The position numbers and the translations under genes are program-made. The notes under the pieces are model-generated. The model was not told where the DNA came from and made no database searches. It saw nothing but the letters and a program-made list of their open reading frames with translations. A stretch of DNA of 64,000 nucleotides from Comamonas badia DSM 17552 (GTDB lineage: Bacteria; Pseudomonadota; Gammaproteobacteria; Burkholderiales; Burkholderiaceae_C). The first letter of the stretch is position 1. Every line of letters starts with the position of its first letter. Below, in pieces: positions 1-64,000 of the stretch. Location of the stretch: positions 62,001 to 126,000 of the forward strand of contig NZ_AXVM01000006.1 in the NCBI RefSeq assembly GCF_000484635.1, read 5' to 3'.

Positions 1-641
1 AGCACCACGGCGGCGCCGGTCTGCTGCACCAGGCGCGCCGCCAGCGTCATCGTGTAGGCATCGCGGCCGAAGAACGGCGCCCAGACGCCCAGGCCCTGCG
101 GCGGCACCTGGTCGGGCAGCAGCCCCACGGCACGCCCCTGGCGCAGCGCCTTGATCATCTGGCGCACGCCCTGCAGGTTGGTCGGCACCGCCTGGATGCC
201 GGGCCGCTGGCGCGCCTGCGCCACGATGGGCGCCAGCCAGGCCTTGCGCGCCGGGCGGTAGAGGATGGTGAAGTCACCGTGCTCGGCCGCCCAGCGGCGT
301 GCGCCCTCCTGCACCGAGAGCTCAAAGCAGCCGATGTGCGGCGTCAGAAACACGATGCCGCGCCCCGCGGCCCAGGCCTGTTCCACGCAATCCTGCCCAT
401 GCACCTCGCAGCGCGGCAGGCGGCGCGACAGCCAGAGCCGCGGCGTTTCCGCCACCATGCGCCCGGCATGCCCCACCGCCGCCCGCACCGCGCCAAAGCC
501 ATAGCCCGCAACGGCGGCATTGGCGAGAAAGCGGCGCCGGTAGGTGGGCGAGAGGGCAAATGCCAGCCAGCCCATCGCCGCCCCCAGCGGATGGAGCAAC
601 CACAACGGCAGCACAGCCAAGAAGCGCAGGAAGAGGGACAT
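1..641 (-). CDS. Lipid A lauroyl/myristoyl acyltransferase, LpxL/HtrB-like (3' end cut by window)
   Basis: Membrane enzyme of the LpxL/LpxM/HtrB family that transfers a secondary acyl chain from acyl-ACP to a lipid A precursor at the inner membrane. About 213 residues are visible; family members are near 290-310, so the C-terminus lies outside the window. A hydrophobic N-terminal segment (about residues 4-30) comes first. The catalytic H-x4-D/E motif is visible as PHIGCFE near residue 100, and the PDQVPPQG block near residue 180 matches the family PDQ-G block. The ATG at 641 fits the start of the hydrophobic segment but has no strong ribosome binding site. It is transcribed away from metK, and its first codons overlap the likely metK promoter. 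The exact acyl specificity cannot be told from sequence. Confidence 0.88.
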   Translation of the reverse strand, partial: MSLFLRFLAVLPLWLLHPLGAAMGWLAFALSPTYRRRFLANAAVAGYGFGAVRAAVGHAGRMVAETPRLWLSRRLPRCEVHGQDCVEQAWAAGRGIVFLTPHIGCFELSVQEGARRWAAEHGDFTILYRPARKAWLAPIVAQARQRPGIQAVPTNLQGVRQMIKALRQGRAVGLLPDQVPPQGLGVWAPFFGRDAYTMTLAARLVQQTGAAVV

Positions 642-644
642 GAC

Positions 645-650
645 TACAAT
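645..650 (+). promoter_or_regulatory. Probable -10 box for metK leader
   Basis: TACAAT matches the sigma-70 -10 consensus at five of six positions and sits 5-6 bases before the first base pair of the SAM-II aptamer (656), where a transcript would be expected to start. No good -35 is visible at the proper distance (around 622-627). The box lies between the aptamer and the divergent acyltransferase start codon at 641. This is an inference from spacing. Confidence 0.5.
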
Positions 651-654
651 GAAA

Positions 655-711
655 GCGTCGCCGAGTTAACCGAGCAACTTGCAGGGCGACGTTAAATACC
701 ACTGCTAAAGC
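655..711 (+). promoter_or_regulatory. SAM-II (SAM-alpha) riboswitch upstream of metK
   Basis: The P1 stem is a perfect 7-bp pairing of CGTCGCC (656-662) with GGCGACG (685-691). The loop starts GAGTTAACC and ends CTTGCAG, and the 3' tail contains TTAAA and then TGCTAAAG, all hallmarks of the SAM-II consensus. A pseudoknot can form between AGCA (673-676) and TGCT (703-706). SAM-II binds S-adenosylmethionine and represses downstream genes when it is abundant; metK makes that ligand, so this is feedback control. From 721 to 755 there is a TTCG-loop hairpin and then a CTGGG/CCCAG hairpin, a possible expression platform. The aptamer ends about 70 bases before the metK start, so simple Shine-Dalgarno masking by the pseudoknot is unlikely. 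Confidence 0.87.
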
Positions 712-782
712 GTTCGCCACATGGCTCCTTCGGAAGCCTGGGCAGCGCCCCAGATGCTTTGATACATGGAGTTTATGCACAA

Positions 783-1973
783 ATGGCGAGCGACTTTCTC
801 TTCACTTCCGAATCCGTCTCCGAAGGCCATCCCGACAAGGTGGCGGATCAAATCTCCGACGCCGTCCTCGATGCCATCCTGCAGGTCGATCCGCGCGGCC
901 GCGTCGCCGCCGAGACCCTGACCAACACCGGGCTGGTCGTGCTCGCCGGCGAGATCAGCCTGCGCTCGGACGCACCGGCGCCCGATTACATCCAGGTCGC
1001 GCGCGACACCATCAAGCGCATCGGCTACGACAACACCGAGTACGGCATCGATTACAAGGGCTGCGCGGTGCTGGTGGCCTACGACAAGCAGAGCAACGAC
1101 ATCGCCCAGGGCGTGGACCAGGCGAGCGACGACCACCTGAACACCGGCGCCGGCGACCAGGGCCTGATGTTCGGCTACGCCTGCGACGAGACCGATACGC
1201 TGATGCCCGCGCCCATCTATTACGCCCACCGCCTGATGGAGCGCCAGGCGCAGCAGCGCAAGAGCGGCGCCCTGCCCTTTTTGCGCCCGGACGCCAAGAG
1301 CCAGGTGACGATGCGCTACATCGACGGCAAGGTGGACAGCATCGACACCGTCGTGCTCTCCACCCAGCACAGCCCGGATCAATCCGAGACACCGACGAAG
1401 ATGAAGGCCAGTTTCATCGAGGCCGTGGTCGAGCAGATCATCAAGCCGGTGCTGCCCAGGGAATGGCTCAGGAACACCAAGTACCTCATCAACCCCACCG
1501 GGCGCTTCGTCGTCGGCGGCCCGCAGGGCGACTGCGGCCTGACCGGACGCAAGATCATCGTCGACACCTACGGCGGCTCCTGCCCGCATGGCGGCGGGGC
1601 GTTTTCCGGCAAGGATCCGACCAAGGTGGACCGCAGCGCCACCTACGCCTGCCGCTACGTGGCCAAGAACATCGTCGCCGCGGGCCTGGCGCGCCAGTGC
1701 CAGATCCAGGTGGCCTATGCGATTGGCGTCGCGCGCCCGATGAACGTCACGGTCTATACCGAAGGCACGGGCGTCATCGCGGACGAGAAAATCGCACAGC
1801 TCGTCAACGACCACTTTGACCTGCGCCCCAAGGGCATCATCCAGATGCTGGATCTGCAGCGCCCGATCTACGCCAGGACCGCCGCCTACGGCCACTTCGG
1901 CCGCGACGAACCCGAGTTCACCTGGGAGCGGACGGATAAAGCACAAGCGCTGCGTGCGGCGGCAGGGCTATGA
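783..1973 (+). CDS. metK: S-adenosylmethionine synthetase (methionine adenosyltransferase)
   Basis: Cytosolic enzyme that makes S-adenosylmethionine from methionine and ATP; works as a tetramer. The product is 396 residues, close to the usual 384-400. The ATP-binding SEGHPDK is at residues 13-19, the GAGDQG signature near 120, and the glycine-rich GGGAFSGKD signature near 275. The ATG at 783 is chosen because GGAG lies about 11 bases upstream and family homology begins at [11 protein letters not shown]; an in-frame TTG at 759 would add eight unlikely residues. Expression is probably governed by the SAM-II riboswitch at 655-711. It is followed after 48 bases by the NadM-Nudix gene, possibly in the same transcript. 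Confidence 0.98.
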
Positions 1974-1978
1974 AATGG

Positions 1979-1999
1979 TTGAGCATTGAGCATTGAGCG
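1979..1999 (+). repeat. Three tandem 7-bp units (TTGAGCA/G)
   Basis: TTGAGCA TTGAGCA TTGAGCG lies between metK and the nadM-nudix gene. The repeat unit resembles the TTGAGCG words in the groES-groEL spacer (3546-3646). It also creates a spurious in-frame TTG start for the next gene. No function is evident; it could be slippage-generated. Confidence 0.8.
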
Positions 2000-2021
2000 T
2001 TTTGCGGGAAAGGCACCGGTG

Positions 2022-3068
2022 ATGCATGACGTCGCTGTCCTGATCGGACGCTTCCAGCCCCCGCACAACGGCCATCTGGCCTTGCTGCAGGAGGCTTTCC
2101 GCAGCGCACGCATGGTGATCGTCGTGGTCGGCTCGGCGTTTCAGGCGCGCTCGCCGAAAAACCCGTTCACCTGGCAGGAGCGTGCCGACCTGCTGCGCGC
2201 CAGCGTGGACGCGTCGCTCGCCGAACGCCTGACCGTCCTGCCGGTGCGCGACTACTACGACGAACCGCGCTGGGCCCGGGCGGTGCGCACGGCGGTGGCT
2301 TCGATCTCCGGCGATCGCGACACCGTCGCGCTGGTTGGCCACTTCAAGGACACCAGCAGCGGCTACCTTGCCGCCTTTCCTGGCTGGTCGCGCATCGACA
2401 TGCCGCGCATCGGGCGCATGGACTCCACCCTGCTGCGCGATGCGTGGTTCGGTGCGGCAGGCCCATCCATCGATGCGGCACTGGCGCCCTTCATCCCGGA
2501 AGCGCCCGCTGCGACGCTGGCATGGCTCAAGGCCTTTGCCCAGACGCCCGCCCATGGCGCGCTGGCGCAGGAATGGCAGATGCTGCGCGACTACCGCGCC
2601 GCGTGGGCCAGCGCCCCCTGGCCACCGGTCTTCGTCACCGTGGACGCGCTGCTGCAATGCCAGGGTCGGGTGCTGCTGATAGAACGCGGCCATGCCCCCG
2701 GCAAGGGCCTGTGGGCACTGCCCGGCGGCTTTCTGGAGCCGCACGACACGCTGTGGCAATCCTGCCTGCGCGAACTGCGCGAGGAAACCCAGTGCGGCGC
2801 CACCGAAGCGCAATTGCGCGCCGCTTTGCGGCAGGTACGGGTGTTCGATCACCCCGGGCGCAGCCAGCGCGGGCGCACGATCACGCATGTCCATCACTTC
2901 GACCTGGGCAACGCACCCCTGCCCCCTGTCCGTGGCGGCGACGACGCAGCCAGCGCCCAGTGGCGACCCATCAGCGATCTGCCCGCGATGGAAGCGGATT
3001 TTTTCGAAGACCACTTCCACATCCTCGACCGCTGCCTCGGGCTGCTCCCCGATGGCGCGGGCGCCTGA
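2022..3068 (+). CDS. Bifunctional NMN adenylyltransferase (NadM type) / Nudix hydrolase
   Basis: Two-domain cytosolic enzyme of NAD metabolism, 348 residues. The N-terminal half (about 1-180) is a nucleotidyltransferase with the GRFQPPHNGH motif at residues 9-18, expected to form NAD from NMN and ATP. The C-terminal half (about 205-345) is a Nudix domain with GGFLEPHDTL followed by RELREET. One position of the Nudix box (GX5E) is Asp instead of Glu. The same domain order is known in Francisella and cyanobacterial NadM-Nudix proteins, where the Nudix half hydrolyses ADP-ribose-type substrates. The ATG at 2022 is chosen because family homology starts at once. The upstream TTG at 1986 lies in a tandem repeat and is rejected. 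Confidence 0.92.
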   Translation: MHDVAVLIGRFQPPHNGHLALLQEAFRSARMVIVVVGSAFQARSPKNPFTWQERADLLRASVDASLAERLTVLPVRDYYDEPRWARAVRTAVASISGDRDTVALVGHFKDTSSGYLAAFPGWSRIDMPRIGRMDSTLLRDAWFGAAGPSIDAALAPFIPEAPAATLAWLKAFAQTPAHGALAQEWQMLRDYRAAWASAPWPPVFVTVDALLQCQGRVLLIERGHAPGKGLWALPGGFLEPHDTLWQSCLRELREETQCGATEAQLRAALRQVRVFDHPGRSQRGRTITHVHHFDLGNAPLPPVRGGDDAASAQWRPISDLPAMEADFFEDHFHILDRCLGLLPDGAGA

Positions 3069-3075
3069 ACCCGCG

Positions 3076-3103
3076 CGCGCCTCTTCTTTTTGCAAGAGGC
3101 GCG
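3076..3103 (+). other. 10-bp perfect hairpin between nadM-nudix and groES
   Basis: CGCGCCTCTT (3076-3085) pairs perfectly with AAGAGGCGCG (3094-3103) around an 8-base loop rich in T. There is no T-run on either side, so it is not a standard intrinsic terminator. It may stabilise the upstream mRNA end or insulate the groESL promoter that starts 10 bases later. Confidence 0.6.
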
Positions 3104-3112
3104 GCCCTGCGC

Positions 3113-3141
3113 CTTGAAATACGCCAAAACGCCTATATCAT
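3113..3141 (+). promoter_or_regulatory. groESL promoter, sigma-70 and possibly sigma-32
   Basis: TTGAAA (3114-3119) lies 16 bases before TATCAT (3136-3141), a fair sigma-70 pair. The same stretch read as CTTGAAA with CCTATAT about 12 bases later resembles a heat-shock sigma-32 promoter. The -10 region abuts the CIRCE operator, so HrcA bound there would block initiation. The transcription start is inferred only. Confidence 0.6.
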
Positions 3142-3167
3142 TAGCACTCGTTGGAGTTGAGTGCTAA
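3141..3167 (+). promoter_or_regulatory. CIRCE operator (HrcA binding site)
   Basis: TTAGCACTC, a 9-base spacer, then GAGTGCTAA: an exact match to the canonical CIRCE inverted repeat. It lies 82 bases before groES. HrcA, which is not in this window, binds CIRCE and represses chaperonin genes in the absence of heat stress. Confidence 0.97.
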
Positions 3168-3249
3168 CACCGCTCCACCCACCGATGAAACGGCTCGCAT
3201 TGGGCCGTTTTTGCGATGCAATTTTCTTTGTAAGCCTCCAGGAGATGCT

Positions 3250-3540
3250 ATGAAACTTCGTCCTCTGCACGATCGCGTGATCGTCAAGCGCCTCGAAAAC
3301 GAAACCAAGACCGCCTCGGGCATCGTCATCCCCGACAACGCCGCCGAGAAGCCCGACCAAGGTGAAGTGCTGGCCGTTGGCCCCGGCCGCAAGAACGACA
3401 AGGGCGAACTCGTCGCCATGGGCGTGAAGACCGGCGACCGCGTGCTGTTCGGCAAGTACAGCGGCCAGACCGTCAAGGTCGACGGCGAAGAACTGCTGGT
3501 GATGAAGGAAGACGACCTGTTCGCGGTCGTCGAGAAATAA
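3250..3540 (+). CDS. groES: Co-chaperonin GroES (Hsp10)
   Basis: Cytosolic heptameric lid of the GroEL chaperonin; 96 residues, the standard length. It starts [14 protein letters not shown], has the mobile-loop region [14 protein letters not shown] at about 19-32, and ends DDLFAVVEK, all typical. The ATG at 3250 has AGGAG just upstream; an in-frame extension back to 3151 runs through the CIRCE leader and is rejected. It heads the groES-groEL operon under the CIRCE/HrcA promoter. The gap to groEL is 122 bases, longer than usual, and carries an inverted repeat. Confidence 0.98.
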
Positions 3541-3545
3541 TTCTT

Positions 3546-5306
<1,761 letters not shown>

Positions 5307-5339
5307 TCCCGCCGCGAAAGCTCCGTGCTTTCACAATCA

Positions 5340-5365
5340 AGGGCCGCCTCGTGCGGCCCTTTTTT
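5340..5365 (+). terminator. Rho-independent terminator after groEL
   Basis: AGGGCCGC pairs with GCGGCCCT around a 5-base loop and is followed directly by a run of T (5360-5365). It ends the groESL transcript. Confidence 0.95.
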
Positions 5366-5384
5366 CTGCCCGCTCGAATGCATG

Positions 5385-5417
5385 TGGTGAAAAGCGCAAA
5401 TCCCCGTGTTTTCACCA
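5385..5417 (+). promoter_or_regulatory. 9-bp perfect palindrome upstream of a liv-type binding protein gene
   Basis: TGGTGAAAA (5385-5393) and TTTTCACCA (5409-5417) are exact reverse complements with a 15-base spacer. It lies 63 bases before the start codon. The size and symmetry suggest a dimeric regulator site or a leader hairpin; the regulator is not identifiable. Confidence 0.5.
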
Positions 5418-5479
5418 TTGCCACGAGCGCTGCACCCCCCTAAGGTTGCGCTTTGCATTTTCAAACGCAGGAGCAATCC

Positions 5480-6625
5480 ATGGAGATTTCGCGCAAGTTG
5501 TTCATCGCCGCCGTCGTGGCCGGCATGGGTTCGATCGGTGTCAGCACCGGCGCATTCGCACAGGAGCAGGTGATCAAGATCGGCCATATCGGCCCGGTTT
5601 CCGGCCCGCAGGCCAACATGGGCAAGGACGATGAAAACGGTGCACGCATGGCGGTCGATGAACTGAACGCCAAGGGCATGGAAATCGGCGGCAAGAAAGT
5701 GAAATTCGTGTTCGTCGCGGAGGACGACGGAGCGGATCCCAAGCAGGGCACGGCCGCATCGCAAAAGCTCTGCGATGAAAAAATCGCAGGCGCGGTCACC
5801 TTCCTGAACTCAGGCGTGGCCATCCCCTCATCCAAGGTGTTCCACGACTGCGGCATTCCGATGATCACCGGCGCCGCCACCAACCCCGACCTGACCAAGC
5901 CGGGCTGGGATACCACCTACCGCGTGATCGCCAACGACAACGCACTGGGCGCGGCGCTGGCGGACTACACCGTGAAAACCGCCAAACTCAAGACGGTTGC
6001 CGTCGTGGACGACCGCACGCCCTATGGCCAGGGCATTGCCAGCGTCTACAAGGCGACGGTCGAAAAGCTCGGCGTGAAAGTTGTCGCCAACGAATTCACC
6101 AACGACAAAGCCACCGATTTCATGGCCATCCTGACCTCGATCAAGGCCAAGAAGCCCGATGCCATCTTCTACGGCGGCATGTACGGCCAGGCCGGCCCGA
6201 TGCTGCGCCAGATGCAGCAACTGGGCATGAACAATGTGAAAGTCTTTGGCGGCGACGGTTTGTGCATTCCCGATCTTGCCAACGTCGCGGCCCAGGCCAA
6301 GACCCTGGCCAACGTGGTCTGCGCAGATGGCGGCTCGACGATCGAGAAAATGCCCGGTGGCAAGGACTGGAAGGCACGCTACGACGCCAAGTTCCCCGGC
6401 CAGTTCCAGGTCTACAGCCCGTATTTCTACGACGGCGTGATGATCCTGGCCGACGCGATGAAGCGGGCCAACTCCTGGGATCCCAAGGTCTATATCCCGT
6501 TCCTGCAGAAGACCGACTACCAGGGCGTGACCTCCAAGATCCGCTTCGAATCCAACGGCGAGATGAAGGATCCCACCTACACCTTGAGCAAATTCGTCGA
6601 CGGCAAAAAGACTGCACTGGATTGA
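5480..6625 (+). CDS. Branched-chain amino acid-type ABC transporter substrate-binding protein
   Basis: Periplasmic receptor of the LivJ/LivK family (periplasmic-binding-protein type I fold) that delivers amino acids or similar ligands to a LivHMGF complex. The product is 381 residues. A Sec signal peptide spans residues 1 to about 24 with cleavage after GAFAQ, followed by VIKIGHIGPVSGPQ, the normal start of the first lobe. The ATG at 5480 has AGGAG seven bases upstream. It stands alone between two terminators, with no permease or ATPase next to it, so it probably shares the membrane parts of a cluster elsewhere. The ligand is unknown; family homologues near groESL often bind leucine/isoleucine/valine. 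Confidence 0.93.
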   Translation: MEISRKLFIAAVVAGMGSIGVSTGAFAQEQVIKIGHIGPVSGPQANMGKDDENGARMAVDELNAKGMEIGGKKVKFVFVAEDDGADPKQGTAASQKLCDEKIAGAVTFLNSGVAIPSSKVFHDCGIPMITGAATNPDLTKPGWDTTYRVIANDNALGAALADYTVKTAKLKTVAVVDDRTPYGQGIASVYKATVEKLGVKVVANEFTNDKATDFMAILTSIKAKKPDAIFYGGMYGQAGPMLRQMQQLGMNNVKVFGGDGLCIPDLANVAAQAKTLANVVCADGGSTIEKMPGGKDWKARYDAKFPGQFQVYSPYFYDGVMILADAMKRANSWDPKVYIPFLQKTDYQGVTSKIRFESNGEMKDPTYTLSKFVDGKKTALD

Positions 6626-6651
6626 GGCGAGCGGATTTTTCGCAGTTTCAC

Positions 6652-6675
6652 GGCCCGCGCAAGCGGGCCTTTTTT
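6652..6675 (+). terminator. Rho-independent terminator after the orphan liv binding protein
   Basis: GGCCCGC (6652-6658) pairs with GCGGGCC (6663-6669) around GCAA, followed by six T. It isolates the binding-protein gene from panB. Confidence 0.95.
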
Positions 6676-6745
6676 ATGGCTGGGCAAGGCTGCACCGCGC
6701 TGCATGGCATAGACTTGCCCCCGGTTTTTTCAGCAGAGCCTCGCA

Positions 6746-7627
6746 ATGAACATTCCTGCCACCACCCCGGGCACGCCCTACGGCACGCTGCCCCCCGCCT
6801 CGCCGCTGCCGCAGCGCAAGCCGATCAGCCTGCCGCGCCTCGCCCAAATGCGCGAAGCGGGCGAGAAGATCACCATGCTCACCGCCTACGACGCCACCTT
6901 TGCCGCCGTGGCCGATGCGGCGGGCGTGGAGTGCATCCTCGTGGGCGATTCGCTCGGCATGGTCTGCCAGGGGCTTTCCAGCACCGTCGGCGTAACGCTG
7001 GAGACCATGTGCTACCACATGGCCAGTGTCTCGCGCGGCGTGCGGCGCGTGCAGGGTACCGCCTGGCTGATCGGCGACCTGCCCTTCGGCAGCTACGGCG
7101 AATCGCCCGAGCAGGCGCTCAGAAGCGCCACCCAGCTCATGCAGGCGGGCGCGCACATGGTCAAGCTCGAAGGCGGTGGCTGGATCACCCCGACCGTGCG
7201 TTTTCTGGTGGAGCGCGGCATCCCCGTCTGCGCCCACCTCGGGCTCACGCCGCAGACCGTGCATGCGCTGGGTGGCTACCGCGTGCAGGGCAAGGGGAAC
7301 GAAGCCGCCGCCACGCTGCGCCGCCATGCGCTGGAATTGCAGGATGCCGGCGCCGAAATGCTGGTGCTGGAGATGGTGCCGGCGCAACTGGCCGCCAGCC
7401 TCACCCTGGAACTGCCGCGCTGCCACACCATAGGCATAGGGGCCGGTAAAGGCACCGCCGGCCAGGTGCTGGTGCTGCACGACATGCTCGGCGTGAACCT
7501 AGGCAAGATGCCGCGTTTTGTGCGCAATTTCATGGAAGACGCCGGCAGCATCAAGGACGCCATGCACGCCTACGCGCAGGCCGTGAAAAACGGCAGCTTC
7601 CCCGACGACAGTCTCCACGCCTGGTAA
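6746..7627 (+). CDS. panB: 3-methyl-2-oxobutanoate hydroxymethyltransferase
   Basis: Cytosolic enzyme of pantothenate synthesis that adds a hydroxymethyl group from methylene-tetrahydrofolate to 2-oxoisovalerate, giving ketopantoate. The product is 293 residues, slightly longer than the usual 260-275 because of a proline-rich N-terminal tail (first ~25). Family blocks visible are TAYDATFA (near 47-54), VGDSLGMV (near 70), and VKLEGG near 140. It is directly followed by panC with a 14-base gap, a standard panBC operon. The start at 6746 is the only ATG before the conserved core; the ribosome binding site is weak. Confidence 0.97.
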
Positions 7628-7641
7628 CCGCCACCGCGTCC

Positions 7642-8484
7642 ATGCAAGTCGTTCATACCATTGCCGATCTGCGCGCAGCACTTGCCGGGCGTGGCCGCCC
7701 GGCCTTTGTTCCCACCATGGGCAACCTGCACGCAGGGCATCTGGCACTCGTGCGCCAGGCCAGGCCACTGGGCGATGTGCTGGTGGCAAGCATCTTCGTC
7801 AACCGCCTGCAATTTCTGCCACACGAAGATTTTGATAGCTACCCACGCACGCTGCAAGCCGATTGCAAGCTTCTGGAAGCAGAACATTGCGACATCGTCT
7901 TCGCCCCGCGCGAGAGCGATCTTTACCCGCAGCCGCAGACCTTCCGGGTACAACCCGATCCGCGGCTCGCGGATGTCCTCGAAGGGCATTTTCGCCCCGG
8001 TTTTTTCGCCGGCGTCTGCACAGTGGTGCTCAAGCTCTTTGGCTGCGTCTTCGGCGGCCACCCGGGCACTGCCGTCTTCGGACGCAAGGACTACCAGCAG
8101 CAAATGGTGATCCGGCAGATGGTGCGCCAGTTCGCGCTGCCGATCGACATCGCCACCGCCGACATCAGCCGCGCGACGGACGGCCTGGCGCTGAGTTCGC
8201 GCAACGCCTATCTGAGCCCCGAGGAGCGCGGCGAAGCCGTGCAGCTAGGTCGCGCGCTGCAGGCGCTTGCACAGGCTGCGCTGGCCTTGCGCCAGCCGCT
8301 GCCAGCACTGGAGAGCGACGCAGCGCGGGTGCTGGGCGCACGAGGCTGGCAAGTGGACTACCTGACCGTGCGCCAGCGTGCCGACCTGCAAGCGCCCGAA
8401 GGAAAGCCGCAAGCCGGACAACTGGTAGCGCTGGGCGCTGCCCGCCTGGGCAAGACGCGGCTCATCGACAACCTGGAATTCTGA
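7642..8484 (+). CDS. panC: Pantothenate synthetase (pantoate--beta-alanine ligase)
   Basis: Cytosolic ATP-dependent ligase joining pantoate and beta-alanine, last step of vitamin B5 synthesis; 280 residues, standard. The nucleotidyltransferase [11 protein letters not shown] motif is at about residues 25-35, SIFVNRLQF near 50, and FGRKDYQQ near 150, and ALSSRN near 185 matches the KMSKS-equivalent region. The family usually has V-N-P-x-Q-F, so VNRLQF is a small deviation. It is second in the panBC operon and ends 10 bases from a convergent tRNA-Leu. No terminator is visible in that short gap. Confidence 0.97.
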
Positions 8485-8494
8485 TTTTCCTGGC

Positions 8495-8581
8495 TGGTGC
8501 GCGAGGCCGGACTCGAACCGGCACGCCCGTGAGGGCGTCAGGACCTAAACCTGGTGCGTCTACCAATTTCGCCACCCGCGC
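8495..8581 (-). tRNA. tRNA-Leu (anticodon UAG)
   Basis: An 87-base cloverleaf including encoded CCA (8495-8497). The acceptor stem pairs GCGCGGG with CTCGCGC. The D-arm region GGCGAAATTGGTAGACGC is typical of tRNA-Leu. The anticodon loop is TTTAGGT, giving UAG, which reads CUN codons. A long variable arm (ACGCCCTCACGGGCGT) confirms a class II tRNA. The T-arm is GGTTCGAGTCC. One mismatch occurs at the base of the anticodon stem. Confidence 0.96.
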
Positions 8582-8699
8582 GCCAAGCTGGGGATTCTAC
8601 CGACTGCCTTGATTGCAATCGCGCCTCCGAGGCTGCACCTCAGCCTGGCGGAAGCCGTACCATCCGGACTCTTGCAGGACTTATCCAGGAAACAGCCCC

Positions 8700-9320
8700 G
8701 TGAAACTCTACACCGCCACCCGCGCACCCAACCCCCGCCGCGTGCTCATGTTCATGGCCGAAAAAGCCATCACCGGCATCGATTTCGTCACCATCGACCT
8801 CAATGCCGGCGAGCACAAGGCGGCCAGCTACCACGCCAAGGTGCCGGTCTCGCGCGTGCCGGCACTGGAATTCGACGACGGCCGCGTGCTCAGCGAGACA
8901 CGCGCCATCTGCACCTGGCTGGAGGGCGCCCACCCCCAGAACAACCTGATGGGCGAGGACTTCGAGGAGCGTGCCTTCATCGAAATGCACGACCGGCGCG
9001 TCGAGTGGTATTGGCTGTTGCCGATTGCCAACTGCATACGCCACACCCATCCCGGGTTGGCCACGCTGGAGCAGCCGCAGTTCCCGGATTTCGGCACCTC
9101 GCAAGGCGAGAAGGTGCGCGAAAGCGCGCGCTGGCTCGATGCAACGCTGACCCGCCAGCCCTGGATGGCCGGCGAGCGCTTCACCATCGCCGACATCACC
9201 GCCTTCTGCGCGCTGGAGTTTGCCAAACTGATGAAGTTCAACCCAGGCGCCGAGGGTTTTGCCGCCCTGCAGGCCTGGCGCGACCGCGTCGCCAGCCGCG
9301 AGAGCGCGCGGGCCGGGTGA
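8700..9320 (+). CDS. Glutathione S-transferase family protein
   Basis: Cytosolic two-domain GST-like protein, 206 residues. The N-terminal thioredoxin-like domain (about 1-80) starts KLYTATRAPNPRRVLMF, with the motif VPALEFDDGRVLSETRAI (about 58-76) forming the glutathione site. The all-helical C-terminal domain holds ERFTIADITAFCALEF (about 160-175), the N-capping box of GSTs. The GTG at 8700 is chosen because it begins the beta strand of the fold and has AGGA upstream; the in-frame extension to 8613 crosses the leader beside the tRNA. Substrate unknown. It is convergent with prpE. Confidence 0.9.
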   Translation: MKLYTATRAPNPRRVLMFMAEKAITGIDFVTIDLNAGEHKAASYHAKVPVSRVPALEFDDGRVLSETRAICTWLEGAHPQNNLMGEDFEERAFIEMHDRRVEWYWLLPIANCIRHTHPGLATLEQPQFPDFGTSQGEKVRESARWLDATLTRQPWMAGERFTIADITAFCALEFAKLMKFNPGAEGFAALQAWRDRVASRESARAG

Positions 9321-9344
9321 TCCGCCCCCGCGCGCGATGCGACG

Positions 9345-11258
9345 TCACGGCTTGCGCGGGTAGCCCAGCGCCGTCAGCGCCTCCTGAATTTCCGGCAGCA
9401 CCGCATCATCTTCGATGGTTGCCGGAACCTTCACCTCGCCCCCATCCGCCATGGTACGGATGGTGACGCGCAGCACCTTGCCCGAACGCGTCTTGGGCAG
9501 GCGCGCCACCACATGCACGCTCTTGAAGTCCGCCACGGCGCCAAGCTGCGCACGCACGCGGGCAATCAGGTCCTTGCAGATTTCTTCATCGGTGTGCCGC
9601 ACCCCCATCTTGAGCACCACCAAGCCCAGCGGCACCTGGCCCTTGAGCGCATCGGCCACGCCCACCACCGCCGCCTCTGCCACGTCGGGATGCGAGGCCA
9701 GAATCTCTTCCATCTGCCCGGTGGAGAGCCGGTGTCCTGCCACGTTGATGATGTCGTCGATGCGTGACATCACCCAGCCGTAGCCCTCGGCATCGATGTA
9801 GCCCGCATCGCCCGAGAGGTAATAGCCCGGGTAGCGCGAGAGATAGGTCTCCTCGTAGCCCGCTTCGTTGTTCCAGAGCGTGTAAAGCGTACCCGGCGGC
9901 ATGGGCAGCTTGATGACCAGGCTGCCGATCTCGCCAGCCGCCTTTTCCTTACCTTCTTCGTCAAGAATGCGGATGTCAAAGCCCGGCACCGGCTTGGTCG
10001 GCGAGCCCGGATGCACCGGCAGGTATTCCAGGCCCATGCAGTTGCTGATGGCCGGCCAGCCCAGCTCCGTCTGCCACCAGTTGTCGATCGCCGGCACGCC
10101 GAGGATGTTTTGCGCCCATTCAATGGTGTCAGGGTCGCCCCGCTCGCCCGCGAGAAACAGCGTGCGGAATTTGGAGAGGTCGTACTTTTTGACCAGCTCG
10201 CCATTCGGATCTTCTTTCTTGATCGCCCGAAAGGCCGTCGGCGCGGTGAAAAACACGTTCACGCCATGCTCGGCGCATACGCGCCAGAACGCCCCCGCAT
10301 CGGGGGTACCCACGGGCTTGCCTTCATAGACAATGGTGGTGCAGCCCTGCAGCAGCGGGCCGTAGACGATGTAGGAGTGGCCGACGACCCAGCCCACATC
10401 CGAGCCGGCCCAGTACACATCGCCGGGCTTGACGCCGAAAACAGCATCCATGGACCAGCGCAGCGCCACGGCATGCCCGCCGTTGTCACGCACCACGCCC
10501 TTGGGCTTGCCGGTGGTACCCGAGGTGTAGATCACGTACAGCGGATCCGTCGCAGCCAGCGGCACGCAAGCGGCCGGCTGCGCCTTGGCAACGGCATCGT
10601 TCCAGTCCACATCGCGCCGGGCCACCATGTCGCAGTGCAGCTCGGGCCGCTGCAGGATCAGGCAGGGGGTATCGGGCGCACCGGCAATGTCCAAGGCTTC
10701 ATCCAGCAGCGGCTTGTAGGGCACGGCCTTGCCCGGCAGCAAGCCGCAGGAGGCGGACATCATCACCTTGGGCTTGGCATCCACGATGCGCTTGGCAAGC
10801 TCGGGCGCCGCAAAACCGCCGAAGACCACCGAATGCACCGCGCCGATGCGGGCACAGGCGAGCATGGCGATCGCCGCCTCGGCGACCATGGGCATGTAGA
10901 TGACGACCCGGTCGCCCTTGCCCACGCCCATGTCGCGCAGCACGCCGGCGCAGCGCGCGACTTCGTCCTGCAACTGGCGGTAGGTGAACTTGCGCTGAGT
11001 ACCCGCAAGCGGGCTGTCATAGATGAGCGCCAGCTGGTCGCCGCGGCCACCCTCCACGTGCCGGTCCACGCAGTTGTAGCAGGTGTTGAGAACGCCCCCC
11101 GCGAACCAGCGGTAGAAGGGCTTGCGTGCGTCATCGATGACCGTGTCCCAGCGCTTGTCCCAGGCGATACCCTCGGCAATGCCTGCCCAGAAGCCCTGCG
11201 GATCGGCTTCAGCCACAGCCCGCGTCTTCGCGTAATTGCCGGAACCCAATGCACTCAT
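9345..11258 (-). CDS. prpE: Propionyl-CoA synthetase (propionate--CoA ligase)
   Basis: Acyl-adenylate-forming enzyme of the acetyl-CoA synthetase family, 637 residues, that activates propionate with ATP and CoA. The P-loop YTSGTTGKPKG is near residues 245-255 and is followed by VVRDNGGHAVALRWSM, typical of PrpE rather than Acs. The adenylation core motif YLSGDAGYIDAEGYGWVMSR is near 485, and the C-terminal KTRSGKVLR (about 595) carries the catalytic, acetylation-controlled Lys. It is alone on its strand with a 57-base gap to the isochorismatase-like gene, whose product would be transcribed first if they share a promoter. It is not accompanied by prpB/C genes here. An acetyl-CoA or broader acyl-CoA role cannot be excluded. 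Confidence 0.93.
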   Translation of the reverse strand: MSALGSGNYAKTRAVAEADPQGFWAGIAEGIAWDKRWDTVIDDARKPFYRWFAGGVLNTCYNCVDRHVEGGRGDQLALIYDSPLAGTQRKFTYRQLQDEVARCAGVLRDMGVGKGDRVVIYMPMVAEAAIAMLACARIGAVHSVVFGGFAAPELAKRIVDAKPKVMMSASCGLLPGKAVPYKPLLDEALDIAGAPDTPCLILQRPELHCDMVARRDVDWNDAVAKAQPAACVPLAATDPLYVIYTSGTTGKPKGVVRDNGGHAVALRWSMDAVFGVKPGDVYWAGSDVGWVVGHSYIVYGPLLQGCTTIVYEGKPVGTPDAGAFWRVCAEHGVNVFFTAPTAFRAIKKEDPNGELVKKYDLSKFRTLFLAGERGDPDTIEWAQNILGVPAIDNWWQTELGWPAISNCMGLEYLPVHPGSPTKPVPGFDIRILDEEGKEKAAGEIGSLVIKLPMPPGTLYTLWNNEAGYEETYLSRYPGYYLSGDAGYIDAEGYGWVMSRIDDIINVAGHRLSTGQMEEILASHPDVAEAAVVGVADALKGQVPLGLVVLKMGVRHTDEEICKDLIARVRAQLGAVADFKSVHVVARLPKTRSGKVLRVTIRTMADGGEVKVPATIEDDAVLPEIQEALTALGYPRKP

Positions 11259-11315
11259 ACGTGTCTCCTATGTGTCAACAAACATCAATTATCTGACAGC
11301 GACTGGGCACCCGAT

Positions 11316-11918
11316 TCATTTGATCAGCCCAAGCATGGGCTTGAACGATGGATGCTCGCAAGTCCGCAGCCACTCAAACGCCACCATTTCAGCAGTCACC
11401 AATTCAGCGCCTGCGCCGGCAAGCCGGTCAAATGCGGCATCCCTGCTGCGCTCAGTGCGCGAGCCACAGGCATCGGTCACCACCCAGATTTCAAATTCTT
11501 CGTCGATCAGTTCCAGCGCCGTCTGCAACAGGCACACATGCGCTTCGCAGCCGGCGATCACGATGCTCGGGCGCTCACCGGAGGCGGGCTGGCTTTTCTG
11601 CAGGTGCCTGGGCAGGCTGCGTGCGTTGCCCCTGGGTGCGGTAGGGGGCGGCGCCAACCATTCGGCCAGGCCATCGGCCACCGCGCTGAAATGCATCTTG
11701 GCCAGCGTCCTGTCGCACAGCTCCCGCACCTGAGCATCGTTGGGGCCCAGACGCCGGGGGTTTTGCTCCGTCCCGAAAATCGGCACCTGGGCCATTTTCG
11801 CCATCTGCGCCAGCCGGCGTGCATTCGCCAGCACCGCCGGGCCATCGTGAATCACCGGCATCAGCCGTTCCTGGTAGTCGACCAGCACCAACTGGGATTC
11901 TTCGGCATCGAGCAACAT
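11316..11918 (-). CDS. Isochorismatase-family cysteine hydrolase
   Basis: Soluble hydrolase of the isochorismatase/nicotinamidase superfamily, 200 residues. The first-strand catalytic Asp is in LVLVDYQERL (about residues 10-19), and the nucleophilic Cys in GCEAHVCLLQTALEL (around 130) fits the family; the paired Lys is probably K in TLAKMHF. The sequence is closest in style to the ISOC1/YcaC subgroup, whose substrates are mostly unknown. Nothing here indicates true isochorismatase activity. The ATG at 11918 is chosen; the frame remains open upstream through antisense of iclR and that part is not coding. It lies between prpE and a divergent IclR regulator, which may control it. Confidence 0.87.
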   Translation of the reverse strand: MLLDAEESQLVLVDYQERLMPVIHDGPAVLANARRLAQMAKMAQVPIFGTEQNPRRLGPNDAQVRELCDRTLAKMHFSAVADGLAEWLAPPPTAPRGNARSLPRHLQKSQPASGERPSIVIAGCEAHVCLLQTALELIDEEFEIWVVTDACGSRTERSRDAAFDRLAGAGAELVTAEMVAFEWLRTCEHPSFKPMLGLIK

Positions 11919-12044
11919 CGCTACGCTCCCACAAGACAAATGGAACCGATTGTCGCAGTCCATGGCGGCAGGCGGGCCGAAACGCAAATTGCGCCTGGCT
12001 GTTTCACCAGATAAAATTCGCTCGCAGCAGCACTCAGGCACGCC

Positions 12045-12854
12045 ATGAAACGCACCCTCACCGACATTCCACCGCGTCCCAGCGTCCAGGTCATCGAACG
12101 CATGTTCACGCTGATCGACATCCTGGCCGCCCGCGATGAAGCCATGTCGCTCAAGGAAATCAGTGAAAAAGCCGGGCTGCATCCCTCCACGGCGCACCGC
12201 ATTCTCAATGACCTGACCATCGGGCGTTTCGTCGATCGGCCGGAAGCCGGCAGCTACCGGCTGGGCATGCGCATGCTTGAATTGGGCAACCTGGTGAAGG
12301 CGCGGCTCAATGTGCGCGATGCTGCCATCGTGCCCATGCGCAATCTGCACAAGATGATCCAGCAGCCGGTGAACCTGAGCGTGCGCCAGGGCGATGAGAT
12401 CGTTTATATCGAACGCGCCTACAGCGAGCGCTCTGGCATGCAGGTGGTGCGTGCCATTGGCGGCCACGCACCGCTGCACCTGACATCCACCGGCAAACTC
12501 TTTCTTGCCGCCGAAGATCCGCAGCGCGTGCGTGCCTATGCCACGCGCACCGGCCTGCCTGGCCATACGCGCAACAGCATCACCCAGCTTTCCGGGCTCG
12601 AACGCGAACTGGCCCGGGCGCGCCAGTACGGCATCGCGCGGGACAACGAAGAGCTGGAAATGGGTGTGCGCTGCATCGCCGCCGGCATCTATGACGATCA
12701 GGGAGATCTCGTGGCCGGGCTCTCGATATCGGCGCCCGCCGACCGCCTGGATGATGGCTGGCTGCCCAAACTGCAGGCCAGCGCACACGAAATTTCCATC
12801 GCACTCGGCTATTCGCCTTCGGCGCGCCAGATACACAGCGCCCGCGTCCGGTAA
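12045..12854 (+). CDS. IclR-family transcriptional regulator
   Basis: DNA-binding regulator, 269 residues. An N-terminal winged helix-turn-helix at about residues 15-75 includes MSLKEISEKAGLHPSTAHRIL. The C-terminal GAF-like effector domain (about 90-255) has HLTSTGKLFLA and the GVRCIAAGIYD block typical of IclR. It is divergent from the isochorismatase-like gene and upstream of a liv-type ABC operon on the same strand, so it may control either set. The effector is unknown; IclR members often sense small organic acids or aromatic intermediates. Confidence 0.93.
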   Translation: MKRTLTDIPPRPSVQVIERMFTLIDILAARDEAMSLKEISEKAGLHPSTAHRILNDLTIGRFVDRPEAGSYRLGMRMLELGNLVKARLNVRDAAIVPMRNLHKMIQQPVNLSVRQGDEIVYIERAYSERSGMQVVRAIGGHAPLHLTSTGKLFLAAEDPQRVRAYATRTGLPGHTRNSITQLSGLERELARARQYGIARDNEELEMGVRCIAAGIYDDQGDLVAGLSISAPADRLDDGWLPKLQASAHEISIALGYSPSARQIHSARVR

Positions 12855-13172
12855 TGGTGCAGGACGCCGGCGGCGCCGCTGGTGGCTTCCACACCCGAAA
12901 CCCGCCTGCCAAGCGGGCACTGCGGCCCATGTGCTGCGACCTGTCTCTTACGCGCCGCTGACAAACAACGTGATTTTCAGGCCGATTTTCTCGGGGTTTT
13001 CGTGCCTGTGCAGACCGGCGCATGGCACCTATATTTTCACTGTCGCGCAAAGCGAGCCATGAAATCGCATGCATGAAAGTGCCTGCGATGGGCGGCGCAA
13101 CGCTTCATAGTGATTTGCGGCAGGTCGCCGCAAAGTGATTCAGCCCCTGGTTGACAACCACGAAGGAGATAT
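12855..13172 (+). other. Intergenic leader of the first liv-type operon
   Basis: This 318-base stretch has no convincing gene. It holds the hairpin/operator element at 13109-13140 and the ribosome binding site GAAGGAGATAT just before the next start. TTGACA at 13150-13155 is too close to the start codon to be a plain promoter. I see no clear iclR terminator. Confidence 0.6.
13109..13140 (+). promoter_or_regulatory. Palindrome flanked by direct repeats, liv operon leader
   Basis: TTTGCGGC (13114-13121) and GCCGCAAA (13127-13134) are perfect complements around AGGTC. The heptamer AGTGATT flanks both sides (13109-13115 and 13134-13140). It sits 33 bases before the binding-protein start. It may be a regulator site, possibly for the adjacent IclR protein, or an mRNA hairpin. 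Confidence 0.5.
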
Positions 13173-14519
13173 ATGTCCAAGTTTGATTCCCTCAATGGCG
13201 TTTCGCGCCGCAGCGCGCTGCAGATGGGCGCAGCCGGCGGCATGGCAGCCACCAGCCTCGGCGGCATGCACTGGGCCATGGCCGCAGACCAGCCAGCCAT
13301 GGGCACCTGGCCTGAAGGCTCAAAGGGCGACACCGTGTACATCGGCGCCGCCGTGCCGCTGACCGGCACCTATGCGGTGCAGGGCGCCGACGAGCTCAAG
13401 GGCATGGAACTCGCCATCGAGCACATGAACACCAACCACGAGCTGATGAAGAAGCTTGCGCCCAAGGTGAACAACGGCGTGAACGGCAAGAAGGTGGGGC
13501 TCGTCTCCGCCGACTCCGCGGCCAAGCCAAACCAGGCGCTGCAGGTGGAGCAGAACTTCATTGCCAAGAACAAGGTCATCGCGATGATCGGCTCGACCTC
13601 ATCCGCCGTGGCCGTGGCGATGAACAAGTTCGCGCAGCAGCAGAAAATCATCTACATGGCTGGCATCTCCGGCTCCAACGACACCACCGGCAAGGACTGC
13701 GTGCGCTACGGTTTCCGCCAGGGCTTCTACGGTGAAATGGCGGCCCGGGCGATCGGACCGGTCATGGTCAAGCAGTTCGGCAAGAACCGCAAGGCCGCGT
13801 TCATGACGCCTGACTACACCTACGGTCACACCACCACCGAATCGGTCAACAACTACCTGACCAAGGAAGCCGGCTGGAAGATGGTGACCAACCAGGTTTC
13901 CCCGCTGGGCACGCAGGACTTCAGCCAATACCTCACCAACATCGCCAACTCCGGCGCCGAGTTCCTGATCAACGTGAACTGGGGCCGTGACGCGGTGCTG
14001 TCGTCGCAGCAGGCCAAGCAGTTCGGCCTGATCCCGAAGATGACCCTGGTGCTGCCCTACCAGATCCCCTTCATCGCCAAGGAAGCGGGCGTGGACATCA
14101 CCCACGGCGTGCTGGCCGCGACGGATTTCTGGTGGACGCTGGAAGACAAATACCCGCTGGCCAAGCTGTTCGTCGAGTCCTTCCACAAGAAGTACGGCTA
14201 CCGCCCCGAGTGGGGCGCAGAAAACGGCTACGTCAGCTTCGCGCACTGGGCCCGCATGGTGACGGAGGCCGGCAGCTTCTATCCGCCCGACGTGATCAAG
14301 CAGTGGGAAAAGGGCGAGACCATCCCATCGCTGCTCGGTGACGTGCACTACCGCCCGCAAGACCACCAGTGCGTGCGCCCGGTCGTGATCGTGCGCGGCA
14401 AGGAAAAGAAGGACATGAAGAACGACGAGGACTTCTGGGAAGTCATCGACATGGTCGATGGCGCCACGGTCATCCAGAAGCCGGATGAATTCGGCTGCAA
14501 GCTGGGCGATTACACCTGA
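13173..14519 (+). CDS. Liv/urea-type ABC transporter substrate-binding protein, Tat-like signal
   Basis: Periplasmic type I binding protein, 448 residues, first gene of a complete transporter operon. Residues 1-37 form an export signal with a twin-arginine core (VSRRSALQMGAAGG) and a likely cleavage after AMAAD, so Tat export is possible. The mature part starts with VYIGAAVPLTGTYAVQG, the usual first strand. It is longer than LivJ (about 370) and resembles the amide/urea receptor branch. It is followed by a strong hairpin and then by permease and ATPase genes. The ligand is unknown; the neighbouring isochorismatase-fold hydrolase could suggest an amide, but this is only inference. Confidence 0.9.
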   Translation: MSKFDSLNGVSRRSALQMGAAGGMAATSLGGMHWAMAADQPAMGTWPEGSKGDTVYIGAAVPLTGTYAVQGADELKGMELAIEHMNTNHELMKKLAPKVNNGVNGKKVGLVSADSAAKPNQALQVEQNFIAKNKVIAMIGSTSSAVAVAMNKFAQQQKIIYMAGISGSNDTTGKDCVRYGFRQGFYGEMAARAIGPVMVKQFGKNRKAAFMTPDYTYGHTTTESVNNYLTKEAGWKMVTNQVSPLGTQDFSQYLTNIANSGAEFLINVNWGRDAVLSSQQAKQFGLIPKMTLVLPYQIPFIAKEAGVDITHGVLAATDFWWTLEDKYPLAKLFVESFHKKYGYRPEWGAENGYVSFAHWARMVTEAGSFYPPDVIKQWEKGETIPSLLGDVHYRPQDHQCVRPVVIVRGKEKKDMKNDEDFWEVIDMVDGATVIQKPDEFGCKLGDYT

Positions 14520-14577
14520 CCGGCAGGCAATGCGCCGGGTAGCTCACCGCGGTGCATTCATGCCAGTTTTTCGAGAG

Positions 14578-14613
14578 GCGCCCTTGCGTGATGCTGGTTT
14601 CACGCAAGGGCGC
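14578..14613 (+). other. 13-bp perfect stem-loop between binding-protein and permease genes
   Basis: GCGCCCTTGCGTG (14578-14590) pairs perfectly with CACGCAAGGGCGC (14601-14613) around a 10-base loop. No T-run follows, so full termination is unlikely. Such hairpins after binding-protein cistrons are known (for example malE-malF) to stabilise the upstream message and give excess receptor over membrane subunits. Confidence 0.8.
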
Positions 14614-14662
14614 GCAGCATGTTTGAAACCACGTTTTCTAGACAACACCATGGCGGGGCAAT

Positions 14663-15538
14663 GTGATTAACACGGCCAATTTCATCTCGCAGCTGTTCAA
14701 CGGGCTGGTACTGGGGGCGCTGCTGGCGCTGATCTCGTCCGGCCTGACGATCATCTATGGCACGCTGGGCGTGCTCAACCTGGCGCACGGCGCCCTGTTC
14801 ATGCTGGGCGGCTATGCCGGCTGGCTGGCGTTCGAGTATTCACATTCCTACATCCTCGCGGTGCTGGCGGGGGCTGTCTTCGTGATGATCGTCGGCGTCA
14901 TCATGGAGCAGCTGATCATCAAGCGCTTCTATTCCAGACCGGACGAGGATCAGCTGCTGGTCACCTTCGGGCTGAGCATCGTGTTTGCGGAACTGATCCG
15001 CTACTTCTTCGGCAGCCTGTCCAAGAAGATTCCGCCGCCCGACATTTTCTCGGGCGCATCGAACATGGGGTTCATGATCTATCCCAACTACCGGCTCGCG
15101 CTGCTGGGCATCATCGCCGTGGCGCTGTTCGCGCTCTACTGGGTGCTCTACCGCACGCGCATCGGCATGATCGTGCGCGCCGGGATCGAGGATGCGGTAG
15201 CCGTTGATTCCCTGGGCATCAATGTCTACAAGGTCTTCACGCTGGTCTTCGGCATCGGTGCCATGGCGGCCGGGTTTTCGGGCATCGTCTATTCGCCGGT
15301 CGTCGCGATGTCGCCCGACAGCGGCGACTCGATTCTGGTGATGACCTTCGTGGTGGTCGTGATCGGTGGCGTGGGCTCGTTTCCGGGGGCGGTCCTGGGT
15401 GGTCTGATCGCCGGTGAAATTCAAAGCCTCACCTCGATGGTGAACCCTGCCTACTCCGAGATCATGCTGTTCGTGGCGATGACGCTCGTCCTGGTCTTCC
15501 GTCCGCGCGGGCTCATGGGCTCCATCGGCCGCACTTAA
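14663..15538 (+). CDS. Liv-type ABC transporter permease (LivH-like)
   Basis: Inner-membrane permease, 291 residues, about eight hydrophobic helices. FNGLVLGALLALISSGLTIIYG (from residue 9) and LNLAHGALFMLGGY (about 38-51) are classic LivH features. The internal loop ending VVVVIGGVGSFPGAVLGGLIAG near 230-250 carries the ATPase-coupling region. The GTG start at 14663 is the first in-frame start giving the N-terminal helix; the ribosome binding site GGGG is modest. It pairs with the LivM half of the next gene to form the channel. Confidence 0.93.
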   Translation: MINTANFISQLFNGLVLGALLALISSGLTIIYGTLGVLNLAHGALFMLGGYAGWLAFEYSHSYILAVLAGAVFVMIVGVIMEQLIIKRFYSRPDEDQLLVTFGLSIVFAELIRYFFGSLSKKIPPPDIFSGASNMGFMIYPNYRLALLGIIAVALFALYWVLYRTRIGMIVRAGIEDAVAVDSLGINVYKVFTLVFGIGAMAAGFSGIVYSPVVAMSPDSGDSILVMTFVVVVIGGVGSFPGAVLGGLIAGEIQSLTSMVNPAYSEIMLFVAMTLVLVFRPRGLMGSIGRT

Positions 15539-15553
15539 ATCCCAGAGTTCCAG

Positions 15554-17376
<1,823 letters not shown>

Positions 17377-17380
<4 letters not shown>

Positions 17381-18075
17381 GCCTGCTGGAAGTCAGTGGA
17401 GTCAACAGCTTTTACGGTGACAGCCACATCCTCTTCGATGTGGGCATGCGTGTCGAAAAGAACGAGGTGGTCGCCCTGCTGGGCCGCAACGGAGCCGGCA
17501 AATCGACCACCTTCAAGAGTCTTGCGGGCGTGGTCAGACCGAAGAAGGGCAGCATCAAGCTCGATGGCGTCGAAATCGCAGGCAAGAAGGCCCACGAAAT
17601 CGCCATGCAGGGTCTGCAGCTGGTGCATGAAGAGCGACGCATCTTCGGCAGCCTGAACGTCGAGGAAAACATCATCCTCGCCGGGCTGACCGCATCGAAC
17701 AAATGGCCGCTGGAACGCATCTACGCGATGTTCCCGCGCCTTAAGGAGCGCAAGACCAGCCGTGGTACCGATCTTTCAGGCGGCGAACAGCAGATGCTGG
17801 CCATCGCTCGGGCACTGGTGCGCGACCCCAAGGTCATCCTGCTCGATGAACCGTTCGAAGGGCTTGCGCCCGTCATCGTCCAGGATCTGATCCGCGTCTG
17901 CCGCGATCTGGCCAAGGCCGGGCAGACCATCGTGCTGATCGAGCAGAACCTGGCGGCCGCACTCTCGCTCGCCACCCGGGCCTACATCCTGAACAACGGC
18001 CAGATCGTGCACGAAAGCTCGACCGCGGAACTCAAGAAGCAGCCCGAGGTCATCCAGCGCTATCTGGGCGTCTAA
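17377..18075 (+). CDS. Liv-type ABC transporter ATP-binding protein (LivF-like)
   Basis: Cytoplasmic ATPase subunit, 232 residues, standard for LivF. Walker A GRNGAGKST at about 36-44, signature LSGGEQQMLAIARAL near 132-146, Walker B VILLDEPFEGLAP near 155. It overlaps the upstream fusion gene by ATGA and ends the operon at a strong terminator (18094-18130). With the LivG half of the fusion it should form the heterodimeric motor. Confidence 0.95.
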
Positions 18076-18093
18076 CCATCGGAACAAGGGCGC

Positions 18094-18130
18094 GCCTGCG
18101 GGAGGGCGCCTCCCGCAGGCTCATCTTTTT
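18094..18130 (+). terminator. Rho-independent terminator after first liv operon
   Basis: GCCTGCGGGAGG pairs with CCTCCCGCAGGC (12 bp, perfect) around GCG, followed by TCATCTTTTT. It separates livF from the convergent DUF1631-like gene. Confidence 0.9.
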
Positions 18131-18141
18131 GCGTTTTCCGC

Positions 18142-19644
18142 TCAGGAAGAAGCCGCGCGCTTCATGGCGCCGGACTGCAGCAGTTTGTCCACCATGCGCG
18201 CCGTCATGCTCTGCGTGCTGCCATCGGTCTGGGTGAAGAGAAACAGCGTCTGGCGCGGGCTGCACCACGTCAATTGGGTTCGCGACATGCCATGCGCACC
18301 GTCAATTTCCACCCAATCACCCAGCTGCAGGGATGCACTTTCCTGCCCTGGGGCGGTAGACAAAACAGCTTCCGTCACCGTATCGGGACGGGGCAGCTGA
18401 TCCGGTTGCAACGCGGCCTCCGCTGGAGCCGCTGCGGACACGGCCTTCGGCTCGGCGTCCAAAGACCGCAAGGCGCGCTCGAGCATGTCGGCAGTCGGCA
18501 CGCCATCGCCCGTCAGGCTGGCCAGCGCGCCTTCCACCGAACGCGCAAACCGACTGCGCCACTGGGCGCTGGATACAGCGCCCTCCAGGCCCTTGACCGT
18601 CAGACGGTCCAGCAGCCGGCGGGCAGGGTGGGTTGCATCAAAGAAAAAAAGCGAATCCACCTGCACCAATCGCCGCAAAATCGGCTCCAGCCTAATGACG
18701 GCATGGCGCACAACAGGCATCAGGCGCTCGTCCCGCACGACCGTTTCCACCATCTGCGACAGCACATCACGGGCCAGATCGGGCTGGGCCGCAGCCCTCC
18801 CGCCGCTCATTGCCGATGGTGCGCCGTCCCGGCCTATCGGCACGCCTGCCGATGGGGCCGCATACACGGTGGGATCATCCGCGGGCGCGATACCCGCGGG
18901 TCGGACAGAATCCCACAGTGAAGACTCTATGCTTGGCAACACCCCCAATTCCGAGGGTGCCAGGAATGCACCCGAGGCATCCCCATACCCCGTGGTTCCC
19001 CCCAGATCGCCCTGCCGGCTGCGCACCGTGGGCGTGTAGTGCACCGGCCAGATGCCCTGCCCGCGCAGTTCATCGGAAATCCGCCGGTATTCGCGCGAAA
19101 GCAGCGCACCGAACCGCTCCTGCATCCGTGGCAGCCACTGGCGGCTGACCTCATCGGGCACGCCTGCCCCAGCCACCACGACGTACAACGCCCGAACGTA
19201 GTTGCCAGGGCGCAAAGGGTTGCGCTCCGGCTGGGCGCGTTCAAAGCCCTGTACCGCCCCCATCAGACCATCAAGCTCCGTCAGCGCTGGCGCCGCCTCA
19301 CGCGCAACCTGCTGGCGCGTCCGGACCATTTCCATCCGCGCGCGGGCTTCGCCCGGCTCGACACGGCCCGGTCTAGCCTCGGCACTGGCACGCCCTTGCG
19401 CCGTCACCGCGCCCTGTGCCACCAGCTCCAGCAACGCCATCGGGTACTCGGCAACCAGTTTGCTGCTGCTGCCGGCCAGGGAACTCAGCGCTGCGGCATG
19501 CGCCTGCGCGCCCGCTCCTGGTTCTTCGCCCCAGTGCTCGCGTACCTGGCGCACCAAATCCGCCATCAGCGCAGCGCTGCGCTTGACGGCATTGACGATG
19601 CAGGCGCGATAAATGGCCGCCGAATCCGAGGGTGAAACCGACAT
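18142..19644 (-). CDS. DUF1631-like protein of unknown function
   Basis: A 500-residue soluble-looking protein without signal peptide or clear enzyme motif. It shows features I associate with DUF1631: NPLRPGNYVRALYVV near 165, a mid-region MVETVVRDERLMPVVRHAVIRLEP, LLDRLTVKGLEGAVS, and a C-terminal beta domain with LGDWVEIDGAHGMSRTQLTW and FTQTDGSTQSMTARMVDKLL that recalls a PilZ-like barrel. DUF1631 proteins are often over 700 residues, so this one is short. The ATG at 19644 is chosen because the upstream frame contains low-quality Arg-rich sequence. It lies just downstream of ettA on the same strand. No function is assigned. Confidence 0.6.
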   Translation of the reverse strand: MSVSPSDSAAIYRACIVNAVKRSAALMADLVRQVREHWGEEPGAGAQAHAAALSSLAGSSSKLVAEYPMALLELVAQGAVTAQGRASAEARPGRVEPGEARARMEMVRTRQQVAREAAPALTELDGLMGAVQGFERAQPERNPLRPGNYVRALYVVVAGAGVPDEVSRQWLPRMQERFGALLSREYRRISDELRGQGIWPVHYTPTVRSRQGDLGGTTGYGDASGAFLAPSELGVLPSIESSLWDSVRPAGIAPADDPTVYAAPSAGVPIGRDGAPSAMSGGRAAAQPDLARDVLSQMVETVVRDERLMPVVRHAVIRLEPILRRLVQVDSLFFFDATHPARRLLDRLTVKGLEGAVSSAQWRSRFARSVEGALASLTGDGVPTADMLERALRSLDAEPKAVSAAAPAEAALQPDQLPRPDTVTEAVLSTAPGQESASLQLGDWVEIDGAHGMSRTQLTWCSPRQTLFLFTQTDGSTQSMTARMVDKLLQSGAMKRAASS

Positions 19645-19682
19645 GGCAGATCGCTGCGACAGGCTGAGAAAACGAAAAATCC

Positions 19683-21344
19683 CTATTTGAGCGCCTTGTA
19701 GCGTACCCGTTTCGGCGCAGCGCCTTCTTCGCCCAGTCGCTTTTTCTTGTCGGCTTCGTACTCCTGGTAATTGCCGTCGAAGAACACCCACTGCGAATCA
19801 CCTTCGGCCGCCAGAATGTGGGTGGCAATGCGATCCAGGAACCAGCGGTCGTGGCTGATGACGAGCACCGTCCCGGCGTATTCCAGCAAGGCGTCCTCCA
19901 GCGCGCGCAGGGTTTCCACATCCAGGTCATTGGACGGCTCGTCCAGCAGCAGCACATTGCCACCCTTGATCAAGGTCTTGGCCAGATGCAGGCGCCCGCG
20001 CTCGCCGCCGGAGAGCTTGCCCACCAGCTTCTGCTGATCCTGGCCATTGAAGTTGAAGCGCCCGCAATAGGCGCGGCTGGCCATCTGGAATTTACCGACG
20101 TTGATGATGTCCAGCCCGCCGGAGATATCCTCCCACACCGTTTTCTCATCGGACAGCGCGTCGCGCGACTGGTCCACGTAGGCCATCTGCACGGTCTGGC
20201 CCACGATGACCTGGCCGCTGTCGGGCTGCTCCTTGCCGGCAATCATCTTGAACAAGGTCGATTTACCCGCGCCATTGGGGCCGATGATGCCGACGATCGC
20301 CCCCGCGGGAATCGTCATGCTCAGGTTGTCGATCAGCACGCGGTCGCCAAAACTCTTGGTGACGCCGTGGAACTCGATCACCTGGGTGCCCAGGCGCTCA
20401 GCCACAGGAATGAAAATCTCCTGCGTCTCGTTGCGGCGCTGGTATTCGTAGTCGCTCAGTTCCTCGAAGCGGGCGATGCGCGCCTTGGACTTGGCCTGGC
20501 GCCCCTTGGCGTTCTGGCGCACCCATTCCAGTTCCTTCTTCAGGGCCTTGGCGCGCGCCTCCTCGCCCTTGTTTTCGGACTCCAGGCGGTTCTGCTTCTG
20601 CAGCAGCCAATCGGAATAGTTGCCCTTGTAGGGAATGCCGTGGCCGCGGTCGAGTTCGAGAATCCACTCGGCAGCGTTGTCGAGGAAGTAGCGGTCGTGG
20701 GTGATGGCCACCACGGTGCCGGTGAAGCGGTGCAAAAACTGCTCCAGCCATTCGACGGATTCGGCGTCCAGGTGGTTGGTGGGCTCGTCCAGCAGCAGCA
20801 TGTCGGGCTTGGACAAGAGCAGCTTGCACAGCGCCACGCGGCGCTTTTCGCCACCCGAGAGCTTGCCTACGACCGCGTCCCAGGGCGGCAGACGCAGCGC
20901 ATCGGCGGCGATCTCCAGTTGGTGCTCGCTGTCGGTGCCGGCGGCGGCGATGATGGCTTCTAGCTTGCCCTGCTCGGCCGCCAAGGCATCAAAGTCGGCG
21001 TCTTCTTCGGCGTAGGCGGCGTAGACCTCCTCCAGGCGGGCTCGGGCGTTGTTCACCTCGGCCATCGCGTCTTCCACCTCCTGGCGCACCGTGCGCTCAG
21101 GGTCGAGCTGCGGCTCCTGCGGCAGATAGCCGATGGTCAGGCCCGGCATGGGAATGGCCTCGCCCTCGATCTCCTTGTCGATGCCGGCCATGATCTTCAG
21201 GAGCGACGATTTGCCCGAGCCGTTCAGGCCCAGCACGCCGATCTTGGCGCCGGGGAAGAAGGACAGCGATATGTCCTTCAGAATCTGCCGCTTGGGTGGC
21301 ACCGTCTTGGTCACGCGGTTCATCGAAAAAACATACTGGGCCAT
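19683..21344 (-). CDS. ettA: ABC-F translation factor EttA
   Basis: Energy-dependent translational throttle, a ribosome-associated ABC-F ATPase that gates the first elongation step according to ATP/ADP ratio; 553 residues, typical. Two ABC domains are present: first Walker A GLNGSGKSS near 40 and signature LSGGEKRR near 165; second Walker A GPNGAGKST near 360 and signature LSGGERGR near 465. The linker region between them is rich in charged residues (ESENKGEEARAKALKKE). The start MAQYVFSMNRV at 21344 is typical. A longer open frame upstream (to 23093) is antisense of the helicase and is not coding. Confidence 0.96.
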   Translation of the reverse strand: MAQYVFSMNRVTKTVPPKRQILKDISLSFFPGAKIGVLGLNGSGKSSLLKIMAGIDKEIEGEAIPMPGLTIGYLPQEPQLDPERTVRQEVEDAMAEVNNARARLEEVYAAYAEEDADFDALAAEQGKLEAIIAAAGTDSEHQLEIAADALRLPPWDAVVGKLSGGEKRRVALCKLLLSKPDMLLLDEPTNHLDAESVEWLEQFLHRFTGTVVAITHDRYFLDNAAEWILELDRGHGIPYKGNYSDWLLQKQNRLESENKGEEARAKALKKELEWVRQNAKGRQAKSKARIARFEELSDYEYQRRNETQEIFIPVAERLGTQVIEFHGVTKSFGDRVLIDNLSMTIPAGAIVGIIGPNGAGKSTLFKMIAGKEQPDSGQVIVGQTVQMAYVDQSRDALSDEKTVWEDISGGLDIINVGKFQMASRAYCGRFNFNGQDQQKLVGKLSGGERGRLHLAKTLIKGGNVLLLDEPSNDLDVETLRALEDALLEYAGTVLVISHDRWFLDRIATHILAAEGDSQWVFFDGNYQEYEADKKKRLGEEGAAPKRVRYKALK

Positions 21345-21599
21345 GGTTTCCTTCTTGAGATGCGGTCCGAATACAACAGCATGCACGCGCATGCATGCAT
21401 CGATTATCCTTGCATGCGACAATAGCAGGCTGCCGGGCACTCCAGCACGCCGGCAGCCGCGCCCTGACCACCTGGCGCACGGGCCATGCGACATGGCCTG
21501 CACTTTCGCAACCATCAGCACTGTTGTACTGGACCGCAGGCCCCAACCCTGCGGCATCAGGCTGATACCCGCGCCCAGGATGGGTGCAGACCACATTAC
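21345..21599 (+). other. Divergent ettA / helicase promoter region with GCATGC cluster
   Basis: No gene is visible here. GCATGC occurs four times in 38 bases (21380, 21389, 21393, 21412). It could be an operator array or chance; no matched promoter boxes stand out. Confidence 0.4.
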
Positions 21600-23216
21600 A
21601 TGACTTTTGAAGAACTGAACCTGGCGCCAGCCTTGCTCCGCGCCGTGCAAGAGCTGGGCTACGACGCTCCCACCCCTATCCAGGCACAGGCGATCCCCGC
21701 CGTGCTGCAAGGCCACGACCTGCTTGCAGGAGCGCAGACAGGCACCGGCAAGACGGCGGCCTTTGCACTCCCGTTGCTGCACCGCCTCGCACAGCTCGAT
21801 CGCGGCGCGGAAAAGCGTCCGCCCATCCGCGCGCTGATCCTCACGCCCACACGCGAACTCGCGGCGCAGATCGAGGAAGCCATCCGCGCCTACGCCAAGT
21901 ACCTGGACGTCCGCTCCACGGTGATCTTCGGCGGCGTCGGCATGAACCCCCAGGTCGAACGCATCCGCCGCGGCGTGGACATTCTCGTGGCCACACCCGG
22001 GCGCCTGCTCGATCTGCAGCAGCAAGGCCTGCTGACGCTGTCGGAGGTGCAAACCCTGGTGCTCGACGAAGCCGACCGCATGCTGGACATGGGTTTCATC
22101 CACGACGTGAAGAAAATTCTCGCCCTGCTGCCGCGCGACAAGCAAAGCCTGCTGTTTTCCGCCACCTTCAGCGACGAAATCCGAGAGCTGGCCAATGGCC
22201 TGCTCAAAGACCCGCAGAGCATCCAGGTGACGCCGCGCAACACCACCGTGCAGCGCATCAGCCAGGTCATCCACCCCGTGGGCCGTGCAAAGAAAAAACA
22301 GGTGCTGCTGCACATCATCCAGCAGCACGACTGGAGCCAGGTACTGGTGTTCACCCGCACCAAGTTCGGCGCCAACAACGTGGCCGAGTTTTTGGCAAAG
22401 AACGGCGTGAGCGCCATGGCGTTGCATGGCAACAAGAGCCAGAGTGCGCGCACTCAGGCATTGGAAGGCTTCAAGACTGGCCATATACGTGCGCTGGTAG
22501 CTACCGATATTGCAGCACGCGGCATCGACATCGATGACCTGCCGCACGTCGTCAACTACGAAATCCCGAACGTGCCCGAGGACTACGTGCACCGCATCGG
22601 CCGCACCGGACGCGCCGGGCGCGAGGGCCATGCCGTGAGCCTCGTCTGCATGGACGAGGAAGGCTTCATGATGGAAATCGAGCGCTTCACGCGCCAGGAA
22701 ATTCCGGTTCAGGTGATTGACGGCTTCGGCCCGGACGAAGGCGAGCAGGCCGAGCCCATCGCCATGGGGCGCCAGACACTTTGGGGCGGCGCCGGCAAGC
22801 CGCCCAGCCGCGACGTGATGCAGGCCGCAGCCAAGGCTGCACGCACCGAAATGATGGACCGCATGCGCGCCAACAAGGCTGCGCGCGGAACGCCACGCCC
22901 CGCCGGCCAAACGGCGGGCAGAGGCCAGCACACACGCGCTGACGGCGGCAACAGCGCCCAGCCCCAGGAACGGCGGCGCCCCGACCAACACGCCCAGCGC
23001 AGGGATGACAGCCAGCCCCGGGGGGAAAACGCCCATCTGGGCACGCAACTGGGCCGCATGGGCATGGACCAGCCGCGCGGTGCCCGCGGGCACGGCGGAC
23101 AGCCGGACCCCATGCGCACCAGCGTGGACATGATGGGCCAGCGCGGGCGCCGCGGCGGCGGCGGCGGTGGCGCAAACCGTTCACGCGGTCCGCGCGGCGG
23201 CGCGCCCAGATATTGA
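21600..23216 (+). CDS. DEAD-box RNA helicase, RhlE-like
   Basis: ATP-dependent RNA helicase, 538 residues. The Q motif begins [17 protein letters not shown], then motif I AQTGTGKT near 46-53, Ia PTRELA, motif II DEAD near 155, motif III SAT, and motif [13 protein letters not shown] near 340. The C-terminal tail (about 390-538) is disordered and rich in Arg, Gly, Gln and Asn, ending in RGG-type repeats that suit RNA binding. RhlE members act in ribosome assembly and RNA decay, often at low temperature. It is divergent from ettA; the 255-base gap holds four GCATGC words. A confident RhlE versus SrmB/CsdA call needs phylogeny. Confidence 0.92.
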
Positions 23217-23303
23217 CTGGCGGCAATGGGTGGAGCAGGCGCCCAGCTTTGTGGCAAGCTATCGGCACTCTCGCATCGCGCACCCCGCTTTGGTGAACCG
23301 CCC

Positions 23304-25043
23304 ATGACATCGTTGCCCCGCCTCTCCCCCGGCCAGCCGACCATCCGTATCCGCCAAGGCCTTTCGCGGGCATTGCCGCTGGCCGTCGCGCTGGTGCTGG
23401 GGGCCTGCACCAGCACGCCACTGCCGCCATGGCCCGCGCCCGGCGCCAAGGTGGTGCCGCCAAAGACCCAGACTGCCGCACCGCTGCCATCTGGCGCCGC
23501 CACGCCCGCGGACCAACCCGTGGCGGCCACCGCCGTTCCGATAGCGGCCGGCACAAGCGCTGCGCCGCTTGAAACGGCAGCCGCTGCCGCCCACTTCCCC
23601 GATCCACCGGTGCAATACGACACACCGGGCCTGCAGCCGGGGCGCCGTGCCTTCAGCACCAATGCAGAAGTGTCCGATTGGCTGGGGGATCTCGCGCGGG
23701 CACCGCAGAGCGGCGTCAATGCCCGGCTGATGGATCTGGGCCGCTCGCAAGGCGGGATCGCCATCCAGGCGCTGGCGCTGAACGCCGGGGCACGCGGCGG
23801 GGACAAATCCCCGCAGTCCAACGGACGCCCCACGGTATTGCTGGTCGGCCAGCAGCACGGCGATGAGCCGGCAGGCGGCGAAGCGCTGATGGTGATCGCC
23901 CGTGAGCTCGCACAAGGGCTGCTGGAACCCATGCTGCAACGCATCAACGTCGTCATCGTCGTGCGCGCCAATCCCGACGGCGCCGCCAGCGACTTCCATG
24001 CCACGGCCAACGGCACCGACCTCGACCGCGATCACCTCGATCTGCGCACACCGGAGGCCCAGGCGCTGGCCAGGCTCATCAACACCGTCCGCCCCAACGT
24101 CATTGCCGATGTGCACGAATACCCGGTGGCGGCGCTCAAGACCGCCGAGGGCGACTGGCTGCCCGGCTACGATGTCCTGCTGCAGTACGCCACGGCGCCC
24201 AACGTACCCGGCTTCATCACCAAGGCAGCGCAGGAATGGTATCTGCGCCCCATGCTCAAGGCCCTGGATGCGAGCCAGCTGACGCATGAATGGCTGTACC
24301 GGCTCGAGTCTTCGGACAACGGCCTGAGCGCGGTCACCGGCGATGCGCTGCCCCAGACGCTGCGCAACCTGGGCGGGCTGCAGAATGCCGTCAGCCTGGA
24401 GATCGCGAGCCGCGGCTCGAATCTGGGCACGGCGCACATCCAGCGCCGGGTGCACAGCCTGGTGCTGGCGCTGAGCAGCGTGCTGCGCAGCACCGCCGAA
24501 CGTGGCGGCGACCTGCTGCAGGTGCAGACCTTCGTCGCGCGTGACATCGCGTCGAAGGCCTGCCAGGGCACAGTGGCAATCCAGGCCAGCCCCACCACCT
24601 CGCAGCGTGACCTGTCGCTGATCGATGCGGAAACCGGAGCGCTCACCTCCCGCAAGGTCAGCTGGACCTCGACGCTGCAGTTGCAGACCAGCGTCGAGCG
24701 CCCCAGGCCCTGCGGCTACTGGCTGGCTGGCGATTCGGCGGTCGCCGAACCTTTGCGCATGCTCGGACTGCAGGTCATGCGCGTTGCCGAAGCGGGATCG
24801 ATACTGACCGAGACCTTCCCGTCGGGCGCGGCCGGCACACCAGCGCCGGAAGTCCTGCGCCAGACGGTGGACGCCCCTGCCGGCAGCTACTACGTCGGCA
24901 TGAACCAGCCCCTGGCCAATGTGGCTGCCGCCGCCCTGGAGCCCGGCACCGGCTTCGGCTACCCCGGGACCGGGCGCCTGGCGCCTGGCGCCAGCACGCG
25001 CGTGATCAACAACCCCTCGCTGGTCTTCGACGATACCGAGTAG
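23304..25043 (+). CDS. M14-family zinc carboxypeptidase lipoprotein
   Basis: Predicted outer-envelope peptidase, 579 residues. The lipoprotein signal is at residues 1 to about 37 with lipobox VLGAC, then a proline/alanine-rich linker (about 40-100). The catalytic domain has GQQHGDEPAGGEA, where H and E form the HxxE zinc ligands, and ADVHEYPV supplying the third His; SLEIASRG may hold the catalytic Glu. The C-terminal ~200 residues are extra to the peptidase domain and unassigned. Homologous lipoproteins are common in Burkholderiales, but substrates are not established; peptidoglycan or peptide trimming is plausible. The ATG at 23304 is chosen for the signal; the frame opens at 23226. Confidence 0.83.
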   Translation: MTSLPRLSPGQPTIRIRQGLSRALPLAVALVLGACTSTPLPPWPAPGAKVVPPKTQTAAPLPSGAATPADQPVAATAVPIAAGTSAAPLETAAAAAHFPDPPVQYDTPGLQPGRRAFSTNAEVSDWLGDLARAPQSGVNARLMDLGRSQGGIAIQALALNAGARGGDKSPQSNGRPTVLLVGQQHGDEPAGGEALMVIARELAQGLLEPMLQRINVVIVVRANPDGAASDFHATANGTDLDRDHLDLRTPEAQALARLINTVRPNVIADVHEYPVAALKTAEGDWLPGYDVLLQYATAPNVPGFITKAAQEWYLRPMLKALDASQLTHEWLYRLESSDNGLSAVTGDALPQTLRNLGGLQNAVSLEIASRGSNLGTAHIQRRVHSLVLALSSVLRSTAERGGDLLQVQTFVARDIASKACQGTVAIQASPTTSQRDLSLIDAETGALTSRKVSWTSTLQLQTSVERPRPCGYWLAGDSAVAEPLRMLGLQVMRVAEAGSILTETFPSGAAGTPAPEVLRQTVDAPAGSYYVGMNQPLANVAAAALEPGTGFGYPGTGRLAPGASTRVINNPSLVFDDTE

Positions 25044-25094
25044 CCTTGCATCCGGGCGGCCCGAACGCCAGCCAGATGATTGGCTTCAATTGCC

Positions 25095-25985
25095 ATGTGG
25101 ACCGGCATTCTTGTTTCCGTCAGTGCATCGGTGCTGTTTGCAGCGATGTACTACCTCGCACCCTGGCTCGCACCGCTGGACGGCGAGCAGATTTTTGGCT
25201 GGCGCGTCCTGTGCACGCTGCCGTTCACCAGCCTGATCCTGCTGGCGCGCAAGCAATGGCCGCGCGTACACACGATGGCCCTGCACGCACTGCGCAATCC
25301 CGCATGGGGCCTGGCGCTGTGCGCCAGCGCCGCGCTGCTGGGCGTGCAGCTGTGGCTGTTTCTCTGGGCGCCGCTGCAGGGGCGGGCGCTGGCCGTCTCC
25401 CTGGGTTACTTTCTGCTGCCACTGGTGATGGTGATTGCCGGGCGCCTGCTGTTCAGTGAGCGCCTGTCGCCGCTGCAATGGGCGGCGGTGCTGCTCGCCG
25501 CCCTGGGCGTGCTGCACGAAATCCTTCTCAGCGGCGCGCTGTCCTGGGAAACCTGGCTGGTCGCCCTGGGCTACACGGTGTACTTCGTGGCGCGGCGCAA
25601 GCTGGGCACCGACCACCTGGCAGGCCACTGGGTCGACATGGCACTGCTGGTGCCGCCAGCGCTCTGGTACGTCCTGCGGACGCCGGCGTCGACCAGCCTG
25701 TTCGCAGGCCACCCGCACCTGTGGGGCATGGTGCCGGCGCTCGGCGCCGTCAGCGCGGTGGCCCTTGCGCTGTACATGGCCGCAAGCCGCCTGCTGCCGC
25801 TGGGGCTGTTCGGTCTGCTGAGCTATGTGGAGCCCATCTTGCTGGCGCTGGCCGCACTGCTGCTGGGCGAACGCCTCAGCGGCGCGCAGTGGCTGACCTA
25901 CGCGCCGATCTTCGCGGCCGTGGGCGTGCTGGTGCTCGATGGCGCGCTGCGCATGCGCGCATCCACCGGCACCGTATCGCCTTGA
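25095..25985 (+). CDS. EamA/RarD-like drug/metabolite transporter
   Basis: Integral inner-membrane protein of the DMT superfamily, 296 residues, with about ten hydrophobic segments. The N-terminal GILVSVSASVLFAAMYYLA and FGWRVLCTLP match RarD-like members, as do LLSYVEPILLALAALLLGE and the C-terminal YAPIFAAVGVLVLDG. RarD was named for chloramphenicol sensitivity, but its substrate is not firmly known. The ATG at 25095 begins the first helix; the in-frame TTG at 25080 is less likely. It is convergent with gpsA, with only three bases between the stops. Confidence 0.85.
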   Translation: MWTGILVSVSASVLFAAMYYLAPWLAPLDGEQIFGWRVLCTLPFTSLILLARKQWPRVHTMALHALRNPAWGLALCASAALLGVQLWLFLWAPLQGRALAVSLGYFLLPLVMVIAGRLLFSERLSPLQWAAVLLAALGVLHEILLSGALSWETWLVALGYTVYFVARRKLGTDHLAGHWVDMALLVPPALWYVLRTPASTSLFAGHPHLWGMVPALGAVSAVALALYMAASRLLPLGLFGLLSYVEPILLALAALLLGERLSGAQWLTYAPIFAAVGVLVLDGALRMRASTGTVSP

Positions 25986-25988
25986 ACC

Positions 25989-27002
25989 TCAGATGCCCTC
26001 ACTGCGCGGGTCGCGCCCCATCAGTGTGGCAACGGCCTGCCCAGGCCGCAACTGACCATCGAGCAACGCCACCACCGCATCGGTGATCGGCATATCCACA
26101 CGCAGGCCGCGCGCACGCGCGGCCACCGTGCGCGCGCTGTAGACGCCCTCGGCCACATGGCCCAGCGACTGCAGCACCTGTGCCAGCGATTGGCCTTGCG
26201 CCAGCAGCAGGCCCACCTTGCGGTTGCGCGACAGGTCCCCCGTGGCCGTCAGCACCAGATCTCCCAGCCCGGAAAGCCCCATGAAGGTTTCGGCGCGCGC
26301 GCCCAGCGCCAGCCCCAGGCGCGACATTTCCGCCAGTCCGCGCGTGATCAGCGCGGCGCGCGCATTCAGGCCCAGTTGCAGCCCATCGCACAGGCCGGTG
26401 GCAATGGCCAGCACGTTCTTCACCGCGCCACCCACTTCCACGCCGACCAGGTCATCGTTGGCATAGACCCGCAGATGCTGTCCATGCAGCGCCTGCACCA
26501 GGGCTTCGCGCACGCTGGCGTGGCGGCTCGCAGCCACCAGCGCCGTCGGCTGCCCGCGCGCGACTTCCAAGGCGAAGCTGGGGCCGCTGAGCGCCCCCGC
26601 AGCCAGGTCTGGAGCCGCCTGGGCACATACCTCGTGGGGCATGAGGCCGGTTTCGGCTTCCAGGCCCTTGCACAGCCAGGCCACGGGCGCCGCAGTCCCG
26701 CCCAAGGTCTGCAACATGCCGCGCAAGGCTTTCATGGGCGTGGCCACCACCACCAGATCGGCCGGCGCCACGAGACCGGCAAAGTCAGCGCTGGCCACGC
26801 GCAGCGTGGCGGGGAACACAGCCCCCGGCAGGTAGCGCCGGTTCTCGCGCTCCACCTGCATGGCGCTCGCCTGCGCCGCGTCGCGTGCCCAAAGGCATAC
26901 GCGGTGCCCGCCGGGATGGCTGGCGGCATGGATGGCGATCGCCGTACCCCACGCACCCGCGCCGAGCACTACGATATCAAGAGCTTGAGGCGCTTGCTCC
27001 AT
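25989..27002 (-). CDS. gpsA: Glycerol-3-phosphate dehydrogenase [NAD(P)+]
   Basis: Cytosolic enzyme reducing dihydroxyacetone phosphate to sn-glycerol-3-phosphate for phospholipid synthesis; 337 residues. The Rossmann fingerprint [15 protein letters not shown] is at residues 11-25, KGLEAETG near 113, [11 protein letters not shown] near 140, and the catalytic-site [14 protein letters not shown] near 190. It follows secB with a 24-base gap and is last in the rhodanese-grxC-secB-gpsA cluster, an order frequently seen in beta- and gammaproteobacteria. Confidence 0.97.
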
Positions 27003-27026
27003 CTGCCCTGAGTACCGAAATGCCGC

Positions 27027-27488
27027 TTATTGCTGCGTGCCGCTGGCGCCCTGGACGGCCGCCGCCGACTGCTGTTGGTCATACATCGCCTGGAAATTGA
27101 TTTCCGCCAGATGCACCGGAGGGAAGCCTGCGCGCGTCACCACATCGGCGACGTTGGCGCGGGCGTACGGATAGATGATCTGCGGGCAGACCACGCGCAC
27201 CACATTCTCCATCTGCTCCTGCGGCACATTGCGGATTTCGAAGATGCCGGCCTGCTTGGCCTCGACGAGGAACACCGTCTTCTCGCCATGCTTGGCATGC
27301 ACCGTCGCCGTCACCGTGACTTCATAGACGCCATCGGCCACGGTTTCCGCGCCGACTCCGAGCTGGATGTCCACGCTGGGCTGCTGCTGCTCCAGCAGGA
27401 TCGCGGGCGAATTGGGCTGCTCCAGCGACACATCCTTGAGGTACATGCGCTGGATCTGGAATACGGGGCTTGCTTGTTCGTCGGCCAT
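27027..27488 (-). CDS. secB: Protein-export chaperone SecB
   Basis: Cytosolic tetrameric chaperone that keeps precursors unfolded and hands them to SecA; 153 residues. [19 protein letters not shown] (11-29), [11 protein letters not shown] and the block [24 protein letters not shown] (split here: [11 protein letters not shown] and [16 protein letters not shown]) are diagnostic. The ATG at 27488 is chosen from the alignment to the MADEQ-type start; the frame is open further upstream. A hairpin between grxC and secB may moderate read-through. Confidence 0.97.
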
Positions 27489-27515
27489 GGTGTCGGTCTT
27501 TGAGTGTGGTGAATA

Positions 27516-27550
27516 CGAAAATGCCCGCCCGGGAGGTTCCCGCAGCGGGC
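27516..27550 (-). terminator. Hairpin between grxC and secB, possible attenuator
   Basis: Read on the minus strand, GCCCGC pairs with GCGGGC and inner GGGA pairs with TCCC, giving a long imperfect stem, followed by ATTTTC. The T-run is short, so it may be a weak terminator or a processing/stability element ahead of secB. Confidence 0.45.
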
Positions 27551-27591
27551 AGGTCAACCGTGCATTATGCAGCGAGCATCGCCGCAGGCTT

Positions 27592-27849
27592 TCAGCCGTT
27601 CAGGAGCGGCGCCAGGCCGCCCTCTGCGTCCAGCGCCATGAGGTCGTCGCACCCGCCCACATGGCGGCCGCCGATGAAAATCTGCGGTACGGTGCGCCGC
27701 CCGGTGATGTCCATCATCTGCTGGCGCGCCTTCGGATCGGCATCGACCCGGATTTCCTCGATCGTGTCCACTCCCCTCTGCGTGAGCAGCTGCTTGGCAC
27801 GCACGCAATAGGGGCAGGTGGCGGTGGTGTACATCTTCACGGCTTGCAC
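27592..27849 (-). CDS. grxC: Glutaredoxin 3
   Basis: Small cytosolic thiol-disulfide oxidoreductase that uses glutathione; 85 residues. The active site CPYC is at residues 12-15, followed by [15 protein letters not shown] (about 52-60) is the cis-proline glutathione site, and GGCDDLMAL forms the C-terminal GG-x-D motif. The GTG at 27849 is selected because AGGA lies about nine bases upstream and the next candidate, ATG at residue 6, would clip the first strand. It lies between the rhodanese gene and secB. Confidence 0.95.
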
Positions 27850-27904
27850 GGCATGGTTCCTTTCATTCCCTGGGCGACGGCGTGGGAGGTAGCTGGGGCT
27901 GCGC

Positions 27905-28312
27905 TCACGCCTTTTCAACTGGCATGTTGGCCTCGCGCCAGGCATGCATGCCGCCCGTCAGGGCCTGCGCCTTTTCATACCCCAGCCGGCGCGCCATGCC
28001 CACGGCCCGGCGTGCGCGCATGCCGCGGGCACAGACCAGTACCAGCGGCACGCTCTTGTTCTTGACGGCCAGAGGCAGCTGCTCGCGAAACCGTGAAAGC
28101 GGCACGTTCTTGGCGCCGCTGGCATGCCCCGCGGCAAACTCCGCTGCCTCGCAGACATCGATGACCACCGCTTTCTCGCGGTTGATGAGCTGCACCGCCT
28201 GCATGGCTGACAGGCCGCCCGTACCGCCGCCGGAAACCACCGGCCAGGCCAGCAAGCCGCCGGAAGCCAGGGCGAGGACGATCAGATACCAATTTTCCAG
28301 AACGAAATTCAC
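27905..28312 (-). CDS. Membrane-anchored rhodanese-like protein (YibN type)
   Basis: A 135-residue protein with one N-terminal membrane helix (about 8-27, WYLIVLALASGGLLAWPVV) and a single rhodanese domain (about 38-132). The sulfur-acceptor loop is CARGMRARRA, with the active Cys near residue 95, preceded by PLVLVC. Rhodanese-fold proteins carry persulfide sulfur or bind other partners; the role of this membrane type beside grxC and secB is not settled. The start is GTG at 28312; the frame remains open far upstream as antisense of gpmA and ctpA. Confidence 0.9.
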   Translation of the reverse strand: MNFVLENWYLIVLALASGGLLAWPVVSGGGTGGLSAMQAVQLINREKAVVIDVCEAAEFAAGHASGAKNVPLSRFREQLPLAVKNKSVPLVLVCARGMRARRAVGMARRLGYEKAQALTGGMHAWREANMPVEKA

Positions 28313-28384
28313 GGCACGCGCCAGTCTTTGATGAAAAGATGCCGATTCTAAAATAGCCGGTTTGTTCAAGCACTGGAACACCGC

Positions 28385-29128
28385 ATGCACAAGCTCGTCC
28401 TGATCCGCCACGGCGAATCCACCTGGAATCTGGAAAACCGTTTCACCGGCTGGACCGACGTGCCGCTCACGGCCACCGGCGTTGCCCAGGCACGGAATGC
28501 CGGGCGCCTGCTCAGGGCGGAGGGCTACGAATTCGACGTGGCGCACACCAGCGTGCTTGCCCGGGCCACGCACACGCTGTGGCACTGCCTCGACGCGATG
28601 CAGCGCACCTGGCTGCCGGTGATGCACAGCTGGCGCCTGAACGAGCGCCACTACGGCGCGCTGCAAGGCCTGAACAAGGCGGAGACGGCCAGACAATACG
28701 GCGACGAGCAGGTGCACATCTGGCGACGCAGCTACGACGTGCCGCCGCCCGCGCTGCAGGCCGACGATCCCCGCTGCGAACGCGGCGATCTGCGCTACGC
28801 CGGCCTGGCAACCGGCCAGGTGCCGCTGACCGAATGCCTCAAGGACACGGTGGCGCGCGTGCTGCCTTACTGGCAGGACGCGATCGCTCCGGCCATCCGC
28901 GGCGGACAGCGGGTGCTGATCGCGGCGCACGGCAATTCCATCCGCGCGCTGGTGAAGTATCTTGACGGTATTTCCGATGCCGACATCGTGGGCCTGAACA
29001 TCCCCAACGGCATACCGCTGGTCTACGAACTGGACGCCGGGCTCAAGCCGCTGCGCCGGGCCTATCTCGGCGATGCCGAGGCAGCTGCGCAGGCAGCGGC
29101 CGCCGTGGCCAGCCAAAGCAAGGCCTGA
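28385..29128 (+). CDS. gpmA: 2,3-bisphosphoglycerate-dependent phosphoglycerate mutase
   Basis: Glycolytic enzyme interconverting 3- and 2-phosphoglycerate through a phosphohistidine; 247 residues. [12 protein letters not shown] places the phosphorylated His at residue 9. [25 protein letters not shown] and the second catalytic His in [12 protein letters not shown] (near 182) are all present. It is divergent from the rhodanese gene, with 72 bases for both promoters. The last ~20 residues are alanine-rich and variable. Confidence 0.97.
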
Positions 29129-29194
29129 CGCGGGAACCGCCGCAGAACCCGCCCCTCCAAGGTGTATATTGCCGCGACGCGACAAAGGTGGTTT

Positions 29195-30634
29195 ATGGGG
29201 CAGAGACTCAAGATTGCAGGATGGATTTCGGTTGGCGTGCTGGCCGGCGCGCTGACGACGGTGTCGCTGCAGACGGTGGCGCGCGGCTCCATGGCGCCAC
29301 TGCCGCTCGAAGAGCTGCAGCAGCTGGCGGCGGTGTTCGGGCTCATCAAGACCGACTACGTCGAGCCGGTGGACGACAAGAAACTCATCACCGATGCCAT
29401 TTCCGGCATGGTCGCCGGGCTGGATCCGCACTCGCAGTATTTCGACAAGAAATCGTTCAAGGAATTTCGCGAGGGGACCTCGGGGCGCTTTGTCGGTGTC
29501 GGCATAGAGATCACGCAGGAAGACGGCCTGATCAAGGTGGTCTCGCCCATCGAAGGCTCCCCGGCTGATCGCGCAGGCCTGAAAACCGGCGATCTGATCA
29601 CCAAGATCGGCGATGAAGCGGTGCGCGGGCTGCCGCTCAACGATGCCGTCAAGCGCATCCGCGGCGAGCCGGGCACCAAGATCACGCTGACGGTCTTCCG
29701 CAAGGATGAGAGCCGGTCCTTCCCGGTGACGATCACGCGCGAGGAAATCAAGACGCAATCGGTCAAGGCCAAGCTGGTCGAGCCGGGCTACGCCTGGATC
29801 CGCATCTCGCAGTTCCAGGACCGCACACTCGACGACTTCGTGCGCAAGGCAGAAGACATCTACCAGAAGGACCCGAATATCAAGGGCCTGGTACTCGATC
29901 TGCGCAACGACCCCGGTGGACTGCTCGATGCGGCCATCGGCATTTCCGCCGCCTTCCTGCCCGAAGGCGCGACGGTGGTGAGCACCGATGGGCAGCTGGC
30001 CGAAAGCAAGGCGATCTTCACCGCCTCGCCCTCCAACTACGTGCGCCGCGGCAACGGCGATCCGCTCAAGCGCCTGCCGGAGGTCTTCCGCAAGGTGCCC
30101 ATGGTGGTGCTGGTCAACGAAGGCTCGGCATCGGCCAGCGAGATCGTCGCCGGAGCGCTGCAGGACAACCACCGCGCCACCATCATGGGCAGCCAGACCT
30201 TCGGCAAGGGCTCGGTGCAGACGGTGCGCCCGCTCGGCCCCGACACCGGCATCAAGCTGACCACCGCGCGCTACTTCACACCCAGCGGCAAGTCCATCCA
30301 GGCGCGCGGCATCGTGCCGGACGTGATGGTCGATGAAACCGCCGAAGGCGACGTGTTCGCCGCCCTGCGCCTGCGCGAATCCGACCTGGTCAAGCATCTG
30401 GACAACACCCAGGGCGGTGAGGCGGCGACCGACAAGGCGCTGGAAAAGGCGCGCGAAGAGGCACGAAAGAAGCTGGAAGAAGAAGCGAAGAATGCCAAAG
30501 TCGAACGCAAGCTGCCCGAATTCGGCTCCGACAAGGACTTCCCGCTGGTGCAGGCACTGAACCAGCTCAAGGGCCAGCCGGTGCAGGCCAGCAAAACGCT
30601 GACCGAGCGCAAGGAAGCCAGGAAGGACGATTGA
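29195..30634 (+). CDS. C-terminal processing peptidase, S41 family
   Basis: Periplasmic Ser-Lys protease of the CtpA/Prc group, 479 residues. There is an N-terminal signal or anchor (about 5-30), then DPHSQYF, a PDZ domain (about 85-165, with EGSPADRAGLKTGDLITKI), and the catalytic core LVNEGSASASEIVAGAL with Ser near 318 and QTFGKGSVQ with Lys near 343. The C-terminal ~75 residues are charged and helical. It trims C-termini of envelope proteins and peptidoglycan hydrolases in related bacteria. The ATG at 29195 follows GGTGG. It is cut off from moeB by a terminator-like hairpin. Confidence 0.95.
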   Translation: MGQRLKIAGWISVGVLAGALTTVSLQTVARGSMAPLPLEELQQLAAVFGLIKTDYVEPVDDKKLITDAISGMVAGLDPHSQYFDKKSFKEFREGTSGRFVGVGIEITQEDGLIKVVSPIEGSPADRAGLKTGDLITKIGDEAVRGLPLNDAVKRIRGEPGTKITLTVFRKDESRSFPVTITREEIKTQSVKAKLVEPGYAWIRISQFQDRTLDDFVRKAEDIYQKDPNIKGLVLDLRNDPGGLLDAAIGISAAFLPEGATVVSTDGQLAESKAIFTASPSNYVRRGNGDPLKRLPEVFRKVPMVVLVNEGSASASEIVAGALQDNHRATIMGSQTFGKGSVQTVRPLGPDTGIKLTTARYFTPSGKSIQARGIVPDVMVDETAEGDVFAALRLRESDLVKHLDNTQGGEAATDKALEKAREEARKKLEEEAKNAKVERKLPEFGSDKDFPLVQALNQLKGQPVQASKTLTERKEARKDD

Positions 30635-30656
30635 GCGCCTTCAAAGCGCCACCCCG

Positions 30657-30679
30657 AGGCCGGCCCGTCCGGCCTTTTT
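30657..30679 (+). terminator. Rho-independent terminator after ctpA
   Basis: AGGCCGG (30657-30663) pairs with CCGGCCT (30669-30675) around CCCGT, followed by five T. It lies 18 bases before the moeB start, so it may act as an attenuator or simple terminator. Confidence 0.85.
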
Positions 30680-30696
30680 CATGCCGCAAGAACGCA

Positions 30697-31446
30697 ATGG
30701 AAGACGACCAACTGCTGCGCTACTCGCGCCACATCATGCTCGACGAGATCGGCATCGAGGGACAGGAGCGCATCCTCGCGGCGCACGCACTCATCGTCGG
30801 CGCGGGCGGCCTGGGTTCGCCCGCGGCGCTGTTTCTGGCATCGGCCGGCGTGGGGCGGATCACGCTGGTGGACGACGATGTGGTGGACCTGACCAACCTG
30901 CAGCGCCAGATCGCCCACACCACGGCGCGCGTCGGCCAGGCCAAGGTGGACTCCTGCGCTGTTGCGATCCACGCCCTGAACCCCGAGGTACGGGTGCACC
31001 GCGTGCGCGAGCGGGTCGATCAGGCCCGCCTGGCACCACTCGTCGAGCACGCTGACGTGGTACTGGACTGCACCGACAACTATGCCACGCGCCACGCCAT
31101 CAATGCCGCCTGCGTGGCCGCGCGCAAGCCGCTGGTCTCGGGCTCGGCGATCCGCTTTGACGGGCAGATCGCGGTCTACGACACGTGCGATGCGCAATCC
31201 CCCTGCTACGCCTGCCTGTTCCCGCCCGATGCCGCGTTCGAGGAGGTGGCCTGCGCCACCATGGGCGTGTTCGCGCCCATGGTGGGCATCGTAGGCACCA
31301 TGCAGGCAGCCGAGGCGCTCAAGCACATCGTGGGCACCGGCGAGTCCCTGACAGGCAGGCTGCTGATGCTCGATGGCCGCAGCATGCGCTGGAGCGAAAT
31401 CCGCCTGGCGCGCGATCCCGATTGCACGGTCTGCCGCAGGCGGTGA
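30697..31446 (+). CDS. moeB: MoeB/ThiF-family sulfur-carrier adenylyltransferase
   Basis: Cytosolic E1-like enzyme that adenylates the C-terminus of a sulfur carrier (MoaD or ThiS); 249 residues, MoeB length. The nucleotide loop GAGGLGSPAALFLASAG is at about 36-52, then DLTNLQRQI with the catalytic Arg, and ALKHIVGTG. Four zinc-binding cysteines appear as CYAC near 170 and CTVC near 245. MoeB and ThiF cannot be separated without context; neither moa nor thi genes are nearby. The ATG at 30697 gives the canonical LLRYSRHIML start. Confidence 0.9.
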   Translation: MEDDQLLRYSRHIMLDEIGIEGQERILAAHALIVGAGGLGSPAALFLASAGVGRITLVDDDVVDLTNLQRQIAHTTARVGQAKVDSCAVAIHALNPEVRVHRVRERVDQARLAPLVEHADVVLDCTDNYATRHAINAACVAARKPLVSGSAIRFDGQIAVYDTCDAQSPCYACLFPPDAAFEEVACATMGVFAPMVGIVGTMQAAEALKHIVGTGESLTGRLLMLDGRSMRWSEIRLARDPDCTVCRRR

Positions 31447-31452
31447 CGCGCC

Positions 31453-33237
31453 TCATGTGGCGGAGGCGGTCTTCATCGGCTCCACATGGATTTGCGCCGC
31501 TTGCGGATCAAGCCGCCAGCGCGTGCCGTGGAACTGCTGCACGCTGTCCCGGTGCGCTACGGATACGAGAGCACCGCGCCCGCGCACCAGGTCGCGCAGG
31601 CGCTGGTACAGCAGGCCCTCGGTGGGACTGTCCAGGGCGCTCGTGGCCTCGTCGGCGAACACCCAGGCCGGGTGCTTGAGCAGCACGCGCGCGATCGCCA
31701 GGCGCTGCTGCTCGCCGCCCGAGAGCTGGGCGTTCCAGGCGCCGGCCTCGTCCAGGCGCTTGCACAGCGCCGGCAGCCGGGCCTCGACCAGGGCGCGGCG
31801 CAGCTCGGCGTCGCCGTAGCGGCCGGGGTGCTCGGGGTAGGCCAGGGCGTCGCGCAGCGGGCCGTCGGGGAAGTAGGGCTTTTGCGGGATGAACATGGCG
31901 TCCTGCGGCAGCTGCACGCTGCCCTGCGTCCAGGGCCAGATGCCCGCCAGGGCGCGCAACAACGTGGACTTGCCCGCGCCCGACGGGCCGCTGATGAGCA
32001 CCGCCTGGCCCGGCGCGGCCGACAGCGTGGCTTGCTGCAGCAGCGGCCGGCCATCGGGTAGCGCCACACTGAGGTTGCGCACGGCCAGCTCGGCAGCGGG
32101 CTCGGGCTGCAGGCCGGCAGCACGCGCCTGGGCCGTCAGGCTGGCCTCGAAGCCGCCCAGACGTTCGGTGGTGGCGCGCCAGGCCGCAAGGTCGGCGTAG
32201 TTGTCCACGATCCACGACAGCGAGCCCTGCACGCGGTCGAAGGCCGATGCGATCTGCATCAACTCGCCCAGCTGGATCGCGCCGCTCAGGAAACGCGGCG
32301 CGGCGATGATGAAGGGGAACACCACGGCCGCCTGGCCGAAGAAGCTGGTGAACCAGACCAAGTTCTTCTGCGCCTTGACCAGCTGAAGGTAGTTGGCCAG
32401 CACATCGGTCAGGCGCCCGCCGAGCTGGCGCCCCTCCACGCCCTCGCCGCCGTCGAGCGCAATGGCCTCGCTGTGCTCGCGCACGCGCACCATGCGGTGG
32501 CGGAAATCGGCCTCCAGGCGCTGCTGGCGGTAGTTCAGCCGCATCTGCGGGCGCCCGACCCAGAAGGTGATGGCGCTGCCGGCCACGCAGTACAGCACCG
32601 CCATCCAGACCATGAAGCCCGGAAACTCGCGCGGCCCTCCCAGGGCCGCGGGCAGCGGCAGGCCCACGCTGGTGCTCAAACCCCACAGGATGCCGACGAA
32701 GCTCACCAGCGTCACTACGGCGTTGAGCAGGCCCATGGACAGGCCGACGCTGGCGCCGGTGAACAGGTTCAAGTCTTCCTGGATACGCTGATCCGGGTTG
32801 TCGGGCATGGCGGTGGCGCCCTCCTGGCCGTCCTTGCCGTCCTGAAAGCGCGCCAGCTCCAGCCGGTAGAAGGCCTTGCCCGCCAGCCAGCGCGCCAGCA
32901 TGTGCTCGGTCAACCAGCGCCGCCAGTCGATCTGCAGGCGCTGCGTGAGGTAGAAGCGGTACACCGCAATCACCACGTAGCCCAGCGCCAGCCAGGCAAA
33001 GTGCCCGAGCTGCTGCCAGAACACCGTGGCGTTGCGCTCCTGCAGCGCGTCGTAGAACAGCCGGTTCCAGCTGTTGATCTGCACCAGCATGGTCACGGCC
33101 GCCAGGTTCAGCGCCACGATGGCGAACAGCAGGCCGCCTGCGATCCAGCGGCGCTCGGAGCGAAAGTACGGTGCGGCCAGGGCCCAGGCCTGGGGCGCCA
33201 CGGCCAGCGCGCGGCGCAGGCGTGCCAATGGTTTCAT
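31453..33237 (-). CDS. ABC transporter permease/ATPase, SbmA/BacA-YddA type
   Basis: A 594-residue half-transporter: SbmA/BacA-like membrane domain (about 1-360) and C-terminal ABC ATPase (about 385-590). The membrane part has WNRLFYDALQ, YRFYLTQRLQIDWRRWLT and QRIQEDLNLF, hallmarks of the family that includes YddA and mycobacterial Rv1819c. The ATPase has Walker A GPSGAGKST, signature LSGGEQQRLAIARVL and Walker B WVFADEATSALD. Relatives move cobalamin, peptides or fatty acids; the substrate here is unknown. The ATG at 33237 is chosen; the longer frame beyond is antisense of the IS remnant. It is convergent with moeB, with six bases between stops. Confidence 0.88.
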   Translation of the reverse strand: MKPLARLRRALAVAPQAWALAAPYFRSERRWIAGGLLFAIVALNLAAVTMLVQINSWNRLFYDALQERNATVFWQQLGHFAWLALGYVVIAVYRFYLTQRLQIDWRRWLTEHMLARWLAGKAFYRLELARFQDGKDGQEGATAMPDNPDQRIQEDLNLFTGASVGLSMGLLNAVVTLVSFVGILWGLSTSVGLPLPAALGGPREFPGFMVWMAVLYCVAGSAITFWVGRPQMRLNYRQQRLEADFRHRMVRVREHSEAIALDGGEGVEGRQLGGRLTDVLANYLQLVKAQKNLVWFTSFFGQAAVVFPFIIAAPRFLSGAIQLGELMQIASAFDRVQGSLSWIVDNYADLAAWRATTERLGGFEASLTAQARAAGLQPEPAAELAVRNLSVALPDGRPLLQQATLSAAPGQAVLISGPSGAGKSTLLRALAGIWPWTQGSVQLPQDAMFIPQKPYFPDGPLRDALAYPEHPGRYGDAELRRALVEARLPALCKRLDEAGAWNAQLSGGEQQRLAIARVLLKHPAWVFADEATSALDSPTEGLLYQRLRDLVRGRGALVSVAHRDSVQQFHGTRWRLDPQAAQIHVEPMKTASAT

Positions 33238-33299
33238 TGCGGCATGCTCAATCAGTTTGGATTGACTATGCGGGCGCTGGCTGAAAAGAGGCTTAAGAG

Positions 33300-33977
33300 C
33301 CACCCCTTTCAAGGTGTGACTTTCCCCTTGAGCACATGGTCGGCCGAGACATGAGATCGAGCGGTCTTGCCATCCACATAGCCCTCGTGGCCGCACCAAT
33401 GTTCGCAGGCAGGTTGCTCCACAGGCCAATCGCGTGCTCGCCCGATTCGGTGGGCCCATCCAACTCGATCTCGATGCGTCGCCAGGACGTGCCGCCTTGC
33501 CCGGCTTGGGCATCGCCCTGAAGCGCGAAGCCGATGCGCTGCTCGCGTACCCGGCCGGTCTCGATGCGCTCGTAGCGGCTGCACCGTCCGAACTCCGCCA
33601 GCCGCGGATGGCGCGAATGTTCGCGCACGATGAAGCCAGCACCCGCCTGGTTCAGGCGTTGCAAGATGGCGTGGGTACAGAAGTGCCGCTCTCCCATCCA
33701 TACCTGCTTGGGCTGGGCGTGCTCCAGCAATGGCATCACGACAGTTCCTCGCTCTCGTGCGCGTCCTCGCAGGCTGCGATGCCGCACACCAGGGCGCTGT
33801 CCGGGACGTGGACCACCAGCGTGTGGCCCGGCGGGGTTGCTCAAACACCTCGTCGATCCATTGCGCCGGCAGTGCCCGCTCCAAGGTCAGGCGCGCCATC
33901 ACGCTGACCGCCCTCTTCCAGCACCCGAGCGTGCACCGAGGCATCGCTGAAAACCCGGTGCCCAAAAGCACCGCAGT
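33300..33977 (-). pseudogene. Decayed IS4-family transposase remnant
   Basis: Read on the minus strand, pieces of one DDE transposase appear in different frames. ARLTLERALPAQWIDEVFEQ lies at about 33911-33837; GHTLVVHVPDSALVCGIAAC in a second frame at 33840-33751; and RGTVVMPLLEHAQPKQVWMG onward in a third frame to about 33398, ending GLWSNLPANI. An upstream piece DASVHARVLEEG (about 33965-33912) needs yet another frame. The region between FEQ and the second piece, which should carry the first catalytic Asp, is deleted; the second Asp is Glu (MGERHFCT); the C-terminal Glu region is missing. No intact terminal repeats were identified. It is certainly nonfunctional. Confidence 0.82.
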
Positions 33978-34016
33978 GGGCTAGCATGGCGCACCTCCTT
34001 TCGGAAACCAGCGGTA

Positions 34017-35894
34017 ATGTCTCATCCCCACTTCGTGGCCACGCATGTGCGCTACACCACCCTCGCGCTGTGCGCGCTGGCAGCCGTCGTCAGCCTGCCG
34101 TGGATGGCCATGCGCCCGGGTGCCTGGCCGCTGGCCGTCTTCGTGATCGCCTGCGCGCTGATCGCCATCGGCCTGTACGACATGCGCCAGACGCGCCACG
34201 CGGTACTGCGCAACTACCCCATCCTCGGGCACATGCGCTTTTTCCTGGAGTTCATCCGCCCCGAAATCCGCCAGTATTTCATCGAGGGCGACATCGACAA
34301 GGGCGAGCCCTTCACCCGCGCTCAGCGTACCGTGGTCTACCAGCGCGCCAAGGGTGTGCCGGATGTGCGGCCGTTCGGCACCAAGCTGGACGTGGGCGCC
34401 AAGGGCTATGAGTGGATCAACCATTCGCTGCAGACCACCAAGATCGATTCGCACGATTTCCGCATCTGGATCGGCGGGCAGCCCGGCACGGCGCGCGCCG
34501 GCGTCTCGCCCTGCACCCAGCCCTACAACGCCAGCGTGTTCAACATTTCGGCGATGAGCTTTGGCGCGCTTTCGGCCAATGCCATCCTGGCGCTGAACCT
34601 GGGCGCGAAGATGGGCGATTTCGCGCACGACACCGGTGAAGGCGGCATTAGCCGCTACCACCGCCAGAACGGCGGCGACCTGATCTGGGAGATCGGCTCA
34701 GGCTACTTCGGCTGCCGCAACCCCGACGGCAGCTTCAACCCCGAGCGCTTCGCCGAGCAGGCGACCAGCCCGCAGGTGCGGATGATCGAGATCAAGCTCA
34801 GCCAGGGCGCCAAGCCCGGGCACGGCGGCATCCTGCCGGGCGCCAAGGTCACGACCGAAATCGCCGCCGCGCGCGGCGTGCCCGAGGGCGAGGATTGCGT
34901 CTCGCCCTCCTCGCACGGCGCTTTCTCCACGCCGGTGGAAATGATGCATTTCATCGCCCGCCTGCGCGAACTCTCGGGTGGCAAGCCCGTGGGTTTCAAG
35001 CTCTGCATAGGCCACATCTGGGAGTGGTTCGGCATCGTCAAGGCCATGCTGGAGACCGACATCACGCCTGACTACATCGTGGTCGACGGCGCCGAGGGCG
35101 GCACGGGCGCGGCGCCGATCGAATTCGCCGACCACATGGGCGCGCCGGTGCAGGAAGGCCTGCACCTGGTGCACAACACGCTGATCGGCGTGGGGCTGCG
35201 CGAACGCATCAAGATCGGCGCCGCGGGCAAGGTCATCACCTCATTCGATCTGGCGCGCATGTTCGCGCTGGGCGCGGACTGGTGCAATTCCGGGCGCGGC
35301 TTCATGATGGCGCTGGGCTGCATTCAGGCGCAGGTCTGCCACACGGGCTTCTGCCCCACCGGCATCACCACGCAGGACCCGGTGCGCGAGAAGGCACTCG
35401 TCATCTCGGACAAGGCGCCGCGCGTGGCGCAATACCACGCCAACACGCTGCATGCGCTGAAAGAATTGCTGCAGGCCGCGGGCCTGATGCACCCCGACCA
35501 GCTCAGCACCCACCACATCGTGCGGCGCCTGGACAGCGCGCGCATCCGCCTGCTCTCGGCGCTGATGCCGACGATGGAGCGGCGCGCCATCCTGGACGAT
35601 CTGGCGCACCAGCACAACACCTACCGCCTGTACTGGCCGCTGGCTGATGCGCACAGCTTTGCGCCGCATGTGCCGACGCAGCAAGAGCTGCAGGGCGACC
35701 CGGATATCCTGCGCCCCACCGTGGCCGGCCGCCCTGCATCGGCGGTGCAGATCGCCGAGGCACTCACACGCAGGCACGCACCGCACCCGGCGCCACTCAG
35801 TGCCATCGTGCCCGAACAGGCGCGCGCAAAGCAAACCGCCGCATCAGCCTCGCAAGTGCCCGAAGAGTGGACGGAATCCGTAGGGCCTCAATAA
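34017..35894 (+). CDS. FMN-binding glutamate synthase family protein with N-terminal membrane helices
   Basis: A 625-residue protein whose core (about 140-520) matches the FMN-binding synthase domain of GltB: NISAMSFGALSANAILALN, GEGGISRYHRQNGGDLIWEIGSG (here quoted in two parts: GEGGISRYHRQ and DLIWEIGSGYFG), GAKPGHGG, DGAEGGTGAAP, and CHTGFCPTGITTQDP with cysteines for an Fe-S site. Unlike GltB it has no amidotransferase domain, and residues about 12-60 form two hydrophobic helices. Such stand-alone proteins are widespread but of unproven function; true glutamate synthase activity should not be assumed. The ATG at 34017 is preceded by the IS remnant, so its native promoter may have been altered. 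Confidence 0.85.
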   Translation: MSHPHFVATHVRYTTLALCALAAVVSLPWMAMRPGAWPLAVFVIACALIAIGLYDMRQTRHAVLRNYPILGHMRFFLEFIRPEIRQYFIEGDIDKGEPFTRAQRTVVYQRAKGVPDVRPFGTKLDVGAKGYEWINHSLQTTKIDSHDFRIWIGGQPGTARAGVSPCTQPYNASVFNISAMSFGALSANAILALNLGAKMGDFAHDTGEGGISRYHRQNGGDLIWEIGSGYFGCRNPDGSFNPERFAEQATSPQVRMIEIKLSQGAKPGHGGILPGAKVTTEIAAARGVPEGEDCVSPSSHGAFSTPVEMMHFIARLRELSGGKPVGFKLCIGHIWEWFGIVKAMLETDITPDYIVVDGAEGGTGAAPIEFADHMGAPVQEGLHLVHNTLIGVGLRERIKIGAAGKVITSFDLARMFALGADWCNSGRGFMMALGCIQAQVCHTGFCPTGITTQDPVREKALVISDKAPRVAQYHANTLHALKELLQAAGLMHPDQLSTHHIVRRLDSARIRLLSALMPTMERRAILDDLAHQHNTYRLYWPLADAHSFAPHVPTQQELQGDPDILRPTVAGRPASAVQIAEALTRRHAPHPAPLSAIVPEQARAKQTAASASQVPEEWTESVGPQ

Positions 35895-35899
35895 CAGGG

Positions 35900-35950
35900 A
35901 AATACGGCTCCAGCGCTTGATGATAAAGCGCTGACAGCTATCAAATCAGA
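35900..35950 (+). repeat. AGCGCT-type intergenic repeat
   Basis: CCAGCGCTTGATGATAAAGC followed by GCTGACAGCTATCAAAT contains AGCGCTT-GATGAT-AAGCGCT, a short palindrome, beside AGCTATCAAA. I recognise this as a dispersed repeat style of Comamonadaceae genomes. A related copy lies in the M16 gene signal region (38440-38480) and a diverged one probably in tmk. It falls between the convergent glutamate synthase-like gene and coaD. Confidence 0.65.
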
Positions 35951-35956
35951 ACCTTT

Positions 35957-36445
35957 CTATGCCCGCCCCACCTTGGCCAGCAGGTGCGGCAGCACCGTGC
36001 TGCTGACCAGCCCATCCACCTTGCCGCCCAGTTGCGCAATCTCGCGCACCAGCGTGCTGCTGATGGATTGCCAGCGCGCATCGGGGGTGAGGAAGACGGT
36101 GTCCACTTCCGGACGCAGGTGGCGGTTCATGCCGGCAAGCTGCAATTCGTAATCAAAATCGGTCCCCGATCGCAGGCCGCGCACCATCACCTGCGCACCG
36201 TGCGCCACGGCAAATTCGGTGACCAGGCCGTCAAAGGCCAGCACCTGCACGTTGGGCCGGTCCGCCAGCGCATCGCGCGCCAGCTGCAGCCGCTCATCGA
36301 GCGTGAACAACGTCTTCTTGTGGTGCGCCATCGCCACGGCGACGATCACCGTGCCAAACAGCGCGGCCGCACGGCGCAGCATGTCTTCATGCCCCAGGGT
36401 GATGGGGTCGAAGGTTCCGGGAAAGACGGCGATCGTGGCGGACAT
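35957..36445 (-). CDS. coaD: Phosphopantetheine adenylyltransferase
   Basis: Cytosolic hexameric enzyme making dephospho-CoA from 4'-phosphopantetheine and ATP; 162 residues. AVFPGTFDPITLGHED (about 6-21) contains the T/H-x-G-H nucleotidyltransferase motif. VRGLRSGTDFDYELQLAGMN (about 90-109) and the ISSTLVREIAQLGG motif (about 128-141) are diagnostic. The ATG at 36445 aligns with family starts; the frame opens 11 codons earlier. It follows rsmD, the usual pairing. Confidence 0.98.
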   Translation of the reverse strand: MSATIAVFPGTFDPITLGHEDMLRRAAALFGTVIVAVAMAHHKKTLFTLDERLQLARDALADRPNVQVLAFDGLVTEFAVAHGAQVMVRGLRSGTDFDYELQLAGMNRHLRPEVDTVFLTPDARWQSISSTLVREIAQLGGKVDGLVSSTVLPHLLAKVGRA

Positions 36446-36543
36446 GAGGGGCACTCCTGCAGGGGCAACGCCAGCCATTATGGTGCGATTTCAGGTCAAA
36501 CAGGCCTTTAGCGCTTGACTGGCATGTGCCATCAGCTTCTTTT

Positions 36544-37131
36544 TCAGGAGTGCACTGGCAGGCGCTGCAGCAGATGCGCATGCGCCGCGCCCGCCTTGAG
36601 GTAGCGCTGGCACGCCAGGCCCAGGGGCGCCAGCGCCGCCCCATCCCAGCGCCTGGGCGCCTCCAGGTAAACCCAGCCCTGCGGCGCCACCGCGCGAGCA
36701 GCCGCCTGCAGCGCGGGCACAAAAAGCGCCGCAGCGTCAAACGGTGGATCGAGCAGCACCAGATCCAGGCTCTGCGCCGCGCACTGCGCGAGCTGCGCCA
36801 CGCCATCGCCGCGGCGCACCTGCAGCTGGCTGGCCTGCAGCTTCTCCGCCAGGCGCGCGATGCCCTGCACCAGCGCACCGTCCTGTTCCACCAACAGCAC
36901 CTGGGCCGCGCCGCGCGAAGCGGCTTCCAGCCCCAGTGCGCCCGTGCCGGCAAACGCATCGAACACGCGCCAGCCGGTCAGGTCCTGCCCCAGCCAGTTG
37001 AACAGCGTTTCGCGCACACGGTCTGGCGTGGGGCGCAGACCGGGGCGGTCCGGCACCGCCAGCCTGGTGCGCTTCCATTGCCCGCCGATGATGCGCACCG
37101 CGCCAGCGGGGCGGGCGGCGGCCTTGCTCAC
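36544..37131 (-). CDS. rsmD: 16S rRNA (guanine-966-N2)-methyltransferase
   Basis: SAM-dependent enzyme methylating G966 of 16S rRNA; 195 residues. VRIIGGQWKRTRL (about 12-24), RPTPDRVRETLFNWL (about 32-46), FAGTGALGLEAASRGA (motif I) and DLVLLDPPFD (catalytic D/N-PP-F motif near 128) identify it. The GTG at 37131 overlaps the stop of the upstream M16 gene as GTGA, suggesting coupled translation. It precedes coaD in the common rsmD-coaD order. Confidence 0.96.
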   Translation of the reverse strand: MSKAAARPAGAVRIIGGQWKRTRLAVPDRPGLRPTPDRVRETLFNWLGQDLTGWRVFDAFAGTGALGLEAASRGAAQVLLVEQDGALVQGIARLAEKLQASQLQVRRGDGVAQLAQCAAQSLDLVLLDPPFDAAALFVPALQAAARAVAPQGWVYLEAPRRWDGAALAPLGLACQRYLKAGAAHAHLLQRLPVHS

Positions 37132-38495
37132 GGCTTGGCTGCGGGCTGGGCGCCGACCACCACGGTCACCATGCGGTCGGGCTGGAGCTTGCGCTGCAGC
37201 GCCGCCTTCACGTCCCGCGCGGTGAGCGCTTCCACGCGGTCCGTCCAATGCTCCAGGTAATCCAGCGGCAAGCCGTTGCGCGCAATGTTCACCACATTGC
37301 CCAGCAGCTTGCGGTTGCTGTCGATGCGCAGCGCAAAGCCGCCGATCAGGTTGTCCTTGGCCGCGCGCAGCTGCGCCTCGGTCGGGCCGTTTTGCACAAA
37401 ATCGGCGATCACGGCGCGCGTGACCTTGATGGCCTCCATCGCCTGATCCGGCCGCGTCTGCAGGCCGGCAACGAAGGCGCCCGCCGACAGACCGGGCGTG
37501 AATTCGCTGAAAACGCTGTAGGAAAGCCCGCGCTTCTCACGCACCTCCTCGGTCAGCAGCGAGGCAAAGCCCCCCCCACCCAGGATATGGTCACCCACCA
37601 GCAGGGCGAGGAAATCCGGGTCACCGCGTACAAAACCGGGCTGGCCGATCAGCACATGCGCCTGCGCTGACTGGAACGGGATATCCAGCTCCTGTGCCTT
37701 CGCCAGCGGCTGCAGCGGCGCGAGCGCCGGCAGCGCGGCGCAGCTCTGCGCGTCACCTGCCGGCAGCCGCGCAAGCAGGCCATCCACCAGGCTTTGCGCC
37801 TGTGCGCGGTTCACCGCCCCCACCACCGCCACACGGGCGCGGCAGCGCTGCAGATAGCGTGTGTGGTACGCGCGCAGATCAGCGGTCTGAATGGCATCCA
37901 GCGTCTGCGCCGTGGTCTGCTGGCCGTAGGGGTTGCTGCCGTACACCGCCTTGGCAAACGCCTTGCCCGCCACGGTGCCGGGCTTGGTATCGGCCTCGGC
38001 AATCGCCGCCTGCCAGCGCGCGCGCTCACGCTGCCACACGTCCTGCGGGTAGCTGGGCTGGGCTATCTGGCGCGCGGCCAGCCGCACCGCGCGATCCAGC
38101 AGATCAGGCTTGGTGAGCGAGCGCAGCGAGAAGCTCAGCGCATCGCGCCCCGCGCCGGCGTCCAGGCTGGCCCCCAGATCGGCCCAGGCTTCGCCGAGCT
38201 GGTTTTCATCCAGCGCCGGCAGGCCATCGGCTGCCTGCACGCCCTTGGCGCTCATCAGCGCAACGGCGCTGGCAAGGCCGGCCTGCGCGGCCGGGTCGCG
38301 GCGGCTGCCGGCATCGAAATCCAGCTGCACATCCACCATGGGAATCGCCGGGCTCTGCACCAGCCAGACCTCGGCGCCGTTGGCCTGCGTCCAGTGCTCG
38401 ATCGGCAGCAAGGCAAACGCATTTTGTGCATAAAAAATGCCTGTAACGCCCGTAAATAAAGCGCTGAAAGCTATCTTTTTGATTGTTTTTAGCAT
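37128..38495 (-). CDS. M16-family peptidase-like protein lacking the zinc motif
   Basis: Periplasmic 455-residue member of the insulinase/pitrilysin-like fold. A signal peptide covers about residues 1-28 (cleavage near AFA-LLP). The place of the HxxEH zinc motif is occupied by AGLASAVALMSAKG, so it cannot bind zinc normally. The C-terminal subdomain has the glycine-rich GGGGFASLLTEEVREKRGLSYS block (GGGGFASLLTEEV, EKRGLSYS) used for substrate binding. It should act as the non-catalytic partner of the M16 gene 12 bases upstream. Its signal-peptide codons lie in a dispersed-repeat sequence (see repeat at 38435-38482). Confidence 0.9.
   Translation of the reverse strand: MLKTIKKIAFSALFTGVTGIFYAQNAFALLPIEHWTQANGAEVWLVQSPAIPMVDVQLDFDAGSRRDPAAQAGLASAVALMSAKGVQAADGLPALDENQLGEAWADLGASLDAGAGRDALSFSLRSLTKPDLLDRAVRLAARQIAQPSYPQDVWQRERARWQAAIAEADTKPGTVAGKAFAKAVYGSNPYGQQTTAQTLDAIQTADLRAYHTRYLQRCRARVAVVGAVNRAQAQSLVDGLLARLPAGDAQSCAALPALAPLQPLAKAQELDIPFQSAQAHVLIGQPGFVRGDPDFLALLVGDHILGGGGFASLLTEEVREKRGLSYSVFSEFTPGLSAGAFVAGLQTRPDQAMEAIKVTRAVIADFVQNGPTEAQLRAAKDNLIGGFALRIDSNRKLLGNVVNIARNGLPLDYLEHWTDRVEALTARDVKAALQRKLQPDRMVTVVVGAQPAAKP
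38435..38482 (-). repeat. Repeat-derived sequence inside the M16 signal-peptide codons
   Basis: On the plus strand, AAATAAAGCGCTGAAAGCTATC (quoted as AAATAAAGCGCTG and AAAGCTATC) closely matches ATAAAGCGCTGACAGCTATC of the intergenic repeat near 35925-35945. The patch is strongly AT-rich compared with flanks. It encodes part of the export signal (KIAFSALFTG). Confidence 0.6.
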
Positions 38496-38507
38496 GGCCC
38501 GCTTCCT

Positions 38508-39962
38508 TTACCGTATCGCACCCTGAGCGCCGCCCTGGGTGCCGCCTGGAGCGGCTGCGCGCGGCTTGGCGCCCGCGGCCACGGGCTGCGGCACCAAGGT
38601 ACCGACGGTGAGCTGGTCATCGCCGAAATAGCGCTCGGCCACCGATTGCACGTCGGCCGGCGCGACGTGCTGCAGCAGCGCCAGCAGGCGGTCGTCCGCA
38701 TCCAGCGGTAGCCCTTGAATCCAGTTGCTGCCCAGGTCGCTGGCCTGGCCGCGCAGGGAATCGCGGGCGTAAATCGTCGATGCCGCCCATTGCGCCTTCA
38801 CACGCGCGAGCTCGGCGCTGCTGACGCCGTCCTTCGCCACCCGCGCCACCTCGGCGCGCAAGGCGGATTCCACGTCGGCCGCGCTCTTGCCCTGCGCCGG
38901 CACGCCGCTCAGCATGAACGTTGCCGGCCCGCGCCCGAACACCGAAGCCCAGGCCCCGGCGCTGTCGGCCACGCGGTCAGGTCCCTGGGTCAGCGCGCGA
39001 TCGAGCCGCGCGCCGTCGTAGCCGCTGAGCACGGCCGAGAGCACGAGCAGCGAAAGTGCGTCCCTGTCCGTGGCACCAAGGTCCTGCAGCCTGTGCATCG
39101 CGGGGATATGAAACGCCAGCGCCACATAGGCCTGCTCGGCCGGCGCCTTCAAGCTGATGCGCCGCATGCCCTTTTGCCCGGGTTCCAGCTGGGGCTTGCG
39201 CGCCGGCAATACCTGCACCGGCAGCCGGCCATAAATCTCCTCGGCCCAGGCGCGCACCTGCTGCGGATCGACGTCGCCGGCAATCACCAGCGCGGCATTC
39301 GCCGGCGTGTACCAGGTGCGGTAGAACTGACGCACATCATCGGGCTGCAGATTGTCCAGATCGTTCATCCAGCCAATCACCGGGTGGTGGTAGGGCGATG
39401 CCATGAACGTGGCGGCGTTGAGCTGCTCCATCAGTGCCGCACGCGGCTGATCATCGGTGCGCATGCGCCGCTCTTCCTTGATGACCTCGATCTCCTTGCG
39501 GAACTCTGCATCGGGCCACTGGTTGTGGGCAAAGCGGTCGGCCTCCAGCGCCATCACGTCCTTGAGGCGGCTGGCCGGAATCTGCTGGTAATAGCCGGTG
39601 TAGTCGCGCGTGGTGAAGGCGTTTTCCTGCCCGCCCAGCTGCGCCACACGGCGCGAAAACTCGCCGGGCGCAAGCTTGGCGGAACCCTTGAACATCATGT
39701 GCTCCACCACATGCGCCACGCCCGTCGTGCCATTGACCTCGTCCATGCTGCCAGTGCGCACCCAGAGCATCTGGATCGCCGTCGGCGCGCGATGGTCCGG
39801 CTGCACGATGAGCGGCATGCCATTGGCGAGGCGAAATTCCTGCGCGCCGGACGCGGTGGTGACCAGCGGTGCCGCACCGCCAGAGGGCGCGGCGGGCTGC
39901 GGCGGCGCGACGGTGCTGCAGCCAGCGAGGAAAGCCGCGCAAAAAAGAAGGGTGTGTTTCAT
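38508..39962 (-). CDS. M16-family zinc peptidase lipoprotein
   Basis: Envelope metallopeptidase of 484 residues. The N-terminal lipoprotein signal ends in FLAGC (Cys near residue 15). The inverted zinc motif HxxEH is HVVEHMMFKGS near residue 85, and the distal Glu lies about 75 residues on in FRKEIEVIKEERRM. The C-terminal half shows PAEQAYVALAFHIPA and the SVLSGYDGARLDRAL region. It is translated first, with the zinc-free partner following after 12 bases; such pairs work as heterodimers. It is divergent from ftsY with only 29 bases between starts. Confidence 0.93.
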   Translation of the reverse strand: MKHTLLFCAAFLAGCSTVAPPQPAAPSGGAAPLVTTASGAQEFRLANGMPLIVQPDHRAPTAIQMLWVRTGSMDEVNGTTGVAHVVEHMMFKGSAKLAPGEFSRRVAQLGGQENAFTTRDYTGYYQQIPASRLKDVMALEADRFAHNQWPDAEFRKEIEVIKEERRMRTDDQPRAALMEQLNAATFMASPYHHPVIGWMNDLDNLQPDDVRQFYRTWYTPANAALVIAGDVDPQQVRAWAEEIYGRLPVQVLPARKPQLEPGQKGMRRISLKAPAEQAYVALAFHIPAMHRLQDLGATDRDALSLLVLSAVLSGYDGARLDRALTQGPDRVADSAGAWASVFGRGPATFMLSGVPAQGKSAADVESALRAEVARVAKDGVSSAELARVKAQWAASTIYARDSLRGQASDLGSNWIQGLPLDADDRLLALLQHVAPADVQSVAERYFGDDQLTVGTLVPQPVAAGAKPRAAAPGGTQGGAQGAIR

Positions 39963-39991
39963 AGAATGCCTGCGATTCTAGAAACTTCGCA

Positions 39992-41194
<1,203 letters not shown>

Positions 41195-41203
41195 GACGAG
41201 GCG

Positions 41204-42363
41204 ATGGCCCACGATTACGGCAGCCTTGCGGGCAACAGATCCACCGCACCAAGCCGGATACTTGCCAAGATGCAGGAGCGCGTGAAGAACCTGCAACACA
41301 GGTGAGGCGCTGGCCGAGCAGTACCATGCCCGCCGGGACGATGGCGGCATCCTCGCCATCAAGGCCGAGGCGCAGCAGGCCAAAGCAGCAGCGGCGCAAG
41401 CCCAGGTCGAGGCGCGGCAATTCACCTTGGAACACCTGCTGGGCGACTATGCCGACCACCTGGAATTCCAAGGCCGTCGATCCCATGCCGACGTGCGCAG
41501 CATCGTCAAGTTGCACGTCGTGAAGCCCTGGCCCAGGGTGACCAGCCTGCCCGCCAATCAAGTCTCTGGCGAGCAGATTGCGGACATGATGCGGCGCGTA
41601 GTGGAGCTGGACAAGGATCGCACTGCCAACAAATTGCGCAGCTACGTTCGGGCGGCATACCAGACTGCGAAGGCTGCGCGCTCCAAGGCGAGTATTCCTC
41701 TTCGGTTCAAGGCGTACCACATCACGCATAACCCGGCGGCAGATACCGAGCCTGATGAATCGGCCAATTGCGCGGACAAAAACCCGTTGAGCGTGCAGGA
41801 GCTGCGCAGCTACTGGCAGGCCATCATGGGCATGGACGGTTTCAAGGGCGCAGTCTTGCGCCTGCACCTGCTGACGGGCGGGCAGCGCATCGAGCAATTG
41901 GTGAACCTGCGCACTGCCGATATTGCCGAGGGCGCAATCACGCTCTACGACGGCAAGGGCAGACCGGGCAAACCGGCGAGGCCGCACACCATCCCACTGA
42001 TCCCCGAGGCGGCGGCGGCGCTGCTGGCCTGCCAGCCCCGGGGCACCTACGCAATCAGCACCGATGGCGGAAACACCCACCTGGCCGCGACCACCCTGAG
42101 CGCGTGGGCGGTAGGGTAGAGGCCGCAGCAGGCATTGATGGTTTCCAGACCAAGCGCATCCGATCCGGCGTGGAAACCCTGCTGGCCAGCGCCCGCGTGA
42201 GCTCAGACATTCGAGGCCGCCTGCAGTCCCACGGTATCGCCGGGGTGCAGGCGCGGCACTACGACGGGCACGACTACCTTGATGAAAAGCGCGAAGCCCT
42301 GGCGCTGCTGCTGCACCTGCTGCAAGAACAAAGCGCCAATGTGGTGCATATCAAAACGGCCTG
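41204..42363 (+). pseudogene. Tyrosine-type site-specific integrase, frameshifted twice
   Basis: The reading begins MAHDYGSLAG at 41204 and runs to KNLQHR and a stop near 41302. The family sequence then continues in another frame (TGEALAEQYHARRDDGG) through VKLHVVKPWP, MMRRVVELDKDRTANKLRSY, and LTGGQRIEQLVNLRTADI, which carries the first catalytic Arg, to ATTLSAWAVG and a stop at 42117. Finally a third frame carries AGIDGFQTKRIRSGVETLL, IRGRLQSHGIAGVQARHYDG and HDYLDEKREAL, with the likely nucleophilic Tyr in HYDGHDYL. Two frameshifts (near 41297 and 42110) therefore break a roughly 380-residue phage-type integrase. Without suppression it is inactive, which would trap the element. Confidence 0.88.
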
Positions 42364-42373
42364 AACAGGCCCC

Positions 42374-42410
42374 TTGACACCACCATGCAAATTATGGTTT
42401 CATACACCAT
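42374..42410 (+). promoter_or_regulatory. Promoter -35 and triple half-site operator of the toxin-antitoxin pair
   Basis: TTGACA (42374-42379) is a perfect -35. Downstream are ACCAT (42382-42386), ATGGT (42394-42398) and ACCAT (42406-42410), each separated by exactly seven bases, ending next to the ATG. This forms two overlapping palindromes with 12-bp periodicity across the expected -10 region, an arrangement suited to cooperative autorepression by the DNA-binding antitoxin. The -10 itself is poorly defined (TTTCAT at 42398 with 18-base spacing is a candidate). Confidence 0.65.
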
Positions 42411-42701
42411 ATGAAGGCACGGCGCATTTTTTACGACAAGGCGCTGCTGCCCGATGGGGCGATTGTGGAAATGGTCATATGGCAGTTGCCTGCACCATCG
42501 CCCGAGCGCCCGCATGGACTGAAATACAGCCTGTTCTATGGCCGCGATGGGCGGCGCATCGTAGCTTACGACAACGAGCGCGGCAAGGGTGACCACAAGC
42601 ATATCGGCGCGGTGGAGAGCCCCTACCACTTCACCAGCGTGGAGCAGTTGGTGGCCGATTTTCTGGCGGACGTGCAGCAGGCCAATGGAGGTGCATCATG
42701 A
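42411..42701 (+). CDS. TumE-like (DUF6516) putative toxin
   Basis: A 96-residue protein, first gene of a two-gene toxin-antitoxin-like module. It starts MKARRIFYDKALLPDGAIVE and contains VEMVIWQLP, HGLKYSLFYGRDGRRIVAYD (quoted in parts: GLKYSLFYGRDG, RRIVAYDNERGKGDHKH), and YHFTSVEQLVADFLADV. This layout matches the DUF6516 family, now annotated as TumE toxins, whose mechanism is not well established. The ATG directly follows the operator half-site. Its last codon overlaps the next start as ATGA, so toxin and partner are coupled. I rely on remembered family features; confirmation needs a profile search. Confidence 0.68.
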   Translation: MKARRIFYDKALLPDGAIVEMVIWQLPAPSPERPHGLKYSLFYGRDGRRIVAYDNERGKGDHKHIGAVESPYHFTSVEQLVADFLADVQQANGGAS

Positions 42702-43045
42702 ACAAAGTACAGGTACACGTCGGCAATCTGGCCGACATGGGCGCGCGCTTTGCAGGCGCGTGGAACCGTGCGGCGGCTGGCGAGCAGGTGAATGAAAACC
42801 ACGTCACCTTTCTGGACGTGCAAACCATGCTCGACACCTTGACACCCAAACGCCTGGAACTGCTGCGCCACGTGCACCGGCAGGCCGCAGCCAATGTGCG
42901 TGAGCTGGCCCAGGCGCTGGGGCGCGATTACAAGAACGTGCATGGCGACGTGGCCATCCTGGAGGCCGCCGGGCTGCTGGTGCGCGAGGGCGGCAAGCTG
43001 ACCGCGCCGTGGGAGCAGGTGCAGGCTACGGTTTCGCTGGTTTGA
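42698..43045 (+). CDS. Winged-helix antitoxin-like DNA-binding protein (TumA / HVO_A0114 type)
   Basis: A 115-residue protein overlapping the putative toxin gene by four bases. A helical N-terminal part (ADMGARFAGAWNRAAAGE) is followed by LTPKRLELLRHVHRQAAANV and a winged helix: VRELAQALGRDYKNVHGDVAIL (about 68-89) as the helix-turn-helix, and AAGLLVREGGKLTAPW as the wing. This is typical of HVO_A0114-like regulators that accompany DUF6516 genes. It is expected to bind the toxin and the ACCAT/ATGGT operator. Toxin-first order is the reverse of many type II pairs. Confidence 0.7.
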   Translation: MNKVQVHVGNLADMGARFAGAWNRAAAGEQVNENHVTFLDVQTMLDTLTPKRLELLRHVHRQAAANVRELAQALGRDYKNVHGDVAILEAAGLLVREGGKLTAPWEQVQATVSLV

Positions 43046-43049
43046 GCGC

Positions 43050-43501
43050 TGCACGCCGGGGTTGACGTGGTGCACCCCGTACTTGAATCCGCCAAAGCGC
43101 TGCGCAGCCTCGAACACCGGCTTGAACTGCGGCACCCGCTCGCCAGGTTGCGCATGGTGCCTACAGTCTTGTCCCACAGCGATACTCAGAAACAGCAAAG
43201 TGTGAGAAGGCAGCTTGTCCAGCGCTGCATTGATAACGGTGTTGACCGTGCCATCAAACGCACTGGTGATGGAGCCAAAGCCGGTGCCGTCCTCGTCAAA
43301 CGGGCCCTCTTGCAGTTGCCAGCAGTATTCATCCCACAAATGGCGGGTTGCAACATCGCCAAACAGGCCGACGGTATCCATGTCCTGCAAGGCTGCAATC
43401 ACAGCATCAACTAACCGGGATAAATCTGATTTGGCACTGACACGCACGGCGGCCATCAGGCGGTCGTGGTCATCCGCAAGGATTTCTATGGTGTCTGACA
43501 T
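43050..43501 (-). CDS. Unassigned acidic protein in the element, 3' end uncertain
   Basis: The ATG at 43501 opens a frame with a plausible protein start: MSDTIEILADDHDRLMAAVR, SRLVDAVIAALQDMDTVGLF, HLWDEYCWQLQEGPFDEDG, and DKLPSHTLLFLSIAVG near residue 110. The first ~115 residues look like a real, acidic, cytosolic protein; I do not recognise a family. After about 43180 the frame stays open to 42623, but beyond 43045 it is antisense of the antitoxin-like gene and is not credible. The true gene may have been truncated by a deletion that fused its 5' part to the module. It faces toward the toxin-antitoxin genes. Confidence 0.45.
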
Positions 43502-43694
43502 CGGTGTCTCCATCAGCGTGGTGTTGATTGCATGGGCAGGATTGAAAGTTGGTACAGCGCCAAATCGACCAAAACCGTCTAGGGTTTGCCAATGCTGGGC
43601 AACGCTCTCAGCATCAGGGAAATTTTCGGTGAATGATGAAGATCATGGACGGATGTTTCAGCAAGTGGCGTGAGATTTTTGAAGGGGCATGAAG

Positions 43695-44329
43695 ATGGCA
43701 ACCAGCAAACTCACCTCCAAGAAAAAACCAGCAAGTGACCCGAAGGTTCTGGAGGTTGTGGAAGTGCCTGACGAAAATCATTCCGTGGCGCTGGCAAAGC
43801 TGGTGACGGATGGCACATCCACCGCTGCAACGCTGCAAACCTATGCTGGCGCAGGCCCCGAGCTTGGAATCACCGAACTGGTGGCAGCGATGCGCAAGGC
43901 GGGAGCTGAAACAGTTGCCGGAAACTTTGGCCGCATCGAGCGCATGCTCACACACCAGTTCATGACACTGGACGCGCTGTTCAACAATCTGGCGCAGCGC
44001 TCAGGACGGCAGGAGTCTTTCAAGGGTATCGAGGTGCTGCTGCGCCTGGCCCTGAAAGCGCAGTCTCAGGCACGCACGACGGCGGAGACTCTGGCGCTGC
44101 TGAAGAACCCATGCCCTATATCCGGCAGGCGAACATTGCGCAGGGGCCGCAGCAGGTCAACAACGGCGCTCCCGCGAGCGCGGGAGAAACACAAAGCAAA
44201 CCAAACGAACTATTGGAGCACCACCATGGCAAACGGCTGGACTGTGGAACGCAGGCAACGGCAGGCCGAGCTGATCCGGCAATGGCAACCGTGGGAGCAA
44301 AGCACCGGCCCGCAATCCGCCGAGGGTAA
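43695..44329 (+). pseudogene. Conserved phage/plasmid-associated protein, frameshifted
   Basis: The first part (43695-44108) reads MATSKLTSKKKPASDPKVLE and continues through LAKLVTDGTSTAATLQTYAG, ERMLTHQFMTLDALFNNLAQ and LLRLALKAQSQARTTAETLA to LKNP. The family sequence then continues in a second frame: MPYIRQANIAQGPQQVNNGA, SKPNELLEHHHGKRLD, ending at 44329. One missing base near 44108 explains the break. Related proteins, of unknown function, occur in many proteobacterial mobile elements. Without the frameshift it would be about 210 residues. Confidence 0.7.
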
Positions 44330-44450
44330 AACGCGATCCTCACGCAACGCCTGGAAGGGTGGCTACCGTCAGCAACTGCGCCAGCTTTCCTAGGACTTGC
44401 GCCAGGAACTGGCCGATATGCGCAGGTTCAACGACATGGCGCGGCGGTGA
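44226..44450 (+). pseudogene. Small conserved mobile-element protein with premature stop
   Basis: MANGWTVERRQRQAELIRQW, QPWEQSTGPQSAEGKTRSSR and NAWKGGYRQQLRQLS are followed by TAG at 44391. In the same frame the sequence goes on plausibly as DLRQELADMRRFNDMARR to TGA at 44448. Homologous short proteins of unknown function often overlap the gene above in the same way. Either it ends at 55 residues or it is a nonsense mutant of a 74-residue protein; I favour the latter. Confidence 0.6.
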
Positions 44451-44482
44451 ATGTCGGCTTAAAGGAGGGCATCGCGCCTAAA

Positions 44483-44503
44483 ACTGTCACCAGACTGTCA
44501 CCA
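44483..44503 (+). repeat. Direct repeat ACTGTCACCA x2 at element edge
   Basis: ACTGTCACCA occurs at 44483-44492 and again at 44494-44503, just before the tRNA-Lys terminator. Tandem GTGACAG-type words are common at the ends of integrase-borne elements, so this may mark the right end or recombinase arm sites. Confidence 0.5.
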
Positions 44504-44505
44504 AG

Positions 44506-44537
44506 AAAAAAGCGCACTATGCAAAACATAGCACGCT
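44506..44537 (-). terminator. Rho-independent terminator after tRNA-Lys
   Basis: Read on the minus strand, AGCGTGCTATG pairs with CATAGTGCGCT (two mismatched central pairs) around TTTTG, and six T follow. It ends the transcript of tRNA-Lys and of any tol-pal operon read-through. Confidence 0.8.
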
Positions 44538-44551
44538 TTCCTTGTCTGTAT

Positions 44552-44627
44552 TGGTGGGTCGTGCGTGACTCGAACACGCGACCAACGGATTAAAAGTCCG
44601 CTGCTCTACCGACTGAGCTAACGACCC
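44552..44627 (-). tRNA. tRNA-Lys (anticodon UUU)
   Basis: A 76-base cloverleaf with encoded CCA at 44552-44554. The acceptor GGGTCGT pairs with ACGACCC. The D-arm is GCTCAGTCGGTAGAGC, the anticodon loop CTTTTAA gives UUU, and the T-arm is GTGTTCGAGTCACGC. Its 5' end is only four bases after the tcdA stop, so it is probably made from the same transcript. The accessory element abuts its 3' side. Confidence 0.98.
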
Positions 44628-44631
44628 AAAT

Positions 44632-45444
44632 TCAACCAAGCCTGCGATTATAAGTGGCTTTTCGCTCTTTCCTGGCTACCAGGGCCCGCATCGCCCAGCC
44701 TGCAGCGCACATGCCAAACGTGGCCGTCACCGCAACGCTGGAGCCATAGCCATGACAATTGAGCGTGCCATCAGGCGCCGCCACTGCGCACGATGCATCT
44801 GGCGGTGCCACGCTCTCGCGGCTGAAGACGCAGGGAATGCCGATCGGGTGGCCATCACGCGCCGCGCCATGGTGGCGCCGCAGGGCGTAGCGCAGCTTGG
44901 CCAGCAGCGGATCGTGCGTGACAGCCGCAAGGTCGTCCACCTCCACGCGTTCGGCCTGCTGCTTGCCACCAGCGGCGCCGACGGTGATGAAGGGCACGGA
45001 CTCTTGCAGCGCCCAGGCCGCCATGGCCGTCTTCGCGCGCACCTGATCACAAGCATCGATGACGGCGTTCACGGCGTCCGGCAGCAGCAACTGCCAGTTG
45101 TCGGGCTCGACGAAGTCTTCCACGCAATGCACGGTGCACCCGGGGTGGATCAGTGCAATGCGCTCGGCCATGGCGCAAACCTTGGCCTGACCCACGGTGG
45201 TGGACAGCGCATGCACCTGGCGATTGATGTTGGACTCGGCCACATGGTCCAAGTCGATCAGCGTGATCTGCCCGATCCCGCTGCGCGCCAGCGCCTCTGC
45301 TGCCCACGAGCCGACGCCCCCGATACCCACCACCACGACGTGCGCACCCTGGATGCGGGCTGCGCCGACGGCACCGTACAGACGCTCCAGCCCGGCAAAA
45401 CGCCGGGTGAGATCCACCTCGGGCTCGAAGGCAGGGGCCGTCAC
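44632..45444 (-). CDS. tcdA: tRNA threonylcarbamoyladenosine dehydratase (TcdA/CsdL)
   Basis: ThiF-like ATP-dependent enzyme that cyclises t6A37 to ct6A37 in tRNAs; 270 residues, standard. DLTRRFAGLERLYG (about 10-23) and the nucleotide loop VVGIGGVGSWAAEALARSGI (about 39-58) are visible, with SNINRQVHAL carrying the catalytic Arg. The C-terminus has GYGSSVAVTATFGMCAAGWA and a short membrane-associating tail. The GTG at 45444 overlaps the cpoB stop (GTGA). It lies between cpoB and tRNA-Lys, itself a t6A-bearing tRNA. Confidence 0.93.
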   Translation of the reverse strand: MTAPAFEPEVDLTRRFAGLERLYGAVGAARIQGAHVVVVGIGGVGSWAAEALARSGIGQITLIDLDHVAESNINRQVHALSTTVGQAKVCAMAERIALIHPGCTVHCVEDFVEPDNWQLLLPDAVNAVIDACDQVRAKTAMAAWALQESVPFITVGAAGGKQQAERVEVDDLAAVTHDPLLAKLRYALRRHHGAARDGHPIGIPCVFSRESVAPPDASCAVAAPDGTLNCHGYGSSVAVTATFGMCAAGWAMRALVARKERKATYNRRLG

Positions 45445-46205
45445 TTCAGGCGCGACAGCCGTTCCTTGGCCGCAGTTGCCGCCTCGGACTGCGGGTAGAC
45501 GCGGATCAGGTCCTCCAGCGTCTTGCGCGCGCCCTTGGTGTCCTTGAGTTCGACCTGGCAATTGGCAATGGACAGCGCCGCTTCCGGAGCGCGCGCGTGG
45601 TCAGGCGCGCTGGCCAGCAGCGCCTTGAAGTTATCGATGGCCGCCTGGTAGGCGCGCGTGGCGTATTGCGCGTTGCCAAGCCAGAAACGCGCCGAGGGCA
45701 GGTAGCCGGACTGCGGGTACTTGCCGACAAAACCCTGGAATGCCGTCGCGGCATCGGCAAATTTGCCGGTGCGGAAAACCGCCAAGGCAGCCTCGTAGTC
45801 GTTCTTTTCTGCGGGCTCCGCCTTGAATTCGCGGCCGTCCACCTGCACGGTTTCGGGTTCGAACTTGCGCAGTCGGTCGTCAACGCTCTTGGCGACATCT
45901 TTCTGGCGCTGCTGCAGATCGGTCACGTCGCGGCGCAGCTTTTCGTTCTGTCCGCGCAGATCGGCAAGATCGCCACGCAGCGATTCGATCTGCGCCTGCA
46001 GGTCGAGCAGGCTGCGGCGCAACTGCGCGGAGTCATCGCCCGACCGCTGGCTGCCCTGCTGCAGCTGATCGATGCGCTGGCGCATCTCCAGAATGGCCCG
46101 GCGCGCTTCATCGTCTTCAAACAGCGCCGCATGCGCCGCCGATGCGCCCAGCGCCAGCAGCGCGCATGCGACGGCCAGCCACCAGCGTAGGGTCAATCGC
46201 TGCAT
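45441..46205 (-). CDS. cpoB: Cell division coordinator CpoB (YbgF), TPR protein
   Basis: Periplasmic protein linking the Tol-Pal system to peptidoglycan synthesis; 254 residues. Signal peptide at about 1-26 (AAHA-ALFEDD). A trimerising coiled coil spans about 35-110 (MRQRIDQLQQ, DLRGQNEKLRRDVTDLQQRQ). The C-terminal TPR domain (about 130-254) has YEAALAVFRTGKFADAATAF, YPQSGYLPSARFWLGNAQYA and the AIDNFKALL repeats. It follows pal and precedes tcdA with a 4-base overlap. Confidence 0.96.
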   Translation of the reverse strand: MQRLTLRWWLAVACALLALGASAAHAALFEDDEARRAILEMRQRIDQLQQGSQRSGDDSAQLRRSLLDLQAQIESLRGDLADLRGQNEKLRRDVTDLQQRQKDVAKSVDDRLRKFEPETVQVDGREFKAEPAEKNDYEAALAVFRTGKFADAATAFQGFVGKYPQSGYLPSARFWLGNAQYATRAYQAAIDNFKALLASAPDHARAPEAALSIANCQVELKDTKGARKTLEDLIRVYPQSEAATAAKERLSRLK

Positions 46206-46218
46206 GCACCCGCTCCTT

Positions 46219-46752
46219 TCAGTGGTAGGTCAGCTCAACGCGGCGGTTCTTGGCGAAGGCCTCTTCAGAAGAGCCTTGCACCGCCGGCTTTTCCTTGCCG
46301 AAACTCACCGCTTCCATCTGCGATTCCGGTACACCCAGCAAGCCCAGCGCGCGGCGCACCGCGTCGGCGCGCTTCTGGCCCAGCGCCAGGTTGTACTCGC
46401 GCCCTCCGCGATCGTCGGTATTGCCTTCCAGCGTCACGCGCGTGGCCGTGTGGCTCTTGAGGTAGCGCGCGTGGGCATCGAGCACGGACTGGTATTCGGG
46501 CTTGACCGAATAGCTGTCAAAGCCGAAATAGAGGATGCGCGCCACGCCAACCGGCCCCTGCGCCGTGCCTTGCGTGGCGTTCAGATCGACCGGAGCCACG
46601 CCGCTCTGGCTTGCGCCGTTGCTGCCGCTGGTAGATGCCGCACCCTTGTCTTCAACCGGCGGCTGATTGAGTTTGACGCCCGAACTGCAGCCCACCACCA
46701 GGGCAGCTGCCACCAGGGCCAGAGACATGCGGTTGATACCAAAATTTTTCAC
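46219..46752 (-). CDS. pal: Peptidoglycan-associated lipoprotein Pal
   Basis: Outer-membrane lipoprotein of the Tol-Pal system; 177 residues. The lipoprotein signal ends LVVGC (Cys near residue 21). A Ser/Gly-rich linker follows, then an OmpA-like peptidoglycan-binding domain (about 70-175) with YFGFDSYSV, LEGNTDDRGGREYNLALGQK, RADAVRRAL and the C-terminal KNRRVELTYH. The GTG at 46752 is preferred because GAGAG lies six to eleven bases upstream; an ATG eight codons later is an alternative. It follows tolB after 29 bases. Confidence 0.96.
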   Translation of the reverse strand: MKNFGINRMSLALVAAALVVGCSSGVKLNQPPVEDKGAASTSGSNGASQSGVAPVDLNATQGTAQGPVGVARILYFGFDSYSVKPEYQSVLDAHARYLKSHTATRVTLEGNTDDRGGREYNLALGQKRADAVRRALGLLGVPESQMEAVSFGKEKPAVQGSSEEAFAKNRRVELTYH

Positions 46753-46781
46753 GTTGAACTCTCGCTTGTTTGAAAAAGAAA

Positions 46782-48077
46782 TCATTGCTTCTGGAAAGGG
46801 CCCCACGCCGGCTCGCGGATATCCCCGCTCTGCCCGGCAAGCCTGGCCTTGATCTTGCCGTCCAGCGTCGTCGTCATCAGCATCTCCTTGCCCTGCTGGC
46901 GCGTGGCATAGACGATCAGCTTGCCATTGGGCGCAAAGCTCGGGCTCTCGTCCTCGGTGGTATCGGTGATGGCGTTTGTTGTGTGCGACTTGAGGTCCAT
47001 CACATGCAGCTTGAACGCACCATTGACGCGCGCGATGTAGGCCAGCCACTGCCCATCGGGGCTGATGGCGGGCGAGATGTTGTAATTGCCCTGGAAGGTG
47101 ATGCGCTCGGGATTGCCGCCGTTGGCACCGACGCGGTAGATCTGCGGCGAACCGCCACGATCGCTCACAAAATAAATCATCCCGTCACTGGAGTAGATCG
47201 GTTCGGTATCGATGCCGGCGCTCTGCATCAGCCGCGTGGGCTCTCCCCCGCTGCTGCTGATGGTGTAGAGCTGCGAGCCGCCATCGCGGCTGAGCGTGAC
47301 GGCCAGCGTGCGGCCGTCCGGCGCCCAGGCCGGCGCGCTGTTGGAGCCGCGGAAATTGGCGATCAGCCGCCGCCGTCCGGTGGCGATATCGTGCACGTAG
47401 ACCACGGGCTTGCGCGACTCGAACGACACGTAGGCCAGTTGGGTACCCGAAGGCGACCAGGCGGGCGAAATGATGGGCTCGGGGCTGGAAAGCGCCGACT
47501 GCGCATTCTCGCCATCGGCATCGGCCACCCACAGGCTGTAGCGATTGCCCACCTTGGTGACGTAGGCGATGCGGGTGGAAAAAATGCCACGCTCGCCAGT
47601 GAGTTTTTCATAGATGTAATCCGCAATGCGGTGCGCCACCAGGCGCAGATCGGCGCGGGTGACGGTGTAGCTCTGACCACTCAGATCCTGCCCGCGCACC
47701 ACATCCCAGAGGCGAAAGCGCGTATCCCAGCGTCCGTCGGCCAACTGGGTGATGCTGCCCACGCTCAGCGCATCGGCCTTGCGCTCGCGCCATTGCGACA
47801 AATCGGGGCGGGAGGTTTCATCCAGCTGGGCACCGGACGCATCCACACCGATGAAGCGCCCGCTGCGCTCCAGATCGGCCAGGACGATCTGCGAAATTTT
47901 CTGCGGCGAGGCTTCCTCGCCCCGCAATGGCGGGACGGCGACCGGCATCTGGGTCAGGCCTACACCGGTGATTTCAACGCGAAATTGCGCCATTGCCGGT
48001 GCCGCGGCAGCGAGCGCCGCAGCAGCCAGCCACTGGCGCCTGGAAGGGGAGAGCTGGGAGGGGGGGGCAGAAATCAT
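46782..48077 (-). CDS. tolB: Tol-Pal system beta-propeller protein TolB
   Basis: Periplasmic TolB, 431 residues. The signal peptide (about 1-31) contains SRRQWLAAAALAAAAPAMAQ, a good twin-arginine motif, so Tat export is possible rather than the Sec route of the E. coli protein. The N-terminal domain (about 32-170) includes FRVEITGVGLTQMPVAVPPL, and the six-bladed propeller follows with repeats such as ISPAWSPSGTQLAYVSFES and SPAISPDGQWLAYIA. It heads tolB-pal-cpoB-tcdA; tolQRA are outside the window. It is divergent from msbA. Confidence 0.97.
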   Translation of the reverse strand: MISAPPSQLSPSRRQWLAAAALAAAAPAMAQFRVEITGVGLTQMPVAVPPLRGEEASPQKISQIVLADLERSGRFIGVDASGAQLDETSRPDLSQWRERKADALSVGSITQLADGRWDTRFRLWDVVRGQDLSGQSYTVTRADLRLVAHRIADYIYEKLTGERGIFSTRIAYVTKVGNRYSLWVADADGENAQSALSSPEPIISPAWSPSGTQLAYVSFESRKPVVYVHDIATGRRRLIANFRGSNSAPAWAPDGRTLAVTLSRDGGSQLYTISSSGGEPTRLMQSAGIDTEPIYSSDGMIYFVSDRGGSPQIYRVGANGGNPERITFQGNYNISPAISPDGQWLAYIARVNGAFKLHVMDLKSHTTNAITDTTEDESPSFAPNGKLIVYATRQQGKEMLMTTTLDGKIKARLAGQSGDIREPAWGPFQKQ

Positions 48078-48194
48078 CACAAGCAGTGACTCGCAAAAGC
48101 CTTCAGACAAAGCGTTGAATGTTACACATAGCGTAGCAAACCATGTGACAAACTGTGCCGCTCAGCAACCACCCCAACGTAAAATTTGCAATCA

Positions 48195-49967
48195 ATGCAA
48201 GACCATGATTCTACTGCGAGCCCGCTGGCGCCGCCGGCCCAGCCGCTAGGCATGCGCCTCAGGCGTCTGCGGCCCTACTTCGGCGACCAGCGTCTGGAAT
48301 GGATCGTGGCCCTGCTCACCACGATGGTGGCGGCGGCTACCGAACCGCTGATCCCGGCACTGCTCAAGCCCCTGCTGGATGAGGGATTCACCGAAGGATC
48401 GCTGCCGCTGTGGCTGGTGCCCGTGGCCATCATCGGCGTGTTCCTGATTCGGGGCGTGGCGCAGTTCACGGGCAAGTACGCACTGGCGCGCATCGCCAAC
48501 GAGGGCATGGTGCGCCTGCGCGCGGCACTCTTCGACCGTTTGCTGGCTGCCCGCATGGACATCTTCGAGCGCCAATCGGCCAGCACGCTCTCCAACACCG
48601 TGGTGTATGAAGTGCAGAACGGCTTCACCGTGCTGGTGCAGGCGGTGCTGGGCGCATCGCGCGACGGGTTTACCGTGATCGCGCTGCTGGGCTACCTGCT
48701 CTACCTGAACTGGCAATTGACGCTGATCGTCGCCTTCATGGTGCCAGCGGTGGCCTGGGTGATGACGACGCTGTCCAAACGCCTGTACCGCATCACCCGC
48801 GCCAGCCAGGGCGCCACCGACGACCTGGCCTATGTGGTCGAAGAAAACGTGCTCGCGCACCGCGTGGTGCGGCTGCACGGTGCGCAGGCGCAGGAAGCAA
48901 GCCGCTTCGGGCTGCTGAGCGAGCGGCTGCGGCAGCTGGCGATGAAATCCACCGTCGCCTCGGGCGCCATGACGCCGGCCATCCAGCTGCTGGCCGCCGC
49001 CGCATTGTCCACCGTGATCTGCATTGCGTTGTGGCAGGGGCGCGGCAACAGCGCGCAAGCCGTGAGCGTCGGCGGTTTTGCGGCCTTCATAGCGGCCATG
49101 CTGATGCTGATTTCTCCCATCAAGCGCCTGGCCGATATCGCCAATCCGATCACGCGCGGCGTTGCGGCCCTGGAACGCGGGCAAAGCCTGCTGGACAAGA
49201 CACAGCCTGAAGACGAAGGCAATTACCAAGGCGGGCGAGCCCGCGGCGCGATCGAGCTGCGAGACGTGCGCGTGTGCTACGGCGGCAAGCAGATCTTCGC
49301 GCTCGACGGCATCACGCTTGCCGTGAAGCCGGGTGAAGTGGTGGCGCTGGTAGGCCCATCGGGGGCGGGCAAGAGCACGCTGGTCAACCTGTTGCCGCGA
49401 TTCATCACGCCCGATGGCGGCAGCATCACGCTGGACGGCGTGGCGCTGCAGGATTGGACCCTGCGCAGCCTGCGCCAGCAATTTGCGCTGGTGAGCCAGG
49501 ACGTGGTGATGTTCAACACCAGCATCGCCGCCAACGTGGCGCTGGGCACGACCATTGACGAAGCACGCGTGCAGCGCAGTCTGGAAGCGGCCAACCTGGC
49601 CGAGCATGTGGCGACGCTGGCACAGGGCATGCATACCGAGGTGGGGCACAACGCCACGCAGCTCTCGGGCGGACAGCGCCAGCGGCTGGCGATTGCGCGC
49701 GCGCTCTACAGGGATGCGCCCATCCTGATCCTGGACGAGGCGACCTCGGCGCTGGATACGACGTCGGAGCGCCTGGTGCAGCAGGCGCTGCAGCGGCTGA
49801 TGCATGGGCGCACGACACTGATCATCGCGCACCGCCTCTCCACGATCGAGCATGCCGACCGCGTCATCGTGATGGAGCATGGCCGCATCGCCGAGCAGGG
49901 CACGCATGCCGAGTTGCTGGCCGCTGGCGGGCTGTATGCGCGGCTCAGGTCGGCTGGGCACCCGTAG
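48195..49967 (+). CDS. msbA: Lipid A export ABC transporter MsbA
   Basis: Inner-membrane flippase for core-lipid A; 590 residues. The six-helix domain (about 15-325) includes FIRGVAQF-like helix 2 region GVFLIRGVAQFTGKYALARI and the coupling motifs LYRITRASQGATDDLAYVVE and LISPIKRLADI. The ATPase follows with Walker A GPSGAGKSTLVNL (near 380), signature LSGGQRQRLAIARAL (near 485), Walker B ILILDEATSALD and switch His IIAHRLST. The ATG at 48195 is chosen over the TTG nine bases upstream; no strong ribosome binding site is visible. No lpxK follows, unlike E. coli. Confidence 0.94.
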   Translation: MQDHDSTASPLAPPAQPLGMRLRRLRPYFGDQRLEWIVALLTTMVAAATEPLIPALLKPLLDEGFTEGSLPLWLVPVAIIGVFLIRGVAQFTGKYALARIANEGMVRLRAALFDRLLAARMDIFERQSASTLSNTVVYEVQNGFTVLVQAVLGASRDGFTVIALLGYLLYLNWQLTLIVAFMVPAVAWVMTTLSKRLYRITRASQGATDDLAYVVEENVLAHRVVRLHGAQAQEASRFGLLSERLRQLAMKSTVASGAMTPAIQLLAAAALSTVICIALWQGRGNSAQAVSVGGFAAFIAAMLMLISPIKRLADIANPITRGVAALERGQSLLDKTQPEDEGNYQGGRARGAIELRDVRVCYGGKQIFALDGITLAVKPGEVVALVGPSGAGKSTLVNLLPRFITPDGGSITLDGVALQDWTLRSLRQQFALVSQDVVMFNTSIAANVALGTTIDEARVQRSLEAANLAEHVATLAQGMHTEVGHNATQLSGGQRQRLAIARALYRDAPILILDEATSALDTTSERLVQQALQRLMHGRTTLIIAHRLSTIEHADRVIVMEHGRIAEQGTHAELLAAGGLYARLRSAGHP

Positions 49968-49970
49968 CCA

Positions 49971-50651
49971 CTACCACTGCCCCTTGTTGGGCCGCTGCTG
50001 CTGCAGGGCGCGCACGATGTCCTGCACCAGGCCGTCGCGCTCGGCCTTGCGCGCGAAGTCGGCAGCCGTGAGGCCCAGCTGGTTCTTGATCGTGGGATCG
50101 GCCCCCTCCTGCAGCAGCAGACGGGCGACGTCGATCTCGCCGTATTGCGCCGCCATCATCAGCGGCGTGGTGCCGTTGGGCGAGCCGGCGTCGATGTAGG
50201 CCGAATGCTCCAGCAGCAGACGCACCATGGCCTGGGCGGTATCCGCACTGCCGCTGGCGGCGTAGTGCAGCGGCGTCCAGCCCGTCTTGTTCACGTCGGC
50301 GTCGCGCGCGATCAAGGTGCGTGCCGCCTCCAGATTGCCGCGCAGCGCCGCCATCATCAGCGCGCTCTCGTCCTTGGCATTGCGCGCTTCGACCTTGAGC
50401 TTGCGATTCGCCAGAAGCACGGCTGCCACCTTGCGTGAATCCTTGTCCAGCGCAACGATGATTGCCGGCTGGCGGTGGGAGTCGCGCGCGTTCGGATCAA
50501 ACCCGCGGCGCAGCAAGTCTGCGATCGTGCGGTCGTCGTCCAGTTCGATGGCCTTGAAAAAGTCTTCATACGCGCCTGCGCTGGCGACCGGTGCCAGCAG
50601 CGCCAGCGATGCCAGCGATGCCAGGAGCAGCAGACGCCTGCGCGCCGTCAC
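49971..50651 (-). CDS. Ankyrin-repeat periplasmic protein
   Basis: A 226-residue protein with a signal peptide (about 1-23, LLLLASLASLALLAPVASAG) and about five ankyrin repeats: DDDRTIADLLRRGFDPNARD, ARNAKDESALMMAALRGNLE, WTPLHYAASGSADTAQAMVR, NGTTPLMMAAQYGEIDVARL and LLQEGADPTIKNQLGLTAAD. Ankyrin repeats mediate protein contacts; the partner is unknown. The GTG at 50651 overlaps the tatD stop (GTGA). It is last in the minus-strand cluster mltG-tmk-holB-pilZ-tatD-ank, an order common in this group. Confidence 0.9.
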   Translation of the reverse strand: MTARRRLLLLASLASLALLAPVASAGAYEDFFKAIELDDDRTIADLLRRGFDPNARDSHRQPAIIVALDKDSRKVAAVLLANRKLKVEARNAKDESALMMAALRGNLEAARTLIARDADVNKTGWTPLHYAASGSADTAQAMVRLLLEHSAYIDAGSPNGTTPLMMAAQYGEIDVARLLLQEGADPTIKNQLGLTAADFARKAERDGLVQDIVRALQQQRPNKGQW

Positions 50652-51457
50652 GCCGCCGTGCCTTTCAGGAAAAGCCGCTCGAAGTTGCGGCTGGTGGCCT
50701 GCGCAATCTCGGTGATGTCCACGCCGCGCACCTGCGCCACCTGCTGCGCCACATACGGCACATAGGCGGGGCTGTTGGGCTTGCCGCGCATGGGTACGGG
50801 TGCCAGGTAAGGGCTGTCGGTCTCGATCAGCATGCGGTCGATCGGCACGAAGGCCGCCACTTCGCGCAGATCCTGCGACTTCTTGAAGGTGACGATGCCG
50901 GAAAACGAAATATGGAAACCCAGATCCAGTGCGGCGCGCGCGACTTCCATGCTTTCGGTGAAGCAGTGAAACACGCCGCCGGCACTGCCCGCACCGCCGT
51001 CCTCGCCTTCGTCCCGCAGGATGGCGAGCGTGTCTTCGCTCGCGCTGCGCGTGTGGATCACCAGCGGTCGGTCCGCCCTGCGCGCGGCGCGGATGTGCAT
51101 GCGAAAGCGCTCGCGCTGCCATTCAAGGTCTGCCACGCTGCGGCCGCCCTTGCGTTCATCGAGCTGGTAGTAGTCCAGCCCGGTTTCTCCCACCGCGACG
51201 ACACGCGGCAGCACCGCCAGGCGCGCAAGTGCCTCGGCACTGGGCTCGGTCATGTCTTCGGTCTCGGGATGTACGCCCACGCTGGCCCAGAAGTTGTCAT
51301 GGTCAAGCGCGAGCTGGTGCACCTCAGGGAATTCCTCCATCGTGGTGCAGATACACAGCGCACGGTCCACCTGTGCCTGCGCCATCGCCGCGCGGATGGC
51401 GCTCAGCTGCGGACGCAGCCCGAGGTCGTTCAAATGGCAGTGGGAATCGACAAACAT
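50648..51457 (-). CDS. TatD-family metal-dependent hydrolase/DNase
   Basis: Cytosolic TIM-barrel hydrolase, 269 residues. Metal-binding DSHCHLND at residues 4-11, GETGLDYYQL near 93-102, VIHTRSA near 130, FHCFTES near 160 and the terminal ETDSPYLAP near 215 are family signatures. It resembles YcfH, which in E. coli also lies beside holB. The YcfH group has 3'-5' exonuclease or deoxyribonuclease-like activity, but the physiological role is uncertain. It follows the PilZ gene after 43 bases. Confidence 0.95.
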   Translation of the reverse strand: MFVDSHCHLNDLGLRPQLSAIRAAMAQAQVDRALCICTTMEEFPEVHQLALDHDNFWASVGVHPETEDMTEPSAEALARLAVLPRVVAVGETGLDYYQLDERKGGRSVADLEWQRERFRMHIRAARRADRPLVIHTRSASEDTLAILRDEGEDGGAGSAGGVFHCFTESMEVARAALDLGFHISFSGIVTFKKSQDLREVAAFVPIDRMLIETDSPYLAPVPMRGKPNSPAYVPYVAQQVAQVRGVDITEIAQATSRNFERLFLKGTAA

Positions 51458-51500
51458 GGTTCACGCCGCACGCAGGCTGCGTGCCAGGTGGCAAGGGCAT

Positions 51501-51860
51501 TCAAATGGTCTGCGTCGGCTTGTCCGAACCCAGCAGCGCGCCGAGGATTTCCTCGATCTTGAGCTTGAGCTGACGCGCCTTGTCGTCGTCCGGAAAACGC
51601 ACGCCCACGCCTTGGGTGCGGCCGCCGCCGGCGCGCGCGGGGTTGACCCACGCCACCTTGCCGGCAATGGGGTAGCGCTGCGGCTGCTCGGGCAGCGAGA
51701 GCAGCACGTAGACATCGTCACCCAGCCGGTATTCGCGCGTGGTCGGCACGAAGATGCCCCCTTCGGCAAACAGCGGGATGAACGACGCGTGCAGCATCGC
51801 CTTGTCCTTGATGTTGAGCTGCATCACGCTGGGGCGCGGTGCATTGGCGGGGGTAGCCAT
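51501..51860 (-). CDS. PilZ-domain protein
   Basis: A 119-residue single-domain protein. SVMQLNIKDKAMLHASFIPL, AEGGIFVPTTREYRLGDDVY and LPEQPQRYPIAGKVAWVNPA, then GVGVRFPDDD, match the short PilZ type (P. aeruginosa PilZ itself), which acts in type IV pilus assembly with PilB and FimX-like partners. The canonical c-di-GMP-binding RxxxR is not evident, as in that protein. The position between holB and tatD also matches pilZ in Pseudomonas and Xanthomonas. Confidence 0.9.
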   Translation of the reverse strand: MATPANAPRPSVMQLNIKDKAMLHASFIPLFAEGGIFVPTTREYRLGDDVYVLLSLPEQPQRYPIAGKVAWVNPARAGGGRTQGVGVRFPDDDKARQLKLKIEEILGALLGSDKPTQTI

Positions 51861-51871
51861 GTCGGTGTGTG

Positions 51872-52900
51872 TCAGCGGCGGTTCGAGTGATCGGAGTTTA
51901 GGGCATGGCCCAGAGTTTCGCGCGCCTGGGCGGTGAGGGCTTCGAGCATCAGGCCCGCGTTGAAAGGATGCTCTGCCGTGCGTGCCTGCTCGCGCAGCAG
52001 CGCGGCCCAGCGGGTGAGCACGGAGATGGAGGGCAATCGCGCGGGCGGCGGCAGGTCCGCGGCGGCGAAGTAGCGCGGCGCGGCGCCCACGCGCTGCGCC
52101 AGCGCATCGTGGCAAAGCTTTTGCAGCACCTCGACCGCCCGCGGCGGTTCCATGCCGGCCAGCGCCGTCGCATCGCCGCGCGCGAGCGCCTGCGGCAGGC
52201 GCGCCCATACCTGCGGACTGCCGCCGGCCTGCGCCTGCACCAGTGCATCCGCCGGCCGCCCACCTGCAGCACGCAGCCACACCGGCGCAGCATCCGCCGC
52301 CACGCCCTGCGCGACCAGCCAGGCCCGCGCTTCGGCCTCTGCAGGCCACTGCAGGGCATGGGCCTGGCAGCGGCTGCGGATCGTGGGCAGCAACTGGTGC
52401 GCGGCCTCGCTCGCCAGCACGAAACGCACGTCGCCCGGCGGTTCTTCCAGGGTTTTGAGCAAGGCATTGGCCGTGACGGCATTCATCTGCTCGGCCGGGT
52501 ACACCAGCACCGCCTTGCCGCGCCCGCGGGCGCTGGTGCGCTGGGCAAACTCCACTGCGTCGCGCATTGCATCGACGCGAATTTCTCGGCTGGGTTTGCG
52601 CTTTTTTTCGTCGATGTCAGTCTGGGCCTTTTCCGGCAGTGGCCAGCCCAGCTGCTGCATCTGCACCTCGGGCATGAGCACGCGCAGATCGGCATGGGTG
52701 CGCACCGCGATGCCGTGACAACTGGCGCATTGGCCACAGGCGCCATGGGATGTGGGTGCATCGCACAGCCAGGCGCGCACCAGCTCCAGCGCCAGTGCGT
52801 ATTGCCCCAGCCCCGAAGGGCCATGCAGCAGCCAGGCATGGCCGCGCTGCGCCAGCAGCTGGCCGCGCTGGCGCGCAATCCAGGGGGCCGCTTCAGCCAT
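51872..52900 (-). CDS. holB: DNA polymerase III subunit delta'
   Basis: Clamp-loader subunit; 342 residues. AAA+ fold with a P-loop [10 protein letters not shown] where the usual Lys is Gln, consistent with delta' not hydrolysing ATP. The zinc module CGQCASCHG with an upstream Cys (WLCDAP) is near 45-65. Then come [20 protein letters not shown] and the sensor-1 region [20 protein letters not shown]. The start at 52900 overlaps the tmk stop by eight bases. The C-terminal domain (about 220-340) is alanine-rich and helical. Confidence 0.95.
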
Positions 52901-53552
52901 GCGGACCTGCTCCCAGCCAGCCGCGTGCCGCAACGGCCGCCAGCACCTGCGCAGCCACCTGCTCGCGTTCCAGTGCAGCATCGATGCGGGCAATGCGCTG
53001 CGGTGCCTGCGCTGCGCGATCGGCATAGCCCTGCGCCACACGGCTGAAAAACGCCAGCGGCTCGGACTCAAACCGATCCGGCGCGCGTGCATCCGCCAGC
53101 CGCGCTGCGGCCACCATGGGGGGCAGGTCAAACCATAGCGTCACATCCGGGCTCAACATCAAATCGCCATTTAGCCCAATACCAGTCTGTACCAATAGCT
53201 CCATATATGATAGTACTTCACCATCAAACCCGCGCCCTGCGCCCTGATAAGCAAAGGTGGCGTCCGTGAACCGGTCACACAACACCACCTGACCCTTGGC
53301 CAGCGCCGGGCCAATGACCTGGCGCAGATGGTCGCGCCGCGCGGCAAAGGCCAGCAGCACCTCGGTCAGCGCATCCATGGGTTCGTGCAGCAGCAGTTCG
53401 CGCAGCTTTTCGGCCAGCGGCGTACCGCCGGGCTCACGCGTCAGCACCACCTCGCGCCCGGCGCTGCGCAAGGCGTCGGCGAGCAGCGCGATATGCGAGG
53501 ATTTGCCCGCACCATCGATGCCCTCGAAGGTGATGAAGAGCCCCCGGCTCAT
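52893..53552 (-). CDS. tmk: Thymidylate kinase
   Basis: Phosphorylates dTMP to dTDP; 219 residues, a little longer than the usual 205-213. P-loop [12 protein letters not shown] at 8-19, the DR-x motif [17 protein letters not shown] near 92, and [15 protein letters not shown] near 38. The stretch [20 protein letters not shown] (about 118-137) carries an apparent insertion relative to usual thymidylate kinases and is encoded by an AT-rich patch (53150-53215) resembling a dispersed repeat. It overlaps the mltG stop (ATGA). Confidence 0.96.
53150..53215 (-). repeat. AT-rich repeat-like patch inside tmk
   Basis: This 66-base stretch has far lower GC than its surroundings and on the plus strand reads ATCAAATCGCCATTTAGCCC and later CCAATAGCTCC. 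It recalls a degenerated copy of the AGCGCT/AGCTATC repeat in inverted layout. It falls exactly where the thymidylate kinase has extra residues. The link is inference. Confidence 0.4.
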
Positions 53553-54538
53553 TTGCCGCCCCGCTGGTAGCGATTGACCGCCTTGTTGTGCTGGTCCAGC
53601 GTGGCGCTGAACTGGCTGCTGCCATCACCACGCGCTACAAAATACAGCGCTTTCGTGGACTCAGGCTGCACGGCTGCCAGCAGCGCCGCGCGGCCCGGCA
53701 TCGCAATCGGCGTCGGCGGCAGGCCGGCGCGCGTGTAGGTGTTGTAGGGCGTGTCGGTCTGCAGATCGCGTTTGCGCAGGTTGCCATCGAACTGCGCGCC
53801 CAAGCCGTAGATCACGCTCGGGTCGGTCTGCAGCAGCATGCCCGCGCGCAGCCGGTTGATGAAGACGCCGGCGATTTGCGCGCGGTCTTGCGCGCGGCCG
53901 GTCTCCTTCTCCACCAGGCTGGCCAGGATGAGCGCCTGATCAGCCGATGCGAGCGGCAGGCCCGGCGCGCGCGCCGCCCACGCGGCATCCAGGCGCTTGT
54001 CCATCTGCCGCATCGCGCGGCGCAGTACCGCGATATCACTGCTGCCCTTGGCGTAGGCATAGGTGTCGGGAAAGAACCGGCCCTCGGGCGACACACCCGC
54101 ACGCCCCAGGGCAGCCATCAGCGCGGCGTCATCCATGCCCCGCGTATCCGGCTTGAGGCTGTCGGCATGCGCCAGCGCCGCGCGCACCTGGCGCATGTTC
54201 CAGCCTTCGATCAGCATGACGGTGCGCATGGTGGCATCGCCGCGCACCAGCTTTTGCAACAACTGCACCGGCGTCGTCCCGGCGGGAATCTCGTAATTGC
54301 CCGCCTTGATCTGCCGATCTTCGCCTGAGAGCCGAAACCACAGCCACAGCAGGCGCGGCGGCACCTGCAGGCCCGCCTGCGCCGCCGCCTGAGCGACGGC
54401 GCGCGGCGTGGCGCCAGGCTCCACTTCAAGTTCGATCGCTGCTGCGCCGCCCGACGCCATTGGCGCATGCAGCCACCAAGCGGCTGCACCCGCCACGGCA
54501 GCGGCAACGAAAATCAGCACGAGAAAAAAACGGCGCAT
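53549..54538 (-). CDS. mltG: Endolytic murein transglycosylase MltG
   Basis: Inner-membrane lytic transglycosylase that cuts nascent glycan strands; 329 residues. An N-terminal helix (about 3-24, [20 protein letters not shown]) anchors it. A LysM-like part follows ([18 protein letters not shown]), then the YceG domain with [22 protein letters not shown], and [11 protein letters not shown] containing the catalytic Glu near 211; [10 protein letters not shown] and [13 protein letters not shown] complete the site. It is first in the cluster and overlaps tmk. Confidence 0.96.
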
Positions 54539-54583
54539 CGCGCATCAGCGGGCGAAGAGGCAATCGGTCATCATAATGGACAC

Positions 54584-55501
54584 ATGCCGCACGCTACGCC
54601 CGCGCCTGTCGAAGACGCCACCCTGCCGACCCACTTGGGCGTTATCCAAGCGAGAGGGCCGGATGCGGCCGATTTTCTGCACAGCCAGTTGACGCAGGAC
54701 ATGCTGCATCTGGGCGCCGGCCAGGCGCGCCTGGCCGCCTACCTCTCTCCCAAAGGCCGTGTGCTCGCCAGCTTCCTCGTGCTGCGCACGGACCCGCAGG
54801 AATTCCTGCTGGTATGCCACCGCAGCGTGCTGGCCAGCACGCTCAAGCGCCTTGCGCTGTTTACGCTGCACGCACAGCTGACGCTGCACGACGCCACGGA
54901 AGGCATGCAGCTCTTGGGCTTGCTGGGCGGCACCGCACAGTCGCTGCTGCCTGCCGGTGCCAATCCCGGCCTCTGTCAAACGCTTGGCAGCGCCCACGCT
55001 GTGGCGCTGCATCCAGCGGATGGCTGCATGCGTGCGCTGTGGCTCGCACCCGCTGGCAAACCTCCTCCTGCGGCACCTGCTGGCGATGCGGCGCAGTGGC
55101 TTTGGAGCGAAGTGCGCAGCGGGGTGGTGACGATCAGCCAGCCGGTCGCCAATGCCTTCGTGCCGCAGATGCTGAACCTCGAATCCGTGGGCGCCGTGGA
55201 TTTTCACAAAGGCTGCTATCCCGGGCAGGAGGTGGTGGCGCGCAGCCAGTTTCGCGGCAGCGTCAAGCGCCGCACCTATCTGGCACACAGCCAGGGCGCG
55301 CTCGCCGTGGGCGACACCATTTTCCGCGCAGAGGACAGCGTAGGCACGGTGGTGCAGGCAGCCCCATCGCCCCATGGCGGCCACGCTGCCCTGGTCGTGC
55401 TGCCAATCGATGGCACGGAGGGCGAACTGCGCACTGCGCCATCCAACGGTGCGCTGCTGCAGATCAAGCCCCTGCCCTACACCTTGGCAGCCGGCCTCTG
55501 A
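54584..55501 (+). CDS. ygfZ: Folate-binding protein YgfZ
   Basis: Tetrahydrofolate-dependent Fe-S cluster maintenance protein related to GcvT; 305 residues. DAADFLHSQLTQDM (about 27-40), YLSPKGRVLASFLVL and the YgfZ signature KGCYPGQEVVARSQFRG near 213-229, with its redox Cys, are clear. It is divergent from mltG. The ATG at 54584 is 45 bases from the mltG start; the ribosome binding site is weak. Confidence 0.95.
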   Translation: MPHATPAPVEDATLPTHLGVIQARGPDAADFLHSQLTQDMLHLGAGQARLAAYLSPKGRVLASFLVLRTDPQEFLLVCHRSVLASTLKRLALFTLHAQLTLHDATEGMQLLGLLGGTAQSLLPAGANPGLCQTLGSAHAVALHPADGCMRALWLAPAGKPPPAAPAGDAAQWLWSEVRSGVVTISQPVANAFVPQMLNLESVGAVDFHKGCYPGQEVVARSQFRGSVKRRTYLAHSQGALAVGDTIFRAEDSVGTVVQAAPSPHGGHAALVVLPIDGTEGELRTAPSNGALLQIKPLPYTLAAGL

Positions 55502-55511
55502 CGGCACGGTC

Positions 55512-56237
55512 TCAATCGTCGGGGAACTCCCACTTCTGCGCGCTGGCGCCCGCCAGTTCCTGCACGCGCTTCTCGTCCCGGCCGAATTCCGCGGCCGGGC
55601 CGCTGTACGTGATGGTGCCGCGATCCAGGACGTAAGCCCTGTCGGCAATCTCGGTGGCCGCACGCACGTTCTGCTCGATGAGCAGCACCGAGGTGCCGGC
55701 GTTGCGCGCCGCGACAATCACCTTGAAGACGTTCTGCACGATGATGGGCGCCAGCCCCTGCGAAGGCTCGTCGAGCAGCAGCAGCCTGGGATTGAGCAGC
55801 AGCGCACGGGCGATGGAGAGCATTTCCTGCTCGCCTCCTGATAGCTGCCGCCCCATGTGGCGCTTGCGCTCCGCGAGCCTTGGGAACAACTCGTAGACGC
55901 GGGCAATGTTCCAGTGCCCTGGCCGATCCATCGGCACCTTCAGATTTTCCTCCACCGTCAGATGGGAAAACACGCGCCGCCCTTCGGGCACGAACCCCAC
56001 GCCCAGCTGGGCAATGCGAAACGAGGGTAGCTGCGTGGATTCGGTCCCGAATATCTTCACCTGGCCCGATCGCGCCGGGGTGAGCCCCATGATGCTGCGC
56101 AGGGTGGTGGACTTGCCCGCGCCATTGCGGCCCAGCAGCGTCACCAGCTCGCCCTCGCCGACTTCCAGGTCCACGCCATGCAGCACATGGCTCTTGCCGT
56201 AGAAGGTGTTCAGTTGATGGACTTCAAGTGCCTTCAC
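55512..56237 (-). CDS. Liv-type ABC transporter ATP-binding protein (LivF-like, second cluster)
   Basis: Cytoplasmic ATPase, 241 residues. Walker A GRNGAGKST near 38, signature LSGGEQEMLSIARAL near 136, Walker B LLLLDEPSQGLAP near 160. The GTG at 56237 lies inside the 3' end of livG and gives the family start VKALEVHQLNTFYG; a TTG four codons earlier is an alternative. It is last in the second transporter operon. Confidence 0.94.
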   Translation of the reverse strand: MKALEVHQLNTFYGKSHVLHGVDLEVGEGELVTLLGRNGAGKSTTLRSIMGLTPARSGQVKIFGTESTQLPSFRIAQLGVGFVPEGRRVFSHLTVEENLKVPMDRPGHWNIARVYELFPRLAERKRHMGRQLSGGEQEMLSIARALLLNPRLLLLDEPSQGLAPIIVQNVFKVIVAARNAGTSVLLIEQNVRAATEIADRAYVLDRGTITYSGPAAEFGRDEKRVQELAGASAQKWEFPDD

Positions 56238-56982
56238 GCTTTTCCCCAAGGTAGGCCACTTGCACCTTTTCGCTTGCGGCTATTTCGTCCGGCGTGCCCC
56301 GGTCGAGCACTTCGCCCTCTGCCAGCACGGTGATGCGGTCAGCCAGATTGAAGATCACGCGCATGTCGTGCTCGACGAGAACAATGGTGAGCTTGTGCTT
56401 GCGATGCAGCCGCCGGATCAGCACCGCCGTGTCGAAGGTCTCCTTGGTTCCCATCCCCGCCGCGGGCTCATCGAGCAGCAGCAGCTTGGGGTTGGTCGCC
56501 AGCGCCATCATGATTTCCGTCGTGCGCTGATCGCCATGCGACAGCTCGCCCACATTGCGGTCGGCATTGGCGCCCAGGGCACCCAGCTCCAGCAGTTCGT
56601 CCACACGCGCCTCGGTGGCCGCGGTCTGCCCGCGCCTGCTGAACAGCTGCAGCCGCAGGCCCTGCGTGATCTCCACCGCGATGCGCAGGTTCTGGCGCAC
56701 CGAAAGCTCAGGAAACACTTCGGTGATCTGAAAGGTGCGCGCCATGCCCATGCCGACGCGTTCGTTCGGCGGTACTGCCGTGACATCGACGCCATCAAAC
56801 CAGATGCTGCCGGCCGTCGGCCGGTAAAAGCCGCTGATCATGTTGAAGAACGTCGTCTTGCCCGCTCCGTTGGGGCCGATGATGGCGTGCAGCTCACCGG
56901 GCTCGACGCTGAGGGAGACATCCTTGACGGCGGCCAGCTCGCCGAAGCGTTGCGTGACGCTGCGCACTTCAAGCAGGCTCAT
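56224..56982 (-). CDS. Liv-type ABC transporter ATP-binding protein (LivG-like, second cluster)
   Basis: Cytoplasmic ATPase, 252 residues. Walker A GPNGAGKTT near 37-45, ARTFQITEVFPELSVRQNLR (LivG Q-loop region), signature LSHGDQRTTEIMMALA (variant LSHGDQR, usual for LivG) near 150, Walker B LLLLDEPAAGMG. The start overlaps livM by ATGA and the end overlaps livF by 14 bases. Confidence 0.95.
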   Translation of the reverse strand: MSLLEVRSVTQRFGELAAVKDVSLSVEPGELHAIIGPNGAGKTTFFNMISGFYRPTAGSIWFDGVDVTAVPPNERVGMGMARTFQITEVFPELSVRQNLRIAVEITQGLRLQLFSRRGQTAATEARVDELLELGALGANADRNVGELSHGDQRTTEIMMALATNPKLLLLDEPAAGMGTKETFDTAVLIRRLHRKHKLTIVLVEHDMRVIFNLADRITVLAEGEVLDRGTPDEIAASEKVQVAYLGEKREGT

Positions 56983-57929
56983 GATGCTTTCCTCTGCAGG
57001 AGCCCGGCGATGCCGCGCGGCAGGAACAGCACGACCAGCACGAACAGCAGGCCGATGTAGAACATCCAGTTGTCGGTGATGCTGGAGAGCGAATCCTGGG
57101 CCACCACGAAAATCGCCGCGCCCAGCAAGGGCCCCCAGAAGGAGCGCATGCCGCCGATCACCGCCATAAGCACGAAGTCGCCCGATTGCGTCCAGTGCAG
57201 ATCGTGCGGGTTGACGAAGTTGTTGAGCAGGCCATAGAGCGAGCCCGCCACCGAGACGAACAGGCATGAAATCGTGTAGGCGATCCACACATGGCGATTG
57301 CCGGGAATGCCCAGAAAGGTGGCGCGCCGCTCGTTCTCGCGCATGGCCAGCATGGAACGGCCGAACGGAGAACGCAGCACGATACCCATCAGCACGGCGG
57401 CGCTGGCAAAGACGGCGAGCACGAAGTAGTAGAAGGTCGCGCTCGACGGCAAGTCGATCTGGCCGAAGCCGAAGTTGATCGGTAATCGCTGAAAAGTCAG
57501 CCCGTTGTCGCCGCCGGTGACGGCATTCCAGCGAAACGCGATGAAGAAAAACACCTGCCCGAAGGCGATCGTCGCCAGGGCAAAGTAGATTTTGCGCAGG
57601 CGCGACAGCAGATAGCCGATCAGCGCCCCGGCGGCCGTGCCCACGATGATGCCCGCCAGCAGCCCCACGGGCGTGCTGGGCACCAGGTGTTTCATGATGA
57701 GCCCGGTGGCATAGGCGGCCACGCCAAAGTAGGCGGCATGCCCGAACGCGTTGATGCCGGAATGCCCTACCAGCAGATTGGTCGCCATGGCCGCCAGCCC
57801 TATCACCAGCACGCGGGAGGCAAGATCCACATAGCCACCCACGGCCGCCACCCATAGCGGTATGGTCAGCAGCACCAGCCAGAGCAGGGCTACCAGGACG
57901 AGATTGGGGGAGTTCGGACGGTGGATCAC
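56979..57929 (-). CDS. Liv-type ABC transporter permease (LivM-like, second cluster)
   Basis: Inner-membrane permease, 316 residues with about nine helices. VGHSGINAFGHAAYFGVAAY near 50-70 and the coupling region MAVIGGMRSFWGPLLGAAIF near 255-275 are LivM hallmarks. The GTG at 57929 overlaps the livH stop (GTGA). Unlike the first cluster, permease and ATPase are separate genes here. Confidence 0.94.
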   Translation of the reverse strand: MIHRPNSPNLVLVALLWLVLLTIPLWVAAVGGYVDLASRVLVIGLAAMATNLLVGHSGINAFGHAAYFGVAAYATGLIMKHLVPSTPVGLLAGIIVGTAAGALIGYLLSRLRKIYFALATIAFGQVFFFIAFRWNAVTGGDNGLTFQRLPINFGFGQIDLPSSATFYYFVLAVFASAAVLMGIVLRSPFGRSMLAMRENERRATFLGIPGNRHVWIAYTISCLFVSVAGSLYGLLNNFVNPHDLHWTQSGDFVLMAVIGGMRSFWGPLLGAAIFVVAQDSLSSITDNWMFYIGLLFVLVVLFLPRGIAGLLQRKAS

Positions 57930-58798
57930 AGCTTGGTCCCGCCTTCCTCGCCAAACAGGCCGTAGGGGCGGAACAGCAGCACCAGCGCCATCATCACGTA
58001 GATGGTGGCCTCCGACGCGGACGGAAAGAACACCGTCACCACGCCCGCCGCCACGCCGATCAGCAAGCCGCCGAAGAGCGTGCCGACCAGGCTGCCCAGC
58101 CCCCCTACGATGACCGCCACGAAGCTGGGCATGATGAGCTGGTCGCCGATCGTCGGCGTGAGCCCCAGCATGCCGGCCGCGAGCACTCCGGCCAGCCCCG
58201 CAAAGAAGATGCCCAGGCCGAAATTGAGGTTGCGCAGGATGCGCACATCCACGCCCAGCGCCGAGACCATTTCAAGATCCAGCGTACCGGCCCGGATGCG
58301 CATGCCCAGGCGCGTCTTCTTCAGGATCAGGAACAGCGCAGCCACCACCACCGCAACCAGCACCACCATGAAGACCCGGTAGCCGGTCAGGAAGAACAGC
58401 GTCGAGCTGAGTGGCGATTGCAGCACCTCAGGCACCTTGAAAGGCAAGCCCTGCGCACCCCAGATCATGCGCACTGAATCCTGGATGACAAACGCCAGGC
58501 CAAAGGTCAGCAGCAGGCCGTAAAGCGGGTCACGGCTGTAGAGTGGCCGGATCAGCACCCGCTCCACCACAATGCCTATCAAGGCCGTCAGGAACGGAGA
58601 TATGAGGAGAGCACCCCAGAACCCCAGGTAGGGCTGCAGCGTATAGCCCAGGTAGGCACCGACGGCCAGGAAGCCTCCGTGGGCGAAATTGATGACATTC
58701 GTCAGGTTGATGATGAGGGACAAGCCCAGCGCCATCAGCGCATAAAAGGCGCCGATCACCAGGCCATTGAAGATGTTCAGAAGTACCAGTTGGGTCAC
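57926..58798 (-). CDS. Liv-type ABC transporter permease (LivH-like, second cluster)
   Basis: Inner-membrane permease, 290 residues. LLNIFNGLVIGAFYALMALG and NVINFAHGGFLAVGAYLGY near the N-terminus and FVAVIVGGLGSLVGTLFGG near 225 match LivH. The GTG at 58798 is preferred over GTG at 58819 because GGAG lies about seven bases upstream and it begins the first helix. It follows the binding-protein gene after 123 bases, which hold no clear gene. Confidence 0.94.
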   Translation of the reverse strand: MTQLVLLNIFNGLVIGAFYALMALGLSLIINLTNVINFAHGGFLAVGAYLGYTLQPYLGFWGALLISPFLTALIGIVVERVLIRPLYSRDPLYGLLLTFGLAFVIQDSVRMIWGAQGLPFKVPEVLQSPLSSTLFFLTGYRVFMVVLVAVVVAALFLILKKTRLGMRIRAGTLDLEMVSALGVDVRILRNLNFGLGIFFAGLAGVLAAGMLGLTPTIGDQLIMPSFVAVIVGGLGSLVGTLFGGLLIGVAAGVVTVFFPSASEATIYVMMALVLLFRPYGLFGEEGGTKL

Positions 58799-58921
58799 GC
58801 GGGCTCTCCATCCGACCACGCCGCGTGCGGCCTGCCATGCATCCGGCAGATTCGCTGCGGCACAAGACGGCTCCCGCGCGGCAATCGGCGCGGGAGCCGT
58901 CGGCTCAATGGCTTGTGGCGC

Positions 58922-60184
58922 TCAACTGGGCCAGGTCATCCGGCATCCGGTCTCCTCGACCGTCGGCGCAATGGTCTTGCTCTCGATGACTTCATCGATC
59001 TTGAAAAGATCGTCGGGCGCGCTGCCCGTGGCCTGCGCATGCCCCGCCCAGAGCGTGCCGATCAGGAGATGCTGATCGGCACGGAAGGTGGCCGGATGCG
59101 GCTGCAGCGCCACCTCCGGCGGCAACGTGAAACCGTTCAACGCCTTTGCCATCTTCACCGGCACCAGGGACTTGGCGGTGTTGGCCGCCAGCGCGCAGGC
59201 ATGGATGGCGGTGAAGCCAAACCAGGTACGCGCCGTAGGCACGCGGCCGGTCTTCTTCTTGATGGCCTCCGTGAACGCCTGCACATGCGCCACGCCGGGC
59301 TGGTTCCAGTACCACTCGATCACCCAGTTGCCGATGCGCGCGTTCTCCGGCAGCGCCTCCAGCGTTTCCAGCTCGATGTTGGCGCCAGCGATGTGGAATT
59401 TCTTGTCCAGCCCGAACTGCACCGCCTGCTTGAGCACATTGGTCTGGTCTTCGCCGTTTTGCAGGATGACGATGACATCCGGGCTAGCCGCCTGCGCCTT
59501 GATCAGGTAGGAGGAATATTCGGTGGTTCCCAATGGGATCAGGTCGGTGCCCACATTGGTCGCGCCCAGTTTCTTGAGGTTGACGTTGTAGGCCTCCAGC
59601 AGCCCGTGGCCGAAGGCGTAATCGGGCACGAGGAAGTAGAACTTCTTGCCAAAGCGCTTGACCAGCGACGGCGCAATCGCGTTGACCAGCAGGGTGGTGG
59701 AGGGGTCCACCTGAAACACGTTCCAGTGGCATTCCTTGCCGGTGATCGGATCGGCGTGGCCGCCCGGGTCCATCAGGAAAACCCCTTTTTCATAGGCCAC
59801 GGCCGACATCGCCATGGTGAGCCCCGAGTTGACGTTGCCCACCAGAAAATCCACCTTGTCGCGATCGATCAGCTTGCGCGCCTTCTGCACGGCGACGCCT
59901 GCGTCACCGCTGGTGGAGTCTTCGACGATCAGCTTGGCCGGCCGCCCAAGAATGCCGCCCTTGGCATTGATCTGCTCGACGGCGAGTTCCATGCCATGCA
60001 GTTCATTGCGCCCCGTGATGGCATAGGTGCCTGTCAGCGGGTTGTCCACCCCGAGCTTCACCGGCTGGTCGCCCTGGGCCTGCACGATGGCCGGGAAACC
60101 CATAGACATGCCACCCAGGGCTGCCGTGGTCTGCAGGATTTTGCGGCGCGTGATGGCTGCAAAAGAGGCTTTGTCCATGCTCAT
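58922..60184 (-). CDS. Liv/amide-type ABC transporter substrate-binding protein, Tat-like signal (second cluster)
   Basis: Periplasmic type I binding protein, 420 residues. The signal (about 1-36) has ITRRKILQTTAALGGMSMGF, a convincing twin-arginine core, with cleavage after VQAQG. The mature part begins VKLGVDNPLTGTYAITGRNE. The ATG at 60184 has GGAGAAG seven bases upstream. First gene of the second operon; the ligand is unknown. Both complete clusters have Tat-like receptors, whereas the orphan receptor at 5480 has a Sec signal. Confidence 0.9.
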   Translation of the reverse strand: MSMDKASFAAITRRKILQTTAALGGMSMGFPAIVQAQGDQPVKLGVDNPLTGTYAITGRNELHGMELAVEQINAKGGILGRPAKLIVEDSTSGDAGVAVQKARKLIDRDKVDFLVGNVNSGLTMAMSAVAYEKGVFLMDPGGHADPITGKECHWNVFQVDPSTTLLVNAIAPSLVKRFGKKFYFLVPDYAFGHGLLEAYNVNLKKLGATNVGTDLIPLGTTEYSSYLIKAQAASPDVIVILQNGEDQTNVLKQAVQFGLDKKFHIAGANIELETLEALPENARIGNWVIEWYWNQPGVAHVQAFTEAIKKKTGRVPTARTWFGFTAIHACALAANTAKSLVPVKMAKALNGFTLPPEVALQPHPATFRADQHLLIGTLWAGHAQATGSAPDDLFKIDEVIESKTIAPTVEETGCRMTWPS

Positions 60185-60320
60185 GTGTCTTCTCCGATCC
60201 ATTGAATGGTTCATGTGAAGAGGTGTGCACGCTGATTGGGCGTGTGCGCCCCATGCCGTGCCCACACGCTGGAAAGTCCCAGTGGCAGACGGACGCAGTA
60301 TCTGCCGTCACATCGCACCG
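60185..60320 (-). other. Spacer between the thioesterase-GNAT gene and the second liv operon
   Basis: On the minus strand it contains GCGTGTG/CACACGC and GGCAGA/TCTGCC inverted pairs, neither followed by a T-run. It may hold the promoter of the liv operon; I could not pick boxes with confidence. Confidence 0.4.
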
Positions 60321-61208
60321 TCAATGCTGGATTACCCGATCGTCCCAGCGCAGCATTTTGCGCATGGTGATATGGGCTATGCCCGCTTCGTCAAACACCT
60401 CGCCCTCAGCGACAAAACCCGCACGCCGATAAAAGCCTTCCGCATGGCACTGGGCATGCAGCAGCACACTGGCATCGCCCCGTCCCTGCGCGGCCCGCAC
60501 CAGCGCCTCCAGCAGCAGCCGTCCCCAGCGCTGGCCACGCAAGGCACGCGCCACGGCCATGCGGCCGACGCGGGCTTCGCCGTCTTGCGCGGGCAGCAGG
60601 CGTCCGGTAGCAACGGCCACGCCCAGGCGATTGAAGGCCACCGCATGCACCGCCACACGATCAAGTGCATCCATTTCGACCTCGGGCGCAACCCCCTGCT
60701 CCTGCACGAAAACAGCCGTACGAAGCGGGGTGGCAGCCGCGCCCAGTTCCTGCCAGCTACCGACACGCAGCTCGGCCATCTCGTTGCCGGCTTCAAAACT
60801 CTCGATCACCGCACGCAGCGCGGGCGGCACATCCTTCTTGGTCTGCGTGGCCGGGTCGGCAAAGACGTAGATCAGCTCCACCGCGACCAGCAGCGCAGCA
60901 CCGCGAAAGATGCCGCATTCAAACACCATGGAGCTCGCTCCGATGCGCACGCAGCGCATGCCCACATCGATGATGTCATCCAGCAGCGCCGAGGCGTGGT
61001 ATTCCACGCTCGCCTTCTTCAGGTATACATCGCCGCCCAGAGCATGCATGGTGGCTTCATAGGGCAGTGCCAGCGCGCGCCAGTATTCGGTCATGGCGCA
61101 GTCCGCGTAAGTGAGGTAATGCGCATTGAAAACAATGCGCTGCTGGTCGATTTCAGACCAACGCACGCGCAGACGCAGGTGGCAACGGTAATCGCGAGGG
61201 GTTTTCAT
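60321..61208 (-). CDS. Fused acyl-CoA thioesterase (hotdog) and GNAT acetyltransferase
   Basis: A 295-residue two-domain protein. Residues about 1-135 are a YbgC/FadM-like hotdog thioesterase: RVRWSEIDQQRIVFNAHYLT and AMTEYWRAL, then VEYHASALLDDIIDVGMRC. Residues about 150-295 are a GNAT domain of the ElaA/YjcF type: LRTAVFVQEQGVAPEVEMDA, ATGRLLPAQDG, VGRMAVARALRGQRWGRLLL (acetyl-CoA pyrophosphate loop RGQRWG), FYRRAGFVAEGEVFDEAGIA. The two activities would act on an acyl-CoA and an acetyl-CoA, but substrates are unknown. The start overlaps the upstream hydrolase stop (ATGA), so they are coupled. Confidence 0.88.
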   Translation of the reverse strand: MKTPRDYRCHLRLRVRWSEIDQQRIVFNAHYLTYADCAMTEYWRALALPYEATMHALGGDVYLKKASVEYHASALLDDIIDVGMRCVRIGASSMVFECGIFRGAALLVAVELIYVFADPATQTKKDVPPALRAVIESFEAGNEMAELRVGSWQELGAAATPLRTAVFVQEQGVAPEVEMDALDRVAVHAVAFNRLGVAVATGRLLPAQDGEARVGRMAVARALRGQRWGRLLLEALVRAAQGRGDASVLLHAQCHAEGFYRRAGFVAEGEVFDEAGIAHITMRKMLRWDDRVIQH

Positions 61209-62179
61209 GGTGCTTGCTCCAGTCCAAAAGCCTTGCGCAGCGCACGCGCGGCATCGCGATGCGCCTGGCGCGCCTGAGGCAGCGCGCGGCCCATCTTGAT
61301 GAATTCGTGCGTCACGCCGCGGTAGATGTCCAGGTCCACCGCCACGCCTGCCATCCGCAGCCGATCCGCCCAGGCAATACCTTCATCGACCAGCGGATCG
61401 AGCTCCGCCAGACCGATCCACGCGGGCGCCACGCCATCGACATCGGGCGCGAGCAGGGGGGCAAAACGCCAATCCTCGCGCTGGCTCTCGTCGATGTAAT
61501 TGGCAAAGAACCAGTCAATCTCGGCCTTGCCCAGAATGGGACCGTGCGCAAAACGGGCATGCGAGGCGGTTTCCTGGTGCGCCGCAGTGCCGGGATAGAA
61601 AAGCAGTTGCAACGCCAGCTGGAGCCCGGCATCGCGCGCCATGAGGGCGCCGGCGGCCGCCAGCGTGCCGCCGGCACTGTCGCCGCCGATGGCAATGCGC
61701 GCCGGGTCCAGCCACAAATTCCGGGCGCTTTCTGACAGCCAGGCCAGCGCATCCCAGGTGTCGTTGCTCGCCACCGGAAAGCGGTGCTCCGGCGCCAATC
61801 TGTACTCCAGCGACAACACCGCAGCGCCGCTCAGATGGGCCAGTTCGCGGCACAACACGTCGTGCGTGGCGATGCTGCCTATCGTGAATCCTCCGCCATG
61901 CAGGTACAGCAGCACTGGCGCCACGCCCTCCTGCGCGCCGCCATACAGCCGGGCAGGCATCAGTGCACCATCGCGCGCCGGGATGGCGAGTTCCTCCACC
62001 CGCGCCAGTTTTGCCGGCGTGATTTCCAGCACGCCAGAGCCTGCCGCGTACGCAGCGCGCGCAGCTTGTGGTGTCAATGTGTGCAACGGCGGGCGCGCAG
62101 CGCGGGCCATGCCCTGCACCACAGCGCGCATCTGTGGCGCCAGGGGCAAATCGGGGAATACGGCAGGTGCGTGGTTCAT
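61205..62179 (-). CDS. Alpha/beta hydrolase of the hormone-sensitive lipase family
   Basis: Cytosolic carboxylesterase-like protein, 324 residues. The oxyanion motif HGGGFTIGS is near residue 90, the nucleophile elbow GDSAGG near 165, the acidic residue in LDPLVDEG near 265 and the catalytic His in VTHEFIKMG near 293. This is the HSL/Est group, which hydrolyses short acyl esters. It lies between mscS (nine bases) and the thioesterase-GNAT gene, overlapping the latter by four bases. Confidence 0.93.
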   Translation of the reverse strand: MNHAPAVFPDLPLAPQMRAVVQGMARAARPPLHTLTPQAARAAYAAGSGVLEITPAKLARVEELAIPARDGALMPARLYGGAQEGVAPVLLYLHGGGFTIGSIATHDVLCRELAHLSGAAVLSLEYRLAPEHRFPVASNDTWDALAWLSESARNLWLDPARIAIGGDSAGGTLAAAGALMARDAGLQLALQLLFYPGTAAHQETASHARFAHGPILGKAEIDWFFANYIDESQREDWRFAPLLAPDVDGVAPAWIGLAELDPLVDEGIAWADRLRMAGVAVDLDIYRGVTHEFIKMGRALPQARQAHRDAARALRKAFGLEQAP

Positions 62180-62188
62180 GCGCGGGCC

Positions 62189-63253
62189 TCAAAGGGCGGT
62201 GCCATCATCGGAAGCGTGCAGCACGCGCGTCGGCGTGACGAGCCGCACTTGCAGCTGTTCGACCAAGGCAAGTATGGCGAGCGTGATGTGCTGCTGGGTA
62301 TCGCGATGCTGAACAAATTGCGGAGTCAGCACATACCAGACGAATTCATAGTCCAGCGAGGCATCCCCAAAGCCAATCAGGTGGCCGCGGTCAAAACGCA
62401 CCTTCGGTTCAGCCACGATGCGCTGGCGCACCTCCTCCACGATGCGCTCCGCCTTGCTGCGTGGCGTGTCGATCGCGATGCTCAGCCGGTAGGCCACGCG
62501 CCGCTCCTGCATGCGGGTGTAATTGCGCACCAGTTTGCCCAACAGCGCCGCATTGCCTATCGCGATTTCTTCGCCCGAAAGCGAACGCAGGCGCGTGCTT
62601 TTGATGCCCACGTGGCTCACGGTGCCTTCCACGGCATCGAAAGCGATGTATTCACCGACTTCAAATGGCTTGTCCAGCCCGATGCTGATGGACGCAAGCA
62701 GGTCTCCCAGCACGCTCTGCGCAGCCAGGGCCACGGCCACGCCGCCTATGCCCAGGCTGGCGATGAAGGCATTGACATTGATCCCCGCATTCGAAAGCAC
62801 CGCCAGCAGCAGCACCACCCAGACCACAAGCTGCGTGCTCCATTTGACGATCCCCAGCATGACGGGATTGCGCTGTGCGCCCTCGCGCTCGGCCAGATGC
62901 TCCAGCGAGCGCACCAGCAGGCGCGCGATCCACAGCGCCAGTTGCACACCGACCAGCACGTAAATGAGGTGCCCCAGCGCAGCATGGGCATCGTCCGGCA
63001 GGTGCAGCACACGCAAGGCAATGGCCAGCGACAGCAGCAGCAGCACCCAGCCGCGCGTGGCCTTGACGACCGCTGCCGCAATATTCAGCAACGGGCCTTG
63101 GGGGTAGGCCCGTGCCAGCCGAGCCAGATGCCTGCCGAGCACTACCGCCAGACCGTACACCAACCCATACGCCAGCAGCGCCAGCGCCAGCGCCACTCCC
63201 CACGACAGCGCCGTATGTCCCAGCCAACTCGATTGCTCCAACCACTGCTGCAC
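62189..63253 (-). CDS. MscS-family mechanosensitive channel protein
   Basis: Inner-membrane protein of 354 residues with about five helices. The pore-lining region ASLGIGGVAVALAAQSVLGD (near 165-185) and SISIGLDKPFEVGEYIAF with the following beta domain (VEGTVSHVGIKSTRLRSLSG) are the MscS hallmarks. It lacks a long extra N-terminal domain. The link to the hydrolase and thioesterase downstream looks operonic but is not explained functionally. Confidence 0.93.
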   Translation of the reverse strand: MQQWLEQSSWLGHTALSWGVALALALLAYGLVYGLAVVLGRHLARLARAYPQGPLLNIAAAVVKATRGWVLLLLSLAIALRVLHLPDDAHAALGHLIYVLVGVQLALWIARLLVRSLEHLAEREGAQRNPVMLGIVKWSTQLVVWVVLLLAVLSNAGINVNAFIASLGIGGVAVALAAQSVLGDLLASISIGLDKPFEVGEYIAFDAVEGTVSHVGIKSTRLRSLSGEEIAIGNAALLGKLVRNYTRMQERRVAYRLSIAIDTPRSKAERIVEEVRQRIVAEPKVRFDRGHLIGFGDASLDYEFVWYVLTPQFVQHRDTQQHITLAILALVEQLQVRLVTPTRVLHASDDGTAL

Positions 63254-63359
63254 GCATCACTCCTTCATCGGCATCGCTGCGTTCTTCTGGAGCACGCGCC
63301 GCACCTCGAAAAGCCCCACCACCGGCTGCCGCCAGGCTGTCACCCCGCGCACCTTCGCC

Positions 63360-64000
63360 TTACTTGAAATGCACCGTCACCGGCTGTGCGCCCGCCAGGC
63401 CTTCATAGCTCACCGTGACCGACAACCCTGGCTTGGGTGGCATGAGCGCGGAAAACGAGCCCAGGCTGATCAGGTCGCCCGGCTTCATGCGCAGATGCTC
63501 CTTGTGCAACGCCTGCGTCAGCCACACCACGGCATTCAGCGGGTGCTCCAGAATGTCGCTGCCCTTGCCCGCGCCGATCTGCTTGCCCGTCTGGTCCGCC
63601 ACCTTGATCTGCATGTTGGCCAGCTGCGCCAGCATCACGAAGCGATCCATGCGGTCGGCCGGCACCGGCATGGGCGTGCCGGCCACACCCAGGCGCGCGC
63701 CGACGTTGATGGCGTTGATCGCCGCGCCGTTGAGCTTGGGCGGCGCCTCCACGATCAGATCGGGCAGCTCGATGAAGGGAATCACCTGATCGATGTGCTG
63801 CATCACCTCCTCGGGCGTCCTGGCGTTGTTGATGCCTGCGTCCTTCACCCGCACCAGCATGTCCGCTTCGAACAGCGGCCTCGCGCCGAAATTGGGCACG
63901 GTGCTGAAGCCATTGGGCTGAATTATGCCGTCGTACAGCACTCCCCAGGTCGGCTGGCTGGTGTTGAATCGCTTTTGCGTGGCCGGGTTGGTCAGGCCCG
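63360..64000 (-). CDS. 2-keto-4-pentenoate hydratase family protein (5' end beyond window)
   Basis: About 213 residues of the C-terminal part of a fumarylacetoacetase-fold hydratase/decarboxylase (MhpD, DmpE, DmpH group). FEADMLVRVKDAGIN holds the metal-ligand E-x-D pattern, HIDQVIPFIELPDL follows, and the C-terminus shows GAGKGSDILEHPLNAVVWLT and LRMKPGDLISLGSFSALMPP. This family hydrates 2-hydroxypenta-2,4-dienoate or decarboxylates 4-oxalocrotonate in meta-cleavage pathways of aromatic compounds. The visible part cannot separate these activities. No other meta-cleavage genes are in the window. Confidence 0.87.
   Translation of the reverse strand, partial: GLTNPATQKRFNTSQPTWGVLYDGIIQPNGFSTVPNFGARPLFEADMLVRVKDAGINNARTPEEVMQHIDQVIPFIELPDLIVEAPPKLNGAAINAINVGARLGVAGTPMPVPADRMDRFVMLAQLANMQIKVADQTGKQIGAGKGSDILEHPLNAVVWLTQALHKEHLRMKPGDLISLGSFSALMPPKPGLSVTVSYEGLAGAQPVTVHFK

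Follow-up and report, generated by a model that had tools for sequence, protein, structure and literature searches.

A family-wide hairpin motif of Comamonadaceae is read in frame in the signal peptide of an M16 peptidase-like protein

Introduction

How does an AT-rich patch that resembles a repeat come to encode an export signal in a GC-rich gene? The question arises in a 64,000-nucleotide stretch of the Comamonas badia DSM 17552 genome (contig NZ_AXVM01000006.1, positions 62,001 to 126,000), which we call the window. An earlier note on this DNA had observed that the sequence for part of an M16 protein's export signal nearly matches an intergenic repeat at 35925-35945, and had proposed that a repeat became coding sequence. 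We followed the repeat through the genome, a 3.68-Mb draft in 24 contigs, and through the family to which it belongs, the Comamonadaceae. The export-signal patch belongs to a hairpin motif found across this family (A-tract, ATAGCT, palindromic arms about a variable loop, AGSC, T-tract), whose genomes contain from 0 to more than 500 copies each. Where the motif sits at fixed sites within genes, its spelling is for the most part that of the surrounding genome, as seen for M16, gluQ and, less fully, rsmB and rarA.

Results

A full-length element encodes most of the M16 signal peptide

The features at the M16 locus are:
37128-38495, minus strand: gene for an M16-family peptidase-like protein of 455 aa (Pfam PF05193, 1.1e-31; PF00675, 4.4e-8)
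38412-38495, minus strand: signal peptide of the M16 protein, MLKTIKKIAFSALFTGVTGIFYAQNAFA (from the translation)
38423-38486, minus strand: full-length copy of the hairpin element, in frame in the signal peptide (score 47.6 with a 64-nt position weight matrix, PWM)
38508-39962, minus strand: upstream M16 peptidase gene (Pfam and open reading frames)

The signal peptide has an n-region with KK, a hydrophobic core and the residues A-F-A before a conserved LLPIEHW, an arrangement kept across orthologues; the cleavage site is a predicted one. The element supplies the codons for about 21 of the peptide's 28 residues. The stop of the upstream M16 gene lies 12 bp ahead of the start codon of the element-bearing gene. 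Elsewhere in the window (39992-40330), the first ~100 residues of an FtsY-like ORF are of low complexity and rich in Pro, Ala and Glu.

The near-match between the export signal and the intergenic repeat is real, with ATAAAGCGCTGA[A/C]AGCTATC at both places, and it is longer than had been seen: it spans the whole ~64 nt, not only ~20 nt. Perfect matches to the core ATAGCTNNYAGCGCTT occur at exactly two places in the window, both on the minus strand (35926-35941 and 38459-38474). In the genome, this 14-base core is matched 49 times, versus 0 times for a reversed control pattern. We collected the genomic copies, built a profile (R1) from 38 of them with the signal-peptide copy left out, and aligned the export-signal region. 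R1 matched 38423-38486 with 40.5 bits (E 6e-10 in the genome, 1.1e-11 in the window), which ranked the copy 58th among the matches listed (at least 150) and identified it as a genuine family member. Outside the search core, the copy scored 15.4 bits in a leave-one-out comparison, a value that 3 of 127,850 positions in the window attain. A chance match was rejected on the core count, the leave-one-out score and the profile score.

The description of an AT-rich patch within GC-rich flanks also held: the GC content of the signal-peptide copy is 0.37 (orthologue mean 0.44), versus 0.70 for the mature gene. Its codons are atypical for the gene, with ATA or GCT in place of ATC or GCC/GCG, a bias that, for ATA and GCT at the first two codons, is partly an effect of how the set was selected. 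The copy folds well (z -3.5), and none of 200 shuffles folded as well.

The element is dispersed between and within genes

All 49 core matches align without gaps over ~64 nt, a handful of them poorly at the right end. The order of parts is an A/T tract, ATAGCT, the arm AGCGCTT, a variable 7-nt loop, the arm AAGCGCT, AGSC, a T tract and AAAT. The element carries 56 bits of information per copy. At least 150 copies were found in the genome with R1 (weakest listed E 7e-4), most of which retain both arms and the AT tracts over ~40-64 bp. The loop is found either way round while the flanks stay the same (GATGGAT or ATCCATC, GCTGG or CCAGC; element copies L001-L047), as if loops were flipped by exchange between the palindromic arms. 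No Rfam family matched within window positions 34000-40000, no element match was present among 50,697 phage records, and the short motif-encoded peptides matched no Pfam family. Within the literature searched, neither this element nor uptake signals of Comamonadaceae were the subject of any paper.

Two further copies lie close to the M16 gene:
35890-35953, minus strand: dispersed copy between two convergent genes, the repeat of the earlier note (PWM 65.6; R1 55.1 bits, E 3e-16)
35957-36478, minus strand: cytidylyltransferase-like gene, coaD by context (PF01467, 2.9e-26)
36488-36551, minus strand: degenerate copy at the rsmD-coaD junction, missed by the earlier note (PWM 34.3; R1 20.2 bits, E 2.4e-5)
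36544-37248, minus strand: rsmD-type methyltransferase gene (Cons_hypoth95; PF03602, 6.7e-41), whose start may be further downstream

The copy at 35890-35953 forms the expected hairpin (-16 kcal/mol), with a folding energy not significantly better than that of its shuffles. When 40 loci were compared, the rsmD-coaD copy was kept at the junction in most genera with arms of the AGCGCTT type, and none was seen in genomes with other arm types. Thus, the element seems to come and go more quickly at intergenic positions than at those in M16 and gluQ.

We examined 89 distinct copies of the C. badia genome, judging their coding status by codon-position GC. Most are intergenic; by crude gene calls, 38 intergenic copies divide into 28 between co-directional, 8 between convergent and 2 between divergent genes. 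At least 8 lie in genes, so that the term "intergenic repeat" needs correcting for a family with several coding members:
Internal copies: gluQ, rsmB, rarA, a UvrD-type helicase/nuclease gene, truB and a fumarylacetoacetate-hydrolase-family gene
N-terminal copies: ligA and M16

All of the gene copies but M16 read the other strand of the element, giving QAL(A/P/S)A or QA(Q/R).A. Three of the eight (ligA, rarA and the helicase/nuclease gene) hint at a bias toward genome-maintenance genes.

Protein lengths are unchanged where the motif is present

A 64-bp insertion would add 21 residues to a protein. In nearly all genomes the segment is 38 residues long in rsmB and 31 in rarA, whether the motif is there or not. 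The alignment with E. coli RsmB shows a net difference of 2 residues at the element site, and truB is longer than its E. coli counterpart by 4 residues. The M16 signal peptide has a median of 25 codons with the element versus 26 without. The unchanged lengths in rsmB, rarA and the signal peptide favor codons turned into the motif in place over an insertion. We regard them as the strongest argument, on the sequences compared, against both a recruitment story and a simple mobile element. The suggestion that a repeat became coding sequence is thereby split: one copy does encode the M16 signal peptide, but a comparison with element-free orthologues indicates that nothing was inserted, and a landing followed by recruitment is not supported.

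The element occupies the same place of gluQ in most of 28 genomes. A 22-residue insertion there (35 residues, versus 13 in the element-free genome G097) was considered and rejected: other element-free genomes have 30-37 residues, and the segment is thus a variable linker.

The M16 copy recurs in frame across the family

Across a set of 200 family genomes, the core was matched 0-540 times per genome (lower bounds where the arms are divergent), with controls near 0. We assembled M16 orthologues from 98 family genomes and 80 named loci, overlapping sets that gave 170 usable loci and 64 distinct sequences. A generic element (ATAGCT with at most 1 mismatch, plus a T tract) was found in 82 of the 170 loci, and in all 82 it sits at a multiple-of-three offset from the mature protein. 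Likewise, the best element match was at the same M16 codon offset in all 24 genomes that have at least 20 copies; 22 were far above the background of about -38, and the other two, G178 (7.7) and G003 (13.5), scored lower.

Counted by genome, the M16 element is present in the same frame in 48 of 90 family genomes. Orthologues in distant genera thus have the same nucleotides, an outcome that the earlier note had itself set as a refutation and that argues against a local recruitment in C. badia. Presence at M16 goes with the dispersed repeat: at least 8 dispersed copies were found in 34 of the 48 genomes with the M16 element versus 3 of the 42 without (Fisher 3e-10, uncorrected for phylogeny), the remaining 14 of the 48 having few recognizable dispersed copies. 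On a quick protein tree the element label was clustered, with 13 changes versus 28.5 when shuffled. Element-free lineages are nested within element-bearing ones: Paracidovorax anthurii, konjaci, cattleyae and oryzae, and the Diaphorobacter caeni group. By the pattern used, these lineages have no dispersed copies, and their signal peptides have similar residues in mostly GC-rich codons. In P. valerianellae (59 copies) and Comamonas terrae (19) the M16 site has drifted although dispersed copies are kept. The M16 element is old and family-wide.

Arms change in pairs and largely follow genome dialects

Other genera spell the arms differently, for example GCCCAGG..CCTGGGC (G148), GCGCCCG..CGGGCGC (G071), GCGTAGG..ATACGC (G039), CTCCCGCGATATTCTATTGGGCT (G064) and TTGAGCAGTATTTACATGGGCT (G035). 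At the orthologous M16 site, all 7 of 7 arm pairs change on both sides. Arm covariation at this site was 0.273, versus 0.163 when shuffled (0 of 500) and 0.149 for the best slid control; relatedness inflates the shuffle test and affects the slid controls less. The two arms pair at 3.83 of 7 positions, versus 3.19 expected from the same amino acids with the gene's usual codons (p 0.0016).

We then asked whether each gene copy is spelled as the dispersed copies of its own genome are. Scored on the variable part, the M16 copy fitted its own genome's set best in 10 of 12 genomes, and scored on the whole element it did so in 9 of 12; the former score alone is a fair test, since the dispersed sets were picked by patterns that fix the element ends. 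For G085, G128, G099, G039 and G148 the dispersed subset was copied by hand from longer lists, which may sharpen some consensuses. The gluQ copy matched its own dialect best in 8 of 10 genomes. For rsmB (5 of 12) and rarA (3 of 12) the match was weak overall, but rarA in G064 and G035 clearly spells the unusual dialect of its genome, and G064 has near-identical strings at M16, gluQ, rarA and dispersed sites. In C. testosteroni the dispersed arms are GCCTAT..ATAGGC and the M16 copy is still GCGC..GCGC.

We also considered the M16 copy as the sole founder of the family. This was rejected because copies in gluQ, rsmB and rarA are also shared across dialects, and the C. testosteroni dispersed dialect has changed without its M16 copy.

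Plasmid copies and Y1_Tnp genes

A 35-nt stretch of the element, 91% identical, lies within a DUF1010-annotated ORF of plasmid NZ_KJ541071.1 (15639-15673; L416:3001-3035), and the same stretch is found in plasmids NZ_OQ821197.1, NZ_OQ821192.1, NZ_OQ821193.1 and NZ_KY913898.1. In KJ541071 this ORF adjoins blaOXA-2 in a class 1 integron-like gene array with sul1 and qacEdelta1. The resemblance suggests that the blaOXA-2-adjacent DUF1010 cassette passed through a Comamonadaceae-like background, and some DUF1010 annotations may be translations of the element. The 373-kb Comamonas odontotermitis plasmid NZ_CP083452.1 has a copy between convergent genes (L417:1501-1561), one of six matching places on this record.

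Most of the family genomes searched outside the genus Comamonas, element-free ones included, have a single gene of ~240-300 aa with a Y1_Tnp domain (RAYT-like; L178-L207); G015 has 20 Y1_Tnp matches. No Y1_Tnp gene was found in the C. badia genome or its two congeners, and a RAYT-driven REP was rejected on this ground.

Discussion

What kind of system spells one motif alike at scattered intergenic sites and in the codons of unrelated genes? Because the fixed coding copies follow the genome-wide spelling, both a sequence-specific partner and a spread of changes free of insertion seem to be needed. We tentatively favor, at a little under an even chance, a sequence-specific genomic watermark that is kept in place in permissive coding sites and that most resembles the dialects of DNA-uptake signals. 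A trans-acting, sequence-specific partner would recognize the motif throughout the genome and, through this recognition, codons at permissive protein sites would be driven into the motif in place; a signal peptide would be permissive because mainly hydrophobicity counts there. By analogy, the best-fitting partner would be a DNA-uptake receptor. Motif-bearing DNA from relatives would be taken up and recombined, so that the motif spreads with all copies in one dialect, as happens with the uptake signals of Neisseria (DUS) and Haemophilus (USS), and recombination would write it into homologous sites without insertion. Where a lineage lost the system, the codons would revert to ordinary GC-rich usage.

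Several known systems resemble the element in part. Rickettsia palindromic elements are translated in frame inside unrelated conserved genes, as insertions that lengthen the protein. The Comamonadaceae element is likewise a palindromic repeat read in frame in unrelated conserved genes, but it leaves the length of rsmB, rarA and the M16 signal peptide unchanged and its copies follow a genome-wide dialect. The known uptake signals, DUS and USS, have cores of 9-12 bp and typically thousands of copies. The DUS dialects of Neisseriaceae follow phylogeny (PMC3630211), and DUS occupy permissive sites of the core genome, form inverted-pair terminators and are enriched in genome-maintenance genes (PMC2397512). 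The element shares with them the many copies of one sequence-specific motif, branch-specific spellings within one family, and copies in permissive core-gene sites and intergenic inverted pairs (PMC3630211, PMC2397512). It differs in being ~40-64 bp long and palindromic, in having about 100-540 copies rather than thousands, and in a conserved core made of ATAGCT and AT tracts rather than a CTG core. Like the Haemophilus USS, it has a core with A/T-tract flanks and arises by changes to pre-existing sequence rather than by insertion, whereas the USS is a 9-bp core plus tracts, with no hairpin and no comparably large change of paired-arm dialect (PMC1939737). BRE, a repeat of beta-proteobacteria including Comamonadaceae, is about 90 bp long with 69% GC, partly tandem and present in up to 29 copies, with 1 copy in Acidovorax sp. 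JS42 (PMC3110155). It shares Comamonadaceae hosts and some coding copies with the element (PMC3110155); identity with BRE was rejected, as the element has 64 nt, a GC of about 0.37-0.5 and single copies.

We infer with moderate confidence the step from a watermark kept in place to an uptake signal. The element has the over-representation, the lineage dialects (with exceptions) and the in-place origin in core genes that mark DUS and USS; in place of a short core of 9-12 bp as a sufficient unit, most copies keep ~40-64 bp with both arms and AT tracts. The element evolves like an uptake signal, and we do not class it as a DUS or USS, because of this lack of a short core and because the uptake role is read from sequence evolution. 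Counting against the uptake reading, the unit is ~40-64 bp, palindromic and much rarer than DUS or USS, and the information per copy exceeds what a receptor would need, which hints at copying. Dialect tracking is incomplete in rsmB, rarA and C. testosteroni, and M16 sites have drifted in P. valerianellae and C. terrae. Copies are found on plasmids too, and 14 of the 48 genomes have few dispersed copies.

The hint of copying leads to the REP/REPIN elements, which are likewise high-copy, mostly extragenic palindromes whose populations differ between lineages (PMC2817692, PMC3116915). A miniature mobile hairpin of this kind would have been spread by a transposase, landing at times in genes, with later conversion keeping the copies alike. 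It would account for a high-copy, mostly intergenic palindrome with 56 bits per copy and lineage-specific populations, and for a rsmD-coaD copy limited to one clade. We consider it unlikely, though worth keeping in mind. The C. badia genome and two congeners, with 92-130 core copies each, have no Y1_Tnp (RAYT) gene, single Y1_Tnp genes also occur in repeat-free genomes, and a copy lies near only 5 of 30 Y1_Tnp loci, where enrichment is not clear. In contrast with REP/REPIN, the coding copies are in-place replacements at conserved sites. The rsmB, rarA and signal-peptide copies are not insertions, and conversion among 64-bp repeats with randomized loops is hard to picture. The idea of the earlier note, a repeat inserted in the M16 gene and recruited as a signal peptide, fares far worse: the copy does belong to a dispersed family and does serve as coding sequence for a signal peptide, but 48 of 90 family genomes have a same-frame copy with no length difference from element-free orthologues, and we consider it very improbable. 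A very old insertion at the M16 site, before the family radiated, would still be conceivable on these comparisons.

In another explanation the motif is a site on the chromosome, either one bound or processed by a nucleoid-organizing or segregation protein or a hairpin acting as a bidirectional terminator or in mRNA stability, and selection at each site matches it to a factor that varies between lineages. Such a role would fit the perfect inverted arms with A- and T-tracts to either side, the strong fold of two copies and the placement of the intergenic copies, which by the crude gene calls lie mostly between co-directional or convergent genes and rarely between divergent ones. A terminator, however, would work without a common arm sequence, and at codon 7 of a gene a strong one would do harm unless ribosomes translated through it. 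Hundreds of sites would each have to be under selection, amino-acid changes in housekeeping enzymes included, and we rate this explanation as rather improbable, below the mobile hairpin.

Returning to the watermark kept in place: if its following of dialects in place holds, a non-coding force shapes protein sequence across a whole bacterial family, and orthologous codons in several unrelated genes would form a natural experiment on molecular drive versus selection. Those who call genes or build protein families for Comamonadaceae should be prepared for peptides derived from the motif, such as IAARALLVSAGA and QALPAI. It is possible, if somewhat doubtful, that the Comamonadaceae have a third lineage of natural DNA-uptake signals, with a ~64-bp palindromic hairpin in many genus-level dialects that is strong enough to rewrite amino acids of housekeeping enzymes and of a signal peptide at each change of dialect. 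If the partner is an uptake receptor, self-specific DNA uptake, known from Neisseriaceae and Pasteurellaceae, would also be a trait of a large environmental family, which would explain barriers to gene exchange between its genera and offer a transformation tool for these bacteria.
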